Made by a program: the position numbers and the translations under genes
In this document: positions 1 through 64,000 of the stretch, one piece after another
Position numbering within the stretch: position 1 is the stretch's first letter
Layout: every line of letters begins with the position of its first letter
Source: Psychrobacillus sp. BL-248-WT-3
GTDB lineage: Bacteria; Bacillota; Bacilli; Bacillales_A; Planococcaceae
Length of the DNA stretch: 64,000 nucleotides
Direction of reading: 5' to 3'
Assembly (NCBI RefSeq): GCF_012843435.1
Contig: NZ_JABAFC010000003.1
Coordinates: 124,001 to 188,000, forward strand
Notes under the pieces: generated by a model
Told to the model about the DNA's origin: nothing
Database searches by the model: none
What the model saw: only the letters and a program-made list of their open reading frames with translations

Positions 1-1
1 G

Positions 2-649
2 GATCTATTAGGCTATATAGAGTCATTGTTTGGTGATTTTAAGCAACCAATCTTAGAGGTGGCACAATTTAGCACACCTGTTATTAAACCTGTGTATACG
101 GAAAGCCATAAAGATACAGAGCAAGCCCACTTATGTTTAGCTTATCCTGGGCTTAGTGTGAAGGCGGACAATATATACAGTCTTGTAGTGTTGAATAATA
201 TACTTGGTGGAAGCATGTCCTCAAGACTTTTCCAAGAAATTCGAGAAGAAAAAGGGCTAGCCTATTCTATTTACTCATATCATTCGTCATATGAAGATAC
301 GGGAGTTGTTGCCATTTATGGCGGAACCTCTTGCAATCAATTAGAAGAATTAAAGAGCTCTATTAATGAAACGATTCAAACTGTCTTGGAGCACGGCTTT
401 ACGGAGACAGAAGTTTCAAACGCTAAAGAACAGCTTAAAGGAAACCTTTTGTTAGGACTGGAAAGCTCAAACTCTAGAATGAACAGAAACGGTAAAAATG
501 AATTATTATATGGCAAGCATCGCTCATTAGATGAAGTAAGCGATTCAATTGATGAAGTTACTTTGGAGTCCGTAATGGACCTTACAAAAGAAATATTCTC
601 TCATAAGCCTGCTATTTCTGTAATTATGCCTAAAGACGTCGAGTGTTAA
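2..649 (+). CDS. mlpA: M16 family metallopeptidase, C-terminal part (window-truncated)
   Basis: The reading frame is open from the left edge of the window, so only about the last 215 residues of a protein usually near 410 residues are present. What remains is the second M16 (pitrilysin/processing-peptidase-like) domain, recognised by the block around NNILGGSMSSRLFQEIREE followed by KGLAYSIYSYHSSY. The zinc motif HxxEH belongs to the missing N-terminal half and cannot be checked. In B. subtilis the homologue MlpA (YmxG) lies directly upstream of ymxH and the dipicolinate synthase genes, as here. The stop codon sits inside a terminator hairpin. The family assignment is firm; the gene name rests on gene order. 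Confidence 0.88.
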   Translation, partial: DLLGYIESLFGDFKQPILEVAQFSTPVIKPVYTESHKDTEQAHLCLAYPGLSVKADNIYSLVVLNNILGGSMSSRLFQEIREEKGLAYSIYSYHSSYEDTGVVAIYGGTSCNQLEELKSSINETIQTVLEHGFTETEVSNAKEQLKGNLLLGLESSNSRMNRNGKNELLYGKHRSLDEVSDSIDEVTLESVMDLTKEIFSHKPAISVIMPKDVEC

Positions 650-666
650 TCGACGTCTTTTTTATT
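632..666 (+). terminator. Rho-independent terminator of the M16 peptidase gene
   Basis: An 11-bp perfect stem (AAAGACGTCGA / TCGACGTCTTT) with a short loop is followed by a run of T. The 5' arm is made from the last coding codons and the stop codon lies in the loop, so coding sequence and terminator overlap. Confidence 0.85.
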
Positions 667-860
667 TTTTTAAAAGCTTTGTTAAAGTTATTGGTTGTTT
701 AGATTAACAATTTTTTATAGTGACTGTAGACATAAACACAGGAACTTTCAAATGGCTATTAAGAACATAAATAGTTATGAAATTGGGGTTGGTGACAGTT
801 ATTCAGGTTATTTATGCGAGTAAATTTTTTAGCGATCGATGCTAAAGCTGTTCCATTTAT

Positions 861-950
861 TGATTGGAGCGCCAGACGGCGACTCCTATGGGATGGGTGA
901 TGGCTTATCGCTCACCCCGAGGAAAGCGTCCGGCTGGTGCGAAAAATCAA
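861..950. repeat. GC-rich intergenic inverted-repeat element
   Basis: The element begins TGATTGGAGCGCCAGACGG and ends CCGGCTGGTGCGAAAAATCA, so its ends are imperfect inverted copies. An inner hairpin (GGTGA ... TCACC) lies near the centre. It stands out by base composition from the AT-rich surroundings in the 439-bp gap 650-1088, which otherwise holds only the upstream terminator and a possible promoter near 1032-1060. It resembles, from memory, the TGATT...GGAGCG...AATCA intergenic repeats common in Bacillales genomes; this likeness was not tested. Confidence 0.55.
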
Positions 951-1031
951 CTCTACTCTCTGATTTAAGATTTATTCATATCCTCTCCTGTAGTTACGCT
1001 AGGAGCCCATTATTTTAATGGGTTTTTAATT

Positions 1032-1060
1032 CACTTTGTTTTAAAGATGGCATATACATA
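1032..1060 (+). promoter_or_regulatory. Possible mother-cell sporulation promoter before ymxH-dpaAB
   Basis: The sequence CAC at 1032-1034, then 16 bases, then CATATACATA at 1051 resembles the sigma-K pattern (AC, 16-17 bp, CATAnnnTA), although the last two bases are AT rather than TA. The B. subtilis dipicolinate synthase operon is sigma-K dependent, which makes this plausible. A sigma-E reading is also possible. Confidence 0.3.
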
Positions 1061-1088
1061 AGTAGAGATTAAATGAGGAGGGGACAGA

Positions 1089-1361
1089 TTGTTACTTTCG
1101 GAACTTGCAGAAAAAGAGCTTATTCAAGTGAAAGATGGATCGAGATATGGAAGGCTGGCAGACACTGAATTATTATTTAATCCACAAACGGGTAAAATAC
1201 TTGGGTTTGAATTATATCAAAAATCTTCATCTTTTTTTCAATCCAATAAAGCTCCTAGGAGAAAAGAGTTTATATCCTGGGAAGAAATAATTCTTATTGG
1301 TAAAGATCGAATTTTGTTCAATGAAACTGACTCTTCGATAGAAACAAGTGTATACCCATGA
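1089..1361 (+). CDS. ymxH: YlmC/YmxH family PRC-barrel sporulation-associated protein
   Basis: This 90-residue protein matches the YlmC/YmxH family, small PRC-barrel-like proteins of spore formers with no established biochemical role. Visible family features are the opening LLSELAEKELIQVKDGSRYG, then the GFELY segment and a final beta-rich stretch ending in an ISWEEI-like motif. The start is TTG, chosen because GAGGAGGGG lies just upstream (1076-1083). Its last four bases overlap the ATG of dpaA (ATGA), indicating translational coupling. The position between mlpA and dpaA matches B. subtilis. Confidence 0.8.
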   Translation: MLLSELAEKELIQVKDGSRYGRLADTELLFNPQTGKILGFELYQKSSSFFQSNKAPRRKEFISWEEIILIGKDRILFNETDSSIETSVYP

Positions 1362-2140
1362 AGAAAAAAATTGCAATTATCGGAACAGACCCACGCTTAA
1401 ATTTTTTGCAACAATCTGTGTCTGACTATTTAGATACTCAATTGTATCCAACGATGACATGGGATACAGAACTCAGAGAAACTATTTTTGCATATGAACC
1501 AGAGGTTATTTTTTTACCGATTCAACCAATCCAAACAGATTGCTCCTTGGAATTGCCTCCCAGTTGTCAAACCCTTTTTATAGGTAAAACAAACGAAAGC
1601 ATTGATAGGGAATCTAAAAAAGATACTATTCAGCCCTTTTATTATTTAGAGGACGAAGAATGGATTTGGGAAAATGCCAACCTCACTGCTGAGGGCTTTA
1701 TCAATTATTTTTACTTATATGAAAAACAAGCAATTTATAACAAAAAATTCATCATTACCGGATACGGAAGGGTAGGTAAAAGATTAGCACTTGCTTTGCA
1801 TCATTTGGGAGCCGAAGTTATTATCTCTGTTAGATCGGAGCTTCAACTTTACGAAGCTAAAAGCTCTGGCTATCAAATAGTAACCCTTGATAATGTTTTG
1901 GACCAGCAAGGTAAGGACGCCTATCTGGTTAATACAATCCCTACCAAGTGGTTAAAGAATGAAAATGCAGCCTCTTTCAATCGAGTTTTTGACCTCGCCT
2001 CCAATCCGGGCTGTCTCTTGGATAACGAAAATAACATCCCTCTGAATTACAGTCTCTCCACCAGCTTGCCAGGTATGTACTTTCCGCAAGATGCAGGACA
2101 ATTACTTGCCAGGTCTGTTTTGAAGCATCTTGCTTTTTAG
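1358..2140 (+). CDS. dpaA: Dipicolinate synthase subunit A
   Basis: DpaA works with the flavoprotein-like DpaB in the mother cell to convert 4-hydroxy-tetrahydrodipicolinate into dipicolinic acid, which is loaded into the spore core with calcium. The protein has 260 residues, shorter than the ~297 of B. subtilis SpoVFA; the N-terminal domain is the more divergent part. A Rossmann nucleotide-binding segment is clear (GYGRVGKRLALALHHLGAEV, about residues 135-154), followed by the INTIP-like block (here VNTIP) and a C-terminal LPG...AGQLLA stretch typical of the family. It overlaps ymxH by 4 bp and ends just before the dpaB ribosome binding site. Confidence 0.9.
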   Translation: MKKKIAIIGTDPRLNFLQQSVSDYLDTQLYPTMTWDTELRETIFAYEPEVIFLPIQPIQTDCSLELPPSCQTLFIGKTNESIDRESKKDTIQPFYYLEDEEWIWENANLTAEGFINYFYLYEKQAIYNKKFIITGYGRVGKRLALALHHLGAEVIISVRSELQLYEAKSSGYQIVTLDNVLDQQGKDAYLVNTIPTKWLKNENAASFNRVFDLASNPGCLLDNENNIPLNYSLSTSLPGMYFPQDAGQLLARSVLKHLAF

Positions 2141-2153
2141 AGGAGGAAAAATA

Positions 2154-2741
2154 GTGTTAGAAGGTCTACGTATTGGTCTAGGAATCACCGCTTCTCATTG
2201 TACGTATGAGGAAGTGATACCAATGATTAAGCAATTTACGGATGTTGGTGCGACAGTTGTGCCAATCATCACTTTTTCAGTTTTAACAGCTGCTACTCGT
2301 TTCGGTACAGGAGAAGAGTGGGTAGAAAAAATAGAGGCAGCTAGTGGCAATAAGGTAGTTTCCAAGATAGTAGAGGCAGAGCCTTTTGGTCCAACTAATC
2401 CACTAGACTGTATGGTTATTGCACCAATGACGGGTAACTCCATAAGTAAGTTAGCTAATGCACAAACAGACTCACCTGTATTAATGGCTGCAAAGGCCAC
2501 CTTGCGTAATGGTAAGCCTGTGGTGCTAGGTATATCCACAAACGATGCATTAGGCTTAAATGGAACGAATATTATGAAGCTGCTCACTACAAAAAATATT
2601 TATTTTATCCCCTTTGGTCAAGACAATCCATATAAAAAACCTAATTCTTTAATTGCAGATTTCACAAAAATTGTACCTACTGTTGAACACGCAATAAATG
2701 CAAAGCAAATTCAGCCTTTACTCATTGCCTATCAATTATAA
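2154..2741 (+). CDS. dpaB: Dipicolinate synthase subunit B
   Basis: This 195-residue protein belongs to the flavoprotein family and is the second subunit of dipicolinate synthase, close to the ~200 residues of SpoVFB. The segments GLGITASHCTYEEV, FGPTNPLDCMVIAPMTGNSISKLAN and the later NIYFIPFGQDNP are family landmarks. I place the start at GTG 2154 because AGGAGGA lies at 2140-2146 with good spacing; an in-frame ATG at 2130 would lie within the end of dpaA and has no ribosome binding site. The AGGAGG overlaps the dpaA stop, so the two are co-translated. Asd and DapA downstream make the substrate. Confidence 0.92.
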   Translation: MLEGLRIGLGITASHCTYEEVIPMIKQFTDVGATVVPIITFSVLTAATRFGTGEEWVEKIEAASGNKVVSKIVEAEPFGPTNPLDCMVIAPMTGNSISKLANAQTDSPVLMAAKATLRNGKPVVLGISTNDALGLNGTNIMKLLTTKNIYFIPFGQDNPYKKPNSLIADFTKIVPTVEHAINAKQIQPLLIAYQL

Positions 2742-2770
2742 ATATTAAAAATAGTGTATTATTATTTAAT

Positions 2771-2782
2771 TTATGATACAAT
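2771..2782 (+). promoter_or_regulatory. Extended -10 promoter for asd
   Basis: TGATACAAT (2774-2782) matches an extended -10 (TGnTATAAT) with one mismatch in the hexamer, 40 bp upstream of the asd start. The -35 region is poor, so this is a suggestion that asd has vegetative expression independent of dpaAB. Confidence 0.4.
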
Positions 2783-2821
2783 ATCGCCAATATGTTTTGA
2801 TTTTTGAGAGGAGAGCTTTGC

Positions 2822-3859
2822 ATGTCAAAAAATTATACAACAGCTATTGTAGGAGCTACAGGTGCTGTAGGTCAAAAAATTATAGAGCAACTAGTTAAGA
2901 GAAGCTTTCCTTTTTCTACCTTGAAGTTATTAGCTTCCAAAAAGTCTGCAGGAAAACAGATTGATATTGACGGGAAAATTTATACAATAGAAGAAGCTAC
3001 ACCAGAAGCTTTCGAAGGTGTTGATATAGCATTTTTTTCTGCGGGGGGCTCTATTTCAAAAGCATTGGCTAAGGAAGCTAGTAAGAGAGGCGCTATAGTA
3101 ATAGATAATACGAGCGCATTTCGAATGGATCCGGATGTTCCGCTAGTAGTACCAGAAGTAAATAAATATGCTTTAAATGAGCAGCAAGGGATTATTGCTA
3201 ATCCTAATTGTTCTACTATTCAGATGGTTGTTGCATTAGAACCAATTCGTAAGCATTATGGGCTATCAAAGGTCATCGTTTCGACTTATCAAGCAGTATC
3301 AGGAGCTGGGGCTGCAGCTATTCAAGAATTGACAGCTCAAAGTGAGAGAATAATAGAAAGACAACCAAATCCTGAAGTTTTACCTGTAAAAAGTGCAGAG
3401 AAGCATTATCCAATTGCAGGTAACGTAATTCCTCAAATTGATGTCTTTAATGAAGATGGTTTTACATTTGAAGAGCACAAAATGATGAATGAAACAAAAA
3501 AAATTATGTCACTTCCAGAACTTTCGATTGCTGCTACCTGTGTAAGGGTGCCGGTTGTAACAGGACATTCTGAATCGGTGTATATCGAGGTAGATCAAGA
3601 GAATGTATCCGTTTCTGATATTAAACAATTGTTATCTGAAGCAGAGGGAATAGTACTTCAAGATAATCCGAATGAGCAACAATACCCTATGCCTTATTTC
3701 TCAGAAGATGAAGATGCAGTTTTCGTTGGACGTATTAGAAAAGATCCTTCAAACGAGTATGGTTTCCATATGTGGATTGTTTCTGACAATCTATTAAAAG
3801 GTGCTGCTCTAAACTCCATTCAAATTGCTGAAGCATTAATCGAAGAAAAAATATTGTAA
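2822..3859 (+). CDS. asd: Aspartate-semialdehyde dehydrogenase
   Basis: It reduces L-aspartyl-4-phosphate to aspartate semialdehyde with NADPH, the branch point for lysine, diaminopimelate, dipicolinate, threonine and methionine. The 345-residue protein shows the nucleotide-binding GATGAVG motif (residues 11-17), the catalytic cysteine in NPNCST (Cys130), and the RVPVVTGHSE and HMWIVSDN segments of the C-terminal domain. ATG 2822 is preferred over an in-frame TTG 18 bp upstream because GAGAGGAG (2806-2813) is correctly spaced for the ATG. In B. subtilis asd is followed by dapG and dapA; here dapG is missing. Confidence 0.97.
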   Translation: MSKNYTTAIVGATGAVGQKIIEQLVKRSFPFSTLKLLASKKSAGKQIDIDGKIYTIEEATPEAFEGVDIAFFSAGGSISKALAKEASKRGAIVIDNTSAFRMDPDVPLVVPEVNKYALNEQQGIIANPNCSTIQMVVALEPIRKHYGLSKVIVSTYQAVSGAGAAAIQELTAQSERIIERQPNPEVLPVKSAEKHYPIAGNVIPQIDVFNEDGFTFEEHKMMNETKKIMSLPELSIAATCVRVPVVTGHSESVYIEVDQENVSVSDIKQLLSEAEGIVLQDNPNEQQYPMPYFSEDEDAVFVGRIRKDPSNEYGFHMWIVSDNLLKGAALNSIQIAEALIEEKIL

Positions 3860-3898
3860 GCAAGAATAGTTTTTAGCTTGTCTAAGAGGTCGCTTGTT

Positions 3899-3971
3899 TG
3901 TGGGGGGATCGATAAGGAACCACCCATCACTTCCAAGTGGTTGTGGTGTTAAGCTTTCTCTTATCCCTACT
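3899..3971. other. Long imperfect hairpin downstream of asd
   Basis: An inner arm at 3918-3932 (ending CATCACTT) pairs imperfectly with 3935-3950 (AAGTGGTTGTGGTGTT), and an outer G-rich arm at 3900-3916 (ending GATAAG) pairs with CTTATCCCTAC at 3960-3970. There is no T-tract after it, so it is not an ordinary terminator. It could be a structured RNA or a decayed repeat. It does not show the lysine-riboswitch consensus. Confidence 0.4.
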
Positions 3972-4058
3972 TGTGGCACCGCTTGCCTTTAATAATGATA
4001 AAATATACTCCATTAAATATATTTAGATTTTTAGAGAGAGTTTTTTCTCTATTCATTT

Positions 4059-4204
4059 GGAAAAGCGCTAGCAGCCTTGCTCCACAGGTCAAATGGATAT
4101 AAGCTGCTCGTCGCAAACTAAAACGTTTGCGGTGGCTGAGGAACTGCCTCCTCGCTTTATCCCATATGCCTATCGGTTCAAACATAGGCGCCTGCGCTTT
4201 TCTT
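4059..4204. repeat. ~150-bp intergenic repeat, copy 1
   Basis: This copy aligns over most of its length with 4207-4364. Shared blocks include CTCGTCGCAAAC, GTTTGCGGTGGCTGAGGAA and AGGCGCCTGCGCTTTTCT. Two small hairpins are conserved between copies: CGCAAAC with GTTTGCG, and GAGG with CCTC. Its left and right ends (GAAAAGCG-like and CGCTTTTC) are inverted. The left half is more degenerate than in copy 2. Confidence 0.75.
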
Positions 4205-4206
4205 AT

Positions 4207-4364
4207 TGTCTAGCTCCGGCGCCTTGCCCCTCGGGATCAAATGGGAAAACAGTGCTCCTGCGCAAGCTCGTCGCAAACAAAAGCGTTTGCGGTGGCTGAG
4301 GAACTGCCTCCTCGCATTTCCCCATTTGCCTGTCGGGCAAACATAGGCGCCTGCGCTTTTCTAT
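4207..4364. repeat. ~150-bp intergenic repeat, copy 2
   Basis: This is the better preserved copy, opening with TGTCTAGCTCCGGCGCC and closing with GGCGCCTGCGCTTTTC, which are inverted at GGCGCC. Differences from copy 1 fall mainly in loops (for example TAAAA versus AAAAG in the CGCAAAC hairpin), suggesting that the structure is kept. I recall similar TGTCTAGCTCCGGCGCC repeats in other Bacillales; that likeness was not tested. Confidence 0.75.
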
Positions 4365-4398
4365 TAAATATAGAGAATTAAATAAGAGGTGTGGTTGA

Positions 4399-5280
4399 AT
4401 GAATATAGGAAATGTTTCTACAGCAATGGTTACACCGTTTAGTTCAGACGGTTCTATTGACTATCATAATACTGAAATACTTATTGAGCACTTGCTTTCG
4501 AATGGAACTGATTCTCTTGTAGTTAGTGGTACGACTGGGGAATCTCCGACATTATCAACAAATGAGAAATTAGAACTTATACAATTTGTAGTGGAAAAGG
4601 TTAATAAAAGAGTACCAATCATTGCTGGTACTGGAAGCAATAATACAGCTGCATCCATTGAGCTTTCGCAAAAGGCGGAAGCGCTCGGAGTAGATGCTTT
4701 GATGATAGTGACTCCTTATTACAATAAGCCTAATCAACGAGGAATGATTGCCCATTTTGAGGCTATTGCTTCAGCTACTACGCTTCCTATTGTTGTTTAT
4801 AATATCCCTGGGCGATCAGTAGTCAATTTGGAGCCAGAGTCGGTTATTTCCCTTAGTAAGATACCATCCATTCAAATTGTAAAAGAAGCTAGCGGCAGCC
4901 TGGATCAGATGACCAAAATCTTAGCTGGAACAAATGAGGATTTCCTTGTGTACAGCGGGGACGACGGCTTAACCTTACCTTTACTTTCAATTGGGGGGAA
5001 AGGAATTATTTCAGTCGCTTCTCATGTTATTGGTAACGAAATGCAGGAAATGATACAGCTGTTTCACCGAGGGGAACATGCTAAAGCTGCTAAAATCCAT
5101 CAACAAATCTTGCCAGTCATAAAGGCATTATTTCAACATCCGAATCCTGTAGTTGTAAAATATGCACTTTCTAAAATTGGCGTAGAGGTTGGCTCCTTGA
5201 GACTTCCTTTAGTTGAGATGAACAAGGAAGAGAAGCTAGATTATGATCGTATTTGGGATAAATTTTTGGAAACGAAATAA
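4399..5280 (+). CDS. dapA: 4-hydroxy-tetrahydrodipicolinate synthase
   Basis: DapA condenses pyruvate with aspartate semialdehyde to give hydroxytetrahydrodipicolinate, feeding both lysine/diaminopimelate synthesis and, during sporulation, dipicolinate. The 293-residue TIM-barrel protein has GTTGESPT (residues 44-51), the catalytic tyrosine in VVYNIPGR (Tyr134) and the Schiff-base lysine in IVKEASG (Lys162). The ATG follows AAGAGGTGTGG. The gene is separated from asd by repeat DNA and ends in its own terminator, so it may be transcribed separately from asd here. Confidence 0.97.
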   Translation: MNIGNVSTAMVTPFSSDGSIDYHNTEILIEHLLSNGTDSLVVSGTTGESPTLSTNEKLELIQFVVEKVNKRVPIIAGTGSNNTAASIELSQKAEALGVDALMIVTPYYNKPNQRGMIAHFEAIASATTLPIVVYNIPGRSVVNLEPESVISLSKIPSIQIVKEASGSLDQMTKILAGTNEDFLVYSGDDGLTLPLLSIGGKGIISVASHVIGNEMQEMIQLFHRGEHAKAAKIHQQILPVIKALFQHPNPVVVKYALSKIGVEVGSLRLPLVEMNKEEKLDYDRIWDKFLETK

Positions 5281-5288
5281 TGAGATGA

Positions 5289-5318
5289 GAAGCTGGAGTT
5301 CTAACTTCAGCTTTTTTT
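5289..5318 (+). terminator. Terminator after dapA
   Basis: The stem AAGCTGGAGTT / AACTTCAGCTT has a 2-base apex and one internal mismatch, and is followed by seven T. Confidence 0.85.
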
Positions 5319-5320
5319 AT

Positions 5321-5349
5321 TTGTGTGAAACGGTGACGTCCGATATAAT
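5321..5349 (+). promoter_or_regulatory. Sigma-A promoter for rnjB
   Basis: TTGTGT (5321-5326), a 17-bp spacer and a perfect TATAAT (5344-5349) lie just after the dapA terminator and 47 bp before the rnjB start. Confidence 0.75.
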
Positions 5350-5395
5350 AAAAAATAGTGGATGTTGGTCGGGTTAACAATTAGGAGGAAAAGAA

Positions 5396-7063
5396 TTGGT
5401 AAAAGCTAAAAATGAACTTATACGTATTATACCGCTCGGCGGAGTTGGTGAAATAGGAAAAGCAATGTACGTAGTAGAAATAGACGATGAAATATTTATA
5501 GTAGATAGTGGACTTATGTTCCCAGAAAACGAAATGTTAGGAATCGATATAGTTATTCCAGATGTTACGTATTTAGAAGAAAACAAGGATCGTGTTAAAG
5601 GAATATTTTTGACGCATGGACATGAAGACGCAATTGGTTCTATTGCTTACTTACTGCAAAAGATTCAGGCGCCTGTATATGGATCTAAGCTGACGATTGC
5701 TTTAGCAAAAACGCATGTAAAGGCTATGCCAGTTAAACAACAAATAAAGTACTTTGAAGTTACAAACAAAAGTCGTATGAACTTCCAAAATACACACGTA
5801 ACTTTCTTTCATACCACACACAGTATTCCAGACTCTTTAGGTATCGTATTCCATACATCTGAAGGTGCAATTGTGCATACTGGTGAATTTAAATTTGATC
5901 AGTCTGCTAGAGGGAAGTACCGTCCTGATATTGCTAAAATGGCTGGCCTGGGTGAAGAAGGCGTATTTATATTAATGTCTGATTCAACAGAAGCAGAAAG
6001 ACCCGGACACACAACATCAGAGGCAGTAATCGAAAACCAATTATCTGAAACATTCCACGCTGCTAAAGGACGTATTCTAGTATCTTTATATGCATCCAAC
6101 TTTATAAGAATTCAACAAGTGCTAGACAAAGCAACGGAAACAGGAAAAAAAGTTGCTATTGCAGGCAAAAGCTTGGAAAATATCTTTGCAATAGGGTTAG
6201 ACCTAGGTTACTTTACGGTGGCAGAGGACACAATCATACCTATAAAGGAAATCTCTAAGTATAACGATGAACAAATAGTAATCATTGTATCTGGTAATCA
6301 AGGAGAACCTTTAGAAGCTTTAGAGAAAATGGTACGTAAGCATCATAAAGATATTAAGATTAAAGATACAGATACCGTGTTAATAACATTTACACCATCA
6401 CCAGGTATGGAGGTTGGCGTATTTAATACGATGAACCTGATTGCCAAGGCCGGTGCCAAAGTGTTGACTTCCAGTAAAAATGTCCATGTATCTGGGCATG
6501 GAAGTCAAGAAGATTTAAAAATGATGTTAAATTTAACAAAGCCTAAATACTTTATCCCAATTCAAGGGGAATATCGTATGCTTATTGCTCACTCTAAGTT
6601 AGCCCAAGATATCGGGATGTCTAAGTCAGAAATCTTTATTGCTGATAAAGGCGACATCGTGGAATATAAAAATGGGAAGATAAGAATGAGTGGAAGAGTA
6701 CAAGCAGGTAACGTCCTGATCGATGGCATTGGTGTAGGGGACGTAGGGAATATTGTTTTAAGAGATCGTAAGCTATTATCTCAAGATGGAATATTCATTG
6801 TAGTTATTACACTTAACCGTGCACAAAAGAAAATAGCGTCAGGGCCTGAGATTCTTTCTAGAGGGTTTGTATATGTAAGAGAATCCGAAGAGTTGATGGA
6901 CGAGTCAGCTAAGCTAGTAAGAACAATTGTTGAAAAATATGTGAATAAAGAAACGTTTGAATGGACAAACATTAAACAAGAAATCCGTGATACGCTAAAT
7001 TCATATTTATTCCAACAAACGAAGAGACGTCCGATGATTATTCCAATTATCATGGAATATTGA
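5396..7063 (+). CDS. rnjB: Ribonuclease J2
   Basis: RNase J2 is the partner of RNase J1 in mRNA and rRNA maturation and decay (5'-3' exonuclease and endonuclease complex). The 555-residue protein has a metallo-beta-lactamase/beta-CASP core. The first metal motif reads HGHEDA (residues 74-79), where RNase J1 proteins have HGHEDH; the lost histidine is characteristic of J2, the less active paralogue, which supports the name. HTGEFKFDQ and SGHGSQEDLK are further MBL/beta-CASP motifs. The start is TTG with AGGAGG at 5383-5388. The B. subtilis homologue lies at the same position. Confidence 0.93.
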   Translation: MVKAKNELIRIIPLGGVGEIGKAMYVVEIDDEIFIVDSGLMFPENEMLGIDIVIPDVTYLEENKDRVKGIFLTHGHEDAIGSIAYLLQKIQAPVYGSKLTIALAKTHVKAMPVKQQIKYFEVTNKSRMNFQNTHVTFFHTTHSIPDSLGIVFHTSEGAIVHTGEFKFDQSARGKYRPDIAKMAGLGEEGVFILMSDSTEAERPGHTTSEAVIENQLSETFHAAKGRILVSLYASNFIRIQQVLDKATETGKKVAIAGKSLENIFAIGLDLGYFTVAEDTIIPIKEISKYNDEQIVIIVSGNQGEPLEALEKMVRKHHKDIKIKDTDTVLITFTPSPGMEVGVFNTMNLIAKAGAKVLTSSKNVHVSGHGSQEDLKMMLNLTKPKYFIPIQGEYRMLIAHSKLAQDIGMSKSEIFIADKGDIVEYKNGKIRMSGRVQAGNVLIDGIGVGDVGNIVLRDRKLLSQDGIFIVVITLNRAQKKIASGPEILSRGFVYVRESEELMDESAKLVRTIVEKYVNKETFEWTNIKQEIRDTLNSYLFQQTKRRPMIIPIIMEY

Positions 7064-7077
7064 TATCTAAAAATCAG

Positions 7078-7114
7078 GATTTCCTTTCCCCAGTGGAAGG
7101 AAATCTTTTTTATC
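7078..7114 (+). terminator. Terminator after rnjB
   Basis: GATTTCCTTTCC pairs with GGAAGGAAATC (one bulge) and is followed by TTTTTTAT. Confidence 0.85.
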
Positions 7115-7187
7115 TTTTTAAGCTGTTATATTTTACCTGTTAGGGACATCCTAATAGAGAATACTTAATGCAAAGCAGGTGATATTC

Positions 7188-9494
7188 TTGGCAAAGAAGA
7201 AAACAAAGAAAAAAGTTAACAAAAATAAAAGTAAGAAGAAATCCCTTCATCCTTTAATGTTTGAAATAATAGGGCTTCTCATATTGGGAATCGCAGTTAT
7301 TTCATTCTTTGAATATGGCTTAGTTGGAGAAGTACTCGCTTATATTGGGTATTTTTTATTTGGAAATTGGCATATCGCGATACCATTTATGTTCGTAATT
7401 TATGCTCTTATTATAATGATCAAACAATCCTTTCCACCGTGGAATCATCGCTTGTTATTAAGTGGAGCCTTTATTTTAAGCAGCTTACTAATATTTAGTC
7501 ATTTAGCACTTTTTGAGCAACTGTTTGAGGGCAAGGCACTGATGACGAACTCTGTTCTAAGGGAAAGCTACAGGGTCTTAGTAGAAAGTGGAGGTATTAC
7601 GAATAGAAGCAGTTCTCTAGGAGGAGGTATGATTGGGGCTATTCTGTTTGCCTCATTCCATGTGTTGTTTGACTCTGCTGGTGCAAAAGTTATTAGCTGG
7701 CTACTATTATTAATTGGTATCGTTCTTTTGACAGGAAAAGCACTTGTACCTTATTTGGTAGAAGTATCTCCTAAGATGGCTGAAAGCTTTAAGAACCGAC
7801 CAAAAGCTGAAAAGAAAAAGCCTTCAACGGAGCAGAAGAAGGTTTCGCGCAGATCTCGTAAAGATGCAGTACAAGAAGAGTCGGAGCAAGCTGTTACCAT
7901 ACTTGACTCCAATCATCCGCCACAAGAAGAACCAGAAATCCCATCTTCTCCGATTATCTCTGCTTTTACAGAGAGAATCACAAGAAAAGAGGAGACAAAT
8001 GAATCGACAGAACCAACAGAACCTATTGAGATTAATATGGATGCGGATGAACTGGAAAACGAAGATTATCAGTTACCGAGTATTAATCTATTAGATTCTC
8101 CAGAGCACAATGATCAAAGTGGAGAGTTAAATGCAATTCAAGCTAATGCTAAAAAGCTTGAGCAAACGTTCTTAAGCTTTGGGGTAAAGGCAAAAGTTAT
8201 GCAAGTCCATTTAGGGCCTGCAGTTACTAAGTATGAAGTACTACCTGACGTAGGAGTGAAGGTTAGTAGAATCGTAAGCCTTCACGATGATTTAGCCCTT
8301 GCTTTAGCGGCTAGAGATATCCGAATTGAAGCCCCAATACCAGGGAAGTCTGCTATAGGGATAGAAGTACCAAACAAAGAAGTAGCAATCGTAAGCTTAC
8401 GAGAAGTACTAGAGGCAAAAGAGAATAATAAGCCAAGCCAAAAACTATTAATAGGTTTTGGTCGTGATGTTACCGGACAGGCAGTATTAGCCGAATTAAA
8501 CAAAATGCCTCATTTACTTGTTGCCGGTTCGACAGGTAGCGGGAAAAGTGTATGTATAAACGGAATTATAACAAGCATTATGATGCGAGCAAAACCGCAT
8601 GAAGTTAAAATGATGATGATTGATCCAAAAATGGTTGAGCTTAACGTCTATAATGGGATTCCCCATTTGTTAGCACCCGTAGTTACGGATCCAAGAAAAG
8701 CATCCCAGGCATTGAAAAAAATTGTTTCTGAAATGGAAAGAAGATATGACTTATTTTCCCACACAGGGACGAGAAATATCCAAGGCTACAACGACCATAT
8801 AGAAAAATGGAATGAAGAAAATGAAGAGAAGCATCCGAAACTTCCATTTATTGTAGTAATAGTCGATGAGCTAGCTGACTTGATGATGGTAGCTTCAAGT
8901 GATGTAGAGGATTCTATCACACGACTCGCTCAAATGGCCCGTGCAGCTGGAATCCATTTGATAATAGCGACACAAAGACCAAGTGTAGATGTTATTACAG
9001 GAATCATTAAAGCTAATATACCTTCAAGAATTGCATTTGCGGTATCTTCTTCCATAGATTCGAGAACTATTTTGGATATGGGTGGAGCAGAAAAACTTCT
9101 AGGTAGAGGGGATATGCTCTTCCTACCAGCTGGCAGCTCTAAGCCTGTTCGTGTACAAGGCGCCTATTTGTCAGATGCCGAAGTAGAGAGAATCGTCGAT
9201 TTTGTAATTGAGCAGCAAAAGGCAAACTACCAAGAGGAAATGATTCCAGATGAAGTGGAAGAATCTCAGGAGCAGTTAGATCTAGATGAACTGTATGATG
9301 ACGCTGCACAACTAGTCATGGAAATGCAAACAGCTTCAGTTTCCTTGATCCAAAGACGCTTCCGTGTTGGATATTCTAGGGCTGCACGTATTATTGATCA
9401 GCTTGAAATGGGTGGAATCGTAGGACCATACGAAGGAAGTAAACCAAGACAAGTGTTAATATCAAAACAAGATTACGACCAAGATCCATTGTAA
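7188..9494 (+). CDS. spoIIIE: DNA translocase SpoIIIE (FtsK family)
   Basis: This ATP-driven pump moves the chromosome into the forespore during sporulation. The protein has 768 residues (B. subtilis ~787). After a lysine-rich start there are about four membrane segments (residues ~25-190), an acidic/variable linker, and the RecA-like motor with Walker A GSTGSGKS (about 446-453) and Walker [11 protein letters not shown] (about 556-565). The final winged-helix gamma domain ([20 protein letters not shown]) reads SRS-type polarity sequences. TTG 7188 is chosen because AGGTGA lies 5 bases upstream; an in-frame GTG at 7179 overlaps that site. The position upstream of the GntR gene matches spoIIIE-ymfC in B. 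subtilis. Confidence 0.93.
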
Positions 9495-9539
9495 AAAAAT
9501 GTGCTAACCATTTATGAGGAATAACATATGCAAACATAC

Positions 9540-9580
9540 TAAAGATAATCGAGAAGCTCTATACTCGATTATCTTTTTTT
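9540..9580 (+). terminator. Terminator after spoIIIE
   Basis: A perfect 13-bp stem AAAGATAATCGAG / CTCGATTATCTTT with a 10-base loop is followed by T residues. Confidence 0.9.
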
Positions 9581-9974
9581 AATTACTAAAGAAAAAATAA
9601 TTTATTTTTTTAAGACACTACAAACATGCGTAAGCAAAGCAGAGTGGTTATCGTGCATTCCTGGAAGGTGACCACCAAAAGTTGGTAAATGTAAAATGCT
9701 TCTAAGAAAAATTTGTTTTTAAAGATTTAAAACAGTAAGGCTAAATAAAATTTATTACTATATTTTGAATGTAATTTTTATATATAATTCCTTTTTTTTA
9801 CTACGATGTGAAGCAATTTAAAACACTGACAAAATTCAGTGTTTTCAAGGGTTTTTATCAATTAGTATCACACATTAAGAGATATATTATGACAAAATGA
9901 TTACATTTATGTATTAACAACGTAAAAACAAATAAGAATTTCGTAAATAAAGTATTTATTTAAAAGATTAAAAG

Positions 9975-9983
9975 TGGTATAGT
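9975..9983 (+). promoter_or_regulatory. Extended -10 promoter of the GntR gene
   Basis: TGGTATAGT is a good extended -10 element; the -35 region (TTTATT at 9955-9960) is poor. Transcription would start about 10-15 bp before the inverted repeat at 10011. Confidence 0.45.
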
Positions 9984-10010
9984 ATGTACTGATTAGTAGG
10001 AAAGTTTTAC

Positions 10011-10024
10011 ATCAGAGGTCTGAT
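10011..10024. promoter_or_regulatory. Candidate GntR operator
   Basis: ATCAGA-GG-TCTGAT is a perfect inverted repeat between the -10 element and the GntR start, the place expected for autoregulation. HutC-type regulators bind short palindromes of similar form. That this protein binds here is inference. Confidence 0.4.
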
Positions 10025-10048
10025 CTCTTCATAATGGTGGTGTTTTAA

Positions 10049-10777
10049 ATGACAATAAAAATGGATCAAAGGCATTTATACCTACAAGTAATCGATCGTC
10101 TTAAACAAGACATTGAAAAAGGGATTTTCAAAGAAAAGGAGAAATTACCTTCTGAATTTGAATTGGCCAAGCTTCTTGGGGTAAGTAGAGCAACTTTACG
10201 AGAAGCTCTGCGAGTGCTAGAGGAAGAAAATATTATCGTAAGAAGACATGGTGTAGGAACCTTTGTTAACTCAAAGCCTGTTTTTACATCAGGGATTGAA
10301 CAACTCTCAAGTGTTTCGGCGATGATTAGAAACGCAGGGATGGAGCCTGGTACTATTTACCTTAGTTCAATGGAATCAGAAGCATCTGAAGATGATGCAA
10401 AACGATTCCAGTGTGAGGAGGATACGACCGTTGTTACAATGGAGCGGGTCCGAACTGCAGATGGTGAACCAGTGGTATATTGTATCGATAAAGTTCCACA
10501 ATATTATTTACCGGCAGATTTTCTTATAAGAAAAGAAGGCTCTATTTTTACAGCATTGGAGGAATCAGGTGATATAAGGATTTCGCATGCGGTTACCTTC
10601 ATTGATCCAGTGGGATATCATGAAGTAGCTTCACCAACCTTAAATTGTGATCCAGAGACTTCGTTGCTGATTTTAAAACAATTGCATTATGATGAGAATG
10701 ATCGTGTAGTTTTATATTCGAAAAATTATTTTCGAGCAGACAAATTTAGCTTTCATGTAGTTCGGAAAAGGGTGTAA
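10049..10777 (+). CDS. ymfC: GntR/HutC-family transcriptional regulator (YmfC-like)
   Basis: The 242-residue protein has an N-terminal winged helix ([41 protein letters not shown] split across residues ~30-70) and a C-terminal UTRA ligand-binding domain. It lies directly downstream of spoIIIE and directly upstream of the nucleoside-type ABC importer, so it probably controls that importer in response to a nucleoside or a related ligand. In B. subtilis the gene after spoIIIE, ymfC, is of this family. The ligand is not deducible from the sequence. Confidence 0.85.
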
Positions 10778-10824
10778 AAAAGTAGTTCCTGCTAAGAAGA
10801 AGAAAAATAATGGGGGTTTTCAAG

Positions 10825-11904
10825 TTGACGAAACGTAAATTTGGTTTAGGCTTATCACTTGTTTTAGCTGCTGGTACAATTCTTGGAGCATGTGGTTCTA
10901 AAGATGAGGAAACAAAAAAAGACGAAGGTTCTAATGCTGGTACTGGAACTGAAGAAACAGCAGACATCTCAATCGCAATGGTTACAGACGTCGGTGGAGT
11001 AGATGATAAATCATTCAACCAATTAGCTTGGGAAGGTATTGAAGCATTCGGTAAAGAGCATGGTCTTAAAAAAGGCGATGGCGGTTACGATTATTTACAA
11101 TCACAATCAGATGCAGATTATATCAACAATATTACTAACTTAGTTCGTCGTGACTTCGACATAGTTTATGGTATTGGTTTCTTGATGGAAAAGCCTATCA
11201 CTACAATTGCTGAACAGCAAAAAGATGCTCAATTAGCAATTATTGATGCGGTAGTTGATGCTCCAAACGTTGCTTCTGTAATGTTTAAAGAACAAGAAGG
11301 TTCTTACCTTGCTGGAGTAGCAGCAGCATTAATGTCTGAATCAAAACAAATTGGTTTTGTTGGTGGAATGGAAATTCCTGTTATTGAACGCTTTGAAGCA
11401 GGTTTCCTTGCAGGAGTTAAAGCAGTTGATCCATCTATTAAAGTAGATGTTCAGTATACTGGTAAATTTGACGATGCAGCTCTTGGTAAAACAACAGCAA
11501 ATCGTATGTACTCTTCAGGCGTAGACATTATTTTCCACGCAGCTGGTGGAACTGGTAATGGTGTTTTTGCAGAAGCTAAAGAACGTAAAACAAAAGATAA
11601 AGATGCTAACGTATGGGTTATTGGAGTTGACTCTGACCAATACGAAGAAGGAGCAGTTGGCGACACTAATGTAACGCTTACTTCTATGCAAAAACGTGTT
11701 GATGTAGCAGTACAAAACATTGCAAAAGAAACAATGGAAGGGAAATTCCCAGGTGGTAAAACGGTTACTTACGGTTTAGCAGAAGAAGGTGTTCAGCTTG
11801 CTGATTCACGTGGAGCTATTCCTGAGGATGTTTTAGCGAAAATTGAAGAATATTCTAAAAAAATCGCTTCTGGTGAAATCGTAGTTCCTGAAACTGTAGA
11901 ATAA
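10825..11904 (+). CDS. BMP-family ABC transporter substrate-binding lipoprotein
   Basis: This is the extracytoplasmic binding lipoprotein of a nucleoside-type ABC importer (basic membrane protein/Tmp/NupN family). The signal peptide ends in lipobox LGACG, followed by a Glu/Lys/Gly-rich linker. The BMP domain then begins with IAMVTDVGGVDDKSFNQLAWEG, with the DKSFNQ motif typical of nucleoside binders. I choose TTG 10825 over ATG 10810 because GGGGG at 10812-10816 is well placed for the TTG, and because family signal peptides start with such Lys/Arg-rich sequence. Length is 359 residues. The ATPase and two permeases follow. Confidence 0.9.
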   Translation: MTKRKFGLGLSLVLAAGTILGACGSKDEETKKDEGSNAGTGTEETADISIAMVTDVGGVDDKSFNQLAWEGIEAFGKEHGLKKGDGGYDYLQSQSDADYINNITNLVRRDFDIVYGIGFLMEKPITTIAEQQKDAQLAIIDAVVDAPNVASVMFKEQEGSYLAGVAAALMSESKQIGFVGGMEIPVIERFEAGFLAGVKAVDPSIKVDVQYTGKFDDAALGKTTANRMYSSGVDIIFHAAGGTGNGVFAEAKERKTKDKDANVWVIGVDSDQYEEGAVGDTNVTLTSMQKRVDVAVQNIAKETMEGKFPGGKTVTYGLAEEGVQLADSRGAIPEDVLAKIEEYSKKIASGEIVVPETVE

Positions 11905-11915
11905 TTTGACTTAAC

Positions 11916-11954
11916 ATCATAAAGGCCGACTTGCTCGGTCTTTATGATATTTTA
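11916..11954 (+). terminator. Hairpin between lipoprotein and ATPase genes
   Basis: ATCATAAAGGCCGA pairs with TCGGTCTTTATGAT (one G-T pair) and is followed by ATTTTAAATT. The weak T-tract suggests partial termination, which would favour higher expression of the binding protein than of the membrane complex. Confidence 0.65.
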
Positions 11955-12037
11955 AATTAATGGACGAAAGATTTTAAATATTTAAAGTCTTTCCTGTATT
12001 AATTTAGTACTAGTATTCAAGTAGGGAGTGAAATTCA

Positions 12038-13585
12038 TTGGATTATGTAATAGAAATGCTAGGCATTCGGAAAGAGTTTGGAACTTTCGTAGCAAATGAT
12101 AATATAACCCTTCAATTGAAAAAGGGAGAAATACATGCTCTTTTAGGTGAGAATGGAGCAGGAAAGTCCACTCTCATGAACGTATTATTCGGTCTGTATC
12201 AACCAGAAGCAGGCGACATAAAAGTAAGAGGTAAGTCTGTGAAAATTACGGACCCAAACGTTGCCAATGACCTGGGAATTGGAATGGTTCATCAGCATTT
12301 CATGCTAGTGGAAAACTTTACAGTTACGGAAAATATTATTTTAGGTAACGAACCAACTAATGGCGGTGTCGTAAATATTAAGGATGCTGCACGTAAAATA
12401 GAGCAACTGTCAGAAACTTACGGATTAAATGTAGACCCTTATGCAAAAATAGAGGACATTTCCGTAGGAATGCAACAGCGGGTAGAAATTTTGAAAACGC
12501 TTTATCGTGGTGCTGAAATACTAATTTTTGATGAACCGACAGCTTCTTTAACTCCTCAAGAGATTAATGAGCTTATTCAAATTATGAAGCGTCTTATTAA
12601 AGAAGGTAAATCTATCATTTTAATAACGCACAAACTTAAAGAAATTATGGATGTGTCGGATAGAGTCACGGTTATTCGTAAAGGTAAAGGAATTGGTACT
12701 GTTATAACAGCAGAAACAAATCCAAACGAATTGGCATCGCTTATGGTTGGACGTCAGGTTGAATTTAAAACAGTTAAGGGCGAAGCTAAACCTAAGGAAG
12801 AAGCATTGATCATTAAAGACTTAATAGTGACAGACTATAGAGGTATTGAAAAGGTTAAAGGGTTAAACTTAACTGTTCGCAAAGGTGAAATTCTCGGTTT
12901 AGCAGGGATTGACGGAAATGGTCAAAGTGAGCTAATTGAGGCAATTACTGGTCTTCGTAAGTCTAAGAGTGGATCTATAAATCTAAATGGAATAGATATT
13001 ACAAACAAAAAACCTCGTAAAGTGACAGAGGCGGGAGTTGGACATATTCCACAGGATAGACATAGACATGGTTTAGTTTTAGATTTTCCAATTGGTCACA
13101 ATATTGCTCTTCAAACCTATTATTTAGAGCCTATTTCTAAAAGAGGAATTATAAATTACAAAAAAGTGTCTAACTTAGCGCAAAAAATTATTAAAGAATA
13201 TGATGTACGTACACAAGGTGAGCATACATTGGCTCGAGCATTATCAGGAGGTAACCAACAGAAGGCCATTATCGGTCGTGAGGTTATACGTGACCCTGAG
13301 TTGTTGATCGCGGCGCTTCCTACTCGTGGTTTAGATGTAGGGGCAATCGAGTTTATTCATCAGCGTCTAATAGAGCAAAGGGATAAAGGAAAAGCAGTAT
13401 TACTTCTTTCGTTTGAACTAGATGAGGTTATGAATGTATCGGATCGTATTGCAGTTATATATGATGGACAAATTGTTGATTCTCTTTTACCTAAAGAAAC
13501 GACAGAGCAAGAGCTTGGTCTATTAATGGCAGGACAAACAAGAGAAAAAGATAAGAAGCAGGGGGATGTAGAGCATGTCGAATAG
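12038..13585 (+). CDS. Nucleoside-type ABC transporter, tandem ATP-binding protein
   Basis: The 515-residue protein carries two ABC ATPase domains, as in the RbsA/NupO/YufO group. Domain 1 has Walker A GENGAGKST (about residues 38-46), signature ISVGMQQRVEI and Walker B LIFDEPTASL. Domain 2 has the degenerate Walker A GIDGNGQSE, signature LSGGNQQKA and Walker B-like LLIAALPTRGLDVG, the usual pattern in this family. It energises import of the ligand bound by the upstream lipoprotein. The TTG start is supported by AGGGAGTG at 12023-12030. It overlaps the first permease by 11 bp. Confidence 0.93.
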   Translation: MDYVIEMLGIRKEFGTFVANDNITLQLKKGEIHALLGENGAGKSTLMNVLFGLYQPEAGDIKVRGKSVKITDPNVANDLGIGMVHQHFMLVENFTVTENIILGNEPTNGGVVNIKDAARKIEQLSETYGLNVDPYAKIEDISVGMQQRVEILKTLYRGAEILIFDEPTASLTPQEINELIQIMKRLIKEGKSIILITHKLKEIMDVSDRVTVIRKGKGIGTVITAETNPNELASLMVGRQVEFKTVKGEAKPKEEALIIKDLIVTDYRGIEKVKGLNLTVRKGEILGLAGIDGNGQSELIEAITGLRKSKSGSINLNGIDITNKKPRKVTEAGVGHIPQDRHRHGLVLDFPIGHNIALQTYYLEPISKRGIINYKKVSNLAQKIIKEYDVRTQGEHTLARALSGGNQQKAIIGREVIRDPELLIAALPTRGLDVGAIEFIHQRLIEQRDKGKAVLLLSFELDEVMNVSDRIAVIYDGQIVDSLLPKETTEQELGLLMAGQTREKDKKQGDVEHVE

Positions 13586-14621
13586 AGTAGTAAATATACT
13601 TGTCCCTGTTATTTCCGTAATACTAGGGTTAATCGTGGGTGCGATTGTCATGCTAATAAGCGGATACGATCCTATCTTGGGATACGCTGCGCTATGGGAA
13701 GGTATATTTGGAGATGCCTATAGAATGGGTGAAACAGTACGTCAAATAACACCATACCTATTATCAGGGCTTGCGGTGGCGTTTGCTTTCCGCACTGGGC
13801 TGTTTAACATTGGAGTGGAGGGGCAATTACTTGTAGGCTGGTTTGCAGCGGCTTACGTCGGTATTGCATTTGATCTCCCAATGTACATACATCTACCACT
13901 AGCAATACTTGCTGCAGCCGTTGCAGGAGGATTGTGGGCTTTCCTACCAGGATTATTAAAAGCAAAACTTCAGGTGCATGAAGTAATAGTAACGATCATG
14001 ATGAATTACATTGCACTTCATACAACGAATGCGCTTATTAAAATCGTTGCTGATGGTGGCGACAGTACGGAATCTATTAAACCAACCGCTTCACTGACGT
14101 CTGCTTTCTTCCAAAGCATGACAGACTATTCTCGTTTACATTATGGAATATTTATTGCGTTAGCAATGGTTTTATTAATGTGGTTCATTTTAGAGAAAAC
14201 AACTACTGGATATGAATTGAAGTCAGTAGGATTTAACAAGCATGCTTCAGAGTATGCTGGTATGAATGTCTCTAAGAATATCATCTTATCTATGGTTATC
14301 TCAGGTGCTTTTGCCGGTCTAGCTGGTGCTATGGAGGCATTAGGTACATTTGGTTACGCAAGTTCTAAAGGTGCCTTCACAGGTATCGGGTTTGATGGAA
14401 TCGCCGTGGCTTTACTGGGGGCGAATACACCTCTAGGAGTAATTTTTGGTGCTACACTATTTGGATCTCTAAAATATGGAGCAACTAATATGCCTAACGC
14501 TGCAGGAGTTCCGATAGAAATTGTATCGATTGTTATTGCGATTATTATTTTCTTCGTTGCCTGTGGATATGTCATTCGCTATTTCCTTGAAAAGATTAGT
14601 AAGAAAAAGGAGGCGAATTAA
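13575..14621 (+). CDS. Nucleoside-type ABC transporter permease 1
   Basis: This 348-residue protein is an inner-membrane permease of the BPD_transp_2 family (NupP/YufP-like) with about nine hydrophobic segments. The family block TGLFNIGVEGQLLVGWF lies near residue 76, and LKSVGFNKHASEYAGMNV plus the conserved GFDGIAVALLGANTPLG follow. It pairs with the next permease to form the channel. It overlaps the ATPase gene by 11 bp and is followed at once by the second permease. Confidence 0.92.
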   Translation: MSNRVVNILVPVISVILGLIVGAIVMLISGYDPILGYAALWEGIFGDAYRMGETVRQITPYLLSGLAVAFAFRTGLFNIGVEGQLLVGWFAAAYVGIAFDLPMYIHLPLAILAAAVAGGLWAFLPGLLKAKLQVHEVIVTIMMNYIALHTTNALIKIVADGGDSTESIKPTASLTSAFFQSMTDYSRLHYGIFIALAMVLLMWFILEKTTTGYELKSVGFNKHASEYAGMNVSKNIILSMVISGAFAGLAGAMEALGTFGYASSKGAFTGIGFDGIAVALLGANTPLGVIFGATLFGSLKYGATNMPNAAGVPIEIVSIVIAIIIFFVACGYVIRYFLEKISKKKEAN

Positions 14622-15581
14622 ATGAGCTTTTTAGATGTATTATATTTCATCGTTCCATCAGCAATTTTCTATGCAGCCCCTTTAGTTTTCACTGCTATAG
14701 GTGGAGTTTTCTCTGAAAGATCTGGTGTAATTAATATTGGTCTAGAAGGTATGATGGTTATGGGTGCCTTTATTTCCATCATTTTTAACCTGACTTTCGT
14801 TAGTACGTTTGGTGCTATGACACCTTGGGTTGCAGTTATTGCAGCCATGATTGTTTCAGGTATATTTGCTTTGCTACATGCAGTAGCATCTGTATCGTTT
14901 AGAGCAGACCAAACCATTTCTGGGGTAGCGATTAATATGTTAGGTGTCGCTATTGCATTGTTCACAGTAAAAATGATCTATGACAAAGGACAAACAGATT
15001 ATATTCAAGAACGTTTTATACGCTTTGATATTCCTGGTTTAAGTGAAATACCAATCATCGGACCAATGTTATTTAAGGATGTCTACTCTACTTCTATTTT
15101 AGCTGTTGCAGTAGCTATTCTAGCATGGTTTGTTATTTACAAAACTCCATTTGGTCTTCGCCTTCGTGCAGTAGGTGAGCATCCTATGGCAGCAGATACA
15201 ATGGGAGTTAATGTAAAGAAAATGCGATACATTGCAGTAATTATTTCTGGTATGCTGGCTGGTATTGGTGGAGCTGTATATGCTCAATCGATTTCAGGAG
15301 AGTTCAGTCACACTACAATTAATGGACAAGGATTTATGGCTCTTGCAGCCATGATTTTTGGTAAATGGCATCCGCTAGGAGCACTTGGAGCAGCACTTTT
15401 CTTCGGATTTGCGCAAGCTTTAAGTATCGTTGGTGGACAAATACCATACATTGATCAGATTCCAAGCTATTACTTGCACATTTTACCATATGCATTAACT
15501 ATTCTTGCAGTAGCAGGGTTTATAGGGAAAGCAAATGCTCCTAAAGCGAGCGGTATTCCTTATATTAAAGGAAAAAGATAA
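14622..15581 (+). CDS. Nucleoside-type ABC transporter permease 2
   Basis: This 319-residue permease (NupQ/YufQ-like) has about nine membrane segments and the conserved block GVINIGLEGMMVMGAF near residues 34-49, with LRAVGEHPMAADTMGVNV in the cytoplasmic loop. The ATG directly follows the stop of the first permease, the tightest possible packing, and a strong terminator closes the operon. Family knowledge points to purine or pyrimidine nucleosides, but the exact substrate is not readable. Confidence 0.92.
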   Translation: MSFLDVLYFIVPSAIFYAAPLVFTAIGGVFSERSGVINIGLEGMMVMGAFISIIFNLTFVSTFGAMTPWVAVIAAMIVSGIFALLHAVASVSFRADQTISGVAINMLGVAIALFTVKMIYDKGQTDYIQERFIRFDIPGLSEIPIIGPMLFKDVYSTSILAVAVAILAWFVIYKTPFGLRLRAVGEHPMAADTMGVNVKKMRYIAVIISGMLAGIGGAVYAQSISGEFSHTTINGQGFMALAAMIFGKWHPLGALGAALFFGFAQALSIVGGQIPYIDQIPSYYLHILPYALTILAVAGFIGKANAPKASGIPYIKGKR

Positions 15582-15628
15582 ATTTTTGCTTAGAATTTAC
15601 CAATTAATAATAAAAAATATAGCGATTA

Positions 15629-15663
15629 AAAAGGGACCAATTAAGTTTGGTCCCTTTTGTTTG
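15629..15663 (+). terminator. Terminator of the ABC importer operon
   Basis: AAAAGGGACCAA pairs perfectly with TTGGTCCCTTTT across a short loop, followed by GTTTG. Confidence 0.9.
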
Positions 15664-15675
15664 TATTGATATAAT
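15647..15675 (+). promoter_or_regulatory. Sigma-A promoter for the ymfF operon
   Basis: TTGGTC (15647-15652), 17 bp and TATAAT (15670-15675) with an extended TG at 15667. The -35 box lies inside the 3' arm of the preceding terminator. Confidence 0.6.
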
Positions 15676-15738
15676 TAGAAGATGTATAGTGAAAAGGTAT
15701 ATGAGTAACACTAGAAAGAAAAAGGGGGAATTCTTTTC

Positions 15739-17016
15739 ATGTTTCAACATTTTGAATTAGCCAAAGGTGTCCAGCTTTATATAAGACCTACAGAACAATT
15801 TAAAACCATTAATATTTCCTTTAAATGGAAGCAACCATTAACTGTAGAGTCTGCTGCAGTAAGAGCGGTACTTTCCAATGTACTGCAATATAGCAATGCC
15901 AAATATCCAACATATGCATCTTTTAGAAAACGTTTAGATGAATTATTCGGAGCGGTATTATATTTTGACACATCTAAAAAGGGTTTAAATCATATTTTTT
16001 CTTTAAATGCCGAAACAGTTAACGATGCTTATTTATCTAATGAAACTGTGGTAGATGAAGTACTTTCATTATTACAAACAGTGCTTTTCCAACCTAACTT
16101 AGAAAATGGAAAATTTGTTGAATCGGTTGTGAAGCGAGAAAAAGAACAAGTGATAGAACGTATTCAGTCGATGTACGATGATAAAACTCGTTATGCACAG
16201 CAACGATTATTAGAAAATATTTTACCCGATCATCCTGCTTCTATTAGCGCTAATGGTACGGTGGAAACAGTGAAGGCAGTAACAAACGAACAGTTATTAG
16301 AAATGCATCAAAACCTGCTTACAAAAGAACCATTATCTATCTATATTGTAGGTGATGTAGATGTAGAGGAAATGAAAGCTAAAATTAGTGAATTTTTCCC
16401 GTTTGAAGCTCGTTCTGCAGACATTCCAAAAGAAACAGAAAGTGCTGTTTCAACAAACGACAACGAGTTTTTACATGAAAAACAGGACATGAAGCAAGGG
16501 AAATTACATATCTCTTATCAAACTCCAGTCACGTTTTACTCTAATGAATTCCCAATTATGCAAATTACTAATGGTATTCTTGGTGGCTTTGCCCATTCTA
16601 AGATTTTCATGAATGTTCGTGAAAAAGAAAGTATGGCATACTATGCCTCAAGTAGCTTTTCCTCCCTTTATGGTCGCATTTTTGTATTTGCGGGAATTGA
16701 TGCCAACCTACAGGAAAAAGCTGTTGCATTAATAGACGAACAGCTAAAGGAAATGCAAGAAGGAAATATATCTGATTTAGAGATCAATCAGACAAAATCC
16801 ATGCTTAAAAACCAGCTTAAGGAATCTTTGGATTCTGCTAGAGGACAAATAGAAATTTACGATCAATATAAAGAACTCGATGAATCCTTTACAGTGAAAA
16901 ACTGGACCGCTAAATGGGAAGATGTCACGAAGGAGCAAATTCAAGAAATGGCTTTAAATATCGAAAAGGAATTTGTCTATTTCTTATCTGGTAAGGACGG
17001 TGCAGACAATGAATGA
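15739..17016 (+). CDS. ymfF: M16-like protein without zinc motif (YmfF-like)
   Basis: This 425-residue M16-fold protein lacks the HxxEH zinc motif at the expected place near its N-terminus (around residues 25-60) but keeps the C-terminal GGFAHSKIFMNVREKESMAYY block with its Arg/Tyr pair. That is the pattern of the inactive partner in a two-subunit M16 peptidase. Its neighbour YmfH has the intact zinc site, and the genes overlap by 8 bp. In other Bacillales such pairs process small peptides; the substrate here is unknown. The start ATG follows AAAGGGGG. Confidence 0.88.
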   Translation: MFQHFELAKGVQLYIRPTEQFKTINISFKWKQPLTVESAAVRAVLSNVLQYSNAKYPTYASFRKRLDELFGAVLYFDTSKKGLNHIFSLNAETVNDAYLSNETVVDEVLSLLQTVLFQPNLENGKFVESVVKREKEQVIERIQSMYDDKTRYAQQRLLENILPDHPASISANGTVETVKAVTNEQLLEMHQNLLTKEPLSIYIVGDVDVEEMKAKISEFFPFEARSADIPKETESAVSTNDNEFLHEKQDMKQGKLHISYQTPVTFYSNEFPIMQITNGILGGFAHSKIFMNVREKESMAYYASSSFSSLYGRIFVFAGIDANLQEKAVALIDEQLKEMQEGNISDLEINQTKSMLKNQLKESLDSARGQIEIYDQYKELDESFTVKNWTAKWEDVTKEQIQEMALNIEKEFVYFLSGKDGADNE

Positions 17017-18313
17017 AACTTACTTTGAACAGCTAGAAGAAACACTATATCACGAAGAACTTTCCAATGGATTAAATGTCTATATTTTGCCTAAAAAAGA
17101 CTTTTCCAAAACATATGTAACCTTCACTACAAAATACGGTTCTATTGACCGAGAATTTATTCCTCTAGGTAAAAAAGAGCCTGTTACAGTACCAGACGGA
17201 ATCGCCCATTTTCTAGAGCATAAAATGTTTGAAAAAGAAGAAGGAGATGTTTTCCAGAAGTTCAGTGAAAATGGGGCTTCTGCCAATGCATTCACGTCAT
17301 TTACAAGAACTTCTTATTTATTCTCCTCAACAGATAATATATTAGAAAACACTAATACTCTTCTTAATTTTGTACAGGAGCCATATTTCACAGAACAAAC
17401 TGTTGAAAAGGAAAAGGGTATTATTGGGCAAGAAATTACCATGTATGACGACCAGCCGGACTGGAGGTTATACTTTGGTACGATTGAAAATATGTACAAA
17501 GAACATCCTGTGAAAATTGATATCGCGGGCACAATAGAGTCTATTAGTCATATTACAGCTGAGCATCTTTACGAATGCTATAACACGTTTTACCACCCTT
17601 CGAATATGGTGTTGTTCGTTGTTGGGGCAGTAGATCCTAAAGAAATGATGGACTTTGTAAAAGAAAATCAGGCTAAAAAAGAATTTAAGGCTCCAGAGGA
17701 AATTGTTCGTTTTTACCCAGAAGAGCAGCCACAAGTAGATAAAAAAGAACGAACATTAAAAATGGACGTTCAAAAGTCTAAGCTTTTATATGGCATTAAA
17801 TCGAACAATGTTAATATTACCGGTAAAGAAATGTTAAATTATGAGTTGGCTATGCAAGTGGCTGTTGAACTGATATTCGGTAGAACATCCTCGTTTTTCC
17901 AAGAGGTCTATGAAAAAGGGTTGATCGATGAATCCTATAGTGCAGACTTCTCTATGGAAGAAGGCTACGGTTTTGCGATGATAGGCTCCGATACAGGAAA
18001 TCCAGAAGAGCTTGGTCAGAAGATCAAAGAAACTATTACTAAATTTGCAACAAATTGGACATTAGAAGAAGAGGACATGAAACGAATTACTAGAAAGAAA
18101 ATTGGTCATTTCTTACGTTCTTTAAATTCAATTGAATATATTGCAAACCAATTTACTCGTTATAAGTTTAACGATATGAATTTATTTGATGTAGTACCAG
18201 CCTTAGAGAACTTAGGTGTGGAACAAGTCAAGAAGGCATTTGAAGCCTTTAAGGATGAGAATACACAAACTGTATTTAAGATTATTCCTTCGAAGGAAAC
18301 AGATAATGGCTAA
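17009..18313 (+). CDS. ymfH: M16 family metallopeptidase (YmfH-like)
   Basis: The 434-residue protein has the inverted zinc motif HFLEH (within IAHFLEHKMFEKE, about residues 70-82) and a downstream glutamate-rich helix, so it should be the catalytic subunit paired with the zinc-less YmfF. The ATG at 17009 has AAGGACGG eight bases upstream and overlaps the ymfF stop by 8 bp. The operon continues with an 8-bp overlap into the short-chain reductase gene. Confidence 0.92.
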   Translation: MNETYFEQLEETLYHEELSNGLNVYILPKKDFSKTYVTFTTKYGSIDREFIPLGKKEPVTVPDGIAHFLEHKMFEKEEGDVFQKFSENGASANAFTSFTRTSYLFSSTDNILENTNTLLNFVQEPYFTEQTVEKEKGIIGQEITMYDDQPDWRLYFGTIENMYKEHPVKIDIAGTIESISHITAEHLYECYNTFYHPSNMVLFVVGAVDPKEMMDFVKENQAKKEFKAPEEIVRFYPEEQPQVDKKERTLKMDVQKSKLLYGIKSNNVNITGKEMLNYELAMQVAVELIFGRTSSFFQEVYEKGLIDESYSADFSMEEGYGFAMIGSDTGNPEELGQKIKETITKFATNWTLEEEDMKRITRKKIGHFLRSLNSIEYIANQFTRYKFNDMNLFDVVPALENLGVEQVKKAFEAFKDENTQTVFKIIPSKETDNG

Positions 18314-19037
18314 AAAGTTTGCTCTAGTGGTAGGGGCGTCTGGAGAAATAGGGATTGCTACTAGCCTAAGTATGGCGGAGGCTGGATGGTCCCTGTACCT
18401 TCATTTTGCGAGTAACAAAGAGAAGGTGGATGAACTTATAGTTGCCCTAGATCTTGCCTATCCACAACAGGAATTCATACCTATTCAAGCAGACCTATTA
18501 GATACAAGAGCAATTGAAGTCATTGTGAATTCTATTTACTCTCTTCAATCGATAGTCTTTGCCCAAGGCCAAAGTCTTTATAAAGGTATAGAAGAGACCT
18601 CTTTGGAAGAAATACGACATCTCTTTCAAGTACATGTAGAGCATCCAATGTTTTTAGCGGGAAGATTAGCGTCTAAGCTACGAAAGCATGAGCATAGCTC
18701 TATTATCTTTATTGGCTCTATATGGGGAGAAACAGGTGCTTCCTATGAGGCAGCCTATTCTGCTGCTAAAGGGGCTCAGCATGCGTTTGTGAAAGCCTAT
18801 GCGAAAGAGGTTGCCATGCAAAAGACAAACGTTAATGTCGTCGCACCAGGTTTTATCGATACAAAAATGAACGCTCATTTAGATGATGAATCTCGAGAGT
18901 TTATATTAGAAGAGATTCCTGCAGGTATATTTGGCAAACCTCAGGATGTAGCCAATGTGGTTGTTTTTTTAGCAAGTGAGCATGCATATTATATTACTGG
19001 TCAGGTCATTCGAGTTAATGGTGGTTGGTATATTTAG
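18306..19037 (+). CDS. ymfI: Short-chain dehydrogenase/reductase (YmfI-like)
   Basis: The 243-residue Rossmann protein has the cofactor motif GASGEIG near its N-terminus, a catalytic serine in IFIGSIWG, the YSAAK (YxxxK) pair and a C-terminal VNGGWYI ending typical of 3-oxoacyl-reductase-like SDRs. ATG 18306 is chosen since it begins the canonical KKFALVVGASG strand. The eight bases ATGGCTAA are shared with the end of ymfH. The physiological substrate is unknown; the gene is conserved behind ymfFH in Bacillus. Confidence 0.9.
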   Translation: MAKKFALVVGASGEIGIATSLSMAEAGWSLYLHFASNKEKVDELIVALDLAYPQQEFIPIQADLLDTRAIEVIVNSIYSLQSIVFAQGQSLYKGIEETSLEEIRHLFQVHVEHPMFLAGRLASKLRKHEHSSIIFIGSIWGETGASYEAAYSAAKGAQHAFVKAYAKEVAMQKTNVNVVAPGFIDTKMNAHLDDESREFILEEIPAGIFGKPQDVANVVVFLASEHAYYITGQVIRVNGGWYI

Positions 19038-19038
19038 G

Positions 19039-19082
19039 AAAAGAAAAGGGGGAAGTTAACTCTCTTTTCTTTTTCCCTTTTA
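19039..19082 (+). terminator. Terminator after ymfI
   Basis: AAAAGAAAAG and CTTTTCTTTT form a stem around a 15-base loop, followed by a pyrimidine tract. Confidence 0.65.
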
Positions 19083-19153
19083 TTCGGTTATAAAATCATA
19101 TATGATAGAACTATTAATGCATTGAGAACGTCATTCTATAAAGGGAGGAATAC

Positions 19154-19963
19154 ATGATGGCAAGTGAATGGTTTTTTGAATACGAAATTCAAGTAAATCG
19201 TCCTGGACTTTTAGGAGACATTTCTTCTCTATTGGGTATGCTGCGAGTAAATATAGTCACTATTAATGGAGTAGATGAGGGTAGACGTGGTATGCTCATT
19301 AAAGCTGAAAAAAAAGAAAATATTGAACGCTTTGAACATATCATTTCCACAATGGAAACAATTCATTTAACTAAGTTTCGTGAGCCGAAGCTAAGAGATC
19401 GTTTAGCTGTGCGTCACGGAAGATACATACAAAGAGATGCTGATGACAGAAAGACTTTTCGATTCGTAAGAGATGAGCTTGGTCTACTAGTAGATTTCAT
19501 GGCTGAGATCTTTAAACAGGAAGGACATAAGCTAATCGGTATCAGAGGTATGCCTAGAGTAGGGAAAACAGAATCTGTAGTTGCAGCAAGTGTTTGTGCG
19601 AACAAAAAGTGGATTTTCCTTTCTTCCACAATGATTAAGCAAACGATTAGAAATCAACTCGCTGGGGATGAATTCAGCGATCGCAATATCTTTATTCTGG
19701 ATGGAATTGTTACAAGAAAGTCAAATGATGAAAAGCATCTACAACTTGTTAGGGAAATGATGAGAATGCCTACTATTAAAGTAGTGGAGCACCCAGATAT
19801 GTTCATCAAGCATTCCGAATATTCTATAGAGGATTTTGACTATATAATTGAGCTTCGTCATAGTCCAGAGGAAGAAATTACGTACGAAATGATGGAAAAA
19901 AATCATGCGATGACCGACAAAGGCATGGGTGGATTTGGCGGATTCGGTGAATTTAATTTTTAA
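19154..19963 (+). CDS. ymfK: YmfK-like protein (DUF3388), ACT-like plus P-loop regions
   Basis: The 269-residue protein matches the YmfK family of unknown function. Residues ~5-75 look like an ACT-type regulatory fold (VNRPGLLGDISSLLGMLRVN, then a second beta-rich half). Around residue 132 lies a Walker A-like GMPRVGKT, and the C-terminus is glycine-rich (GMGGFGGFG). This combination suggests a ligand-sensing NTP-binding protein, but that is inference. The B. subtilis order is ymfI-ymfJ-ymfK-ymfM; the small ymfJ (DUF3243) gene is not present in the 116-bp gap here. The start ATG has GGGAGG upstream; a second ATG follows directly. Confidence 0.8.
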   Translation: MMASEWFFEYEIQVNRPGLLGDISSLLGMLRVNIVTINGVDEGRRGMLIKAEKKENIERFEHIISTMETIHLTKFREPKLRDRLAVRHGRYIQRDADDRKTFRFVRDELGLLVDFMAEIFKQEGHKLIGIRGMPRVGKTESVVAASVCANKKWIFLSSTMIKQTIRNQLAGDEFSDRNIFILDGIVTRKSNDEKHLQLVREMMRMPTIKVVEHPDMFIKHSEYSIEDFDYIIELRHSPEEEITYEMMEKNHAMTDKGMGGFGGFGEFNF

Positions 19964-19980
19964 CGAAGTAGGTGTTTTAA

Positions 19981-20835
19981 TTGACTGAACTTGGTACTCG
20001 TTTAAAAGAAGCGAGAACAGCAAAAGGATATAGTATCGAGGATTTGCAAGAAATAACAAAAATCCAAAAAAGGTATTTAGCTAACATTGAGGAAGGGAAT
20101 TATTCTACAATTCCTGGTGCTTTTTATGTGCGAGCTTTTATCAAGCAATACGCAGAGGCAGTTGGCTTAAATGGGGATGAGCTTTTAGAGACATACAAAT
20201 CAGAGCTTCCAAGTCCTACAAATGAGGATGTTGCAAAAACTATCCCTGCAACACCGTCTAGAAGAACTTTGGGTGGCCGAGCATCGAACAGATTTATGGA
20301 AATTATGCCGATGATTATAGTGGCATTGTTTGTTGTGGCGATAATTGTGATTGTATGGACACTTAGACAGAACTCTCCAGAGACGGAAGAGTCACCTGCA
20401 GTAGAAACAGAAGAACCAGTGACAATGGATATCACTCCTCCACCTTCGGATCAAACAGCTACAGATAATGAAGAAGAGGAAGAAGCTGTGGAAGAAGAAA
20501 TTGAAGAAGAACCAGTGCCTAAACTAGCTTTCGCATTAGAGGGGACTCAAGGGGAAACTTCAACATATACTGTATCTGGTGCAGAAACTTATCAGCTAAA
20601 GTTAATGGCTAGCAGCGACAAGACATGGTTAAACTTAAAAGACCAAGCAAACAAAACTTTATATGATAGCTGGGTTAACACTGGAACGCCATATGAGCTA
20701 GATGTAACTACAACGGATCAAATTCGCGTGAGAGTGGGTAACGTTCCAGTTACGCAAGTCTTTATTAATGATGAGCTAGTGGAATTCCCAACAGATAAGA
20801 GTCCTCAAAATTTAGTTATAAAATTCAGCAAATAG
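19981..20835 (+). CDS. rodZ: RodZ-like cell-shape protein (YmfM)
   Basis: The 284-residue protein has a Cro/C1-type helix-turn-helix (residues ~4-65, GTRLKEARTAKGYSIEDLQE), one membrane segment (about residues 107-126), an extracellular acidic Glu/Pro-rich linker and a C-terminal DUF4115 beta domain. This is the RodZ architecture: the cytoplasmic HTH contacts MreB and the outside domain couples to wall synthesis. The start is TTG with GTAGGTG upstream. It sits before pgsA as in B. subtilis. Confidence 0.92.
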   Translation: MTELGTRLKEARTAKGYSIEDLQEITKIQKRYLANIEEGNYSTIPGAFYVRAFIKQYAEAVGLNGDELLETYKSELPSPTNEDVAKTIPATPSRRTLGGRASNRFMEIMPMIIVALFVVAIIVIVWTLRQNSPETEESPAVETEEPVTMDITPPPSDQTATDNEEEEEAVEEEIEEEPVPKLAFALEGTQGETSTYTVSGAETYQLKLMASSDKTWLNLKDQANKTLYDSWVNTGTPYELDVTTTDQIRVRVGNVPVTQVFINDELVEFPTDKSPQNLVIKFSK

Positions 20836-20859
20836 TCATCGATTAGATGGCTATTTTGT
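20831..20859 (+). terminator. Hairpin between rodZ and pgsA
   Basis: AATAGTCATC pairs with GATGGCTATT (one G-T pair) around GATTA and is followed by TTGTTTG. It overlaps the end of rodZ and may only attenuate. Confidence 0.6.
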
Positions 20860-20885
20860 TTGAAATATGAAAGGAGTATTTTTTG

Positions 20886-21470
20886 ATGAAAATGAATATA
20901 CCAAACCAAATTTCTATGTTCCGCATATTTTTGATTCCAGTATTTATGATTTTTATGCTAATTGATTTTAACTGGGGGGAAGCTAGTTTTTTAGGCGCAA
21001 CTATTCCAGTAAATCACCTAATTGGAGCTATTATTTTTATTATCGCCTCTATTACTGATTTTATCGATGGTTATTATGCTCGTAAATATAATTTAGTAAC
21101 CAATATGGGTAAGTTTTTAGATCCTCTAGCGGACAAATTGCTAGTTTCAGCAGCATTAATTATATTAGTGCAGTTTGGAGTTGCACCAGCGTGGGTAGTT
21201 ATATTAATTATCAGCCGTGAATTTGCAGTGACTGGTTTACGCTTAATATTAGCGAATACAGGAGAGGTAGTTGCAGCAAACCAACTCGGTAAAATAAAAA
21301 TGTGGACACAAATTATCGCGATTTCATCATTACTTTTAGGAAATGTATTTTTTGAAATGTTCAATTTCCCATTTGATATGATCATGCTATACGTTTGTCT
21401 ATTCTTTACTTTATGGTCGGGATTTGATTATTTCTATTTGAATCGCAAAGTGTTACTTGACTCAAAATAG
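20886..21470 (+). CDS. pgsA: CDP-diacylglycerol-glycerol-3-phosphate 3-phosphatidyltransferase
   Basis: PgsA makes phosphatidylglycerol phosphate, the first committed step to phosphatidylglycerol and cardiolipin. The 194-residue integral membrane enzyme has the full CDP-alcohol phosphotransferase signature, with DFIDGYYAR, then G-KFL-D-PLA-D (about residues 56-85), so all catalytic aspartates are present. ATG 20886 is chosen over ATG 20892 because AAGGAG (20871-20876) is 9 bases upstream of the former. It is followed closely by cinA. Confidence 0.95.
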   Translation: MKMNIPNQISMFRIFLIPVFMIFMLIDFNWGEASFLGATIPVNHLIGAIIFIIASITDFIDGYYARKYNLVTNMGKFLDPLADKLLVSAALIILVQFGVAPAWVVILIISREFAVTGLRLILANTGEVVAANQLGKIKMWTQIIAISSLLLGNVFFEMFNFPFDMIMLYVCLFFTLWSGFDYFYLNRKVLLDSK

Positions 21471-21485
21471 GAAGGAAGTTTTGGG

Positions 21486-22742
21486 ATGAAAGCAGAGATT
21501 ATTGCGGTAGGATCAGAATTATTGTTAGGGCAAATTTCCAATACGAACGCAAGATATATATCCTCCCAGCTGGCAGAGTTAGGGATCGATGTGTATTACC
21601 ACACAGTAGTTGGAGACAATCCTAATCGTTTGTTAGAAGCCATAAAAATCGCAGAAAATCGAGCTGACCTCATTATTTTTTCAGGAGGTTTAGGACCTAC
21701 TAAAGACGATCTTACTAAAGAAACAATTTCTAAACACCTTAACAAAAATCTTGTATTAGATGATCATGCAATCATTTATATTGAGGATTTCTTTAAAAGA
21801 GCTGGAAAAGTAATGACGGAGAACAATAAAAAACAAGCATTAGTTTTAGACGGCTGTACTGTCCTTGAAAACAAGCATGGGATGGCTCCGGGGATGCTGC
21901 TTTCCACAGAGAAACATACATATATGTTATTGCCTGGCCCTCCAAAAGAATTAGAGCCGATGTTCCAATTTGAGGCTAAGCCGCTGTTACCTAAACTGCT
22001 TTACAAAGAAAATGTAATTATGTCCCATGTCATTCGCTTTTATGGTATTGGCGAAGCAGAGTTGGAGAATGAGGTCCAGGATTTATTGGACAATCAAACA
22101 AATCCGACCCTTGCGCCGCTAGCTTCTGACGGCGAGGTAACCTTACGACTTACTGCGAAAGCAGATACGGAGGAAGAAGCTTGGAAAAGGATTGAAAAGC
22201 TACAAGCTGAAATCTTAAACCGCGTGGGCAAATATGTGTATGGATATAATAACGAATCGTTAGCCTCCAAGCTTAGAGATATACTAATTGACAATGAGCT
22301 AACAATTTCTGCTGCAGAAAGTATGACTGCTGGACTTTTTCAATCGGAGTTGGCGGCAGTCCCAGGAATGGGCGTAGCACTTGTAGGTGGCATTATCACC
22401 TATACGGAAGAAGTGAAAATCAATCAGCTTGGTGTTAAGAGAGAAACGATTGATGAACATAGCGTCGTTTCTAGTCAGGTTGCAGAAGAAATGGCTAGTC
22501 GAGTCAAAGAAAAGTTTGAAACAACGATAGGTATAGGTATTACTGGAGCAGCTGGGCCAGATGGACACGGAGATCAACCGGCAGGAACGGTGTGGATTGG
22601 AATAGCGTATGGAGACGTCGCCCCAATTTCTTATAAATTGAATCTATCCGGTATGAGAAACACAAATCGTTTAAGAACAGTTAAGTTTACTATCCATTAT
22701 TTGATTCGACTTTTAAGAGAAGAAGGATTATCGAAAATTTAA
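21486..22742 (+). CDS. cinA: CinA: competence/damage-inducible protein, nicotinamide-nucleotide amidase
   Basis: The 418-residue protein has an N-terminal MoCF/MoaB-like domain (GSELLLGQISNTNARYIS; SGGLGPTKDDLT near residue 67) and a C-terminal CinA domain (ISAAESMTAGL near 278; GITGAAGPDG near 357) that deamidates nicotinamide mononucleotide in the pyridine-nucleotide salvage cycle. AGGAAGG precedes the ATG. In Bacillus and streptococci cinA precedes recA and the two are often co-induced during competence. Confidence 0.95.
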   Translation: MKAEIIAVGSELLLGQISNTNARYISSQLAELGIDVYYHTVVGDNPNRLLEAIKIAENRADLIIFSGGLGPTKDDLTKETISKHLNKNLVLDDHAIIYIEDFFKRAGKVMTENNKKQALVLDGCTVLENKHGMAPGMLLSTEKHTYMLLPGPPKELEPMFQFEAKPLLPKLLYKENVIMSHVIRFYGIGEAELENEVQDLLDNQTNPTLAPLASDGEVTLRLTAKADTEEEAWKRIEKLQAEILNRVGKYVYGYNNESLASKLRDILIDNELTISAAESMTAGLFQSELAAVPGMGVALVGGIITYTEEVKINQLGVKRETIDEHSVVSSQVAEEMASRVKEKFETTIGIGITGAAGPDGHGDQPAGTVWIGIAYGDVAPISYKLNLSGMRNTNRLRTVKFTIHYLIRLLREEGLSKI

Positions 22743-22752
22743 TTTTAACAAA

Positions 22753-22792
22753 GGAAAACGGCTCAAATTATCATTTTGTGCTGTTTTTTCCT
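22753..22792 (+). terminator. Terminator after cinA
   Basis: AAAACGGC...CAAA pairs with ATTTTG...GCTGTTTTTT, an imperfect stem with a T-run, so recA depends on its own promoter. Confidence 0.65.
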
Positions 22793-22821
22793 ATCAAAAT
22801 CTAATAGTGTTAAAAAATAAA

Positions 22822-22835
22822 CGAATAGATGTTCG
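22822..22835. promoter_or_regulatory. LexA (SOS) box upstream of recA
   Basis: CGAATAGATGTTCG matches the Gram-positive LexA consensus CGAACRNRYGTTCG at all but one fixed position. It lies eight bases upstream of the recA -35 box, which fits SOS repression. Confidence 0.88.
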
Positions 22836-22843
22836 CTTTTTTC

Positions 22844-22872
22844 TTGTAAATTTCTCAAAGACCGAGTATACT
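22844..22872 (+). promoter_or_regulatory. Sigma-A promoter for recA
   Basis: TTGTAA (22844-22849), a 17-bp spacer and TATACT (22867-22872), 42 bp ahead of the start codon and just downstream of the LexA box. Confidence 0.85.
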
Positions 22873-22914
22873 AAAGATAGTAAAAAAAATGATAGTTTCT
22901 AGGAGGAAATACAT

Positions 22915-23979
22915 TTGGCTAATGATCGTAAAGCAGCGTTAGAAATGGCTTTAAAACAAATAGAGAAACAATTTGGTAAAGGTTCCGTAATGAAATTAGG
23001 AGAGAAAACAGACCGTGAAATCTCTACCTCTTCAAGTGGTTCCCTAGCTCTTGATGCAGCACTTGGAATAGGCGGATATCCAAGAGGTCGTATTATTGAA
23101 ATTTATGGCCCAGAGAGCTCAGGTAAAACAACTGTAGCGCTTCACGCTATTGCAGAAATACAAAAAACAGGTGGGCAAGCGGCATTTATTGATGCAGAGC
23201 ATGCGTTGGACCCTGTATATGCACAAAAACTAGGCGTTAACATAGATGAATTATTATTATCTCAACCCGACACTGGAGAGCAAGCCCTTGAAATCGCAGA
23301 AGCTCTAGTCCGCAGTGGTGCGGTTGAAATCATTGTTATCGACTCTGTTGCAGCATTAGTACCAAAAGCGGAGATAGAAGGAGAAATGGGAGACTCTCAT
23401 ATTGGTCTTCAAGCTCGCTTAATGTCTCAAGCATTACGTAAGCTATCAGGAGTTATTAACAAATCTAACACTATAGCAATCTTTATTAACCAAATTCGTG
23501 AAAAAGTTGGAGTAATGTTTGGTAACCCGGAGGTAACGCCTGGTGGTCGTGCACTTAAATTCTACAGCTCTGTCCGCTTAGAAGTAAGACGTGCTGAAGC
23601 TATTAAACAAGGTACAGACATTATGGGTAACAAAACGAAAATTAAAGTAGTAAAAAACAAAGTTGCTCCACCATTTAAAACTGCAGAAGTAGATATTATG
23701 TACGGAGAAGGAATCTCTCAAGAAGGAGAAATCGTTGATATAGGTTCTGAATACGATATTATCCAAAAAAGTGGTTCTTGGTATGCTTACAATGAAGAAC
23801 GTATTGGCCAAGGGCGAGAAAACGCTAAGCAATTCTTGAAAGAAAACCCTGCTATTAAAGAAGAAGTGGCATTAAAAATCCGTCAATCTCTAGGTATGTC
23901 TGCTGGTGCACTTGTTATTGCAGCGCATGAGCCAGAGGACGAAGATGGCGAGTTCGAGCTACTTTTAGAAGATGAATAA
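22915..23979 (+). CDS. recA: RecA recombinase
   Basis: RecA forms filaments on single-stranded DNA, drives strand exchange and triggers LexA self-cleavage. The 354-residue protein shows Walker [10 protein letters not shown] (about residues 65-73), the [18 protein letters not shown] loop region, the SVRLEVRR stretch, and an acidic C-terminus. The TTG start is supported by AGGAGG at 22901-22906 and by the canonical N-terminus ([21 protein letters not shown], given here in part). It is expressed from its own LexA-controlled promoter and has a strong terminator. Confidence 0.98.
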
Positions 23980-23991
23980 TAGTTAAAGTTA

Positions 23992-24029
23992 AAAAGATAT
24001 CAAGAGACTCTCTCTTGGTATCTTTTTTT
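23992..24029 (+). terminator. Terminator after recA
   Basis: AAAGATATCAAGAGA pairs with TCTCTTGGTATCTTT (one G-T pair) and is followed by T residues. Confidence 0.9.
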
Positions 24030-24413
24030 AAAATCTATTTCTAATATTTTTTGTAGTTTAAACTTATCACAAAGTCCATTTTACTTGAACTTTAGTAGTT
24101 GTGAATGATCTAAATTCAAAATTAGAAGCTTTACCTATTAAAAGCGTTCGTTGAAACGACAGGCAATGAATCTAGTCGGTTGAATGAACATTGATCATTC
24201 TTCAGAAAAGGACAACCAGAGCTGAAACTAATTATAATTTCTTTGCTGAGCAGATAAATATCATGATTTTTTTATTGATTGTTCCTTGTGGTTTTACATA
24301 ATAAAAGAAAATATGAAATTGTTTCAAATAGGAATTATGAAATCATATTATTTAGGCAATACCTAAAGTAATAGATATCCTCTCTCTAAAACTAATAATA
24401 TTCTTCCGTTTCC
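24030..24413. other. Gap between recA and rny without a gene
   Basis: Apart from the promoter at its right end, this AT-rich stretch has no credible gene. A less AT-rich island at about 24140-24225 has small inverted repeats (CGTT-GA-AACG; GAATGA...TCATTC), and its minus strand is open for about 33 codons, which may mark a decayed or mobile intergenic repeat. B. subtilis has pbpX and ymdA between recA and rny; neither is present. Confidence 0.55.
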
Positions 24414-24442
24414 TTGACAGAGTATTTCTACATCTATACAAT
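24414..24442 (+). promoter_or_regulatory. Sigma-A promoter for rny
   Basis: Consensus TTGACA (24414-24419), exactly 17 bp, then TACAAT (24437-24442). The leader to the start codon is about 105 nt. Confidence 0.85.
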
Positions 24443-24454
24443 TAAAATTGTATA
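24435..24454. promoter_or_regulatory. Inverted repeat overlapping the rny -10 box
   Basis: TATACAAT-TAAA-ATTGTATA is a perfect 8-bp inverted repeat that includes the -10 hexamer and the likely start site, the classic position for a repressor operator. The binding factor is unknown. Confidence 0.5.
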
Positions 24455-24554
24455 ATTTCTTTATTAAATGACTAAAAAGCAGTACAAATATGCATTCAAT
24501 TAGCATATATGTGCCGACTGAAACTTAAAAGTATAGCAAGAGGGGGTGTTCGAA

Positions 24555-26114
24555 ATGACATGGGAAATTATCATCTCCGCTTTGCTTGGTCTTATTATCG
24601 GTGGCGCTGTTGGTTACGGTTATCTGAAAAAAGTGAATGATTCAAAAGTGACTGGTGCAAAACAATCTTCTGTACTCATTATAGAGGAAGCAAAGCGAGA
24701 GGCAGAAGCATTAAAGAAAGAAGCACTTTTAGAGGCCAAAGATGAAACTCACCAATTACGAAATGAAGCTGAATCTGACATCCGAGAACGCCGCATGGAA
24801 CTGCAAAAACAGGAAAATCGGTTATTACAAAGAGAAGAGAATCTAGATCGTAAAGATGATGCTCTAAACAAGAGAGAAGTAAGTCTTGAGCGTAAAGAAG
24901 ATGCTCTAACACAAAGACAACAGCATATCGAACAAAAGGAAAGTAAAGTGGATGAACTAGTTGAAGAGCAACAAACAGAGCTACAACGTATTTCTACTCT
25001 TACTCGTGAAGAAGCAAAAACTATCATTCTTCAAGAGGTAGAAAATGAATTGGCTACTGATATTGCTGTGATGACTAAAGAATCTGAAACAAGAGCCAAA
25101 GAAGAGGCTGACAAGAAATCGAGAGAAATACTTTCACTTGCTTTACAAAGGTTTGCAGCAGATCACGTTGCGGAAACTACCGTTTCGGTTGTAAACTTAC
25201 CGAATGACGAGATGAAAGGACGAATTATCGGACGTGAAGGACGAAACATTCGTACACTCGAAACATTGACTGGTATCGATCTTATCATTGACGACACACC
25301 AGAGGCTGTAATTCTTTCCGGGTTCGATCCGATTAGAAGAGAGACTGCTCGATTAGCCCTTGAAAAATTAGTGCAAGATGGACGTATCCATCCTGCTCGA
25401 ATTGAAGAAATGGTAGAGAAGTCTAGAAGAGAAGTAGATGAACAAATTCGCGAAATTGGCGAACAAACTACTTTTGATATAGGTGTTCATAACCTACATC
25501 CAGATTTGATGAAGATTTTAGGCCGTTTAAGATACCGTACAAGTTATGGTCAAAACGTATTAAAACATTCTACTGAAGTTGCCTATTTAGCTGGTCTCTT
25601 AGCTGCAGAGCTTGGAGAAGACGTAACACTTGCTAGACGTGCAGGCTTATTACACGACATCGGAAAAGCAATTGACCATGAAGTGGAAGGAAGTCACGTT
25701 GAAATAGGTGTAGAACTTGCAAGAAAGTATAAAGAACATCCGGTAGTAATTAATAGTATTGCTTCCCATCACGGAGATACAGAAGCTACTTCTGTCATTG
25801 CCGTATTAGTAGCAGCAGCAGATGCTTTATCTGCAGCTAGACCTGGTGCAAGAAGTGAAACATTAGAAAATTACATTCGCCGCCTTGAAAAACTAGAGGA
25901 AATTTCAGAATCCTATGAAGGTGTTGAAAAATCCTTTGCTATTCAAGCGGGTAGAGAAATCCGCATTATGGTTCGTCCTGATCAAATCGATGACATTACG
26001 GCTCATCGCTTGGCAAGAGACATCCGTAAGCGAATTGAAGAAGAGCTCGATTATCCTGGTCACATAAAAGTAACTGTAATCAGAGAAACTAGAGCCGTAG
26101 AATACGCAAAATAA
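24555..26114 (+). CDS. rny: Ribonuclease Y
   Basis: RNase Y is the membrane-anchored endoribonuclease that starts decay and processing of many mRNAs in Bacillus. The 519-residue protein has an N-terminal membrane segment (about residues 3-23), a long charged coiled coil (~30-200), a KH domain ([10 protein letters not shown] near 222) and an HD domain with LLHDIGKA near residue 365. ATG 24555 is preferred to GTG 24546 because AGGGGG (24541-24546) fits the ATG and overlaps the GTG. RicA, encoded further on in this window, is known in B. subtilis to act with RNase Y. Confidence 0.96.
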
Positions 26115-26141
26115 AGTAAAAGCAATCATAACATTGAAAAC

Positions 26142-26168
26142 AAAAGGCTTCGAAATGAAGCCTTTTTT
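26142..26168 (+). terminator. Terminator after rny
   Basis: AGGCTTC-GAAAT-GAAGCCT followed by TTTTTTT; stem and T-run are perfect. Confidence 0.9.
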
Positions 26169-26192
26169 TCGTGAAAGGACGTTATTGTAAAA

Positions 26193-26990
26193 ATGAAAAT
26201 ACTATTTATCGGTGATATTGTTGGATCAATTGGTAGAGATACCTTGGAAAGCTACTTACCAAGACTAAAAAGAAAATATATGCCAGATGTTGTAATTGCC
26301 AATGGGGAGAATGCAGCTGCTGGTAGAGGCATTACGAAAACTATATTTAACTCTCTTTTACATATGGGAGTAGACGTAGTGACGATGGGAAACCATACAT
26401 GGGATCAAAAAGAAATTATGGACTTCATCGATGATACAGATTATTTAATTCGTCCTGCCAATTTTTCAGAAGACGCTCCGGGTAAAGGAATGACCTCTGT
26501 AACGAAAAACGGCCACACTATTTCTGTCATCAATATGCATGGTAGAACATTCTTACCGCCACACGATGATCCATTTAAAATGGCAACTGAAATGGTTGAA
26601 GAAGCTAAGCAGCTATCCCCAATTGTATTTGTAGACTTTCATGCAGAAGCGACAAGTGAAAAAATTGCCTTTGGATGGCATTTAGACGGCAAGGCCTCTG
26701 TTGTAGTAGGAACTCATACGCATGTACAAACAGCGGATTCTCGTATTCTTCCTGGCGGCACTGCTTATATTACAGATGTCGGAATGACAGGTCCTTATGA
26801 TGAAGTATTAGGGATGAAAAAAGAGGACGTACTATACCGTTTCCAAACAAATATGCCAACTCGCTTTGAAGTACCGAAGAGCGGTCGTTCGGTGCTAAGT
26901 GGATTTTTCGTAGAGGTGGATAACCAAACTGGTAAAGCGACACATCAAGAGAGAATATATATTAACGAAGATTATCCATTTGAAGCATAA
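26193..26990 (+). CDS. ymdB: YmdB metallophosphoesterase
   Basis: YmdB is a metal-dependent phosphodiesterase that affects biofilm/motility decisions in B. subtilis. The 265-residue protein carries the family motifs GDIVGSIGRD (residues ~6-15), NGENAAAGRG, GNHTWDQKE and VGTHTHVQTAD, which supply the two-metal ligands. It follows rny by 78 bp with a terminator between, as in Bacillus, where the two are transcribed together in part. AAAGGA lies upstream of the ATG. Confidence 0.94.
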   Translation: MKILFIGDIVGSIGRDTLESYLPRLKRKYMPDVVIANGENAAAGRGITKTIFNSLLHMGVDVVTMGNHTWDQKEIMDFIDDTDYLIRPANFSEDAPGKGMTSVTKNGHTISVINMHGRTFLPPHDDPFKMATEMVEEAKQLSPIVFVDFHAEATSEKIAFGWHLDGKASVVVGTHTHVQTADSRILPGGTAYITDVGMTGPYDEVLGMKKEDVLYRFQTNMPTRFEVPKSGRSVLSGFFVEVDNQTGKATHQERIYINEDYPFEA

Positions 26991-27025
26991 AAAAGTCTAA
27001 AAAATTTCTTCCGAGCATAAGTTAG

Positions 27026-27051
27026 TTTATGAACGAAAGCAAGTTCATAAA
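27026..27051. other. Inverted repeat upstream of spoVS
   Basis: TTTATGAAC and GTTCATAAA form a perfect 9-bp inverted repeat around GAAAGCAA, 26 bp upstream of the spoVS start. It could be a leader hairpin or an operator; no T-run follows. Confidence 0.4.
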
Positions 27052-27076
27052 TATAGCGATAAAAGGAGAAATGATA

Positions 27077-27343
27077 GTGGATTCTTTAAAAGTATCTTCT
27101 CGTTCAAACCCCAATTCAGTTGCTGGTGCATTAGTTGCAGTTATAAGAGAACAAGGTTACGCAGAAATGCAGGCAGTAGGCGCAGGAGCATTAAACCAAG
27201 CTATAAAAGCTATTGCTATTGCAAGAGGATTTGTTGCTCCTAGTGGAACAGACCTAACTTGCTCACCGGCGTTCACAGATATTATTATTTCTGGTGAAGA
27301 TCGAACTGCTTTGAAATTATTGGTAGAAAAGAAATCAAAATAA
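27077..27343 (+). CDS. spoVS: Stage V sporulation protein S
   Basis: SpoVS is a small Alba-fold protein required for efficient spore coat assembly and completion of stage V. The 88-residue sequence is close to the 86-residue B. subtilis protein, with LKVSSRSNPNSVAGALV, GAGALNQAIKAIAIARGF and APSGTDL. I choose GTG 27077 because AAAGGAG is eight bases upstream and because this gives the conserved length; ATG 27071 is only 2 bases from that site, and a further in-frame ATG at 27029 would add residues absent from the family. Confidence 0.93.
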   Translation: MDSLKVSSRSNPNSVAGALVAVIREQGYAEMQAVGAGALNQAIKAIAIARGFVAPSGTDLTCSPAFTDIIISGEDRTALKLLVEKKSK

Positions 27344-27400
27344 TATATAGCAGCAAGGCTTTCTTCACAAAAGGCTTGGTACTCTATATAAAGTTTCACA

Positions 27401-27436
27401 AAAAGCCGCTACTGTCTTTAGTAGCGGCTTATAATT
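27401..27436 (+). terminator. Terminator after spoVS
   Basis: AAGCCGCTACT pairs with AGTAGCGGCTT and is followed by ATAATTT; the stem is strong and the T-tract weak. Confidence 0.7.
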
Positions 27437-27465
27437 TGCGTTTCCATACTTTTTTGAATAAATCG

Positions 27466-27484
27466 TGACGGAGGGGTTCCGTCA
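27466..27484. other. Small perfect hairpin upstream of korA
   Basis: TGACGGA-GGGGT-TCCGTCA has seven perfect pairs. It lies about 110 bp before korA in a gap that lacks an obvious sigma-A promoter. Its role is unknown. Confidence 0.35.
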
Positions 27485-27594
27485 AAGGTCTGAAATTCCA
27501 TAAAAGTACAGGTAATACATAGTGTATATCGCTACTTCGTGATAAACTAATGAAGGAAAAAAGCATTTAAAGAGAACAGTAAGGAGATGTTTAT

Positions 27595-29349
27595 ATGTTG
27601 CAACAGCTTTCTTGGAAAGTAGGAGGGCAGCAAGGAGAGGGTATTGAGAGTACAGGCGAAATATTCTCTATGGCTATGAATCGCCTTGGGTACTACTTAT
27701 ATGGATACCGTCATTTCTCTTCTCGAATTAAAGGCGGACATACTAATAATAAAATTTGTGTGCGTCCTACTCAAGTACGTACCATTCCAGATAACTTAGA
27801 TATTTTAGTGGCATTTGATCAAGAAACGATTGAAGTCAATTATAAAGAGCTTACAGAAAAAAGTATCATACTAGCAGATGCTAAATTTTCACCAGAGGCA
27901 CCAGAGGACTGTTTAGCACCAATGTATATCGTACCTTTTACAGAGATTGCTTCTAGCCTTGGAACCTCTCTCATGAAGAACATGGTGGCAATTGGAGCTA
28001 CGTCTGCTTTATTAAACCTAGACAAAGCCGTTTTCCAAGGAGTCGTTGATGAAATCTTTGGTAAAAAAGGTGAAGAAGTTGTAGAAAAAAATATGCAGGC
28101 GATTCAACAAGGATATGACACGATGGCTGAGCAGCTTGGGGACCGTCTTGGAGAGTGGGAAATAGCTCCAGCTGACGGCAAACAGCGTTTATTCATGATT
28201 GGTAATGATGCAATAGCTATGGGCGCATTAACTGCAGGCGTACGCTTTATGGCAGCTTATCCAATTACTCCAGCTTCTGAAATAATGGAGTATATGATTA
28301 AAAAGCTACCTCTATTTGGAGGAGCAGTCATTCAAACAGAAGATGAAATTGCTGCAGCAACAATGGCAATTGGTTCTAACTACGGTGGTGTACGTGCATT
28401 TACAGCGTCTGCAGGGCCTGGCCTGTCTCTAATGATGGAAGCAATCGGATTGTCCGGGATGACCGAGCAACCATTAGTAATTGTCGACACACAGCGTGGG
28501 GGTCCATCTACAGGATTACCGACCAAACAAGAGCAGTCTGATTTAATGCAAATGATCTACGGTACGCATGGGGAAATTCCAAAGGTGGTCATTGCACCAA
28601 GTACTGGAGAAGAAGCGTTCTACGATACAATCCAAGCTTTTAATATTGCTGAAGAATTGCAGCTACCTGTCATTATTCTTTCGGACTTACAGCTATCACT
28701 TGGTAAGCAAACAGTGGAGCCATTTGATTATTCGAAAATAGAAATCCGTCGTGGTCGTTTAATGGACAACGAAGAGCTTCCAGAAACAGAAGATAAAAGT
28801 TATTTCAAACGATACGAAGTAACCGAAGATGGTATTTCACCACGTGTATTACCAGGTATGAAGCATGCAATTCACCATGTAACAGGTGTAGAGCATGATG
28901 AAACTGGCAAACCTTCTGAAGCCGCATTAAACCGTCAAGCTCAAATGGACAAGCGTATGAAAAAATTAAAGTTTGTTAACTTCGATGAGCCAGTGTACGT
29001 TAACGCTCCTCATGAAGAAGCAGATATATTATTTGTAGGATTCAATTCTACTCGCGGAGTACTAGAAGAACTACAACAAACACTAAATGACAATGGAGTG
29101 AAAGTGAACCATGCACATATTCGCTTAATTCACCCATTCCCAACCGAACAAATGCAGCCGCTAGTAGCTAAAGCTAAAAAAGTAGTAGTGGTAGAAAACA
29201 ATGCAACAGGACAATTGGCAAACATTATTAAAATGAACGTCGGCGGTCATGACAAAATAGTGAGTGTATTGAAATATGATGGCACTCCATTCCTGCCATT
29301 AAGTCTTGCAAAACAAGTGAAGGAGATGCTAACAGATGGTAACATTTAA
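27595..29349 (+). CDS. korA: 2-oxoacid:acceptor oxidoreductase, fused gamma-alpha subunit
   Basis: The 584-residue protein joins the gamma domain (residues ~1-180; GGQQGEGIESTGEIF, SSRIKGGHTNNKI) to the alpha domain (AYPITPASEIMEY near residue 219; QTEDEIAAATMAIG). With the beta subunit it forms the thiamine-pyrophosphate enzyme that oxidises 2-oxoglutarate or a similar oxoacid to the acyl-CoA, passing electrons to ferredoxin. It overlaps the beta gene by 14 bp. The same pair precedes miaB in B. cereus-type genomes. The precise oxoacid is inferred from family members. Confidence 0.9.
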   Translation: MLQQLSWKVGGQQGEGIESTGEIFSMAMNRLGYYLYGYRHFSSRIKGGHTNNKICVRPTQVRTIPDNLDILVAFDQETIEVNYKELTEKSIILADAKFSPEAPEDCLAPMYIVPFTEIASSLGTSLMKNMVAIGATSALLNLDKAVFQGVVDEIFGKKGEEVVEKNMQAIQQGYDTMAEQLGDRLGEWEIAPADGKQRLFMIGNDAIAMGALTAGVRFMAAYPITPASEIMEYMIKKLPLFGGAVIQTEDEIAAATMAIGSNYGGVRAFTASAGPGLSLMMEAIGLSGMTEQPLVIVDTQRGGPSTGLPTKQEQSDLMQMIYGTHGEIPKVVIAPSTGEEAFYDTIQAFNIAEELQLPVIILSDLQLSLGKQTVEPFDYSKIEIRRGRLMDNEELPETEDKSYFKRYEVTEDGISPRVLPGMKHAIHHVTGVEHDETGKPSEAALNRQAQMDKRMKKLKFVNFDEPVYVNAPHEEADILFVGFNSTRGVLEELQQTLNDNGVKVNHAHIRLIHPFPTEQMQPLVAKAKKVVVVENNATGQLANIIKMNVGGHDKIVSVLKYDGTPFLPLSLAKQVKEMLTDGNI

Positions 29350-30202
29350 AGATTTTCGTAACAATGTAAAACCAAACTGGTGCCCAGGATGTGGTGACTT
29401 TTCTGTGCAAGCAGCAATACAGCGTGCAGCAGCAAACGTAGGCATCCAGCCGCATGATTTAGCAGTCATCTCTGGTATCGGATGTTCTGGACGTATTTCT
29501 GGCTATATCCATTCTTATGGCTTCCATGGTATCCACGGCAGAGCTTTACCAATTGCACAAGGTTTAAAAATGGCTAATAAGGATTTACACGTAATCGCAT
29601 CTGGTGGTGACGGAGATGGGTTTGCCATTGGTATGGGACACACAATCCACTCAATTCGCCGTAATATTGATTTGACCTATGTAGTAATGGACAACCAGAT
29701 TTATGGATTGACTAAAGGACAAACATCTCCACGTTCAGCAGAAGGCTTTAAAACGAAGTCTACTCCAGGTGGAGCAATAGAACCTTCCGTTAAACCACTG
29801 GAGCTGGCACTGACTTCTGGGGCTACATTTGTCGCACAGGGCTTCTCTTCAGATATTAAAGAATTAACTGCAATTATTGAAGCAGGAATTCAGCATAAAG
29901 GCTTCTCATTTATTAACGTGTTCAGCCCATGTGTCACTTATAACAAAGTAAACACATATGACTGGTTCAAAGAGAATTTAACGAAGCTATCTAATGTGGA
30001 AGGCTACGACTCCACTAATCGTGAGGAAGCAATGCGAGTAGTAATGGAAAATGAAGGACTAGTAACTGGAATCATCTATCAGGATGAAAATGCACCTTCT
30101 TACCAGGATCAAGTACCTGGATATGCTCCAACACCGCTTGTTGATCAAAACTTGAAGATGAGTGAAAAAGAGTTTGATGCATTGTTAAAAGATTTTATGT
30201 AA
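29336..30202 (+). CDS. korB: 2-oxoacid:ferredoxin oxidoreductase, beta subunit
   Basis: This 288-residue subunit binds thiamine pyrophosphate and an iron-sulfur cluster. Visible motifs are WCPGCGDFSV (CxxC near residue 17), GIGCSGRISGY, the TPP motif GGDGDGFAIG and MDNQIYGLTKGQTSP. AAGGAG inside the end of korA serves as its ribosome binding site. A strong terminator ends the operon and the periodic array begins soon after. Confidence 0.93.
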   Translation: MVTFKDFRNNVKPNWCPGCGDFSVQAAIQRAAANVGIQPHDLAVISGIGCSGRISGYIHSYGFHGIHGRALPIAQGLKMANKDLHVIASGGDGDGFAIGMGHTIHSIRRNIDLTYVVMDNQIYGLTKGQTSPRSAEGFKTKSTPGGAIEPSVKPLELALTSGATFVAQGFSSDIKELTAIIEAGIQHKGFSFINVFSPCVTYNKVNTYDWFKENLTKLSNVEGYDSTNREEAMRVVMENEGLVTGIIYQDENAPSYQDQVPGYAPTPLVDQNLKMSEKEFDALLKDFM

Positions 30203-30210
30203 ATGAATAC

Positions 30211-30246
30211 TAAGCTCATGAACGATTATCGTTCATGAGCTTTTTT
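30211..30246 (+). terminator. Terminator after korB
   Basis: AAGCTCATGAACGA pairs with TCGTTCATGAGCTT around a 3-base loop, followed by TTTTT. Confidence 0.93.
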
Positions 30247-30300
30247 GTGTTTATAGGGATAATTAAGAGTAGAATCTCTGCTAAGGATGTGTGGATGGTT

Positions 30301-30880
30301 GCACGTAAATGTTGGGAGGTGCACTTGTAGGGGGTAGGAGCGCACCTAAGCGAGAGAGTTGCACCTAAATAGTGTGGAGCCGCACCTAAAGGGTTGAGAA
30401 GTGCACGTAAAGTATATGGAAGTGTCACCTAAAGGATAGGAAAGCGCACCTAAACGAGAGAGTTGCACATTAATAGTGTGGAGCCGCACCTAAAGGGGTG
30501 AGAAGAGCACGTAAAGTATGTGGAAGTGTCACCTAAAGGATAGGAAAGTGCACCTAAGCGAGTGAAACCGCCCATAAGTAATAGCAAAGTGTCCCATAAC
30601 AAGTTGAGAACCGCCCATAAAGTATGGACAAGTGTCCCATAAATCACAGTAAACCGCCCATAAACAAAGAAACCGCCCATAAGTAATAGCAAAGTGTCCC
30701 ATAACAAGTTGAAAACCGCCCATAAAGCATAGACAAGTGTCCCATAAATCACAGTAAACCGCCCATAAACAAAGAAACCGCCCATAAGTAATAGTAAAGT
30801 GTCCCATAACAAGTTGAAAGCAGCCCATAAAGCATGGACAAGTGCCCCATAAACTCCAACAAACCACCCATAACCAGAAA
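30301..30880. repeat. Array of ~28 short cores at 21-bp period (two core types)
   Basis: Short GC-rich cores recur every 19-22 bp. From 30301 to about 30558 the core is (G)CACCTAAA; from about 30568 to 30880 it is CCGCCCATAA or GTCCCATAA, alternating. Taking the cac/ccc triplet as the marker, positions include 30343, 30362, 30383, 30404, 30426, 30447, then 30571, 30593, 30614, 30636, 30657, 30676, 30698. A five-unit block of 104-105 bp repeats in both halves (30343/30447/30551 and 30571/30676/30781). Spacers are A- and G-rich and also repeat by block. The arrangement is too short in unit and spacer for CRISPR. Two weak extra cores at 31016 and 31038 keep a 22-bp spacing. Confidence 0.9.
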
Positions 30881-31077
30881 CTCACCAAACCGCCATACCA
30901 GAAGTTTCTCCTAAACCACCATTACAACTTAAAAAAGGACCCCCTAAAACAAGGGAATCCCAGCAGAACAACCTCTATTATTCAAATCACAATCTTATCT
31001 AATTCCCATTAAGTGCACTATATAAACCAAAAAACCGCACATATTTTGTCTAAATAAGAAATTTTAAGCTTAATGCC
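30881..31077. other. Non-coding stretch between array and miaB promoter
   Basis: AT-rich DNA without a gene. It holds decayed array-like cores (GTGCACTATAAA near 31014 and CCGCACATAT near 31036) and a C-rich/G-rich imperfect hairpin at about 30935-30960. Confidence 0.5.
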
Positions 31078-31107
31078 TTGTAGCAATGGAGCACTATTCA
31101 GTATAAT
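31078..31107 (+). promoter_or_regulatory. Sigma-A promoter for miaB
   Basis: TTGTAG (31078-31083), an 18-bp spacer and perfect TATAAT (31102-31107), 47 bp before the miaB start. Confidence 0.65.
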
Positions 31108-31153
31108 AGGATGGATATTCGGATTTTGGCGAATGAAAGAAAGGGGAGTTCTT

Positions 31154-32701
31154 ATGAACGAGGAATCACGTTTACAAAGTACTCAAATAAAAGAAACTAC
31201 TTCTCCCGAGAAAAACGTGGAGAAAGATTATAGCAAATATTTTCAAGCAGTTTACACTCCCCCGTCCTTAAAAGATGCAAAAAAACGTGGGAAAGAAGAA
31301 GTGGCTTATCACAACGACTTTTCAATTGCAGATGAATTCAAAGGGATGGGACAAAATCGTAAATTTTATATACGTACCTATGGATGTCAAATGAATGAAC
31401 ATGACACAGAAGTAATGGCTGGGATTTTCATGCAGTTGGGATATGAGCCAACTAATACAGTGGAAGATGCGAATGTCATCCTTTTAAATACTTGTGCTAT
31501 TCGTGAAAACGCGGAGAACAAAGTATTTGGTGAACTTGGTCATTTAAAGCATTTAAGAAGAAATAATCCTGATTTGCTAATCGGTGTATGTGGATGTATG
31601 TCCCAGGAAGAATCCGTAGTAAAGAAAATTTTGAAAACGTACGATCAAGTAGATATGATTTTTGGTACACACAATATTCACCGTCTACCTAACATTCTTA
31701 ATGAGGCGTACCTATCAAAAGAGATGGTTATTGAAGTATGGTCTAAAGAAGGGGATGTAATAGAGAACCTTCCGCGAGTGCGTAAGGGGTCTATTAAAGC
31801 CTGGGTTAACATTATGTATGGCTGTGATAAGTTCTGTACATATTGCATCGTGCCATATACACGAGGTAAAGAGCGTAGCCGTCGACCAGAGGATATTATT
31901 CAAGAAATTCGCCACCTTGCAGCTCAAGGCTATAAGGAAATTACACTTCTTGGTCAGAATGTAAACGCTTATGGAAAAGACTTTACTGACTTAGATTATC
32001 GTTTTGGTGACTTAATGGATGATTTAAATAAAATTGATGTAGCGAGAATTCGTTTTATGACTAGTCATCCTAGAGATTTTGATGACCATTTAATCGAAGT
32101 TTTAGCAAAGGGTGGCAACTTGGTAGAGCATATTCATTTACCAGTTCAGTCAGGATCATCTGATATTCTAAAAATTATGGCTCGTAAATATACAAGAGAA
32201 CATTATTTAGAGCTAGTAAGAAAGATTAAAACAGCTATTCCGAATGCCTCATTGTCAACCGACATTATTGTTGGTTTCCCTAATGAAACGGACGAACAAT
32301 TTGAGGAAACACTATCTCTTTATAAAGAGGTAGGATTTGAAATTGCATACACTTATATTTATTCTCCACGTGAAGGTACTCCAGCAGCTAAAATGATTGA
32401 TAACGTGCCAATGGAAGTGAAGAAGGAAAGACTTCAACGTTTAAATGCACTAGTAAACGAAATGTCTGCAGAGGCAATGAAAAAGCTTGAAGGTGATATT
32501 GTGGAGGTATTGGTAGAAGGGGAAAGTAAAAATAACCCTGATGTACTTGCTGGATATACCCGAAAAAGCAAACTAGTGAATTTTGTTGGACCTAAAGATA
32601 TTATCGGGAAGCTTGTTCAAGTTAAAATTACAAATGCAAAAACATGGTCACTTACTGGTGAACTAGTAGAAGAAACAATTGAAGAAAAGGTGGGTATATA
32701 A
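31154..32701 (+). CDS. miaB: tRNA-2-methylthio-N6-dimethylallyladenosine synthase
   Basis: MiaB is the radical-SAM methylthiotransferase that modifies A37 of tRNAs reading UNN codons. The 515-residue protein has the N-terminal UPF0004 domain with cluster cysteines in [17 protein letters not shown] and [10 protein letters not shown], the radical SAM motif CDKFCTYC (about residues 224-231) and a C-terminal TRAM domain. ATG 31154 is chosen for the AAGGGGAG upstream; the frame is open further back but carries no site. Its stop overlaps the ricA ATG by one base. Confidence 0.96.
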
Positions 32702-33135
32702 TGACTACTAAATACACTAGAGACGATATTATTGAGAAGGCTAGAGAAATAGCTACTATGATTGCAAACACGGAAGAAGTTGACTTCTTTAAACGTGCAG
32801 AAGCACAAATTAATGAAAATCAATCCGTACGCGAGAAAATTGCTAGCTTAAAGAGCTTACAAAAACAAGCAGTTAACTTCCAGCATCTTGGAAAAGAAAA
32901 AGCATTGAAGATGATTGAAGGTAAAATTGCTGCAATCGAAGAAGAAATCGACAGTATTCCAATTGTTCAAGAATTTAAGCAATCTCAAGGTGATGTAAAT
33001 AGTCTGTTACAGCTAGTTGCTAATTCAATCTCAAACAATGTTACTAACCAAATTATTGAATCTACCGAAGGTGATCTTCTTAGAGGAGAAACTGGTTCTA
33101 AGGTTAAAAACACTACTTACGATAGCTGTTCATAA
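32701..33135 (+). CDS. ricA: RicA (YmcA) regulator of RNA processing and cell fate
   Basis: RicA (YmcA) forms a complex with RicF and RicT that carries iron-sulfur clusters and stimulates RNase Y processing; it is needed for sporulation, competence and biofilm formation in B. subtilis. The 144-residue helical protein is of the YlbF/YmcA family, with a charged coiled helix in the middle (VREKIASLKSLQKQAVNFQH) and a single cysteine two residues from the C-terminus (DSCS), the position of the RicA cluster ligand. It is translationally coupled to miaB (TAATG). Confidence 0.9.
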   Translation: MTTKYTRDDIIEKAREIATMIANTEEVDFFKRAEAQINENQSVREKIASLKSLQKQAVNFQHLGKEKALKMIEGKIAAIEEEIDSIPIVQEFKQSQGDVNSLLQLVANSISNNVTNQIIESTEGDLLRGETGSKVKNTTYDSCS

Positions 33136-33147
33136 TGATAAACGACA

Positions 33148-33188
33148 AAACATACACTGTATCTACACGATACAATGTATGTTTTTTT
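33148..33188 (+). terminator. Terminator after ricA
   Basis: AACATACACTGTATC pairs with GATACAATGTATGTT and is followed by TTTTTT. Confidence 0.9.
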
Positions 33189-33275
33189 ATTTGGACAAAA
33201 TTCTTATTGTCTATTGAAATCTCTGGAATTAACGCTCGCTACTTTTCTGCAAATTAACGGAATTTACTTAATTAA

Positions 33276-33306
33276 TTGACATCGTATGAAGTATTTATGA
33301 TAGAAT
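33276..33306 (+). promoter_or_regulatory. Candidate promoter of the TRAP operon
   Basis: A consensus TTGACA (33276-33281) is followed by TAGAAT (33301-33306) at 19 bp. The long spacing lowers confidence. Confidence 0.4.
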
Positions 33307-33355
33307 TATAGAGAACAAAGGGTACTTTTATATAAAAAGGGAGGAAATGTAAAAT

Positions 33356-34360
33356 ATGAAAACTAGACAATTTAAATGGTTAGCAGTCTTAAGCATTTTT
33401 GCTTTAGTATTTTTAGCAGCTTGTGGAACTAGTGACTCCGATAGTGGGTCAGACTCGGGTTCTGGGGACTCAGCCAAAACAAAAGCAGATTATAAATTTT
33501 TAAGTATATTAACTGGTGGAACGCAAGGTACGTATTACCCACTAGGTGGTACTTTTGCTGATTTAGTTACTGAAGAGACAGGTATAAAAACAACTGCTGA
33601 GGTATCTCAAGCTTCCGCTGCGAATATGACAGCTTTACATGAAGATGATGAAGGGCAAATTGCCTTCGTACAAACTGATATCGCTTATTATGGTACAGAA
33701 GGAACAGAAATGTTCGAAGGAAACAAGTTAGATACGGTAGTTGCAATTGGTGCACTTTATCCAGAAACGGTTCAACTAGTTACCTTAGCGGATTCAGGAA
33801 TTAATTCATTTGAGGATCTTAAAGGCAAAAAGGTTTCTGTAGGGGCTCCTGGTTCAGGAACATATGCAAATGCTGAGCAACTTTTAGAAATTCATGGTCT
33901 ATCAATAGAAGATGATATTGAAGCTCAAAACTTAGATTTTGGTGAATCTACTGATGGGTTATCAACTGGACAAATTCAAGCTGCATTTATCACTGCAGGT
34001 TACCCAACTTCCGCAGTGGAAGCTTTAAATGCAACTAAAAAAGTAAATATTATTTCTGTTACAGAAGATAAAGCAAAAGAACTTATTGAAAAATATCCTT
34101 ATTATGCTGTAGATGCTGTGCCTAAAGGTACTTACGGTCTTTCTGAAGAAGTTCCAGTAGTTTCTGTATTAGCAATGCTAGCAGTTAAGAAAGACCTTCC
34201 AGAGGATTTAGTTTATGAAATCACAAAAGCGATTTATGGCAATACAGATAAAATTAGCCATGCTAAAGGTGAATTTATTAAAGCAGAAACAGCTCTAGAT
34301 GGTATTGGAATAGAAGTTCATCCAGGTGCTCAAAAATATTTTGATGAAGTAAACAAGTAA
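33356..34360 (+). CDS. TAXI-family TRAP transporter solute-binding lipoprotein
   Basis: This 334-residue extracytoplasmic solute receptor is of the TAXI group of TRAP transporters, which use ion gradients to import organic acids. The signal peptide ends in lipobox LAACG and is followed by a Ser/Asp/Gly linker. The mature domain has the family landmark GGTQGTYYPLGG and the VSVGAPGSGTYANAEQLL segment. It stands first in a three-gene operon with a DUF1850 protein and a fused permease; a weak terminator-like hairpin follows, allowing more receptor than permease. The substrate cannot be read; glutamate-like acids are a guess from relatives. Confidence 0.9.
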   Translation: MKTRQFKWLAVLSIFALVFLAACGTSDSDSGSDSGSGDSAKTKADYKFLSILTGGTQGTYYPLGGTFADLVTEETGIKTTAEVSQASAANMTALHEDDEGQIAFVQTDIAYYGTEGTEMFEGNKLDTVVAIGALYPETVQLVTLADSGINSFEDLKGKKVSVGAPGSGTYANAEQLLEIHGLSIEDDIEAQNLDFGESTDGLSTGQIQAAFITAGYPTSAVEALNATKKVNIISVTEDKAKELIEKYPYYAVDAVPKGTYGLSEEVPVVSVLAMLAVKKDLPEDLVYEITKAIYGNTDKISHAKGEFIKAETALDGIGIEVHPGAQKYFDEVNK

Positions 34361-34368
34361 TCATTAGT

Positions 34369-34408
34369 GAAAAGAGGCTTTGATGCGTACAGCTTCGAGT
34401 CTCTTTTC
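34369..34408 (+). terminator. Terminator-like hairpin after the TAXI receptor gene
   Basis: AAAAGAGGCT pairs with AGTCTCTTTT around a loop of about 18 bases, followed by CTAATT. Likely partial. Confidence 0.5.
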
Positions 34409-34432
34409 TAATTAAGAGAGGCTTTCCACTTC

Positions 34433-34942
34433 ATGAAAAATAAAATAATTATTGTTCTTATAATGATAACTTTCTCTTTTATCTTTATACCTTTTGTACC
34501 TGCCCTCTCCTTTACCGAAACACGTACGGAATTACCAATTACTCATTATCTTCCTTTAAAAAAGGAAAAAGAATTCCAAATTATTTTTACTCATACTATA
34601 CATAAAACAGATGTTATTGAAAATTACCGGGTACTAAATAACAAGGAAATTCTCTTACTAACAATGGAATATAGTGACGTTGCGATTGGAATGCCGAGCT
34701 ACGCAGAAGAGGGGCAAACACTTGTATATAAAGATGGTTTATACACTCTATCGTATGCTCATGAAGCGTTGCCTTCTTTTACTATGTTTGTAGGAGATGT
34801 TGAAGATCAGCTTTTTTTACAATACCAAAAGAAGAAATACAATTTAAAAGTAAAACTAGAAAAAGGGAAATCTTATTTATTCGAAGTGAAAAAGCTATCA
34901 TTATTTGACATAGCGAGAGGAGTTAACCTGAATGAGCAATAA
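34433..34942 (+). CDS. DUF1850 domain protein of the TRAP operon
   Basis: The 169-residue protein has one N-terminal hydrophobic segment (about residues 4-25, signal or anchor) and an extracellular beta-rich DUF1850 region with FTHTIHKTDVIENYRV, a typical family start. DUF1850 genes commonly sit between TAXI receptors and fused TRAP permeases; the role is unknown, perhaps assembly or receptor contact. It overlaps the permease gene by 11 bp, supporting a common function. Confidence 0.8.
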   Translation: MKNKIIIVLIMITFSFIFIPFVPALSFTETRTELPITHYLPLKKEKEFQIIFTHTIHKTDVIENYRVLNNKEILLLTMEYSDVAIGMPSYAEEGQTLVYKDGLYTLSYAHEALPSFTMFVGDVEDQLFLQYQKKKYNLKVKLEKGKSYLFEVKKLSLFDIARGVNLNEQ

Positions 34943-36956
34943 TAAAGGCAATAAAAAAGAGCGGAATGCAGAAGAAAGTAATTTTAAAGAGTTGTCAGCT
35001 GAGGAACAGCAGGCGCTGCTAGAGAAATACGATCCAGAATCTAATACACGTAGTGTAGGTAGTAATTTTAAATATGTTATTTATTTTGGCTTGCTAGCAT
35101 TCTCTTTATTTCAGTTGTATACGGCAATTTTTGGACAGTATCCAGCGCAAATACAGCGTACTGTTCATTTGGGCTTCGGTTTATTATTTGTATTTTTATT
35201 ATTCCCAGCTCGTAAGAAACTTTCTAAAACAAAAATACCGTTTTATGATTATATACTAGGAGCAGCGGCAATTTTTGTAGGAAGCCATTGGGTAATTAAT
35301 TACGAACGACTTGTTAAAAGTTTAGGTGGTCTAGAAACCTTAGACTTTATAGTCGGTTTAGTTGCTATTATATTAGTTTTAGAGGCTGCACGCCGAGCTG
35401 TAGGCTTGCCGATCACTATTATAGCAGGGTTATTTTTAGTATATGCCTATTTTGGAGAATACTTCCCTGCGTTTATGGCTCATCGAGGACAAAGCTTAGA
35501 TAATATCGTTAAGCTAATGTTCTTTTCAACGGATGGAATTCTAGGAACACCGTTAGCAGTTTCCTCTACGTATATTTTTGCATTCCTATTGTTTGGAGCA
35601 TTTCTAGTTAAAACAGGGGTTGGACAGTATTTTAATGACCTGGCAGTAGCTGTTGCTGGGAAAATGGTTGGAGGCCCTGCAAAGGTTGCAATCTTCTCAT
35701 CAGCTTTACAAGGAACTATTTCCGGGAGCTCGGTAGCAAACGTTGTTACTTCAGGATCTTACACCATTCCGATGATGAAATCATTAGGCTATAGAAAAGA
35801 ATTCGCTGGAGCTGTAGAGGCTTCTGCATCAACTGGTGGGCAGTTAATGCCACCGATCATGGGGGCAGCCGCGTTCCTTATGGTAGAATTTATCGGTCGT
35901 GGAGTCACCTACTGGGATATTGCGAAAGCCGCAGCAATTCCAGCGCTTCTTTATTTTACAGGAATTTGGATTATGACTCATTTTGAAGCAAAACGTTTGG
36001 GTTTAAGTGGGTTAACAGATGAACAAATGCCAGATCGTAAAGAAATCTTTAAAAAGATTTATTTAATCTTACCGATTTTCTTAATCATTATTTTAATGAT
36101 GACAGGTGTACCTGTTATCCATGCTGCGTTATATGGCGTGGTAGCATGTATAGTTGTAGGTGCGATTAACAAAAGTACACGTTTAGGGCCAAAAGAAATT
36201 TTAGATGCTTTAGTAGACGGGGCACGAACTGCACTAGGTGTAGTAGCAGCCACTGCTTGTGCTGGGATTATTGTAGGAGTAGTCGTGAAAACAGGATTAG
36301 GTCTTAGTCTAGCAACTAGCTTAGTTAAGCTAGCGGGTGGAAGTATTATACTAACCTTATTCTTCGTTATGATTGCATCTCTAATTTTAGGAATGGGAGC
36401 TCCAACAACAGCAAATTATGTTATAACGTCGACTATTGCTGCACCAGCTATCATTACCTTACTAGCACCAGATGTAGCACAAAATGCAATACCACTAGTT
36501 GTCATATTGTCTGCTCACTTCTTTGTATTCTATTTTGGAATAGTAGCAGATATAACCCCTCCGGTAGCACTGGCCGCCTTTGCAGCCTCGGGTATTTCTG
36601 GTGGAGATCCTATTAAGACAGGTGTTCAATCTTCTAAACTAGCGATTGCCGCCTTTATAATACCTTATATGATTGTATTTTCTCCGACGTTGCTCATGAT
36701 TGATACGACATTCGGGGAAATTATCTGGGTAACATTCACCGCTGTTACTGGAATGATTTCTATTGGAGCAGGTATGATTGGATATTGGTATCGAAAAGTC
36801 AGCTGGATTGAAAGAATACTGGCAATAGGTGCAGGTTTATTGTTAATCTATCCAGAAGGTATTTCTGATATTACAGGGTTAATTATTTTCGCTATATTAT
36901 TCATCATCCAATTATTTACTCGAGAGAAAAAGGAAAAACAAGCTATTGCTCTATAA
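34932..36956 (+). CDS. TRAP transporter fused permease (4TM/12TM)
   Basis: The 674-residue membrane protein fuses the small DctQ-like part (first ~four helices after a charged cytoplasmic N-terminus) to the large DctM-like part. Motifs typical of TAXI-TRAP fused permeases are SALQGTISGSSVANVVTSG near residue 257, GGQLMPPIMGAAAFLM near 301 and LGMGAPTTANYV near 490. The start ATG is served by AGAGGAG at 34916-34922. It completes the uptake system with the upstream TAXI lipoprotein and ends in a strong terminator. Confidence 0.92.
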   Translation: MSNNKGNKKERNAEESNFKELSAEEQQALLEKYDPESNTRSVGSNFKYVIYFGLLAFSLFQLYTAIFGQYPAQIQRTVHLGFGLLFVFLLFPARKKLSKTKIPFYDYILGAAAIFVGSHWVINYERLVKSLGGLETLDFIVGLVAIILVLEAARRAVGLPITIIAGLFLVYAYFGEYFPAFMAHRGQSLDNIVKLMFFSTDGILGTPLAVSSTYIFAFLLFGAFLVKTGVGQYFNDLAVAVAGKMVGGPAKVAIFSSALQGTISGSSVANVVTSGSYTIPMMKSLGYRKEFAGAVEASASTGGQLMPPIMGAAAFLMVEFIGRGVTYWDIAKAAAIPALLYFTGIWIMTHFEAKRLGLSGLTDEQMPDRKEIFKKIYLILPIFLIIILMMTGVPVIHAALYGVVACIVVGAINKSTRLGPKEILDALVDGARTALGVVAATACAGIIVGVVVKTGLGLSLATSLVKLAGGSIILTLFFVMIASLILGMGAPTTANYVITSTIAAPAIITLLAPDVAQNAIPLVVILSAHFFVFYFGIVADITPPVALAAFAASGISGGDPIKTGVQSSKLAIAAFIIPYMIVFSPTLLMIDTTFGEIIWVTFTAVTGMISIGAGMIGYWYRKVSWIERILAIGAGLLLIYPEGISDITGLIIFAILFIIQLFTREKKEKQAIAL

Positions 36957-36960
36957 AAGC

Positions 36961-36996
36961 TAAAACCACGAGCTAATTATGGCTCGTGGTTTTATT
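36961..36996 (+). terminator. Terminator of the TRAP operon
   Basis: AAAACCACGAGC pairs perfectly with GCTCGTGGTTTT around an 8-base loop, followed by ATTTC. Confidence 0.9.
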
Positions 36997-37020
36997 TCAT
37001 ATGTAAAATTATGAATATAT

Positions 37021-37029
37021 TGGTATAAT
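37021..37029 (+). promoter_or_regulatory. Extended -10 promoter of the LytTR regulator gene
   Basis: TGGTATAAT is a full extended -10 match 37 bp before the start codon; no clear -35 is seen. Confidence 0.5.
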
Positions 37030-37066
37030 TAAATTTAACAGAATACATAGAATAGAGGATATATTT

Positions 37067-38107
37067 ATGACGTTAAAATTCATTCAAGCTGGTAAGCATA
37101 CAAATGATATGATTCATTTTCCTGAATTTGATTTGACAATACAACCCGGAGAGGTAACGGCAATCGTTTCTACAGTAAATGTTAAAGAGCAGCTTTTAAA
37201 TACATTTCTAGGAAAAACACGACTTTCCAATGGTAAAGTAGATTATCTCCCAGATAAAAAAATAGGTTTTTTCTTTTTACATGAAGGTTGTTATGAACGA
37301 CTAACGGTAGTTGAAACTTTAAAATATTATCAAAAACTATTTAATTCCTCTGAACAAATAGAAAGCATATTACAAGCAGTGCAGCTAGATGCTCAAAAGA
37401 ATAAGAAACTAAAGAGTTTGACTTACTCTGAAAGAAAGCGAGTACAGCTTGCATGGTTGCTTATACAAAACCCTGATATATACATAATGGAAGAACCAGA
37501 TCAAAATCTCGATATCGAGTCGAAAAGGATTCTTTTTTCACTTTTAAGAGAGCTACGTCTAGCAAAAAAAGTAATCTTAATATTAACTGGCCAAGTAGAA
37601 AGTGGAGTTGCTTGTTCCGATAATGTATACCGATTAGATGAAAAAGGACTGCGCCCAGTTTTAACTAAGGAAGAAGACAATGGTGAAGTAATAGATAGGA
37701 GTGAGCCGACTACTGACAAAATTACCAATACCGATGAAGTAGTAGAAGAAAAAGTAATTCAGCCAATTCGTTTCGAAAAAATACCGACGAAAGTAAATGA
37801 AAAAATTGTATTATTTGACCCTCCAGAGATTGATTACATAGAAAGCACAGAAGGACAAACCTATTTACATATTAAAGGGGAAAGCTTTGCATGTTCCTTT
37901 ACGTTGAATGACTTAGAAGAAAGATTATTGGCTTTTGGTTTCTTTCGCTGCCATCGTTCCTATATAGTAAATTTACAAAAAGTGCGGGAAGTCATTACTT
38001 GGACAAGAAACAGTTATAGCTTAGTACTAGATGACTCAGAAAAATCGTCCGTACCACTCTCAAAGACCAAAATGGCGGATTTAAAGGGAATGTTGGGCCT
38101 CAAATAA
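37067..38107 (+). CDS. LytTR DNA-binding regulator fused to a degenerate ABC ATPase domain
   Basis: The 346-residue protein has an ABC-ATPase-like N-terminal domain (residues ~1-210) and a LytTR DNA-binding domain (~245-346; DYIESTEGQTYLHI, then FFRCHRSYIVNLQKV, the canonical LytTR recognition stretch). The Walker A loop is destroyed (STVNVKEQLL, residues 35-44, where GxxGxGKST is expected). The signature is SLTYSERKRVQLAW and Walker B reads IYIMEEPDQNLD. It therefore probably does not hydrolyse ATP normally. It precedes an ABC-2 exporter and likely regulates it. Such LytTR-ABC fusions occur in some Firmicutes; the ligand is unknown. Confidence 0.85.
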   Translation: MTLKFIQAGKHTNDMIHFPEFDLTIQPGEVTAIVSTVNVKEQLLNTFLGKTRLSNGKVDYLPDKKIGFFFLHEGCYERLTVVETLKYYQKLFNSSEQIESILQAVQLDAQKNKKLKSLTYSERKRVQLAWLLIQNPDIYIMEEPDQNLDIESKRILFSLLRELRLAKKVILILTGQVESGVACSDNVYRLDEKGLRPVLTKEEDNGEVIDRSEPTTDKITNTDEVVEEKVIQPIRFEKIPTKVNEKIVLFDPPEIDYIESTEGQTYLHIKGESFACSFTLNDLEERLLAFGFFRCHRSYIVNLQKVREVITWTRNSYSLVLDDSEKSSVPLSKTKMADLKGMLGLK

Positions 38108-38114
38108 GCTCCAT

Positions 38115-38162
38115 TCACCATAAAAAGGAGTTCATTCATCCTAAAATTAACTCCTTTCACGG
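38115..38162. other. Imperfect inverted repeat between regulator and exporter genes
   Basis: AAAAGGAGTT (38123 onward) pairs with AACTCCTTT (38149 onward), with outer ACC/GGT pairs, around a long loop. No T-run follows. It may be a weak terminator or an operator for the LytTR protein. Confidence 0.35.
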
Positions 38163-38247
38163 TAATTATAATGTCTTTCCATTAAATATCTTCTAATCTT
38201 AGGTTGTAGATACGAAATGCTAAACCAAACAATTAGGAGGTTTTCAA

Positions 38248-39096
38248 ATGGAAAATGTAATTGAAGTAAAAGGCCTTGCCAAATATTTTTCCAACTTTAA
38301 GGCAGTGGAGGATGTAAACTTTCAAGTAAAAAAAGGTGAAATTTTTGGATTTCTTGGACCAAGTGGTTCTGGTAAAACGACTACTATTAAAATACTAACG
38401 GGTCAGCTGGATCCCACAGAAGGGGAAGCGTTCGTTTTTGGCGAAAGTGTATCTAACTTTAAAAAGGCTAGTGAACGAAAGCGATTCGGTGTTCTTACCG
38501 ATAATAGTGGACTCTATAGTAGATTAACAATTTTTGAAAATTTAAAGCTTTACTGTGAGCTATATGATTTACCGATTTCGAAAGTAGATGAGGCTCTTGG
38601 ATTCGTTAACTTAAATGAGGCACGTAAGAAAAAAATCGCTGAATTATCTAAAGGAATGGTACAACGTGTAGTACTAGCGAGAGCTATTCTCCATGAGCCA
38701 GAGCTTTTGTTTTTAGATGAACCAACGTCTGCGTTAGATCCAACAAACACGTTACATATTTATACCGGCTTACGTGCATTAAATAAAAAAGGAACCACAA
38801 TCTTTTTAACAACACATGACATGCAGGAGGCTGAAACCCTTTGCGATCGAGTTGCATTTTTAAATAAAGGGAAAATTCAATTATTGGATAAACCTAGCGA
38901 GCTGAAGAAACAATTTTCAGATGGAACGATGACCGTTGAGCTAACAAACAATGAAACGATCATAATCAAAAGGGATGAGGCTGGAGCAGATACGATGTTC
39001 CAATTGATGAAGGAAAATCGTATTTCCACTGTACATTCCAATGAGCCTACATTAGGTGATATTTTTGTCAAAGTGACTGGAGGAGAATTAATATGA
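38248..39096 (+). CDS. ABC-2 type exporter, ATP-binding protein
   Basis: The 282-residue ATPase has Walker A GPSGSGKTT (residues 37-45), signature ELSKGMVQRVVLA, Walker B LLFLDEPTSALD and the H-loop TTHDMQEAE, all intact, in contrast to the upstream regulator. It belongs to the CcmA/NatA-like group that pairs with ABC-2 permeases for drug, lipid, ion or peptide export. AGGAGG precedes the ATG. It overlaps the permease gene by 4 bp. Confidence 0.93.
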   Translation: MENVIEVKGLAKYFSNFKAVEDVNFQVKKGEIFGFLGPSGSGKTTTIKILTGQLDPTEGEAFVFGESVSNFKKASERKRFGVLTDNSGLYSRLTIFENLKLYCELYDLPISKVDEALGFVNLNEARKKKIAELSKGMVQRVVLARAILHEPELLFLDEPTSALDPTNTLHIYTGLRALNKKGTTIFLTTHDMQEAETLCDRVAFLNKGKIQLLDKPSELKKQFSDGTMTVELTNNETIIIKRDEAGADTMFQLMKENRISTVHSNEPTLGDIFVKVTGGELI

Positions 39097-39800
39097 CATT
39101 TTCATGGAAACGTGTAAACGCAATTTTTCAAAAGGACTTTAAGGAATTTAGTAGAAACATGGCAGTCTCAGTTGTTGTCTTTTTACCTATTTTAATGGCA
39201 GCTATTTTTAGCCGGATGGGAATGGATCCATTGTTGAATGGTAATTTGACGATAGGCTTTGCGTTAACAATGGTAGGCTCGTATGTTCAATGCTGCTTGA
39301 TTGCAGAGGAAAAAGAAAGAAATACATTGCGCGGATTAATGCTATCCCCTGCAAATACGTATGAAATTCTTGGTGGGAAAAGTGCATTATCATTCGTTTT
39401 AACAATGATAGTAGCTATTGTTAGTGTAATGCTTGCTGAGTATTCTCCAGCCAACGTACCTGTATTATTATTAGGATTAGCCTTATGTGCGATATTTTTT
39501 ATAGGCTTAGGTACTTTACTAGGGTTAATAGCAAAATCAGTAATGGAGTCTTCTGTGATCGTGTTGCCAGTTATTTTATTGTTTTCTATGGGAACAGCAA
39601 TCGAAAGCTTTAGTGATAAATATCCTATTTTAAGTGTAATTGAATATATACCAAACCTTCAGCTATTAGAATTAGCAACTAGGATAGATGCTGGAGCTGG
39701 GTTTGGAGAAGTTTGGAGCCATTTAGGTATAATCGCTCTATGGTCAGTAGTAATTTATATCATTACTGCTATTGTTTATAAAAAACAAATGGTAGACTAA
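39093..39800 (+). CDS. ABC-2 type exporter, permease
   Basis: The 235-residue protein has about six membrane segments and the ABC-2 pattern: a first helix after a positively charged N-terminus (FQKDFKEFSRN), then EEKERNTLRGLMLSP, a cytoplasmic motif common in ABC-2 permeases. It forms the exporter with the ATPase upstream. The substrate is unknown; the LytTR regulator suggests induction by a peptide or wall-active compound, which is inference. Confidence 0.88.
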   Translation: MTFSWKRVNAIFQKDFKEFSRNMAVSVVVFLPILMAAIFSRMGMDPLLNGNLTIGFALTMVGSYVQCCLIAEEKERNTLRGLMLSPANTYEILGGKSALSFVLTMIVAIVSVMLAEYSPANVPVLLLGLALCAIFFIGLGTLLGLIAKSVMESSVIVLPVILLFSMGTAIESFSDKYPILSVIEYIPNLQLLELATRIDAGAGFGEVWSHLGIIALWSVVIYIITAIVYKKQMVD

Positions 39801-39865
39801 TAAAAGGAAATGTAAACCGACTGAAATATTAAAATGAATTTGATAAAGAAAAATAATGCCGAATA

Positions 39866-39902
39866 TAGGAGAAGCTTTGTATCCCCCAGAGCTACTCCTT
39901 AA
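39866..39902 (+). terminator. Imperfect terminator-like hairpin after the exporter
   Basis: TAGGAGAAGCTTTG pairs imperfectly with CAGAGCTACTCCTTA; no long T-run. Confidence 0.4.
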
Positions 39903-39990
39903 GGTATTTAGACGAGAGGATAAAAATAATGTATAGTCCAATTTAATTTAACTCCGTATTAAATGAACGAAATTAATATGGGGGATAATT

Positions 39991-41184
39991 ATGAAACAAA
40001 ATAAAAATTTTATAGTATTACTAACTAGTCAATCGATTGCAAACCTTGGAGATGTTTTTTATCTAGTAGGTGTTATTAGTGTTTTATATGACTTAACGGG
40101 TTCAGCCACCATTTCTTCCATAGTGCCATTTACGATTACTACTGCAATGTTTATTTCTAGTTTAGTGACTCCTTTATTTCTTGGGAAATATAGGCTAAAG
40201 TTCTTACTAGTATGGTCACAGGCAGGAAAAACTTTGCTATTAGCATTGTTAGTAGTTTTTCTATTGTTTTTTATGCATTCAACTAATTATTGGTACATTT
40301 TCTTTGTAATAGGTGGAATTGCTTTGTTAGATGGCTGTGCCAATCCGATCATGCGAGCTTTCCTACCTCATTATGTGGAAGATGCTCAGCTGATAAAGGC
40401 TAATAGTATCGTAGAAACTGTCACTCAGTTATTGCAAATTGGTGCTTGGTTGTTCGGCGGATTGTTACTTTTATTGCTAAGCCCCAATTGGTTAATACTT
40501 ATAGTATGTGGCTTCTTTTTAGTTTCCACTATACTTATGTGGCTTTTAGAAGATGTAAGTCATGAGGAAAATGAGAAAGATACCCTCTGGAACCAGTTCT
40601 CCGAAGGCTGGATTAGTATAAAGAAAACTCCGGTTCTTAAAAAAATTATGCTAATGGATATTCTAGAGACGATAGCAGGGGCTGTTTGGATAGCAGCCAT
40701 TCTGTATATTTATGTGGAGACTGCCCTCCATGAAGGAGAACAATGGTGGGGCTTTATTAATGGAGCATTTTTTATAGGATTATTAGTAGGAAGCATTATT
40801 TGTATGAAATATTCCACTGTGACAGATACCTATAAGCAATATTTTATCGGCTATGGCGCATTCATTAGCGGTATTCTTACCATCCTATTCGGTTCTATAA
40901 GTTTTCCATTACTAGCGATTATATTATCTGTAGCTATTGGACTAACTAGCCAATTGAAAAATATACCGCAACAAACAATTATTCAGCGAAGCGTCCCGAA
41001 AGAAAAGTTACTAACCGTTTATACATCTTTAGGTACAGTAGGTACTGGGCTGTTTGGTATATCTTCCTTAGCCATAGGTATTGCAGTAGATTTAGTCGGC
41101 GTAAGAATAGTATTTATTCTTTCAGGTGTACTACTACTTTTGGTGAGCTTGGTAGTTTTAAAGAATAGAAGGTTGTTTAATTAA
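39991..41184 (+). CDS. MFS transporter
   Basis: This 397-residue protein has about twelve hydrophobic segments and belongs to the MFS_3/enterobactin-exporter-like group seen in Bacillus (start VLLTSQSIANLGDVFYLVG; LKNIPQQTIIQRSVPKE in the second half). It is probably a proton-driven efflux protein. The substrate is not deducible. It is preceded by GGGGGATAATT before the ATG and is not obviously linked to its neighbours. Confidence 0.85.
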   Translation: MKQNKNFIVLLTSQSIANLGDVFYLVGVISVLYDLTGSATISSIVPFTITTAMFISSLVTPLFLGKYRLKFLLVWSQAGKTLLLALLVVFLLFFMHSTNYWYIFFVIGGIALLDGCANPIMRAFLPHYVEDAQLIKANSIVETVTQLLQIGAWLFGGLLLLLLSPNWLILIVCGFFLVSTILMWLLEDVSHEENEKDTLWNQFSEGWISIKKTPVLKKIMLMDILETIAGAVWIAAILYIYVETALHEGEQWWGFINGAFFIGLLVGSIICMKYSTVTDTYKQYFIGYGAFISGILTILFGSISFPLLAIILSVAIGLTSQLKNIPQQTIIQRSVPKEKLLTVYTSLGTVGTGLFGISSLAIGIAVDLVGVRIVFILSGVLLLLVSLVVLKNRRLFN

Positions 41185-41196
41185 AGTTGTCATGCA

Positions 41197-41224
41197 GGAG
41201 CTCAGTTATATTACTGAGCTTTCT
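41197..41224 (+). terminator. Terminator after the MFS gene
   Basis: AGCTCAGT pairs with ACTGAGCT around a 6-base loop and is followed by TTCTG. Confidence 0.6.
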
Positions 41225-41281
41225 GTATGTTGTTGGAACTGTATCAGTTATAATGAGTGTAAACAACGCGAGGTGATTTGC

Positions 41282-41737
41282 ATGGATCGTGATTTCTTAA
41301 TACATATTACTTCTGAAAGCCTCAAGCTAGTCAGAGTAGAGAACGACTATACCCAAGATAAAATGGCGGATCTACTAGGAATCTCCAAAAAAACATTAGT
41401 TCAAATAGAAAAGGGAAGGACACTAGCAAATTGGACGACCACTATCGCTATATGTGCCTTATTCCGTGATAGCCCAACCTTGCAAAATCATATTGGTGGA
41501 GATCCTATGGAGGTAATAGAGCTCACTGCCCACGATGTGATTATACGTCCAAAGGATAAAACATTAGGTGGCTATATATGGTGGAAAAATGTTGAAGAAA
41601 AAAATGGTTTTCGCTTACAGCAAAATGTACTTAGCAAGCATTTTCGAATAGTAGATGAAGAAAATTATCGAATTCTTAGCACGTTTGATGAAGCGGTAGC
41701 AAGAGATAAGTGGAATGTTATTAGTCAGAAAATTTAA
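41282..41737 (+). CDS. XRE-family transcriptional regulator
   Basis: The 151-residue protein has a Cro/C1 helix-turn-helix in residues ~10-60 (LKLVRVENDYTQDKMADLLG, then ISKKTLVQIEKGR) and a C-terminal region of unknown fold with WWKNVEEKNGFRLQ. ATG 41282 is chosen because AGGTG lies 7 bases upstream and the HTH starts soon after; the longer reading frame lacks a site. A -10-like TATAAT lies at 41249-41254. Its targets may be the adjacent MFS gene or the membrane genes downstream. Confidence 0.82.
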   Translation: MDRDFLIHITSESLKLVRVENDYTQDKMADLLGISKKTLVQIEKGRTLANWTTTIAICALFRDSPTLQNHIGGDPMEVIELTAHDVIIRPKDKTLGGYIWWKNVEEKNGFRLQQNVLSKHFRIVDEENYRILSTFDEAVARDKWNVISQKI

Positions 41738-41745
41738 TGTTGTCT

Positions 41746-41787
41746 AAAACTCCCCTTTAGTGTAAAATTACACTAAAGGGGAGTTTT
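41746..41787 (+). terminator. 20-bp hairpin holding the next gene's ribosome binding site
   Basis: AAAACTCCCCTTTAGTGTAA and its exact complement form a 20-bp stem with a minimal loop between the regulator and the next gene. The 3' arm contains GGGGAG, seven bases before the ATG at 41791, so the hairpin would both end the upstream transcript and hide the downstream ribosome binding site. Confidence 0.75.
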
Positions 41788-41790
41788 GGT

Positions 41791-42579
41791 ATGAAGAATA
41801 TAAACAAATATCAAATTATAATTATAGTTATTTTCATCAGCGCATTGCTTATTAATTTCATGCCTGCGATTAAATTTCCAGACCATCGGATAAGTATTTT
41901 CAACTTAGCTATTTCTGTACTGTTCTTAATAGGCATCCTATATTACTCGAGTGTAAAGGATGGCACTGCTTTATATGGCATTGGATTTGTAGCAACCTTA
42001 GTTATATTTGTTGTAAATCTTACGGAAAATCATCTTTTCGATTATGTTGTCTTAGATGTATTAGCTAATATACAATATCCTTTGTATGTTATTTTCGTCA
42101 TTCCACTTTTTGGACTAAACAAATTATTGAATTTGAGCTACGGAAATTTTTCTTTGATTGTTTCTCTCCTATACCTAACCAGTTTAGCTGGCAGCCTTTT
42201 AAAGTATAAGTGGAAGGTGCGGAATACGAGTTTACTTATTTTGGTTCTTTTGTTTTATTGTTTGCCTTTTGGCTACTACGGCATGTATTTGGATTATACA
42301 AAAGGGTCATTGCTCGGATACCTATCAATGATTATCATTTGTATAGCTCTAGCGTATATTTGCAAAGCATTTCTATTTGTACCCGTTCTAGTTGTAGGGA
42401 ATTTATTATCTGCTATTAGTTCTTTATATTTTATACACATGATGGATATAAAAGAGGATTGGGGATATTTTTTTAAACCATTTAGGCAAACAACTATATT
42501 TTTTATTATCTTCCTTTTAAATTGCATCCCACAATGGTTTGTCATTAGATCAACTGGTAGGAGGGATAGGAAAAGATGA
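41791..42579 (+). CDS. Unrecognised polytopic membrane protein
   Basis: I do not recognise this 262-residue protein. It has about eight hydrophobic segments and a short basic C-terminus (STGRRDRKR) which by the positive-inside rule should be cytoplasmic. The start ATG uses GGGGAG in the 3' arm of a strong hairpin. It overlaps the next gene by 4 bp, so the two are co-translated. Confidence 0.75.
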   Translation: MKNINKYQIIIIVIFISALLINFMPAIKFPDHRISIFNLAISVLFLIGILYYSSVKDGTALYGIGFVATLVIFVVNLTENHLFDYVVLDVLANIQYPLYVIFVIPLFGLNKLLNLSYGNFSLIVSLLYLTSLAGSLLKYKWKVRNTSLLILVLLFYCLPFGYYGMYLDYTKGSLLGYLSMIIICIALAYICKAFLFVPVLVVGNLLSAISSLYFIHMMDIKEDWGYFFKPFRQTTIFFIIFLLNCIPQWFVIRSTGRRDRKR

Positions 42580-42947
42580 AAAATTGGTTAGTTATAATTT
42601 TAGTTATAAGTTTATGTGTAAATGTATTGCTGTTTGGCAATATTTTCTGGAAAGGGATGTATACACCTAACGAAAAGGATCGGGTCATTTTAGGAGAAAT
42701 GGTACAATTAGTAATAAGCAGTCAGAAATTTAAAACAATAGACGAATCAGAGGGAGTTCTAGCAGTCAATCAAATGGTTGATAGAAACAAGGGAGGGGTA
42801 TTTCCTTATCACTATAACGTAATTGTATATACCAGTGAGCAGGCATATATCTTTGGTTGTAAAGATGATAAATGTGACGTAGTGGGATTAGTAGGGACTA
42901 TGGCTTCTAAATACGAAGATTCGGAGCAACTATTACCGTTCAAATAA
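42576..42947 (+). CDS. Unrecognised membrane-anchored protein
   Basis: This 123-residue protein has one N-terminal membrane segment (about residues 4-27) and an extracellular domain with a CKDDKC cysteine pair near residues 94-99 that could form a disulfide. I do not recognise a family. It is translationally coupled to the polytopic membrane protein upstream (ATGA overlap), so they may act as a pair. Confidence 0.72.
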   Translation: MKNWLVIILVISLCVNVLLFGNIFWKGMYTPNEKDRVILGEMVQLVISSQKFKTIDESEGVLAVNQMVDRNKGGVFPYHYNVIVYTSEQAYIFGCKDDKCDVVGLVGTMASKYEDSEQLLPFK

Positions 42948-43055
42948 TAAATCGGAGTTAGTGTTCAGAATGGGATATGAGCAATTCCGCCGTTAGATCT
43001 TTGAAACGAATATATTTTTTCCTCGTCTAATTCATAAAAATAAAGAGGGATTATA

Positions 43056-43637
43056 ATGTATAAAATAGGTTTCCTTGTGTCTTTAATAGTTCTGTACTTA
43101 TGTTTAGTGAGCTGTCAACAAAAGGTTGATAGGAAGGTTGATACCGAACCGTCTGATACGAAACCTTTAGATACAAAAGCCCAAGCTATAGAAGAAGATT
43201 TTGTATATCGACTTGTGACAGAAAAAGCAGAGTACGGTAAGAATGAACCTATAAAAATTTATGCTGAATTAGAATATACAGGAGAAAAAGATGAAATTGA
43301 AATTTTTCATTCAGCTTCCCCGTTTTCTTTCCCAATGGTTGAAACTACCAGAAACTTTGAAATCGGATACGGAATGGATACTCCATTATTAAGCACTAAA
43401 CTAAGAAAAGGGGAACCACTCCGTGCAGAATATTGGGGAAGTGGCGGCTACACTTCAGAGGATAAAAAAGAATATGTAGATTTTATAAGTCAAATTATGA
43501 ATCAGGAATTTCCAGAAGGACGTTATATCGTAAACGGCTCTGCTGATTTTTATGTGAAAGCTAACGAGAAAACTGAACAAAAGAAAAACTATAACCTTAA
43601 ATTGCAAGTTGAATTTAAGGTTAATAATACTAACTAG
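43056..43637 (+). CDS. Unrecognised lipoprotein
   Basis: The 193-residue protein has a signal peptide with lipobox LVSC (cysteine near residue 23), followed by a charged linker with DTEPSDTKPLDTK and a beta-rich domain (YGKNEPIKIYAELEYTGEKD) resembling the immunoglobulin-like intracellular proteinase inhibitor (BsuPI-type) fold; the fold call is tentative. AGAGGG precedes the ATG. It is anchored on the outer face of the membrane. Confidence 0.75.
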   Translation: MYKIGFLVSLIVLYLCLVSCQQKVDRKVDTEPSDTKPLDTKAQAIEEDFVYRLVTEKAEYGKNEPIKIYAELEYTGEKDEIEIFHSASPFSFPMVETTRNFEIGYGMDTPLLSTKLRKGEPLRAEYWGSGGYTSEDKKEYVDFISQIMNQEFPEGRYIVNGSADFYVKANEKTEQKKNYNLKLQVEFKVNNTN

Positions 43638-43643
43638 AAAAAA

Positions 43644-43871
43644 ATGTTAGATGAAAACAACTACTGTAACGTAAGAAAGGTTGTTAGCCAATTGAAGAAA
43701 GTAATAATAGCCATCATTTTATTCGGATTAATTGTAATTGTTCAAAGCGTTCAAGTTATTTACACGACCCATACATTTATTAGGGTGATGAATTTAATAT
43801 CTACTATCTTCATTTCTGTGGCTATCGGTGCCTTTATTAGAGAAATGTTTATTTTAAAGAAGAGTAAATAA
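43644..43871 (+). CDS. Small two-helix membrane protein
   Basis: The 75-residue protein has two hydrophobic segments (about residues 20-40 and 48-68) and a Lys-rich end. No ribosome binding site precedes ATG 43644; an in-frame TTG at 43692, with AAAGG eleven bases upstream, would give a 59-residue protein that still holds both helices and may be the real start. I do not recognise a family. Confidence 0.5.
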   Translation: MLDENNYCNVRKVVSQLKKVIIAIILFGLIVIVQSVQVIYTTHTFIRVMNLISTIFISVAIGAFIREMFILKKSK

Positions 43872-43943
43872 GTAGAATATTTAAAACGTATAAATTAATT
43901 TCATTCCTTAACATAGCCAGAAGAAAAAGAGGGCCTTTACGAT

Positions 43944-44355
43944 TTATTTGGTAAGCCATTTAATTTCTAAAGCTTTTTTCTTTGCTAGTTGTAGAATTTG
44001 AAGTCTAAATGCTTGCTCGCTCTCTAGCTGTTTGACCATCATTTCAAATGTACTAAAATTACTTATAATATAACCCGTTTTCTCATTGTTAAAGTCATAG
44101 TTTCCAAGTATTTTTATTTTTGATAGGTACCAAACTTTATATGTATCGGTAGTAGATTCCAACTTCCTCCATCACTTCCCGCTCTAAAGCCTCCTCCAAA
44201 CTCTCGCCATTTTCTATACGCCCTCCAATAGTGGTGATTTGCTGTTCTGCCTTGTCCCACGAAAGCATGATCATGCCTTGTTCGGTTATGGGTATACAAT
44301 GAACACCAGCAATTCTTCTGTCCTTTGGTAGTGAATCCCTATCATTTAGCATCAA
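43944..44355 (-). pseudogene. Frameshifted NUDIX hydrolase gene
   Basis: On the minus strand, the first frame (44355 down to about 44137) gives a start, a beta-rich lead and a perfect Nudix box (GRIENGESLEEALE followed by REVMEEVGI). It then stops after YYRYI. The adjacent frame continues from about 44162 down to 43944 with TTDTYKVWYLSKIKILGNYD and an ordinary helical C-terminus. The two frames overlap, and together they give a NUDIX protein of about 135 residues. One small indel near 44150 separates them, with no homopolymer there. NUDIX enzymes hydrolyse nucleoside diphosphates linked to other groups; the enzyme is probably inactive here unless the indel is an assembly error. Confidence 0.7.
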
Positions 44356-44515
44356 ATTCCTCCTTACACCTTAAACTATTTCGATATAAATTTGTAAAAA
44401 CCTCCTTTGAATAATAAAATGAAAAGCGAAAAAATGTTTACTTAATTTACAAATTTTAGAGTATAATAGTATTAACAGATAATTACAATAAATGTTTAAA
44501 TGGGGGAATTATGGG

Positions 44516-44848
44516 GTGAAAAACTTATATATCATTTTAGCTACTGTCCTAGTAGAAACAGCTATATTATGGGGAGTTTCTATTCTATTAGATTGGAAAT
44601 TCGTAGATGTCATTTTTCTTGGTAGTTTAGCGGTATTTGGCCTCATCTGGTTTCTTCAACTTAATTCTAATAGAAATAGCAATGAAGAGAACGCTCATTT
44701 GAAAGGCTGGAATGGACAGGATGGTGGCGGGGTTACACCTTTTCAATTTAAATTTAGAGGATCTCCTATTGTATTAGGACTACTGCTATTCATTGTAGTG
44801 AGCTTTTGCATAACTGCATTCACTTATTATCCTTATTTTATTGATTAA
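44516..44848 (+). CDS. Unrecognised small membrane protein
   Basis: This 110-residue protein has about three hydrophobic segments (two near the N-terminus, one at the C-terminus) around a hydrophilic stretch with NGQDGGGVTPFQ. GTG 44516 is chosen because GGGGGAA lies about eight bases upstream; an ATG at 44492 lies ahead of that site. The -10-like TATAAT at 44462-44467 is the likely promoter. No family is recognised. Confidence 0.65.
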   Translation: MKNLYIILATVLVETAILWGVSILLDWKFVDVIFLGSLAVFGLIWFLQLNSNRNSNEENAHLKGWNGQDGGGVTPFQFKFRGSPIVLGLLLFIVVSFCITAFTYYPYFID

Positions 44849-44864
44849 TGAAAGAGGTCTAGGT

Positions 44865-45569
44865 ATGGGACGATTGATAACAGAACAAGAGGATTTATTA
44901 ATAGTGTTAGACAGTCTTTTAAGGGAGCCAAAATTTTTTTGGGACGATTTTTATCGTGATCGGAAAAGAGAGGTTCCTTTTTTCACGGTAAAGCCTGATG
45001 AAAATTTAGTACAATATGTGGAACGAAATATATTTAAACAAGGTAATGTGTTAGAGCTAGGATGTGGACCTGGCAGAAATGCCATTTACTTATCTAATAA
45101 AGGATTTGCAGTTGATGCGGTTGATATTTCAAAAGAAACAATACAATGGGCAACCGAGAGAGCAAAAAAAGAAAATATTGATGTTAACTTTATCTGTCAA
45201 AATATTTTTGAGCTGAATATTCAGGAAGGTAGCTATGACATTGTCTATGATTCAGGGTGTTTTCACCATATCGCTCCTCATCGGCGAATGAGTTATATCC
45301 AACTAATACAGAGAGCACTTAAATTTGGAGGCTATTTTGCTATTACTTGCTTTTCTCCAAATAGCGAATATGGTGGAGCGACAATTTCTGACGAAGAGGT
45401 TTATCGTTCACTAAGCTTAAAAGGGGGGCTTGGATATGATGAATCTAAATTACGAGCTATTTTTAAGGAATTTAAGGAGATAGAGATACGACAAATGAGG
45501 GAAATAAAGCCACCCGCAGAAACACTTGGCTTAGCTGGTTTTATGACAGCAGTTTTTCAAAAAAAGTAG
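44865..45569 (+). CDS. Class I SAM-dependent methyltransferase
   Basis: The 234-residue protein has the Rossmann-like methyltransferase motifs: motif I VLELGCGPGRNAIYL (about residues 61-75), the acidic residue ending strand 2 in VDAVDIS, and YDIVYDSGCFHHI for motif IV. The substrate is unknown; the family includes small-molecule methyltransferases of the UbiE/thiopurine type. ATG 44865 has AGAGG upstream. It stands in a run of unlinked-looking accessory genes on the same strand. Confidence 0.87.
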   Translation: MGRLITEQEDLLIVLDSLLREPKFFWDDFYRDRKREVPFFTVKPDENLVQYVERNIFKQGNVLELGCGPGRNAIYLSNKGFAVDAVDISKETIQWATERAKKENIDVNFICQNIFELNIQEGSYDIVYDSGCFHHIAPHRRMSYIQLIQRALKFGGYFAITCFSPNSEYGGATISDEEVYRSLSLKGGLGYDESKLRAIFKEFKEIEIRQMREIKPPAETLGLAGFMTAVFQKK

Positions 45570-45587
45570 ATTGATGGGAGCAGTTTT

Positions 45588-46430
45588 ATGTCTAAATGGG
45601 TACATCAAATGATAGAAACTTCTCGAGGAAATTTTGAGGTGTTTACAAAAGGAAAGGGAGAGCCGGTTTGCGTTACACACAATTACTCTGAATTCAACGA
45701 TAGTGGTGATTATTTTGCTAATACTTATACAAGTACAAACAAAGTGTTTCTTGTAAACCTGAGAGATGCAGGTAACACAGACAAGCCTAGTTCTCCACAC
45801 GAATTAAGTATGATTGACGCAGTACTTGATTTAGAGTCCATACGGCAGACCTATGGTTACGAGAAGTGGACCTTTGCTGGACATTCGACAGGTGGAATGA
45901 TTGGTTTACTTTATGGTATCCATTTTTCTGAATCTCTTAAATCTCTTATTATTGTGGGATCTTCGGCAAGAGAGTTTAGCTCTTCCTCAACTAAGTGTAT
46001 TTATAATGAAGAACACCCGAATTATGAAAGAATGCAAGAATTAATGCAACTTTTAAAAAATCCACTTCTTACAATAAAAGAACGCTATCAACTCTCAAAA
46101 GAAAGAACTCAATTTTCTTTATATAGACCTGATAATTATGAATCATTTTTTTCGAGTAACATACATAAAAAAATATGTGCTAGCAGACTAAACTTTTTTG
46201 GGAGAGAGGCTCTGATTTACGACGTGACACGTCAACTTGATAAGGTCAAAACTTCCGTGCATATTTTGTGTGGGAGACATGACGTTCAGTGTCCAGTAGA
46301 GTTTTCTTTAGAAATGCATGAAATACTAGAATATTCCACGCTCGATATATTCGAAGAAAGTAATCACTATCCATTCATAGAAGAAAAAGAGTTATTTACA
46401 CAAGTTATAAATAGGTTTCTCGTAGAATGA
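45588..46430 (+). CDS. Alpha/beta hydrolase
   Basis: This 280-residue alpha/beta-fold protein has the nucleophile elbow GHSTGG (near residues 98-103, Ser in the centre), an acidic residue in ILCGRHDVQCP and a histidine in EESNHYPFIEE for the triad. It resembles the proline iminopeptidase/haloperoxidase-like group. The natural substrate is unknown. It follows the methyltransferase by 18 bp. Confidence 0.87.
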   Translation: MSKWVHQMIETSRGNFEVFTKGKGEPVCVTHNYSEFNDSGDYFANTYTSTNKVFLVNLRDAGNTDKPSSPHELSMIDAVLDLESIRQTYGYEKWTFAGHSTGGMIGLLYGIHFSESLKSLIIVGSSAREFSSSSTKCIYNEEHPNYERMQELMQLLKNPLLTIKERYQLSKERTQFSLYRPDNYESFFSSNIHKKICASRLNFFGREALIYDVTRQLDKVKTSVHILCGRHDVQCPVEFSLEMHEILEYSTLDIFEESNHYPFIEEKELFTQVINRFLVE

Positions 46431-46478
46431 CTACAGTAAGCAAGTTATGTTCTCTAGAAAGAGAGGCTATATAAATAT

Positions 46479-47270
46479 ATGGATAAGTATGGCAATGAAT
46501 TGTTCACAGGAACAGCTTTGTATTATTCCCGGTACAGACCTCTATATCCAGCTACTCTGATTCGATTTTTAATCCAAAGGTTCGCTTTAGACGGAACGGG
46601 ACAAATGTTAGATCTAGGGTGTGGTGATGGAAGACTTGCGTTAAGATTTGTCGATTGGTTTGAAAGAATAGTGGGAATAGACCAGGAAGCAGAAATGATT
46701 CAGCAGGCTGTCCATTTACAGCAGGAGTCTAGATTTAGTAATATGGAGTGGTTTCTAGGCGATTTGGATAATTATAAAACTAATCATGAGGAATCATTTA
46801 AGCTAGTAACAATTGCCAAAGCTTTTCATTGGATGGAACGTGAAAAAACACTTGAACTGTTGTTTAGTATGGTTTCACGAGGAGGCGGTATCGCGGTTAT
46901 TGACCCTGCTTCCACCAAAGTCACGCCTAGTTTGTGGGAACTCAAAGTGGATGAAGTCATGAAGCATTGGTATGGTGGCGAACGAAGAGCTGGAAATACT
47001 GTTTATCGACCGCCGAGTGAGACTTATGAACAGCTTATTAATCGTTCTAACTTTGACTTGGAAACCATTGAGCTTCCACCATATCAACATAGCTGGAACA
47101 TAGATTCTATAATCGGCAATATATATTCATCCTCCTATGGTGCTAAACATTTTTTAGGTTACAATTCTCATGTGTTTGAAAGGCATTTAAGAGAGGAATT
47201 ACTAAAAATTGAACCTACTGGACGTTTCGAGGAAAAAATCCAACTTTCAGTCCAATTAGCGCTTAAATAA
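46479..47270 (+). CDS. Class I SAM-dependent methyltransferase
   Basis: The 263-residue protein has motif I MLDLGCGDGRLALRF (about residues 46-60), IVGIDQEAEMIQQA for motif II and KLVTIAKAFHWMEREKTL, the AFHWM stretch typical of the trans-aconitate/UbiE-like group. No close paralogy with the methyltransferase at 44865 is evident beyond the common fold. The substrate is unknown. Confidence 0.87.
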   Translation: MDKYGNELFTGTALYYSRYRPLYPATLIRFLIQRFALDGTGQMLDLGCGDGRLALRFVDWFERIVGIDQEAEMIQQAVHLQQESRFSNMEWFLGDLDNYKTNHEESFKLVTIAKAFHWMEREKTLELLFSMVSRGGGIAVIDPASTKVTPSLWELKVDEVMKHWYGGERRAGNTVYRPPSETYEQLINRSNFDLETIELPPYQHSWNIDSIIGNIYSSSYGAKHFLGYNSHVFERHLREELLKIEPTGRFEEKIQLSVQLALK

Positions 47271-47284
47271 GGAGTGTTATCACT

Positions 47285-47956
47285 ATGCATAAACAAATTA
47301 AAACCTACAAGGAAGCTATACATATAATTGAAGAATTTGGGCTATTGCCCCTTGCGCCTCTTATCCCTGATTATCCTTCATTAGGAAGTATAACTGCTAA
47401 AGAAGTCTGGCATTCAGATACCGAATTTGATCCATGGATGTGGAGGACACAATTTTCGATGGATGGAACGGCAGGATACGGCAAGTTTATTAAGAAAAAG
47501 TCGGTGCTCATTTCAAGGGAGCTACTCCCATACTTTAAAAGGGTTTTAGGTGAAGAAGATTCAGTAGAACAACGTTTTGCAGATGGCAAACTATCAAGAG
47601 AGGCTTTAGTAGTTTTTCAATTAATTCAAGAAGAACAGGGAATAGATACTAGAGTTTTACGGAAAAAGTCGGGTCTGATACAAAAGGAGCAAAAGAAAGT
47701 TTTTGAAAATGCATTGTTAGAACTTCAAGGTTATATGGATATCGTAATTGCTGGAATTCAAGAGAAGACAGATGAACATGGAGAGAAAAATGGTTGGAAC
47801 TCCACAGCCTTTGAAACCTATGATGCATGGACTATCAGAAATGGGATCCAGAAGCTTGGCCATAGTAGACAGGAATCTAAAGACTATTTAATTGCTCATT
47901 TTGAGAACAAGTGCAATGAGAATGCGATGAAAAAAATAATTAAAATACTGCAATAG
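47285..47956 (+). CDS. Uncharacterised protein, AlkZ-related type
   Basis: I recognise this 223-residue protein only loosely, as a Bacillales family sometimes labelled AlkZ-related. Visible features are FGLLPLAPLIPDYPSLGS near residue 20, WHSDTEFDPWMWRTQF (about residues 48-63), and a helical second half with FQLIQEEQGIDTRVLRKKSG, which could be a winged-helix element. No catalytic residues can be named. AAGGAG lies across the stop of the gene before, so it is probably co-transcribed with it. Confidence 0.7.
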   Translation: MHKQIKTYKEAIHIIEEFGLLPLAPLIPDYPSLGSITAKEVWHSDTEFDPWMWRTQFSMDGTAGYGKFIKKKSVLISRELLPYFKRVLGEEDSVEQRFADGKLSREALVVFQLIQEEQGIDTRVLRKKSGLIQKEQKKVFENALLELQGYMDIVIAGIQEKTDEHGEKNGWNSTAFETYDAWTIRNGIQKLGHSRQESKDYLIAHFENKCNENAMKKIIKILQ

Positions 47957-47970
47957 AATGTGGGGGTTCA

Positions 47971-48534
47971 ATGGAGTTTTTATATCATATGGTGCCAAAG
48001 AAAATGATTGGCGATGAACTATTACCGCTAAATTATATAAAAGGCTTAGACAACGAGCTTTATAAGCAATATAGCGAGAAATATCGTAACAGTCCAGAAA
48101 GGGAAAGTCTTTTGCAGAGGAAAATACCTAAACTAGATTGTTTGTGGAATGATGTTATATTTTTATTGCCACTTCATCCAAACTACATTTTTGAAGCATT
48201 GTCCGAGTTAGGGGTAAGCATAAAAAAGGACCTATTATTTTATGAAATCCCAATTGAAAGACTACATGATAACTTAAATGCAATCTATTATTATCGCAAA
48301 GACAATTACAAGGGACCATCTTCAGATATACCTGAAGAGGAAGTGGAAATTATTCAAATGGACTCTTTTCCAATGTTAAATGCAATCCCCGAAGATACAT
48401 TAATCTACTTTGCTGAAGAAAGTAAGAAAGGTATAAACTTCGGGATGTTTGCCTATATTCCTCATGTTTTAAGTCTTGGAAAAATTAATATTTATGGTGT
48501 AAATCATGTTAACTGGAGTGAGAAGCAGATTTAA
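47971..48534 (+). CDS. Unrecognised protein
   Basis: This 187-residue soluble protein begins MEFLYHMVPKKMIGDELLP and has DVIFLLPLHPNYIFEAL in the middle. No family or active site is recognised. It follows its neighbour by 14 bp with GTGGGGG ahead of the ATG, so it is likely the last gene of the local transcript; a terminator follows. Confidence 0.7.
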   Translation: MEFLYHMVPKKMIGDELLPLNYIKGLDNELYKQYSEKYRNSPERESLLQRKIPKLDCLWNDVIFLLPLHPNYIFEALSELGVSIKKDLLFYEIPIERLHDNLNAIYYYRKDNYKGPSSDIPEEEVEIIQMDSFPMLNAIPEDTLIYFAEESKKGINFGMFAYIPHVLSLGKINIYGVNHVNWSEKQI

Positions 48535-48553
48535 AAAATAGGTATAAACCTAG

Positions 48554-48584
48554 AAAAAGAACAGCGACTGCTGCTCTTTTTTTT
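48554..48584 (+). terminator. Terminator before selO
   Basis: AAAGAACAGC pairs with GCTGCTCTTT (one mismatch) and is followed by a run of T. Confidence 0.8.
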
Positions 48585-48674
48585 GTATAGAAATTCTAAA
48601 TTAGCGTATCACACATTTAAGAAGGGTATAATAAATACATAAGAAAAAAGTAATTGATAAGAAAGGAAGGTTCG

Positions 48675-50144
48675 ATGTCAGAAACTCAAAACCAAGCTGG
48701 ATGGAATCTAGACAATAGTTATACTAGTCTTCCGCCAATGTTTTTTACAATAATAGATCCTAATCCTGTTAGCTCCCCTAAGCTTACCGTTTTAAATCAA
48801 TCACTAGCCACTGAGCTAGGATTGAATAAAGACTATCTTAAAAGTGAACAAGGTCTACAAATACTAGCTGGAAATAGTGCTCCAGAAGGAAGTAAGCCTC
48901 TTGCACAAGCCTATGCTGGTCATCAATTTGGACACTTTACTATGCTAGGAGATGGTCGGGCATTATTGTATGGAGAACAATTAACCCCTGATGGGAAGCG
49001 TTTTGATATACAACTAAAAGGCTCTGGTAAAACTCCTTATTCTCGCGGAGGAGATGGAAGAGCTGGACTTGGTCCTATGCTTCGTGAATATATTATTAGT
49101 GAAGCGATGCATGGATTAGGAATACCGACGACACGTAGTCTTTCAGTTGTAACTACTGGCGAATCAATAATCCGAGAAACACTTCAACAAGGGGCTGTAA
49201 TGACGAGAATCGCTAACAGTCATATTCGAGTTGGTACGTTCCAGTTTGCTGCAACCTACGGGACATATGAGGACTTACAGGCACTAGCTGACTACACGAT
49301 AAACAGACATTATCCTGCGTTGGAGGATAAAGAGAACAAATATTTACTTTTCCTCGAGGAGGTAACGAAGCGTCAAGCATCTCTTATTTCTAAATGGCAG
49401 CTAGTAGGGTTTATTCATGGAGTGATGAATACAGATAATATGAGCATCAGCGGAGAGTCTATTGACTATGGTCCATGTGCGTTCATGGACACCTATGATA
49501 TGAATACTGTATTCAGTTCAATTGATACTCAAGGACGTTACGCATACGGCAACCAACCAGGTATTGGTGGCTGGAATCTGGCTAGACTCGCAGAAAGTTT
49601 ATTGTCCCTTATTCATGAGGATCAAGAGGAAGCAATAAAACTTGCACAGGAAGTGTTATCTGCCTATCCAGAACATTTCCAAACAAATTACCTAAAAGGC
49701 ATGAGAGCAAAACTAGGATTATTCCATGAAGAAGAAGGAAATCTAGCCCTCATCCAAGAGCTTCTAGAACTAATGCAGAAGTATAAAGCAGACTATACAA
49801 ACACCTTCAGAGCTCTAACTATGGAAGAGCTAGATGAAAATGAACTTTTTAAATCTGTTGAATTTAATGATTGGCAAACAAAGTGGCTAGATAGATTAGA
49901 AAAACAACAAGAATCAAAACAAGAAGTAATACAAATGATGAAGGAGCATAATCCTACTGTCATTCCGAGAAATCACCGTGTGGAAGAGGCGATAGAGGCA
50001 GCGGTTGATAGAGGAGACTATCAAGTGATGGAAAGCTTAGTGTCAGTACTACAAAACCCTTACGACTATTCAGCCGATAACCAAGAGTACTCGAAGCTTC
50101 CACCAGACTCAAGCTGTGGATATCAAACTTTCTGTGGAACGTGA
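48675..50144 (+). CDS. selO: Protein adenylyltransferase SelO (YdiU)
   Basis: SelO is a pseudokinase-fold enzyme that transfers AMP to protein hydroxyls, linked to redox stress. The 489-residue protein shows the family blocks [38 protein letters not shown], the metal/catalytic stretch GVMNTDNMS with DYGPCAFMD, and a C-terminal CGYQTFCGT with the conserved cysteine (not selenocysteine). ATG 48675 has GGAAGG five bases upstream. It is monocistronic, with terminators on both sides and a TATAAT at 48627-48632. Confidence 0.95.
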
Positions 50145-50211
50145 AATATAGATTCTAGTTTTGACTTTTATTTAATGAAATTAACTTTCTTAATCAATAA
50201 GTATCAACAAG

Positions 50212-50249
50212 AACCTTCCAAACAAAATATGTTTGGAAGGTTTTTTTTT
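50212..50249 (+). terminator. Terminator after selO
   Basis: AACCTTCCAAACA pairs with TGTTTGGAAGGTT around a 5-base loop, followed by T residues. Confidence 0.93.
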
Positions 50250-50402
50250 GATTTAAGTAAAGAGCATCTAAATCATTAGACCTAATAGATTAAGGTAGGT
50301 ATTATATATCAACTATAATTAAGACTCTTTTAAGACATATCTATAATTACAAAGGGATAATATACTGAAAATTGTAATTATGCTGATAAAGGAGGTTGTT
50401 TA

Positions 50403-53135
50403 ATGGGGAGAAAACAATTTATTCGTGCTGTTTCTCTTTTTCTAAGCATCATGTTAATCTTTGCTGTTTTGCCTATGACTAGTTTTGCTAATTCTGTAGA
50501 AGAAGATGTAATAGCAAAGCTTAAGGATAGGGGATTTAAGTCACCTGTAAATCTCGGAATAGGTGCCTCAGAAGTTGTTCTATTAAACGCTGCTTTTGGA
50601 AAAGAAAATGGAAGAGATGTAGTTTATGCTACAGCGAATGGTGGAGTATTTAATGTAGTAGATGTGAAGGAAAATAAGCTAATATTTTCTCAGCAGCTAG
50701 CAAAGGTATCTCAAGTGTGGAGTCATACTATTGCTTCTAATGGGACAGTGTATATTGCTGCACTCGGAGAGGGAAATGTAGGAGAGCTTTGGAGCTATTC
50801 CCCAACAACAAAGGTTGTCGAAAAGCTAGGAACACCTAATGCTGGACACCAAGCATGGAGTAGTACTACGGACGATAATGGAAACGCATATATTGGTACG
50901 TATGCAGAAGGCGATGGGCGTATCTATAAGTATGATGTTGCCACTAAATCTTTTGTTGACTATGGAAAGATTGATGCTGACAATGCTAGCTATATTCGTT
51001 CTCTAGAATATCATGATGGATACTTATATGCTGGTTTAGGAGTGGAAGGCAAAGTCTACCGCATTAATGTAGAAACAATGGAAAAGGAGGATATTACAAA
51101 AAATGTACCTGACATTTTAGGGAAGCCTGTCAGCCAAATTAAATTCGTTTACGATATGGCTGTAGTCGGTAACTATCTATTTGCTCGTTTTGATGATGGA
51201 GGAGAATCGGCTATACTTTTTTATGATTTAATTAACCAAGAATGGGTGTCAGATAAAAAGCTTGGAAAACTACATGATGGATCGGCAGATGATTTTGGAA
51301 GCTTTGGTTTTATCCAGCTACCTGTCAATGGAGATAAAACCTATGTAATTCACAATCGTCACATTGAAGAAGTTGATATCAATACATTAGAGACGCGTGA
51401 AACAGGAATTAGATATGGAGCCGGCTTACGAGGAGGGGCATTTGTAGATTTGGGAAGAGAAGATCTTCCAGGTCTCTCTCTAGTAACTATGAATAGGACA
51501 GGTCAAATATTTGCTGCAAATCTAGAGACAAATAAAACTGTTACCCTGCCAACGGCTATGCAAGCACTTCCACTTAAACTTCATAACCTTGGGGAAGGTC
51601 CAGATGGTAATCTTTATATGACTACTTATCCGGGGGGACCAAAGGGTTCGAAATATAATATCCAAACAGGGCAATTTGTAACGTATTCCCAGGGACAGGC
51701 AGAGGGAATTGTAGCAGGAAATGGGAATGATTTATATTTTGGAATCTACGGAGGTGCTGCTATTCAAAGGATGAATACAGAAACAATGGCGTTAGAAACA
51801 CTTTTTGATCTTAAGCCGGAGCAGCAGGATCGGCCGTACATTATGAAATTTGTAGAAAACAAATTATTAATCGGTACTATACCGGATTATCAAAAGCTTG
51901 GCGGGGCACTTACGATTTATGATTCTGTTACGGGAGATAGAAAAACTTATCGTAATGTGGTTCAGGATCAAAGTATTGTTGGATTAGCCTATAAGGACGG
52001 TTTAATTTACGGCTCCACTACAGTAAGAGGGGGGCTTGATATTCCTCCGAGCACGTCAAAGGCAAAAATGTTTATATGGGATATGGCAAGCGAGCAAAAA
52101 TTGAAGGAATTTGAATTAGATATTCCAGAACTAGATGCTCCTCCAATAATTAGCGGATTAACGTTTGATGATAACGGAACATTATGGGGCGCAGTAGACG
52201 GCATTATTTTTGCAATGGATCCTGCGACTCATGAAGTGATAAAGTATAAAAATATATATCCAGAGATAAAAAATAGGGGGATGTGGAGACCGGTCCATAT
52301 TGAAATCGGAAAAGATGGTCTGCTATACACAGATGTAGGTGGAAAGCTTACAGTAATAGACCCTTCCTCTGAAAACTTAGACCATGTTTCATTGATCAAT
52401 TCAGGACCTGAAATTGACTTTATGGTTCTAGCGAATGACAATGAAGGAAATGAAAATATCTATTATATAGACGGCGATGCAACTCATCTATTTATGATTC
52501 CTGTAGTGGATGGTGGAGAAGTTGTAAATCCTGAGGAACCGATTTATGAGACTGTCAATGTTCCGATTAAAAATGCAGGATTCGAAGACAAGGTCAAGAA
52601 AGGAAGCATACCAGGTTGGTCATCCTTATTTGGTGCATTTCCATCCAATGCATCCTTTGAAATAAGCGATTTACGTAAAAAATCTGGTAAGAACAGCTTA
52701 AAAATTAACGATACCGACCAAAAGCAAACTGTTTTCGCACAAACCGATTCGATTTCTATAAAAGAAGGAATCGAGTATACAGCTTCTACTAATCTCTTTT
52801 TAGAAGACGGTAGCGTAAGCTTCTTTATTCGTTATTTTGACGAAAAGGGAATACAAGTAGGTAGTGATCGAGATGGTGAAAATATTATCCATATCCGTAA
52901 CGGTCATAAGGAATGGCAGACGGTAAAAGCGACCGTTACAGCTCCAGAGGGGGCAAAATATGCTCGTCTATTTGCTGGAACATCCAATTACTTCACTACA
53001 ACAGCTGCATACTTTGATGATTTTAAGCTGAGCTATGAAAAGGAAGTAAAGAAGCCTGGTAAACCTGGGAAGCCAGATAAACCGGGTAAACCTGAAAAAC
53101 CAAAGCCAGAGAAGCCCGGAAAACCAGGCAAGTAA
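50403..53135 (+). CDS. Large secreted beta-propeller protein with CBM-like domain and Lys/Pro/Gly tail
   Basis: This 910-residue protein has a Sec signal peptide ending near TSFANS (about residue 31). Repeated blade-like segments follow (for example NGTVYIAALGEGNVGELWSY, DNGNAYIGTYAEGDGRIYKY and DGNLYMTTYPGGPKGSKYNI), indicating one or more beta-propellers over residues ~40-700. Residues ~715-880 look like a CenC/CBM-type jelly roll (PIKNAGFEDKVKKGSIPGWS; YFDDFKLSYE). The tail after ~881 is a low-complexity Pro/Gly/Lys-rich repeat built on the tripeptide KPG. No sortase motif is seen. The tail could bind anionic wall polymers. Its substrate is unknown, perhaps a polysaccharide. AAAGGAGG precedes the ATG. 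Confidence 0.82.
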   Translation: MGRKQFIRAVSLFLSIMLIFAVLPMTSFANSVEEDVIAKLKDRGFKSPVNLGIGASEVVLLNAAFGKENGRDVVYATANGGVFNVVDVKENKLIFSQQLAKVSQVWSHTIASNGTVYIAALGEGNVGELWSYSPTTKVVEKLGTPNAGHQAWSSTTDDNGNAYIGTYAEGDGRIYKYDVATKSFVDYGKIDADNASYIRSLEYHDGYLYAGLGVEGKVYRINVETMEKEDITKNVPDILGKPVSQIKFVYDMAVVGNYLFARFDDGGESAILFYDLINQEWVSDKKLGKLHDGSADDFGSFGFIQLPVNGDKTYVIHNRHIEEVDINTLETRETGIRYGAGLRGGAFVDLGREDLPGLSLVTMNRTGQIFAANLETNKTVTLPTAMQALPLKLHNLGEGPDGNLYMTTYPGGPKGSKYNIQTGQFVTYSQGQAEGIVAGNGNDLYFGIYGGAAIQRMNTETMALETLFDLKPEQQDRPYIMKFVENKLLIGTIPDYQKLGGALTIYDSVTGDRKTYRNVVQDQSIVGLAYKDGLIYGSTTVRGGLDIPPSTSKAKMFIWDMASEQKLKEFELDIPELDAPPIISGLTFDDNGTLWGAVDGIIFAMDPATHEVIKYKNIYPEIKNRGMWRPVHIEIGKDGLLYTDVGGKLTVIDPSSENLDHVSLINSGPEIDFMVLANDNEGNENIYYIDGDATHLFMIPVVDGGEVVNPEEPIYETVNVPIKNAGFEDKVKKGSIPGWSSLFGAFPSNASFEISDLRKKSGKNSLKINDTDQKQTVFAQTDSISIKEGIEYTASTNLFLEDGSVSFFIRYFDEKGIQVGSDRDGENIIHIRNGHKEWQTVKATVTAPEGAKYARLFAGTSNYFTTTAAYFDDFKLSYEKEVKKPGKPGKPDKPGKPEKPKPEKPGKPGK

Positions 53136-53141
53136 GGTATT

Positions 53142-53184
53142 AGAAAAAGAGGAAAAAGTGAATTTACACTTTCTCCTCTTTTTT
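53142..53184. terminator. Bidirectional terminator between convergent genes
   Basis: AAAAAGAGGAAAAAGTG pairs with CACTTTCTCCTCTTTTTT; A-rich and T-rich flanks allow it to serve both the propeller gene and the minus-strand small gene. Confidence 0.9.
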
Positions 53185-53187
53185 AAT

Positions 53188-53409
53188 TTATCTCTTTTTC
53201 TTCTTGCCTAGCTCTGCTGCAGCTTTACTTTTTTCTACTATTTTCTCAAATTCTATTTGAACATGCACATGATTGTTATCATTATAGGAGACGTCTAGAA
53301 CCTTGCACTTGCGACCTTTAATTTTTAAGTCTTCGTCTACTGCAGGAATGTTTCTTAACGCTTGAGTTAATACAATTATATTATTTTCATAAAAATGTAC
53401 TGCGAACAT
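53188..53409 (-). CDS. Small basic protein of unknown function
   Basis: This 73-residue protein begins MFAVHFYENNIIVLTQAL and ends in a lysine-rich tail (GKKKKR). Its start has AAAGGGG correctly spaced on the minus strand, so it is a real gene. The basic end may bind nucleic acid or membrane, which is a guess. I do not recognise the family. Confidence 0.7.
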   Translation of the reverse strand: MFAVHFYENNIIVLTQALRNIPAVDEDLKIKGRKCKVLDVSYNDNNHVHVQIEFEKIVEKSKAAAELGKKKKR

Positions 53410-53540
53410 GTGCTTTTCCCCTTTATCAAATAAATTAATTCTGAAATAGAATCTCTATATTTTATGAGATAGAAAGGAATATAGAACAAGAAAAAGTGAC
53501 AAGATAAAGTATGGTAGATATTGATTGTATTTATGAAGCA
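53410..53540. other. Non-coding stretch left of the CCGACCGATTA array
   Basis: AT-rich DNA that should hold the promoter of the minus-strand small gene; no clear promoter could be picked. Confidence 0.4.
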
Positions 53541-53660
53541 GACCGATCAATTATTTGGAAAAACCGACCGATTAATGAAGTTTACCGACCGATTATTTAG
53601 AGAAACCGACCGATTAATGGAGTCAACCGACCGATTATGAGATAAAACCGTCCGATTACC
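53541..53660. repeat. Array of CCGACCGATTA cores at exactly 21-bp period
   Basis: GACCGAT occurs at 53541, 53566, 53587, 53608 and 53629, and a variant GTCCGAT at 53650. From 53566 on the spacing is 21 bp each time. Spacers are A-rich and differ, though AATGAAG/AATGGAG alternate with TATTTAG/TATGAGA. The first unit is degenerate. The period and the CCG...TTA core style match the larger array at 30301-30880. Confidence 0.88.
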
Positions 53661-53672
53661 CTCTAAGCATAC

Positions 53673-53713
53673 AAAAAAACGAAAAAGTTACACTGTATGT
53701 TTTACTTTTTCGT
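53673..53713 (-). terminator. Terminator of the EcsC-like gene
   Basis: Read on the minus strand, ACGAAAAAGT pairs with ACTTTTTCGT around a 15-base loop and ends in T residues. Confidence 0.85.
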
Positions 53714-53722
53714 GGAAGTTTA

Positions 53723-54544
53723 TTATATAGCTGTATGATCACTTTCTAATTTATTGAGCTTTTCATAAATTCTTCTTTTCCTGTAAAGCATGATGCCAGC
53801 CTCTGCTATATCTTGGATCATTCCTTTATTTGCAAATGCTCCAAATATAATTCCGGCTATGGGTACCATTTGAAAGAGCTTCTTCCACCCAAATTGATCA
53901 CGATAGGTGAAAAATACTTCCTGCCAGCCTTTTAACTGGGACAGCATATTTTCTGACGTCGGTTTATTTTCATGAAGAACCGATAATTCATTTAAAATGG
54001 ATTCTTTTCCAACGATATCAGCAGACGCAAATTGCAGACACTTAATGATAAACACACGCTCCTGTTTGTCGTTTGGATCATACCCATGAATAATCGCAAT
54101 TTCCTGCAAAGTTTTTAGTGCAGTACCAAGAATCACGGGAATATCGATTGCTAGTGTAAATATGCCACCAACCCCCGTAGTCGCACCCTGAAGAGTAGCA
54201 AACTTCACACGTCCTTTTTGTAACCTTTCACTCAGTACGATTATATCTTTTAATGGAATGTTCCCAATATCCTCTATAGACTCAATAGGGTCGTAAGGAG
54301 TAGATGATTTAATCTTATTAATCATCGTTTGTTCATTGATTAAGTATTTACCACCCGTTTGTATATAGCTACCTATTTCAGAGACAAGTAAACCAATTTT
54401 TTCTTGTATAAAAGCAGGAGTTAACTTATCTAAGACCTTAAAAGGAAGACGTCCGAGCTTTTCCCAAAACCATAAACCCTTCTGATCTTTCTCCCAGGCT
54501 TCTATCTCTTCTAAATGTGTAAGAAGATAGTCTTTTGTTTCCAT
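53723..54544 (-). CDS. EcsC family protein
   Basis: The 273-residue protein matches the EcsC family: a charged helical start (THLEEIEAWEKDQKGLW), LTPAFIQEKI, then a glycine-rich hydrophobic segment GATTGVGGIFTLAIDIPVIL (about residues 120-140) and a second one near AGIIFGAFANKG. In B. subtilis ecsC lies with the EcsAB ABC transporter; here it stands alone, so its role cannot be read from context. It is probably membrane associated. Confidence 0.85.
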   Translation of the reverse strand: METKDYLLTHLEEIEAWEKDQKGLWFWEKLGRLPFKVLDKLTPAFIQEKIGLLVSEIGSYIQTGGKYLINEQTMINKIKSSTPYDPIESIEDIGNIPLKDIIVLSERLQKGRVKFATLQGATTGVGGIFTLAIDIPVILGTALKTLQEIAIIHGYDPNDKQERVFIIKCLQFASADIVGKESILNELSVLHENKPTSENMLSQLKGWQEVFFTYRDQFGWKKLFQMVPIAGIIFGAFANKGMIQDIAEAGIMLYRKRRIYEKLNKLESDHTAI

Positions 54545-54658
54545 CTATCACTACTCCTTATAATAATATCTTATCACTACTATAATCTAATCTTGTTCAA
54601 CTTACATACATGACGCGCTTAAATCTTTATTGGTTTCAATATTGTTAAGTTACTTGTG

Positions 54659-54693
54659 CATTTGTTACAGGTGCCAGGCACCTGTAACAAATG
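54659..54693. repeat. Perfect 35-bp palindrome with GGTGCCAGGCACC centre
   Basis: Two 17-bp arms (CATTTGTTACAGGTGCC and its exact complement) flank a single A. It lies between the divergent EcsC-like and sstT genes. There is no T-tract, so it is not a terminator. From memory, GGTGCCAGGCACC-centred palindromes are dispersed in several Bacillales genomes; not tested. Confidence 0.8.
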
Positions 54694-54841
54694 GAAAATA
54701 TTATTTCGAAATAATTGTTTACCAATTCATAATTTTCGTGTTAAACTAGCATTTATATATAATTAATCATAAAATTTTAACATATCAAAGAGCAGGTACA
54801 TCGTTAAATATGCTATCATGTTTAATATCGGAGGGAACAAC

Positions 54842-56074
54842 ATGAAAAAACTCTTACATAAATGGAACCAAGTAAGTCTCGTTAAACAAATTTTACTGGG
54901 TATTCTGATAGGCGTTATTCTAGCTTTAACAATACCTGAAGCTGCAAGCTGGGTTACTATTTTTGGTGCTTTATTTGTTGGTGCTTTGAAGGCTGTTGCA
55001 CCTATACTTGTCTTGTTCCTAGTTATCCATGCAATTTCTTCTCATAGAAGCGGACAGCAAACGAACATGAAGTCAATTATTATACTTTATGGAATTGGAA
55101 CATTTCTTGCAGCACTTGTTGGTGTTATTGCAAGCTTCCTATTTCCGGTTACGCTTACGCTTACGACTGGAGTAGAGGATGTTACACCTCCAAGTAATAT
55201 TTTAGCGGTTTTAGAAACTCTTTTATTTAATGTGGTTGATAATCCTATTAATGCGATTTTAAATGCAAATTATATTGGAATTTTAACATGGGCTATTCTT
55301 TTGGGGCTTACTCTGAAGAATGCTGCAGAAACAACGAAAACTGCTATAGCTAATATTTCAGATGCCATTTCACAATTAGTAAAATGGGTGATCAAGCTTG
55401 CTCCTATTGGTATTTTAGGGCTGGTTTTTGATGCAATCGCAACGAATGGTCTTTCTGCTTTAATGGAATACGGCCAATTAATTATTATATTATTAGGCTG
55501 TATGCTATTTGTAGCTTTAGTTATAAATCCTTTAGTTGTTTACTTATACGTACGGAAAAATCCTTATCCATTAGTATTCCGCACATTAAGAGAAAGTGGA
55601 ATTACAGCTTTCTTTACACGTAGCTCGGCTGCTAATATTCCTGTAAATATGGAATTGTGTAAAAAGTTAGAGTTGAACAAGGATACATACTCTGTTTCAA
55701 TTCCTTTGGGAGCTACTATTAACATGGCTGGAGCAGCAGTTACAATAACTGTCTTAACCCTTGCTGCCGTTAATACGTTAGACATAAATGTAGATATTGC
55801 AACCGCACTAATTCTTAGTGTTCTTGCTGCTGTTTCTGCTGCAGGAGCATCGGGTGTTGCAGGTGGATCACTTTTACTTATTCCAATGGCATGTAGCTTG
55901 TTTGGTATTCCAAACGAAATTGCGATGCAGGTGGTAGGTGTAGGTTTCATCATTGGAGTCATCCAAGATTCATGTGAGACTGCATTAAACTCATCCTCAG
56001 ATGTATTGTTCACAGCTACTGCTGAATATGCAAAGGATCGTAAAGAAGGAAAAGACGTTATTATTCACTCTTAA
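54842..56074 (+). CDS. sstT: Serine/threonine:sodium symporter SstT
   Basis: SstT takes up serine and threonine with sodium ions. The 410-residue membrane protein of the dicarboxylate/amino acid:cation symporter family has [19 protein letters not shown] (the serine-rich re-entrant loop), [18 protein letters not shown] and a final [21 protein letters not shown], the SstT variant of the transport core. ATG 54842 is selected since GGAGGG lies six bases ahead; the frame extends 24 bp further without a site. It ends in a strong terminator. Confidence 0.94.
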
Positions 56075-56087
56075 TAAAAGAAAATCA

Positions 56088-56127
56088 AGTGCCTCTCTAC
56101 AATCCGTTGTAGAGGGGTGTTTTTTAT
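56088..56127 (+). terminator. Terminator after sstT
   Basis: CCTCTCTACAA pairs with TTGTAGAGGGG around TCCG, followed by TGTTTTTT. Confidence 0.9.
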
Positions 56128-56182
56128 ACATATTTTAAATGAATAGAAGGATACTAAAGCTAAAGGCCAAAGGAGAATCTTT

Positions 56183-56428
56183 ATGTCCGAGTGTCCACTG
56201 TGCAATGCATTCAATGAATTTGAAGAGAACTGTCCAAAGTGTACTAACCCTTTAGAGGACGCTGGCAAGGAAAGTGATTTTCTAGATCCCTATGCTCATT
56301 ACAACGACCTAGACACCATTAAAATGGCAGACGGTTATTCTCATACAAGCAAGGAAGAAATTTGCCCGCATCTCATTACATGCAATAATTGCGGATACGA
56401 TGAAGTGAAATTTGTACAAGGAATATGA
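56183..56428 (+). CDS. Small zinc-ribbon-like protein
   Basis: This 81-residue protein has two cysteine pairs at the start (CPLC at residues ~4-7, CPKC at ~18-21) that should hold one zinc, and a second group CPHL...CNNC near the end. The middle is acidic. Function is unknown; such ribbons often bind nucleic acid or protein. AAAGGAG precedes the ATG. Confidence 0.75.
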   Translation: MSECPLCNAFNEFEENCPKCTNPLEDAGKESDFLDPYAHYNDLDTIKMADGYSHTSKEEICPHLITCNNCGYDEVKFVQGI

Positions 56429-56604
56429 AACAGCTGAATAATCAGCTGTTTTATTTTTGTGTATTGAAGTAAAATATATGTAATATTGAAAAAAATGATG
56501 GAAATAAAAGAATTGAAGTCAAAAGCTTATAGGAATGTTGAGAAAACTGAGGAAATAACGGGTAGCCAGTTCGATAATTAAATGTAACAAAAGGAGAAAA
56601 AATT

Positions 56605-57105
56605 ATGAAAAAGCTTTATATAAAGCAAAAGGTATTAAGTCTAAGTGGCAAGTTCACCGTAAAGGATCAGCAGGAGAACGATGTATATTATGTAGAGGGT
56701 AGCTTTATGAAAATCCCAAAAACGTTCTCCATTTTGAATACCTCCAGAAATGAAATAGCGCTCATTACGAAAAAAATGTTCAGTTTTTTACCGAAGTTTT
56801 TTGTGGAGGTAAACGGAAAAGAAGTGCTAACGATTAAGAAGGAATTCTCTTTCTTGAAGGCTCGTTATTCTATTGATGCTGCAGGCATAGAGGTAAATGG
56901 TAACTGGTGGGATATGAACTTTCAGGTGTTACAGCACGGAGAAGTGGTAGGTCAAGTGAGTAAGGAATGGTTCACATGGGGGGATAGCTATCAGGTGGAA
57001 ATCTGGAAAGAGGACATGGAAGCCATCATCATTTCTCTAGTTATTGCGATTGACTGTGTAAAGGCTGACCAAGCAGCATCTTCATCTGCTACTGCTTCGA
57101 TTTAA
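56605..57105 (+). CDS. LURP-one-related family protein
   Basis: The 166-residue protein fits the LURP-one-related/YxjI family, a tubby-like beta-barrel fold. Family traits are the start LYIKQKVLSLSGKFTVKDQ, YVEGSFMKIPKTFSI and a late WFTWGDSYQVEI followed by a hydrophobic helix (AIIISLVIAIDCVKAD). The role in bacteria is unknown; the plant relatives act in defence and the barrel may bind membranes. AAGGAG precedes the ATG. Confidence 0.85.
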   Translation: MKKLYIKQKVLSLSGKFTVKDQQENDVYYVEGSFMKIPKTFSILNTSRNEIALITKKMFSFLPKFFVEVNGKEVLTIKKEFSFLKARYSIDAAGIEVNGNWWDMNFQVLQHGEVVGQVSKEWFTWGDSYQVEIWKEDMEAIIISLVIAIDCVKADQAASSSATASI

Positions 57106-57128
57106 GCTTTAGATTGTCTACAAGCATC

Positions 57129-57172
57129 TCAAAATATGATTCTTGAATTCGAAAACAAGAATCATATTTTGA
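57129..57172. terminator. Hairpin between convergent genes
   Basis: A perfect 17-bp stem TCAAAATATGATTCTTG with its complement around a 10-base loop, between the LURP-one-like gene and the minus-strand peroxidase gene. The T-tract is weak on both sides. Confidence 0.7.
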
Positions 57173-57198
57173 TAAAAAAAATTTAACCTCCAAGCTTA

Positions 57199-57750
57199 TT
57201 ATAATAATGCTTCAATATCCTTTTCCATATCAATGGTATCTGTAGTAGATTCATAGCGATGAAGAACGTTACCATTACGATCTAATAGAAACTTAGTGAA
57301 GTTCCATTTTATCGAATTTCCTTGCATATAATGTGGTACCTTTTCATTAATGATGGAACTTAGTATTCGAGAAGACGGATGAGAATTGTTAAATCCTTTA
57401 AATGGCTTAACTGCCGTTAGGTAATTAAAAAGAGGTTCGGCCTCTTGATCTCTTACTTTTACCTTTGAGAACATTGGGAACTGTACACCAAAATTTATCT
57501 TACAAAACTGATTAATGTCTGAGTTACTACCAGGCTCCTGGTCATCGAAGTGATTAGATGGGAATCCGAGGACAACAAACCCCTGCTCCTTATATCTGTC
57601 ATATAATTTTTGTAAATCTTCATACTGATATGTAAAACCACACTTGCTTGCAGTATTGACGATCAACACTACATTCCCCTTAAATTTTTCTAATGAAACC
57701 ATGTTACCACCGATATCTGGTAATTTAAAATCAAAATCATAAATACTCAT
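57199..57750 (-). CDS. bsaA: Glutathione peroxidase homologue (BsaA-like)
   Basis: This 183-residue thioredoxin-fold peroxidase reduces hydroperoxides, in Firmicutes most likely with thioredoxin. The peroxidatic cysteine is in NTASKCGFT (Cys37), the Trp-Asn pair is in KWNFTKF (149-150), and Cys83 (NQFCKIN) is a candidate resolving cysteine. The usual FPCNQF block is FPSNHF here, so the active-site glutamine is replaced by His67. It is the only gene in its transcript; its start lies after AGGGGAG on the minus strand. Confidence 0.9.
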   Translation of the reverse strand: MSIYDFDFKLPDIGGNMVSLEKFKGNVVLIVNTASKCGFTYQYEDLQKLYDRYKEQGFVVLGFPSNHFDDQEPGSNSDINQFCKINFGVQFPMFSKVKVRDQEAEPLFNYLTAVKPFKGFNNSHPSSRILSSIINEKVPHYMQGNSIKWNFTKFLLDRNGNVLHRYESTTDTIDMEKDIEALL

Positions 57751-57992
57751 CTTTTCTCCCCTATCTCCATATAAAAACTTATAATAAGAGTACTTAGACC
57801 TAATCCGTAAGACTCATATAATTGATTCTATTATAGTTCTTAAATAATTGCCAAATTATTGCTTGGTAGGTTTATAGAATGATCACCCCTTATATTTAAA
57901 CTGCAACTTATGTGGAAGAAAGAAAGAAAAATCTTTTGTTGTATTAATAATAGGAGAGTTTCTTGAGTCCCAATTTACTTAGGAAAAATCGT

Positions 57993-58028
57993 AAAAAAAT
58001 ACTAGATAGAGATACCATCTAGTATTTG
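57993..58028 (-). terminator. Terminator of the small minus-strand gene
   Basis: On the minus strand AAATACTAGAT pairs with ATCTAGTATTT and is followed by T residues. Confidence 0.85.
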
Positions 58029-58034
58029 AAAAAA

Positions 58035-58220
58035 TTATAAATTTTCGTTTTGTTGTTTGATCTCGTCGCCAGTTAGAATGATATTCGCCTCTTCAAGTGC
58101 TTTATGTTTATCAACCGAGTCACCAGGAATATGGTTACCGTTTGGATAGGTAGACCCGTTTTCAATCGTTATTTTTTCTTTTTTAGGTGCTTTTGTAATA
58201 AAGTCATCCTGTTTTTTCAT
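58035..58220 (-). CDS. Small hydrophilic protein of unknown function
   Basis: This 61-residue, charged protein begins MKKQDDFITKAPKKEKITIE and has NGNHIPGDSVDKHKALEEAN. A good ribosome binding site (GGGAGTG on the minus strand) and its own terminator support a real gene. No family is recognised; size and composition recall small acid-soluble-like or stress proteins, but no defining motif is present. Confidence 0.65.
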   Translation of the reverse strand: MKKQDDFITKAPKKEKITIENGSTYPNGNHIPGDSVDKHKALEEANIILTGDEIKQQNENL

Positions 58221-58369
58221 TTTTTCACTCCCTATTCATTATTAGCAACGTTTACCAATCTACTATTCCTGCTTTATTATTATGGACATCCTTTTAATAG
58301 ACATACGTTTGGATCAATGAAAGATGGAATATGTCCACAATCTCGAAAAAATATATAGGAGGAATTACA

Positions 58370-58810
58370 ATGAATCGCATAAATATTATCACACTTGGGA
58401 CAAAAGATATTGTCCGTGCACATGAATTTTATAAGAAGCTAGGATTTGTTACTTCTGTAAGAGGACCAGAATCAAATCCACATATCATCTTCTTTAAAAA
58501 TGAAGGTACTAAAATAGCTTTATATCCATTGGATGAACTTTCAAAAGACATAAATTCAGATAATCCACCGAATGTGTCCAATGGATTTACAGGCTTCACA
58601 CTTGCTTATAACGCAAAAACAAAAGAAGAAGTAGACGAATTAATGAAAATGGCCTATTTAGCAGGCGCAACTATCCAAAAAGTAGCTCAAGCAACAGATT
58701 GGGGTGGCTACGGTGGCTACTTTACTGACCTAGACGGTTATTATTGGGAGATTGCCTACGCAGATACATGGGAGTTTGATGAAAATAATATGTTAATTAT
58801 TGAAGATTAG
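58370..58810 (+). CDS. VOC (glyoxalase/bleomycin-resistance) family protein
   Basis: The 146-residue protein has the VOC fold pattern: N-terminal INIITLGTKDIVRAHEFYKKLGF, a middle FTGFTLAY strand and a C-terminal GYGGYFTDLDGYYWEIAYAD with the metal-ligand glutamate. It is close to uncharacterised VOC proteins of Bacillales. Substrate is unknown. ATG 58370 has AGGAGG seven bases upstream. Confidence 0.88.
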   Translation: MNRINIITLGTKDIVRAHEFYKKLGFVTSVRGPESNPHIIFFKNEGTKIALYPLDELSKDINSDNPPNVSNGFTGFTLAYNAKTKEEVDELMKMAYLAGATIQKVAQATDWGGYGGYFTDLDGYYWEIAYADTWEFDENNMLIIED

Positions 58811-58826
58811 CAGATAGGAGACTAAA

Positions 58827-58922
58827 ATGGATAAGTTTGTTTTTATATTTGGACCCTAAGCAGTGGGCAAGATGACAGTTGGACAGGAGCTTGCGAGGGA
58901 AACAGGTCTAAAGCTGTTGTAA
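58827..58922 (+). pseudogene. Stub of a P-loop (AAA/shikimate-kinase-like) gene
   Basis: From ATG 58827 the frame reads MDKFVFIFGP, a TAA stop, then AVGKMTVGQELARETGLKLL and another stop. Restoring one codon (TAA to CAA) gives the Walker A loop GPQAVGKMT of a family of small P-loop kinases common in Bacillales, where the protein would normally go on for another 140 or more residues. Here the rest is missing and the next gene starts 13 bp on. This is therefore both a nonsense mutation and a truncation by deletion. Confidence 0.75.
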
Positions 58923-58935
58923 AAGGAGATAACTC

Positions 58936-59823
58936 ATGCATTTAAAGATTAATGGAAAAGAGCTATACATCGAAGTAAGTGAAAACACTAGTGACAAGGC
59001 AGTCTTATTTTTACATGGTGGACCTGGAGGGAGCTGTTTTGAATTTACATATCATCAAGCTAAAAGACTAGGTCATCGCTTTAAGTTAATAGCAATGGAC
59101 CAAAGGGGTGTTTGTAGATCGGAGGCTATTCATGATGGAGAGTCATTTAGTCTTAATGATTTAATAGATGATTGCGAGGAGCTTCGCAAACACTTAGGAA
59201 TTCAAAGATGGTCTATTATAGGGCATTCCTTTGGAGGTTATCTAGCTACTTTATATGCTCACCGATACCCTAATTTTATTGAAAAAGTAATCTTTGAAGC
59301 TCCTACATTTGATTTTGGGCTGACTGGAAAAGCGCTCCTCTTAAAGACGGCAGACTTGTTTAAAAAATATCAACAGTCCGACCTACAAGAAAAGTGCCTG
59401 AAGCTCGCCAATAGTTCCTCATCACCAAAGGAGCTTGTTGAAGGGTTTACAGAACTAAGCACCTTTTTAGAGGATAAAAGAATGCACATATATACTTATA
59501 ATTTTAGTAATCACACGGATACAACAGTTTATTCAGAGGACCAATGGGAAAGTTTTTATGATAAATCAGAGATCCATTTTAATCGTTTGAAAGAAGAAGG
59601 AAAAATTTTTACATCAGTTTTACACTTGCTAAAAGAAATAAAAATACCATGCTTACTCATGTTAGGTGAGCACGATGTGGTTACTTGTCCTATACAAGTA
59701 GAAGTCTTTAACAAAGATGTTTCCCAAGGAGAAGTGGTCTTGATAGAAAATTGTGGACATACCCCACATTACGAAACCCCGGAGGAATACTGTGAACTTG
59801 TAACCCGTTTTTTGATGGAATAG
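58936..59823 (+). CDS. Alpha/beta hydrolase, proline-iminopeptidase-like
   Basis: The 295-residue protein has the oxyanion motif HGGPGG (near residue 28), nucleophile elbow GHSFGG (near 96), an acidic residue in MLGEHDVVTCP and histidine in ENCGHTPHYE. This is the order seen in S33-type aminopeptidases and related hydrolases. The substrate cannot be told. AAAAGGAG lies upstream of the ATG. Confidence 0.88.
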   Translation: MHLKINGKELYIEVSENTSDKAVLFLHGGPGGSCFEFTYHQAKRLGHRFKLIAMDQRGVCRSEAIHDGESFSLNDLIDDCEELRKHLGIQRWSIIGHSFGGYLATLYAHRYPNFIEKVIFEAPTFDFGLTGKALLLKTADLFKKYQQSDLQEKCLKLANSSSSPKELVEGFTELSTFLEDKRMHIYTYNFSNHTDTTVYSEDQWESFYDKSEIHFNRLKEEGKIFTSVLHLLKEIKIPCLLMLGEHDVVTCPIQVEVFNKDVSQGEVVLIENCGHTPHYETPEEYCELVTRFLME

Positions 59824-59848
59824 ACATTATGGAAAGTGGAGGAATCTA

Positions 59849-60412
59849 ATGTTTGTAATAGACTGCGAGGAAATATTTCTAAGAGAGTTTTCAATTGAAG
59901 ATGTGGATGCTATTTATGAGCTGACATCACAACCAGAGATCTACGAGTTTTTACCTGATTGGCGTTCTACAAAAGAACAACGAGCAATCTGGGTTCAACA
60001 TTATGAAATTCCATCGAATAAATCATTTTTGTCAGCAGTTCCGAACATCGATGATCAAGGGTATTTAAAGTTAGGAATTTTTTTAAAGGAAACTGACAAA
60101 TTTATCGGTTTTTGTAATACAGGCTTGAAGGAGGGGCTACCCCAACCAAATCGAGAAATAGCTTATGCAGTAGCAAAGGATAATCAAAAACGCGGTTATG
60201 CAACTCAGGCAGTTAAGGGATTAATTCAATACTTGTTTACAAAGACAAATGTTCAACAGCTAAATACGGTGGTTCTACCTTACAATCATGGATCAATCCA
60301 GGTCATTCAAAAATGTGGCTTTAGTCTTAAAGGTAACATCCAAATACATGGTAAACAGCACGAGCATTATGTACTTTCCCTAGGAGATTGGAAGGGTGGT
60401 GAACAGAAATGA
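59849..60412 (+). CDS. GNAT family N-acetyltransferase
   Basis: The 187-residue protein is of the RimJ/RimL-like GNAT group: IFLREFSIEDVDAIYELTSQ at the start, then the acetyl-CoA loop region KDNQKRGYATQAVKGLIQY (about residues 113-131) and the IQVIQKCGFSLKG end. The substrate may be a protein N-terminus or a small amine. It overlaps the next gene by 4 bp (ATGA). Confidence 0.9.
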   Translation: MFVIDCEEIFLREFSIEDVDAIYELTSQPEIYEFLPDWRSTKEQRAIWVQHYEIPSNKSFLSAVPNIDDQGYLKLGIFLKETDKFIGFCNTGLKEGLPQPNREIAYAVAKDNQKRGYATQAVKGLIQYLFTKTNVQQLNTVVLPYNHGSIQVIQKCGFSLKGNIQIHGKQHEHYVLSLGDWKGGEQK

Positions 60413-61296
60413 ATATGATACCATCTAATGAGCATTTTAAAAGTTGGATTAATCAGTATGTACCGGAAAAAGATTTGTTCTTTATTAAAGAAGAGGACCT
60501 GTTTATTTTAGAGCTATATCTTACTGAAGTTCTAATCATACCGAAAAACGAATTTTTTGAGCATTCTTCCTATAATTATATTCAACTTGTGAATAGCTAT
60601 GAATACTGGAATATAGATGATGATATTCAATTTGTTATCGTAGCGCAGCCTGGTTGGTTTAATCAATTACCGAATGAAATGAAAAAAATATTGAATGCTA
60701 GACAGGTGGAAATAAATAGAGGCTTAGTTTTACCATTACCTTCTCTACCGGAGAGTAATCCATTAATAGAGAACCATATAGTGATTAAAAATGATCAAGT
60801 ATACATAGTCTTACAAAGCCAAATTTGGACCTCATTATCTGAGCAGCTAAAATTAGAATTGCTAAAGGAATATGCACAAGAATGGGATAGTTGGGATGGT
60901 TGTGTAGTTCCCCAAAATGCTCCAATACATATAAAAAAATTTGCAAATACTTTTCCTCATAATGCAGGCAGCAATTGCTTATCTGCTACGTTATATGCTG
61001 TCACTCAACAGGAGTGGATGATACATGAATGGGTCCACCAAAAGACATTTGAAGAAGGTATAAAAAGAGCAGGTTACTTTATTCATGATGGTGACTTTCA
61101 GGAAACTGATATAGTGGCTTGGGTTAATGACGAAGGAGTCATTCAACACGCTTCTTACTGCTTAGGTGATTATCTTTTTTTCAATAAAAACGGCCAAACT
61201 TTCTTTAACCCTTGGAAAATTGTTGAATGGTCCAAACTAAATGAGGAATGGCAAAGGTTTACTACAAGGATTTATAGAAGAAATAAACATTTATAA
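60409..61296 (+). CDS. Uncharacterised protein with a possible NlpC/P60-like Cys/His fold
   Basis: I do not recognise this 295-residue protein by name. The C-terminal part has NAGSNCLSATLYAVT (Cys near residue 190) followed by DIVAWVNDEGVIQHASYCLGDYLFF (split here; His near 247). That order recalls NlpC/P60 or CHAP-type cysteine hydrolases, with the cysteine at a helix start and the histidine on a following strand. There is no signal peptide, so it would act in the cytoplasm. It is translationally coupled to the GNAT gene. Confidence 0.68.
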   Translation: MNMIPSNEHFKSWINQYVPEKDLFFIKEEDLFILELYLTEVLIIPKNEFFEHSSYNYIQLVNSYEYWNIDDDIQFVIVAQPGWFNQLPNEMKKILNARQVEINRGLVLPLPSLPESNPLIENHIVIKNDQVYIVLQSQIWTSLSEQLKLELLKEYAQEWDSWDGCVVPQNAPIHIKKFANTFPHNAGSNCLSATLYAVTQQEWMIHEWVHQKTFEEGIKRAGYFIHDGDFQETDIVAWVNDEGVIQHASYCLGDYLFFNKNGQTFFNPWKIVEWSKLNEEWQRFTTRIYRRNKHL

Positions 61297-61315
61297 ATTA
61301 AGAAGGAGCAATTAA

Positions 61316-62140
61316 ATGAAAGTACTAATTCTTGGAGCCACTGGCTTTTTAGGATCTATCTTATATCAAAAGGCTCTTCATGAAGAATTGCTAACCGTTG
61401 TTGGAACATCTAGGTATTCAAACGTGGCAAAAAAAATCATTCCTTTAGATGTAATGGACAAGCATTTAGTTGCACAGACAATAGATAGTATAAAACCGGA
61501 TGTCGTCATTTGGTGTCTTATGAGTATGGAGAACGAGGATCAGCTTATTGAAACTGGACTGAAAAATGTCGTAACACATTTGAGTGAGGTCACCAAATTC
61601 ATATTCCTATCTACTGACGCGGTGTTCGTGGATGGTAGGGGTGATTACGATGAGCTTGATCCAACTGGTTTGCTACCTTCCGAAGCTCGTCTAGCTATTT
61701 ACGTAAATGCAAAACATGCTGGAGAACAATATTTGATGAAGAACCATCCATACCACGTGATTGTACGGACAGGACCATTATATGGAGACAATCATTATAT
61801 AGAAAAACGTACTCTCCAAATAATTGAACATATAAAAGAAAGTAAACCATATTACGCGTGGGAAAATGTATTTAGATCTTTTGTGAATGTCCATGATCTA
61901 TCAGACGCATTGTTAGAGCTAACTAAAAATAACGTGATAGGCATTCTTCATGCAGGTCCACGACAAAAGGAAAGCTATTATACTTTTAATAAAAAGAGAG
62001 TGGAGCAGCTTGGATTCGACAGTACCTATATTTGCCCAGTGATTGTTCCAAAAGAAGAGAATCCCTATATTTCTCTCGATACATCCTTAAGGACGGATAA
62101 AATTTCTGAATTGCTGCCAACCGTATTTAGGAATATATAA
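61316..62140 (+). CDS. NAD(P)-dependent sugar epimerase/RmlD-like reductase
   Basis: The 274-residue Rossmann protein starts with the cofactor motif LILGATGFLGS (residues 4-14) and has FIFLSTDAVFVDG and AIYVNAKHAGEQY, the YxxxK pair reading YVNAK, as in extended SDRs of the dTDP-4-dehydrorhamnose reductase type. Substrate is unknown. AAGGAG precedes the ATG; it follows its neighbour by 19 bp and may be co-transcribed. Confidence 0.85.
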   Translation: MKVLILGATGFLGSILYQKALHEELLTVVGTSRYSNVAKKIIPLDVMDKHLVAQTIDSIKPDVVIWCLMSMENEDQLIETGLKNVVTHLSEVTKFIFLSTDAVFVDGRGDYDELDPTGLLPSEARLAIYVNAKHAGEQYLMKNHPYHVIVRTGPLYGDNHYIEKRTLQIIEHIKESKPYYAWENVFRSFVNVHDLSDALLELTKNNVIGILHAGPRQKESYYTFNKKRVEQLGFDSTYICPVIVPKEENPYISLDTSLRTDKISELLPTVFRNI

Positions 62141-62361
62141 ATTACGGAAAATCGATAAATGCGGAGACAATGAATTTCAACTAAAACAATAAACACTCTC
62201 TAATCCTAATTCAATAGACATAATTACCATAGGAATATTGATAGATACTTCCCTTAACATACCACTCCGAAAATCCTCTTTTTTACTTATTGGAAGGAAA
62301 TTTCTTCTTTAAGTGGAATATGTCCCTAATCTATTAATGCAAATTAGAATGGGGGAAGGTT

Positions 62362-63819
62362 ATGAGGAAAAGGTTGGCAAGCCTTTTGATGGCTTGGGTC
62401 TTATTTGTGAGCATGTTTGGAATGGGGCAATTAGCTCAAGCAGAGGTAACAACTGAGGATGCTTTAAGTGAATCCATTTCGACAATTGTTCAAGAAAAAT
62501 TGTCTGGGGCAAATGTAAGTATTGCGATTATGGACCGGATGACTGGTGAAGTGGTGTATGACTATAATGGCGATACACCTATTAAACCTGCTTCGAATAT
62601 GAAGCTGATCACTACTGCTGCAGCGCTAGATGTTCTAGGAGAAGATTATCGTTTTAAAACAAGTCTTTATACGAGCGGTAAGCTATCTAATGGAGTATTA
62701 AAAGGAGATGTCTATCTACAGGGACAAGGCGACCCAACCTTAATGGAGGAAGATTTACGACAATTTGCACAAGCACTGAAGGCTAAAGGAATTCAAACGA
62801 TTGATGGAAGAATTGTCGGAGATGACAAGTGGTTTGATGATGATTTGTTAACACCAGGTATATGGGCAAATGATGAATCGTATTACTATGCTGCGCCTAT
62901 TTCGGCTTTGACTACTTCGCCAAATGCTGACTATGATTCTGGAACCATTATTATCGATGTAAATGGTTCTGCAATCGGGAATGCTCCAACCGTAAAAGCA
63001 ACTCCTCATCTCGGAGATTTAGAGATTGTCAATCAAGCACAAACTGTAGCGGCTGGACAAAGTAATACTATTACAATAGAGAGATCGTATCGGACCAATG
63101 AAATCGTTATAAGTGGCAATCTACCTATTGATAAGACTAAAAGAGAGTGGGTAACGATGCAGCACCCAACTACTCATACACTGACAATGTTCCAAGCCAT
63201 ATTAGAACAAGAAGGTATAGAGTATAAGAAACATAAATTCTTTAGAGCAGCTACTCCTAAAAGTGCTAATTTAATATCAGTCAAGGAATCAATGCCTCTA
63301 AATGAATTACTCATTCCTTATATGAAGCTAAGTAATAATGGTATTGCGGATATATTGGTTAAAACAATGGGCAAGGTCAAGGGCAATCATGGAAGCACGA
63401 AGGCCGGCTTAAAGGTGATGGAGCAGTACGGTAAATCCATTAACTTAGATATGACTGATTGGAAATTTGAGGATGGCTCTGGAATGTCTCATGCAAACTC
63501 AGTATCTGGCTTTGCTATTAATGATTTACTTCTTAAGGTACAACAGGAAGATTGGTTTGACATTTATTTTAAAAGTTTACCAGTAGCTGCTCATCCTGAC
63601 AGAATGGTAGGAGGTACACTAAGAAACCGTCTAAAAGATCCGCTTACTTCAGGTAACGTTTATGCCAAAACAGGTTCATTAACTGGCGTAAGTACTTTAA
63701 GTGGTTATATAGAAGGTAGTAATGGAGAACAATATATTTTTAGTGTATTGGTACAAGATAAGTCAGGTGCAGTTTCAGTAATTGATGAAATTGTAACGGT
63801 AATGGCTAGAAATCTATAA
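62362..63819 (+). CDS. dacC: D-alanyl-D-alanine carboxypeptidase/endopeptidase (PBP4 type, S13)
   Basis: This 485-residue secreted penicillin-binding protein trims or cleaves peptide stems in peptidoglycan. It has a Sec signal peptide (about residues 1-28, ending AQAEV), the catalytic SxxK as SNMK (residues 77-80), SNN as the SxN motif (near 324) and KTGSLTGVS (KTG near 436). The long insertion between SxxK and SxN is typical of the S13 family. Length fits B. subtilis DacC (~491). GGGGGAAGG precedes the ATG; a terminator-like hairpin follows. Confidence 0.92.
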   Translation: MRKRLASLLMAWVLFVSMFGMGQLAQAEVTTEDALSESISTIVQEKLSGANVSIAIMDRMTGEVVYDYNGDTPIKPASNMKLITTAAALDVLGEDYRFKTSLYTSGKLSNGVLKGDVYLQGQGDPTLMEEDLRQFAQALKAKGIQTIDGRIVGDDKWFDDDLLTPGIWANDESYYYAAPISALTTSPNADYDSGTIIIDVNGSAIGNAPTVKATPHLGDLEIVNQAQTVAAGQSNTITIERSYRTNEIVISGNLPIDKTKREWVTMQHPTTHTLTMFQAILEQEGIEYKKHKFFRAATPKSANLISVKESMPLNELLIPYMKLSNNGIADILVKTMGKVKGNHGSTKAGLKVMEQYGKSINLDMTDWKFEDGSGMSHANSVSGFAINDLLLKVQQEDWFDIYFKSLPVAAHPDRMVGGTLRNRLKDPLTSGNVYAKTGSLTGVSTLSGYIEGSNGEQYIFSVLVQDKSGAVSVIDEIVTVMARNL

Positions 63820-63834
63820 AATTATATAAAATTA

Positions 63835-63874
63835 ATAGAAAGCCGGTAAACGAAAGTTTACTGGCTATTTCTAT
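63835..63874 (+). terminator. Hairpin after the carboxypeptidase gene
   Basis: ATAGAAA...GCCGGTAAAC pairs with GTTTACTGGC...TTTCTAT around GAAA; the stem is strong but no T-run follows. Confidence 0.65.
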
Positions 63875-63933
63875 TGTCAAAATGAAAGTAAAAAGTATCA
63901 AGTTGGAGAAGTGGCGCTTAGTGAAATATATGG

Positions 63934-63957
63934 TTTTGATTAACATTCAAATCAAAA
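63934..63957. promoter_or_regulatory. Inverted repeat near the right edge
   Basis: TTTTGATT and AATCAAAA form a perfect 8-bp inverted repeat with an 8-bp spacer. It is probably an operator or leader hairpin for the next gene outside the window. Confidence 0.3.
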
Positions 63958-64000
63958 GGTATGCTAACATACATATTTATGACGAATAGCAATATTATTC

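Follow-up and report, generated by a model that had tools for sequence, protein, structure and literature searches.

Iterons and partition sites such as parC consist of direct repeats of about 20-22 bp that carry one protein along one face of the helix. Minisatellites (VNTR) and eukaryotic satellite DNA are marked by higher-order blocks, variable copy number and rapid turnover between species, and CRISPR arrays by unique spacers that separate repeats of about 21-48 bp and are about as long as these. In the array described here the direct repeats follow one another at about two turns of the helix, as they do in iterons, but where iterons and parC occupy one site per replicon beside the gene for their protein, arrays of the present kind lie at many dispersed chromosomal loci, have several cores and adjoin unrelated genes. 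As in minisatellites, the number of its 104-bp blocks varies between two strains (G000 and G135, below), yet each unit preserves a short core and drifts elsewhere, a pattern seen also at many loci whose spacers are unrelated. The likeness to CRISPR lies in regular repeats with differing spacers; the difference is a core of about 8-11 bp, spacers of 11-15 bp that recur with their blocks every 104-105 bp, and many loci, so the first-pass annotation of this DNA had rightly called the array non-CRISPR. No cas genes were found beside it among the ORFs read from 25000 to 37000, the flanks being korB and a miaB-like gene (Pfam was run on korB).

REP sequences are described, in the portion of the source drawn on here, as extragenic repeats targeted by several IS families, including IS3 and IS256 (PMC1525189). 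As dispersed extragenic repeats serving as IS targets, the present arrays resemble REP and BIME elements as that portion presents them (PMC1525189). An IS256-family and an IS3-like element lie inside them, and two other elements do not. REP sequences are palindromic, whereas no hairpin-forming unit was found in or near the korB-miaB array, and the arrays consist of direct, phased, block-built repeats with different cores, all used by one element. A class of close direct repeats termed 8n4g24, an octamer occurring at least four times with gaps of up to 24 nt, is reported in an excerpt of another study to be enriched in roughly half of the psychrophiles and mesophiles surveyed (PMC4060949). It would include the present arrays, and its description in that excerpt contains neither phase, block, core family nor transposon link (PMC4060949). 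A search of the open-licence literature returned no account of arrays that are phased and switch cores, or of IS256-family elements using them. The arrays are a kind of dispersed bacterial repeat, and there is a real chance that they form a distinct class.

The array between korB and the miaB-like gene

The window, the whole stretch of 64,000 nucleotides that was analyzed, comes from the draft genome of Psychrobacillus sp. BL-248-WT-3 (G000; 3.80 Mb in 91 contigs), which was compared with the complete chromosome of a strain of the same species (G135). The features concerned are as follows, all on the forward strand.

29336..30202, +, korB, 2-oxoacid:ferredoxin oxidoreductase beta subunit (Pfam TPP_enzyme_C, PFO_beta_C)
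30212..30242, +, hairpin with 15-nt arms, then T-rich DNA (inverted-repeat search)
30301..30880, +, whole phased array, about 26-28 cores in steps of 19-22 bp
30339..30562, +, first half, 104-bp five-unit block in 2.2 copies, cores CACCTAA / CACGTAA
30564..30878, +, second half, 105-bp five-unit block in 3 copies, core CCCATAA, steps 22,21,22,21,19
30879..30950, +, degenerate array tail with decayed cores (by reading)
31154..32701, +, miaB-like gene, presumed start inside ORF 31073-32701
53529..53658, +, second phased array of the window, core ACCGACCGATTA in five units spaced exactly 21 bp apart, period 21 (42)

The array lies in the gap of about 950 bp between korB and the gene at 31154..32701, which we take to be miaB, and is 3' of a terminator-like hairpin (30212..30242) that is the probable terminator of korB. 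This hairpin was the sole palindrome found in 29800-31400, in or near the array.

A core scan recovered 28 cores in 30302-30948, where some gaps of 31-43 bp are degenerate cores that were skipped, and chaining with one mismatch recovered 26 in 30330-30880 at steps of 19-22 bp, in keeping with the roughly 28 cores at 19-22 bp described originally. The five-unit blocks of 104-105 bp reported in both halves were also borne out, as TRF returned a period of 104 for 30339-30562 (2.2 copies, 93% matches) and of 105 for 30564-30873 (3.0 copies, 93% matches), and a repeat search resolved the blocks into two copies of 104 nt (94%) and three of 105 nt (97%, and 87% to the first). These copies agree with the proposed block duplication. 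The steps run approximately twice through 19,21,21,22,21 and then repeatedly through 22,21,22,21,19, the shorter recurring step bringing the five-unit block to about ten helical turns. Core-pair distances and chained steps agree on the helical spacing of about 21 bp that had been noted, and core positions are coherent at 10.50 bp with an R of 0.89 that is produced in part by block repetition alone.

The core switch placed near 30560 is real, from CACCTAA to CCCATAA, but the two cores are less different than had been claimed, since both fit a single motif, C-[AC]-C-[ACG]-TAA(A). Over 255 distinct units in 19 arrays the consensus starts A-rich, passes through two or three variable bases and ends in C-[AC]-C-[ACG]-T-A-A-A, of which the six inner letters were imposed by the search itself. 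Directly 5' of the CCCATAA cores of the second half, GTGT and CCG alternate. The sequence CACCTAAA occurs 10 times on both strands of the window, 6 of them in the array, against a shuffle mean of 2.64.

We read the gap in 19 Psychrobacillus genomes, the genus being identified by 1929 bp of G140 that match Psychrobacillus sp. OK028 exactly, and the miaB-like gene is kept beside the gap in relatives. An array of at least four units is present in 11 of the 19 (G000 and G135 by reading, nine by detector); G134 has three units by eye, and no array is visible in the gap of 7 of the 19. The cores at this one position are CCCATAA/CACCTAA in the present species, CTCCTAAA in G126, ATAGCCCATAAA in G130, G131 and G138, and AATCGCAAGATA in G129, G132, G137, G139 and G141. 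By reading, G000 has about two copies of the 104-bp block and G135 about one, the gain or loss of units between strains that had been foreseen, and an IS256-family element occupies the gap in G135 and is absent from it in G000. In G125 the gap (L268) exceeds 900 bp and holds GC-rich, hairpin-like stretches of another kind, with no visible phased array.

Arrays elsewhere in the species and in other genomes

The first-pass annotation would have given way had no spacing preference existed elsewhere in the genome, and such a preference was found. The other core families, the return of the spacing in species with other cores and the transposon insertions escaped that annotation, since they come to light only against further sequence. 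Pairs of CCCATAA 9-39 bp apart number 112 in G000 against 1 for the reversed control, and 99 of the 100 pairs listed of these 112 are separated by 18-22 bp, the remaining one by 39. For CACCTAA the count is 33 against 3, with 31 of the 33 at 19-22 bp and two at 39. A core-blind detector was run over the window and 400 kb of G135 (20 pieces of 20 kb, a 10% systematic sample), 464 kb together, and returned 18 chains, several of them weak or fragments of one array, against 0 in a Markov control. Clear arrays in the G135 sample number five and come from four core families; extrapolated from 5 per 400 kb, the chromosome of this Psychrobacillus species has perhaps some 50 intergenic arrays (Poisson range about 16-113).

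The species has at least five core families with a common spacing of about 21 bp and often one step of 18-19 bp per block: CCCATAAA/CACCTAAA, ACCGACCGATTA, TTTACKACAAT, TGCAAGGTT-type and CGCAACACTT-type. The core ACCGACCGATTA, that of the array at 53529-53658 of the window, also belongs to an array hit by the transposon in G135 (L313) and appears in a sample of G133 (L360). The step order is 22,21,22,21,19 or 21,21,22,21,19 in most of a set of 19 arrays, nine from G000 and ten from G135, some of them orthologous between the two; variants are 22,22,22,21,19 and an eight-step form, with blocks of 106 and 169 bp. Within one species the step order may be inherited from one ancestral block, which would make these arrays non-independent evidence of selection for phase. 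Spacer letters vary between loci, and unrelated spacers flank the same core at many of them. The genes beside dispersed arrays are unrelated by reading, and array orientation relative to them follows no firm rule. A replication-strand count gave 10 of 13 arrays, on the basis of the 100 matches listed of 116, with the pair at 923/924 kb taken as one array and the position of the origin assumed, and we claim no strand bias from it.

Blocks with a short step recur in other genomes with other cores, as 21x4+19 = 103 (L226, L227, L231), 21x4+18 = 102 (L228), 21x3+19 = 82 (L222) and 21x5+19 = 124 (L230), and a 104-bp block with CTCCTAAA/CCCCTAAA cores is present in G126 (L209, L257). This recurrence with different cores suggests that the spacing rule matters. 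Steps of 20 and 21 alternate in L221 and L225, and steps of 21 run throughout L112 and L136. Two turns of 10.5 bp are not universal, because some genomes have 20-bp steps throughout (L138, L147 and L206, and also G160, G162 and one array of G182) and G255 has mostly 52 bp.

The core pattern was matched in 39 of 261 genomes of the family, and the reversed control in more, up to 30 times in one, so pattern presence alone proves nothing for a given genome. The high counts that stand out against the control are 88 versus 0 in G000, 116 versus 0 in G135, 35 versus 0 in G182 and 34 versus 0 in G237; the order-level scan took in the same 261 genomes as the family scan. In genus g8 the reversed control matched 14-30 times each in G027, G039, G044, G050 and G051, which is perhaps another array family whose core fits. 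When step bins were compared, the 18-23 bp bin had 17 intergenic chains, the 15-20 bin that overlaps it had 13, and the others had 6, 3, 3 and 5; this is no proof of a special 21 bp, because the 17 include several weak chains that are AT-rich and four units long.

A wider contig scan yielded at least 117 stretches, which outside the Bacillales mostly looked like simple tandem repeats with periods of 7, 9, 18 or 22. Sorted by eye, the Bacillales stretches with variable spacers were retained, namely those of Psychrobacillus OK028, Halobacillus A5, Planococcus 4-30, Rossellomorea marisflavi, B. sinesaloumensis, B. litorisediminis and Peribacillus simplex; Bacillus sp. SD088, B. subtilis DE0224 and the Loigolactobacillus rows were excluded for repeated spacers. 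Steps of 21-22 bp also occur among the non-Bacillales stretches, for example in Nostoc and Psychrobacter. A viral scan gave 40 stretches, whose spacings resemble those of simple tandem repeats of fixed period, and the array of the window had no match in plasmid and phage collections at E 1e-5.

Transposons inside arrays

Many arrays in the draft genome stop at a contig end, and then comes one of two inverted-repeat ends. Both ends belong, in G135, to one element with a 402-aa transposase (Pfam Transposase_mut) and 8-bp target duplications, which on the strength of that domain we take to be a member of the IS256 family. Arrays are found on both flanks of five of the six copies in G135, three of them of the CCCATAA type (including that of korB-miaB), one TTTACKACAAT and one ACCGACCGATTA; the sixth copy is inside a gene that by reading is SGNH-hydrolase-like. 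In G000 there are 23 element ends, comprising 9 pairs joined by target duplication and 5 unpaired, or 12-14 insertions, and all but one of these are in arrays by reading. All 23 ends are within about 75 bp of a contig end, which explains contig breaks in this draft.

The sole insertions outside arrays, L237/L245 in G000 and L308 in G135, hit one and the same SGNH-hydrolase-like gene, at positions that differ between the strains, suggesting that this gene was independently inactivated under selection.

A strict detector, requiring at least four units within 250 bp of an element end, passed 17 of the 23 ends in G000 and 8 of 12 in G135 (25 of 35 in total). It also passed 2 of 600 random stretches and, among 15 flanks of two control elements, 1 (L319). 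It missed the G000 ends L235, L238, L241 and L254, which have 3, 3, 2 and 3 units and are flanked by arrays by eye. The control flanks comprise 1 of 10 for another IS3-family element (five copies, orfB 41% identical) and 0 of 5 for a third element, one copy of which (L324) is about 200 bp from an array. The IS3-like element has arrays at 4 of 4 flanks of its two copies. At L298 (G135, 919500-928500) this element and, about 700 bp on, the IS256-family element lie in one array.

At E up to 1e-100, a search for close relatives of the transposase found them in only 3 of the 261 family genomes, G000 being excluded from this count because contig ends break its copies. G255, from another genus, has six copies of a relative that are 88-90% identical, one with an internal stop, and five of the six are in tandem arrays, the exception (L326) being irregular. 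The array at L328 has 21-bp steps and was detected on one flank. The other four copies (L329-L332) are in arrays with a period of about 52 bp, roughly five turns of the helix, in which each unit has two sub-cores; at that period, three units are reached by 13 of 300 random stretches as well. The single copy of G244 is outside arrays.

Since the insertions span arrays of different core families, the target of the transposon is not one core sequence. By the curvature model it is not predicted curvature either. With a wedge model and composition-matched shuffles as reference, 6 of 19 arrays had z above 2 and 6 of 19 were below 0, and intrinsic curvature was set aside as a common feature of the arrays.

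Constraint on the cores and what the arrays may be

Compared in register, the block copies of 17 arrays differ at 33 of 1091 core positions and at 237 of 1732 spacer positions (Fisher p 8e-24, with the sites of one array non-independent). Core divergence is thus 4.5 times below spacer divergence, for stretches with at least 72% local identity and with the core required to match in at least one copy, so that pairs mutated in both copies are missed. The degenerate position of the core, position 2, differs at 15 of 137. Selection on the core is the simplest reading of this difference, and its main rival is core-restricted gene conversion.

The phased binding platform that the first-pass annotation had offered as speculation is favored by these comparisons, in which block copies keep their cores better than their spacers. 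We give about even chances to the locus being a member of a dispersed intergenic class of phased nucleoprotein platforms with putative protein binding. The cores would be bound by a DNA-binding protein with sequence specificity, or by a few related proteins, one for each core class, which would line up next to one another along a single helix face and form a filament or wrap between operons. As protein specificity drifted the cores would follow, and unequal exchange of blocks would alter array length. The transposases, for their part, may read the bound state or its geometry rather than the letters of the core. Candidate benefits to the cell would be insulation of operons, organization of the nucleoid or a harmless landing pad.

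A broader proposal, which we hold tentatively and consider less likely than not, is that such platforms occur throughout the family, with spacing as the conserved information and the core as a fast-changing password, several per genome, and with IS256-family and IS3-like transposases reading the platform itself and so finding gene-sparing landing pads. If the platform reading is true, the arrays would be a bacterial analogue of satellite arrays, dispersed, with higher-order blocks, lasting phase and quickly replaced cores, and would point to an unrecognised, fast-evolving DNA-reading system. The transposon association would then be a natural reporter for platforms and a test case for gene-sparing site choice without a fixed sequence.

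The low divergence of cores between copies is equally expected of a molecular drive without host function, in which an enzyme would nick or cut the core, repair would copy the core from a neighbor or another array, and phase would reflect the geometry of the synapse. The uniformity of cores across the dispersed arrays of a genome, and their change between species, fit such a process. We nevertheless regard it as rather unlikely, because about 8 bp are conserved around the free base at position 2, which conversion tracts would not leave variable, and several core families would need several enzymes; we know of no such enzyme.

Slippage and unequal exchange alone, acting on a neutral minisatellite without constraint, could supply the block copies, the difference in copy number between the two strains at korB-miaB and the intergenic, strain-variable placement of the arrays. 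Spacers that differ while cores stay, the 18-22 bp distance in nearly all CCCATAA pairs listed and the same core amid unrelated spacers at many loci make this improbable.

A transcribed RNA whose cores act as sites or a sponge for an RNA-binding protein is conceivable from the position of some arrays 3' of a terminator-like hairpin of a co-directional gene, where read-through is possible. Rfam gave 0 matches at E up to 1 in 29000-32000 of the window, and the folding of six stretches against shuffles gave z values of 0.96, 0.08, -1.86, 1.37, -0.14 and 0.80, none below -2. Orientation to genes varies, moreover, and a two-turn phase of B-DNA has no evident meaning for an RNA, so that we think this reading has little chance of being correct.

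The strong association of IS256-family ends with arrays might instead mean that transposons made the arrays, for instance by imprecise excision or duplication of their ends. The 8-bp target duplications indicate insertion into pre-existing arrays, however, and the korB-miaB array of G000 is without an element; empty array sites of this kind largely refute the idea, and a close relative of the transposase is limited to 3 of the 261 genomes while arrays are found in other genomes too. Such an origin is therefore very improbable.

A decayed coding repeat, which the first-pass annotation had named as an explanation that would refute it, can be practically dismissed, for although ORFs of 120 and 119 aa overlap the array of the window in two reverse frames, with ORFs of up to 205 aa in other type-1 arrays and of 130 aa or longer over 5 of 8 arrays from other genomes, steps of 22, 20 and 19 shift the frame and stop triplets are undepleted on both strands of 8880 bp of arrays (on the reverse strand 314 where 279 are expected, on the core strand 774 where 648 are expected).

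Elsewhere in the window, a 42-bp tandem repeat of 2.2 copies at 24827-24917 lies inside the 522-aa ORF 24546-26114, presumably RNase Y; it is coding and unrelated to the arrays.
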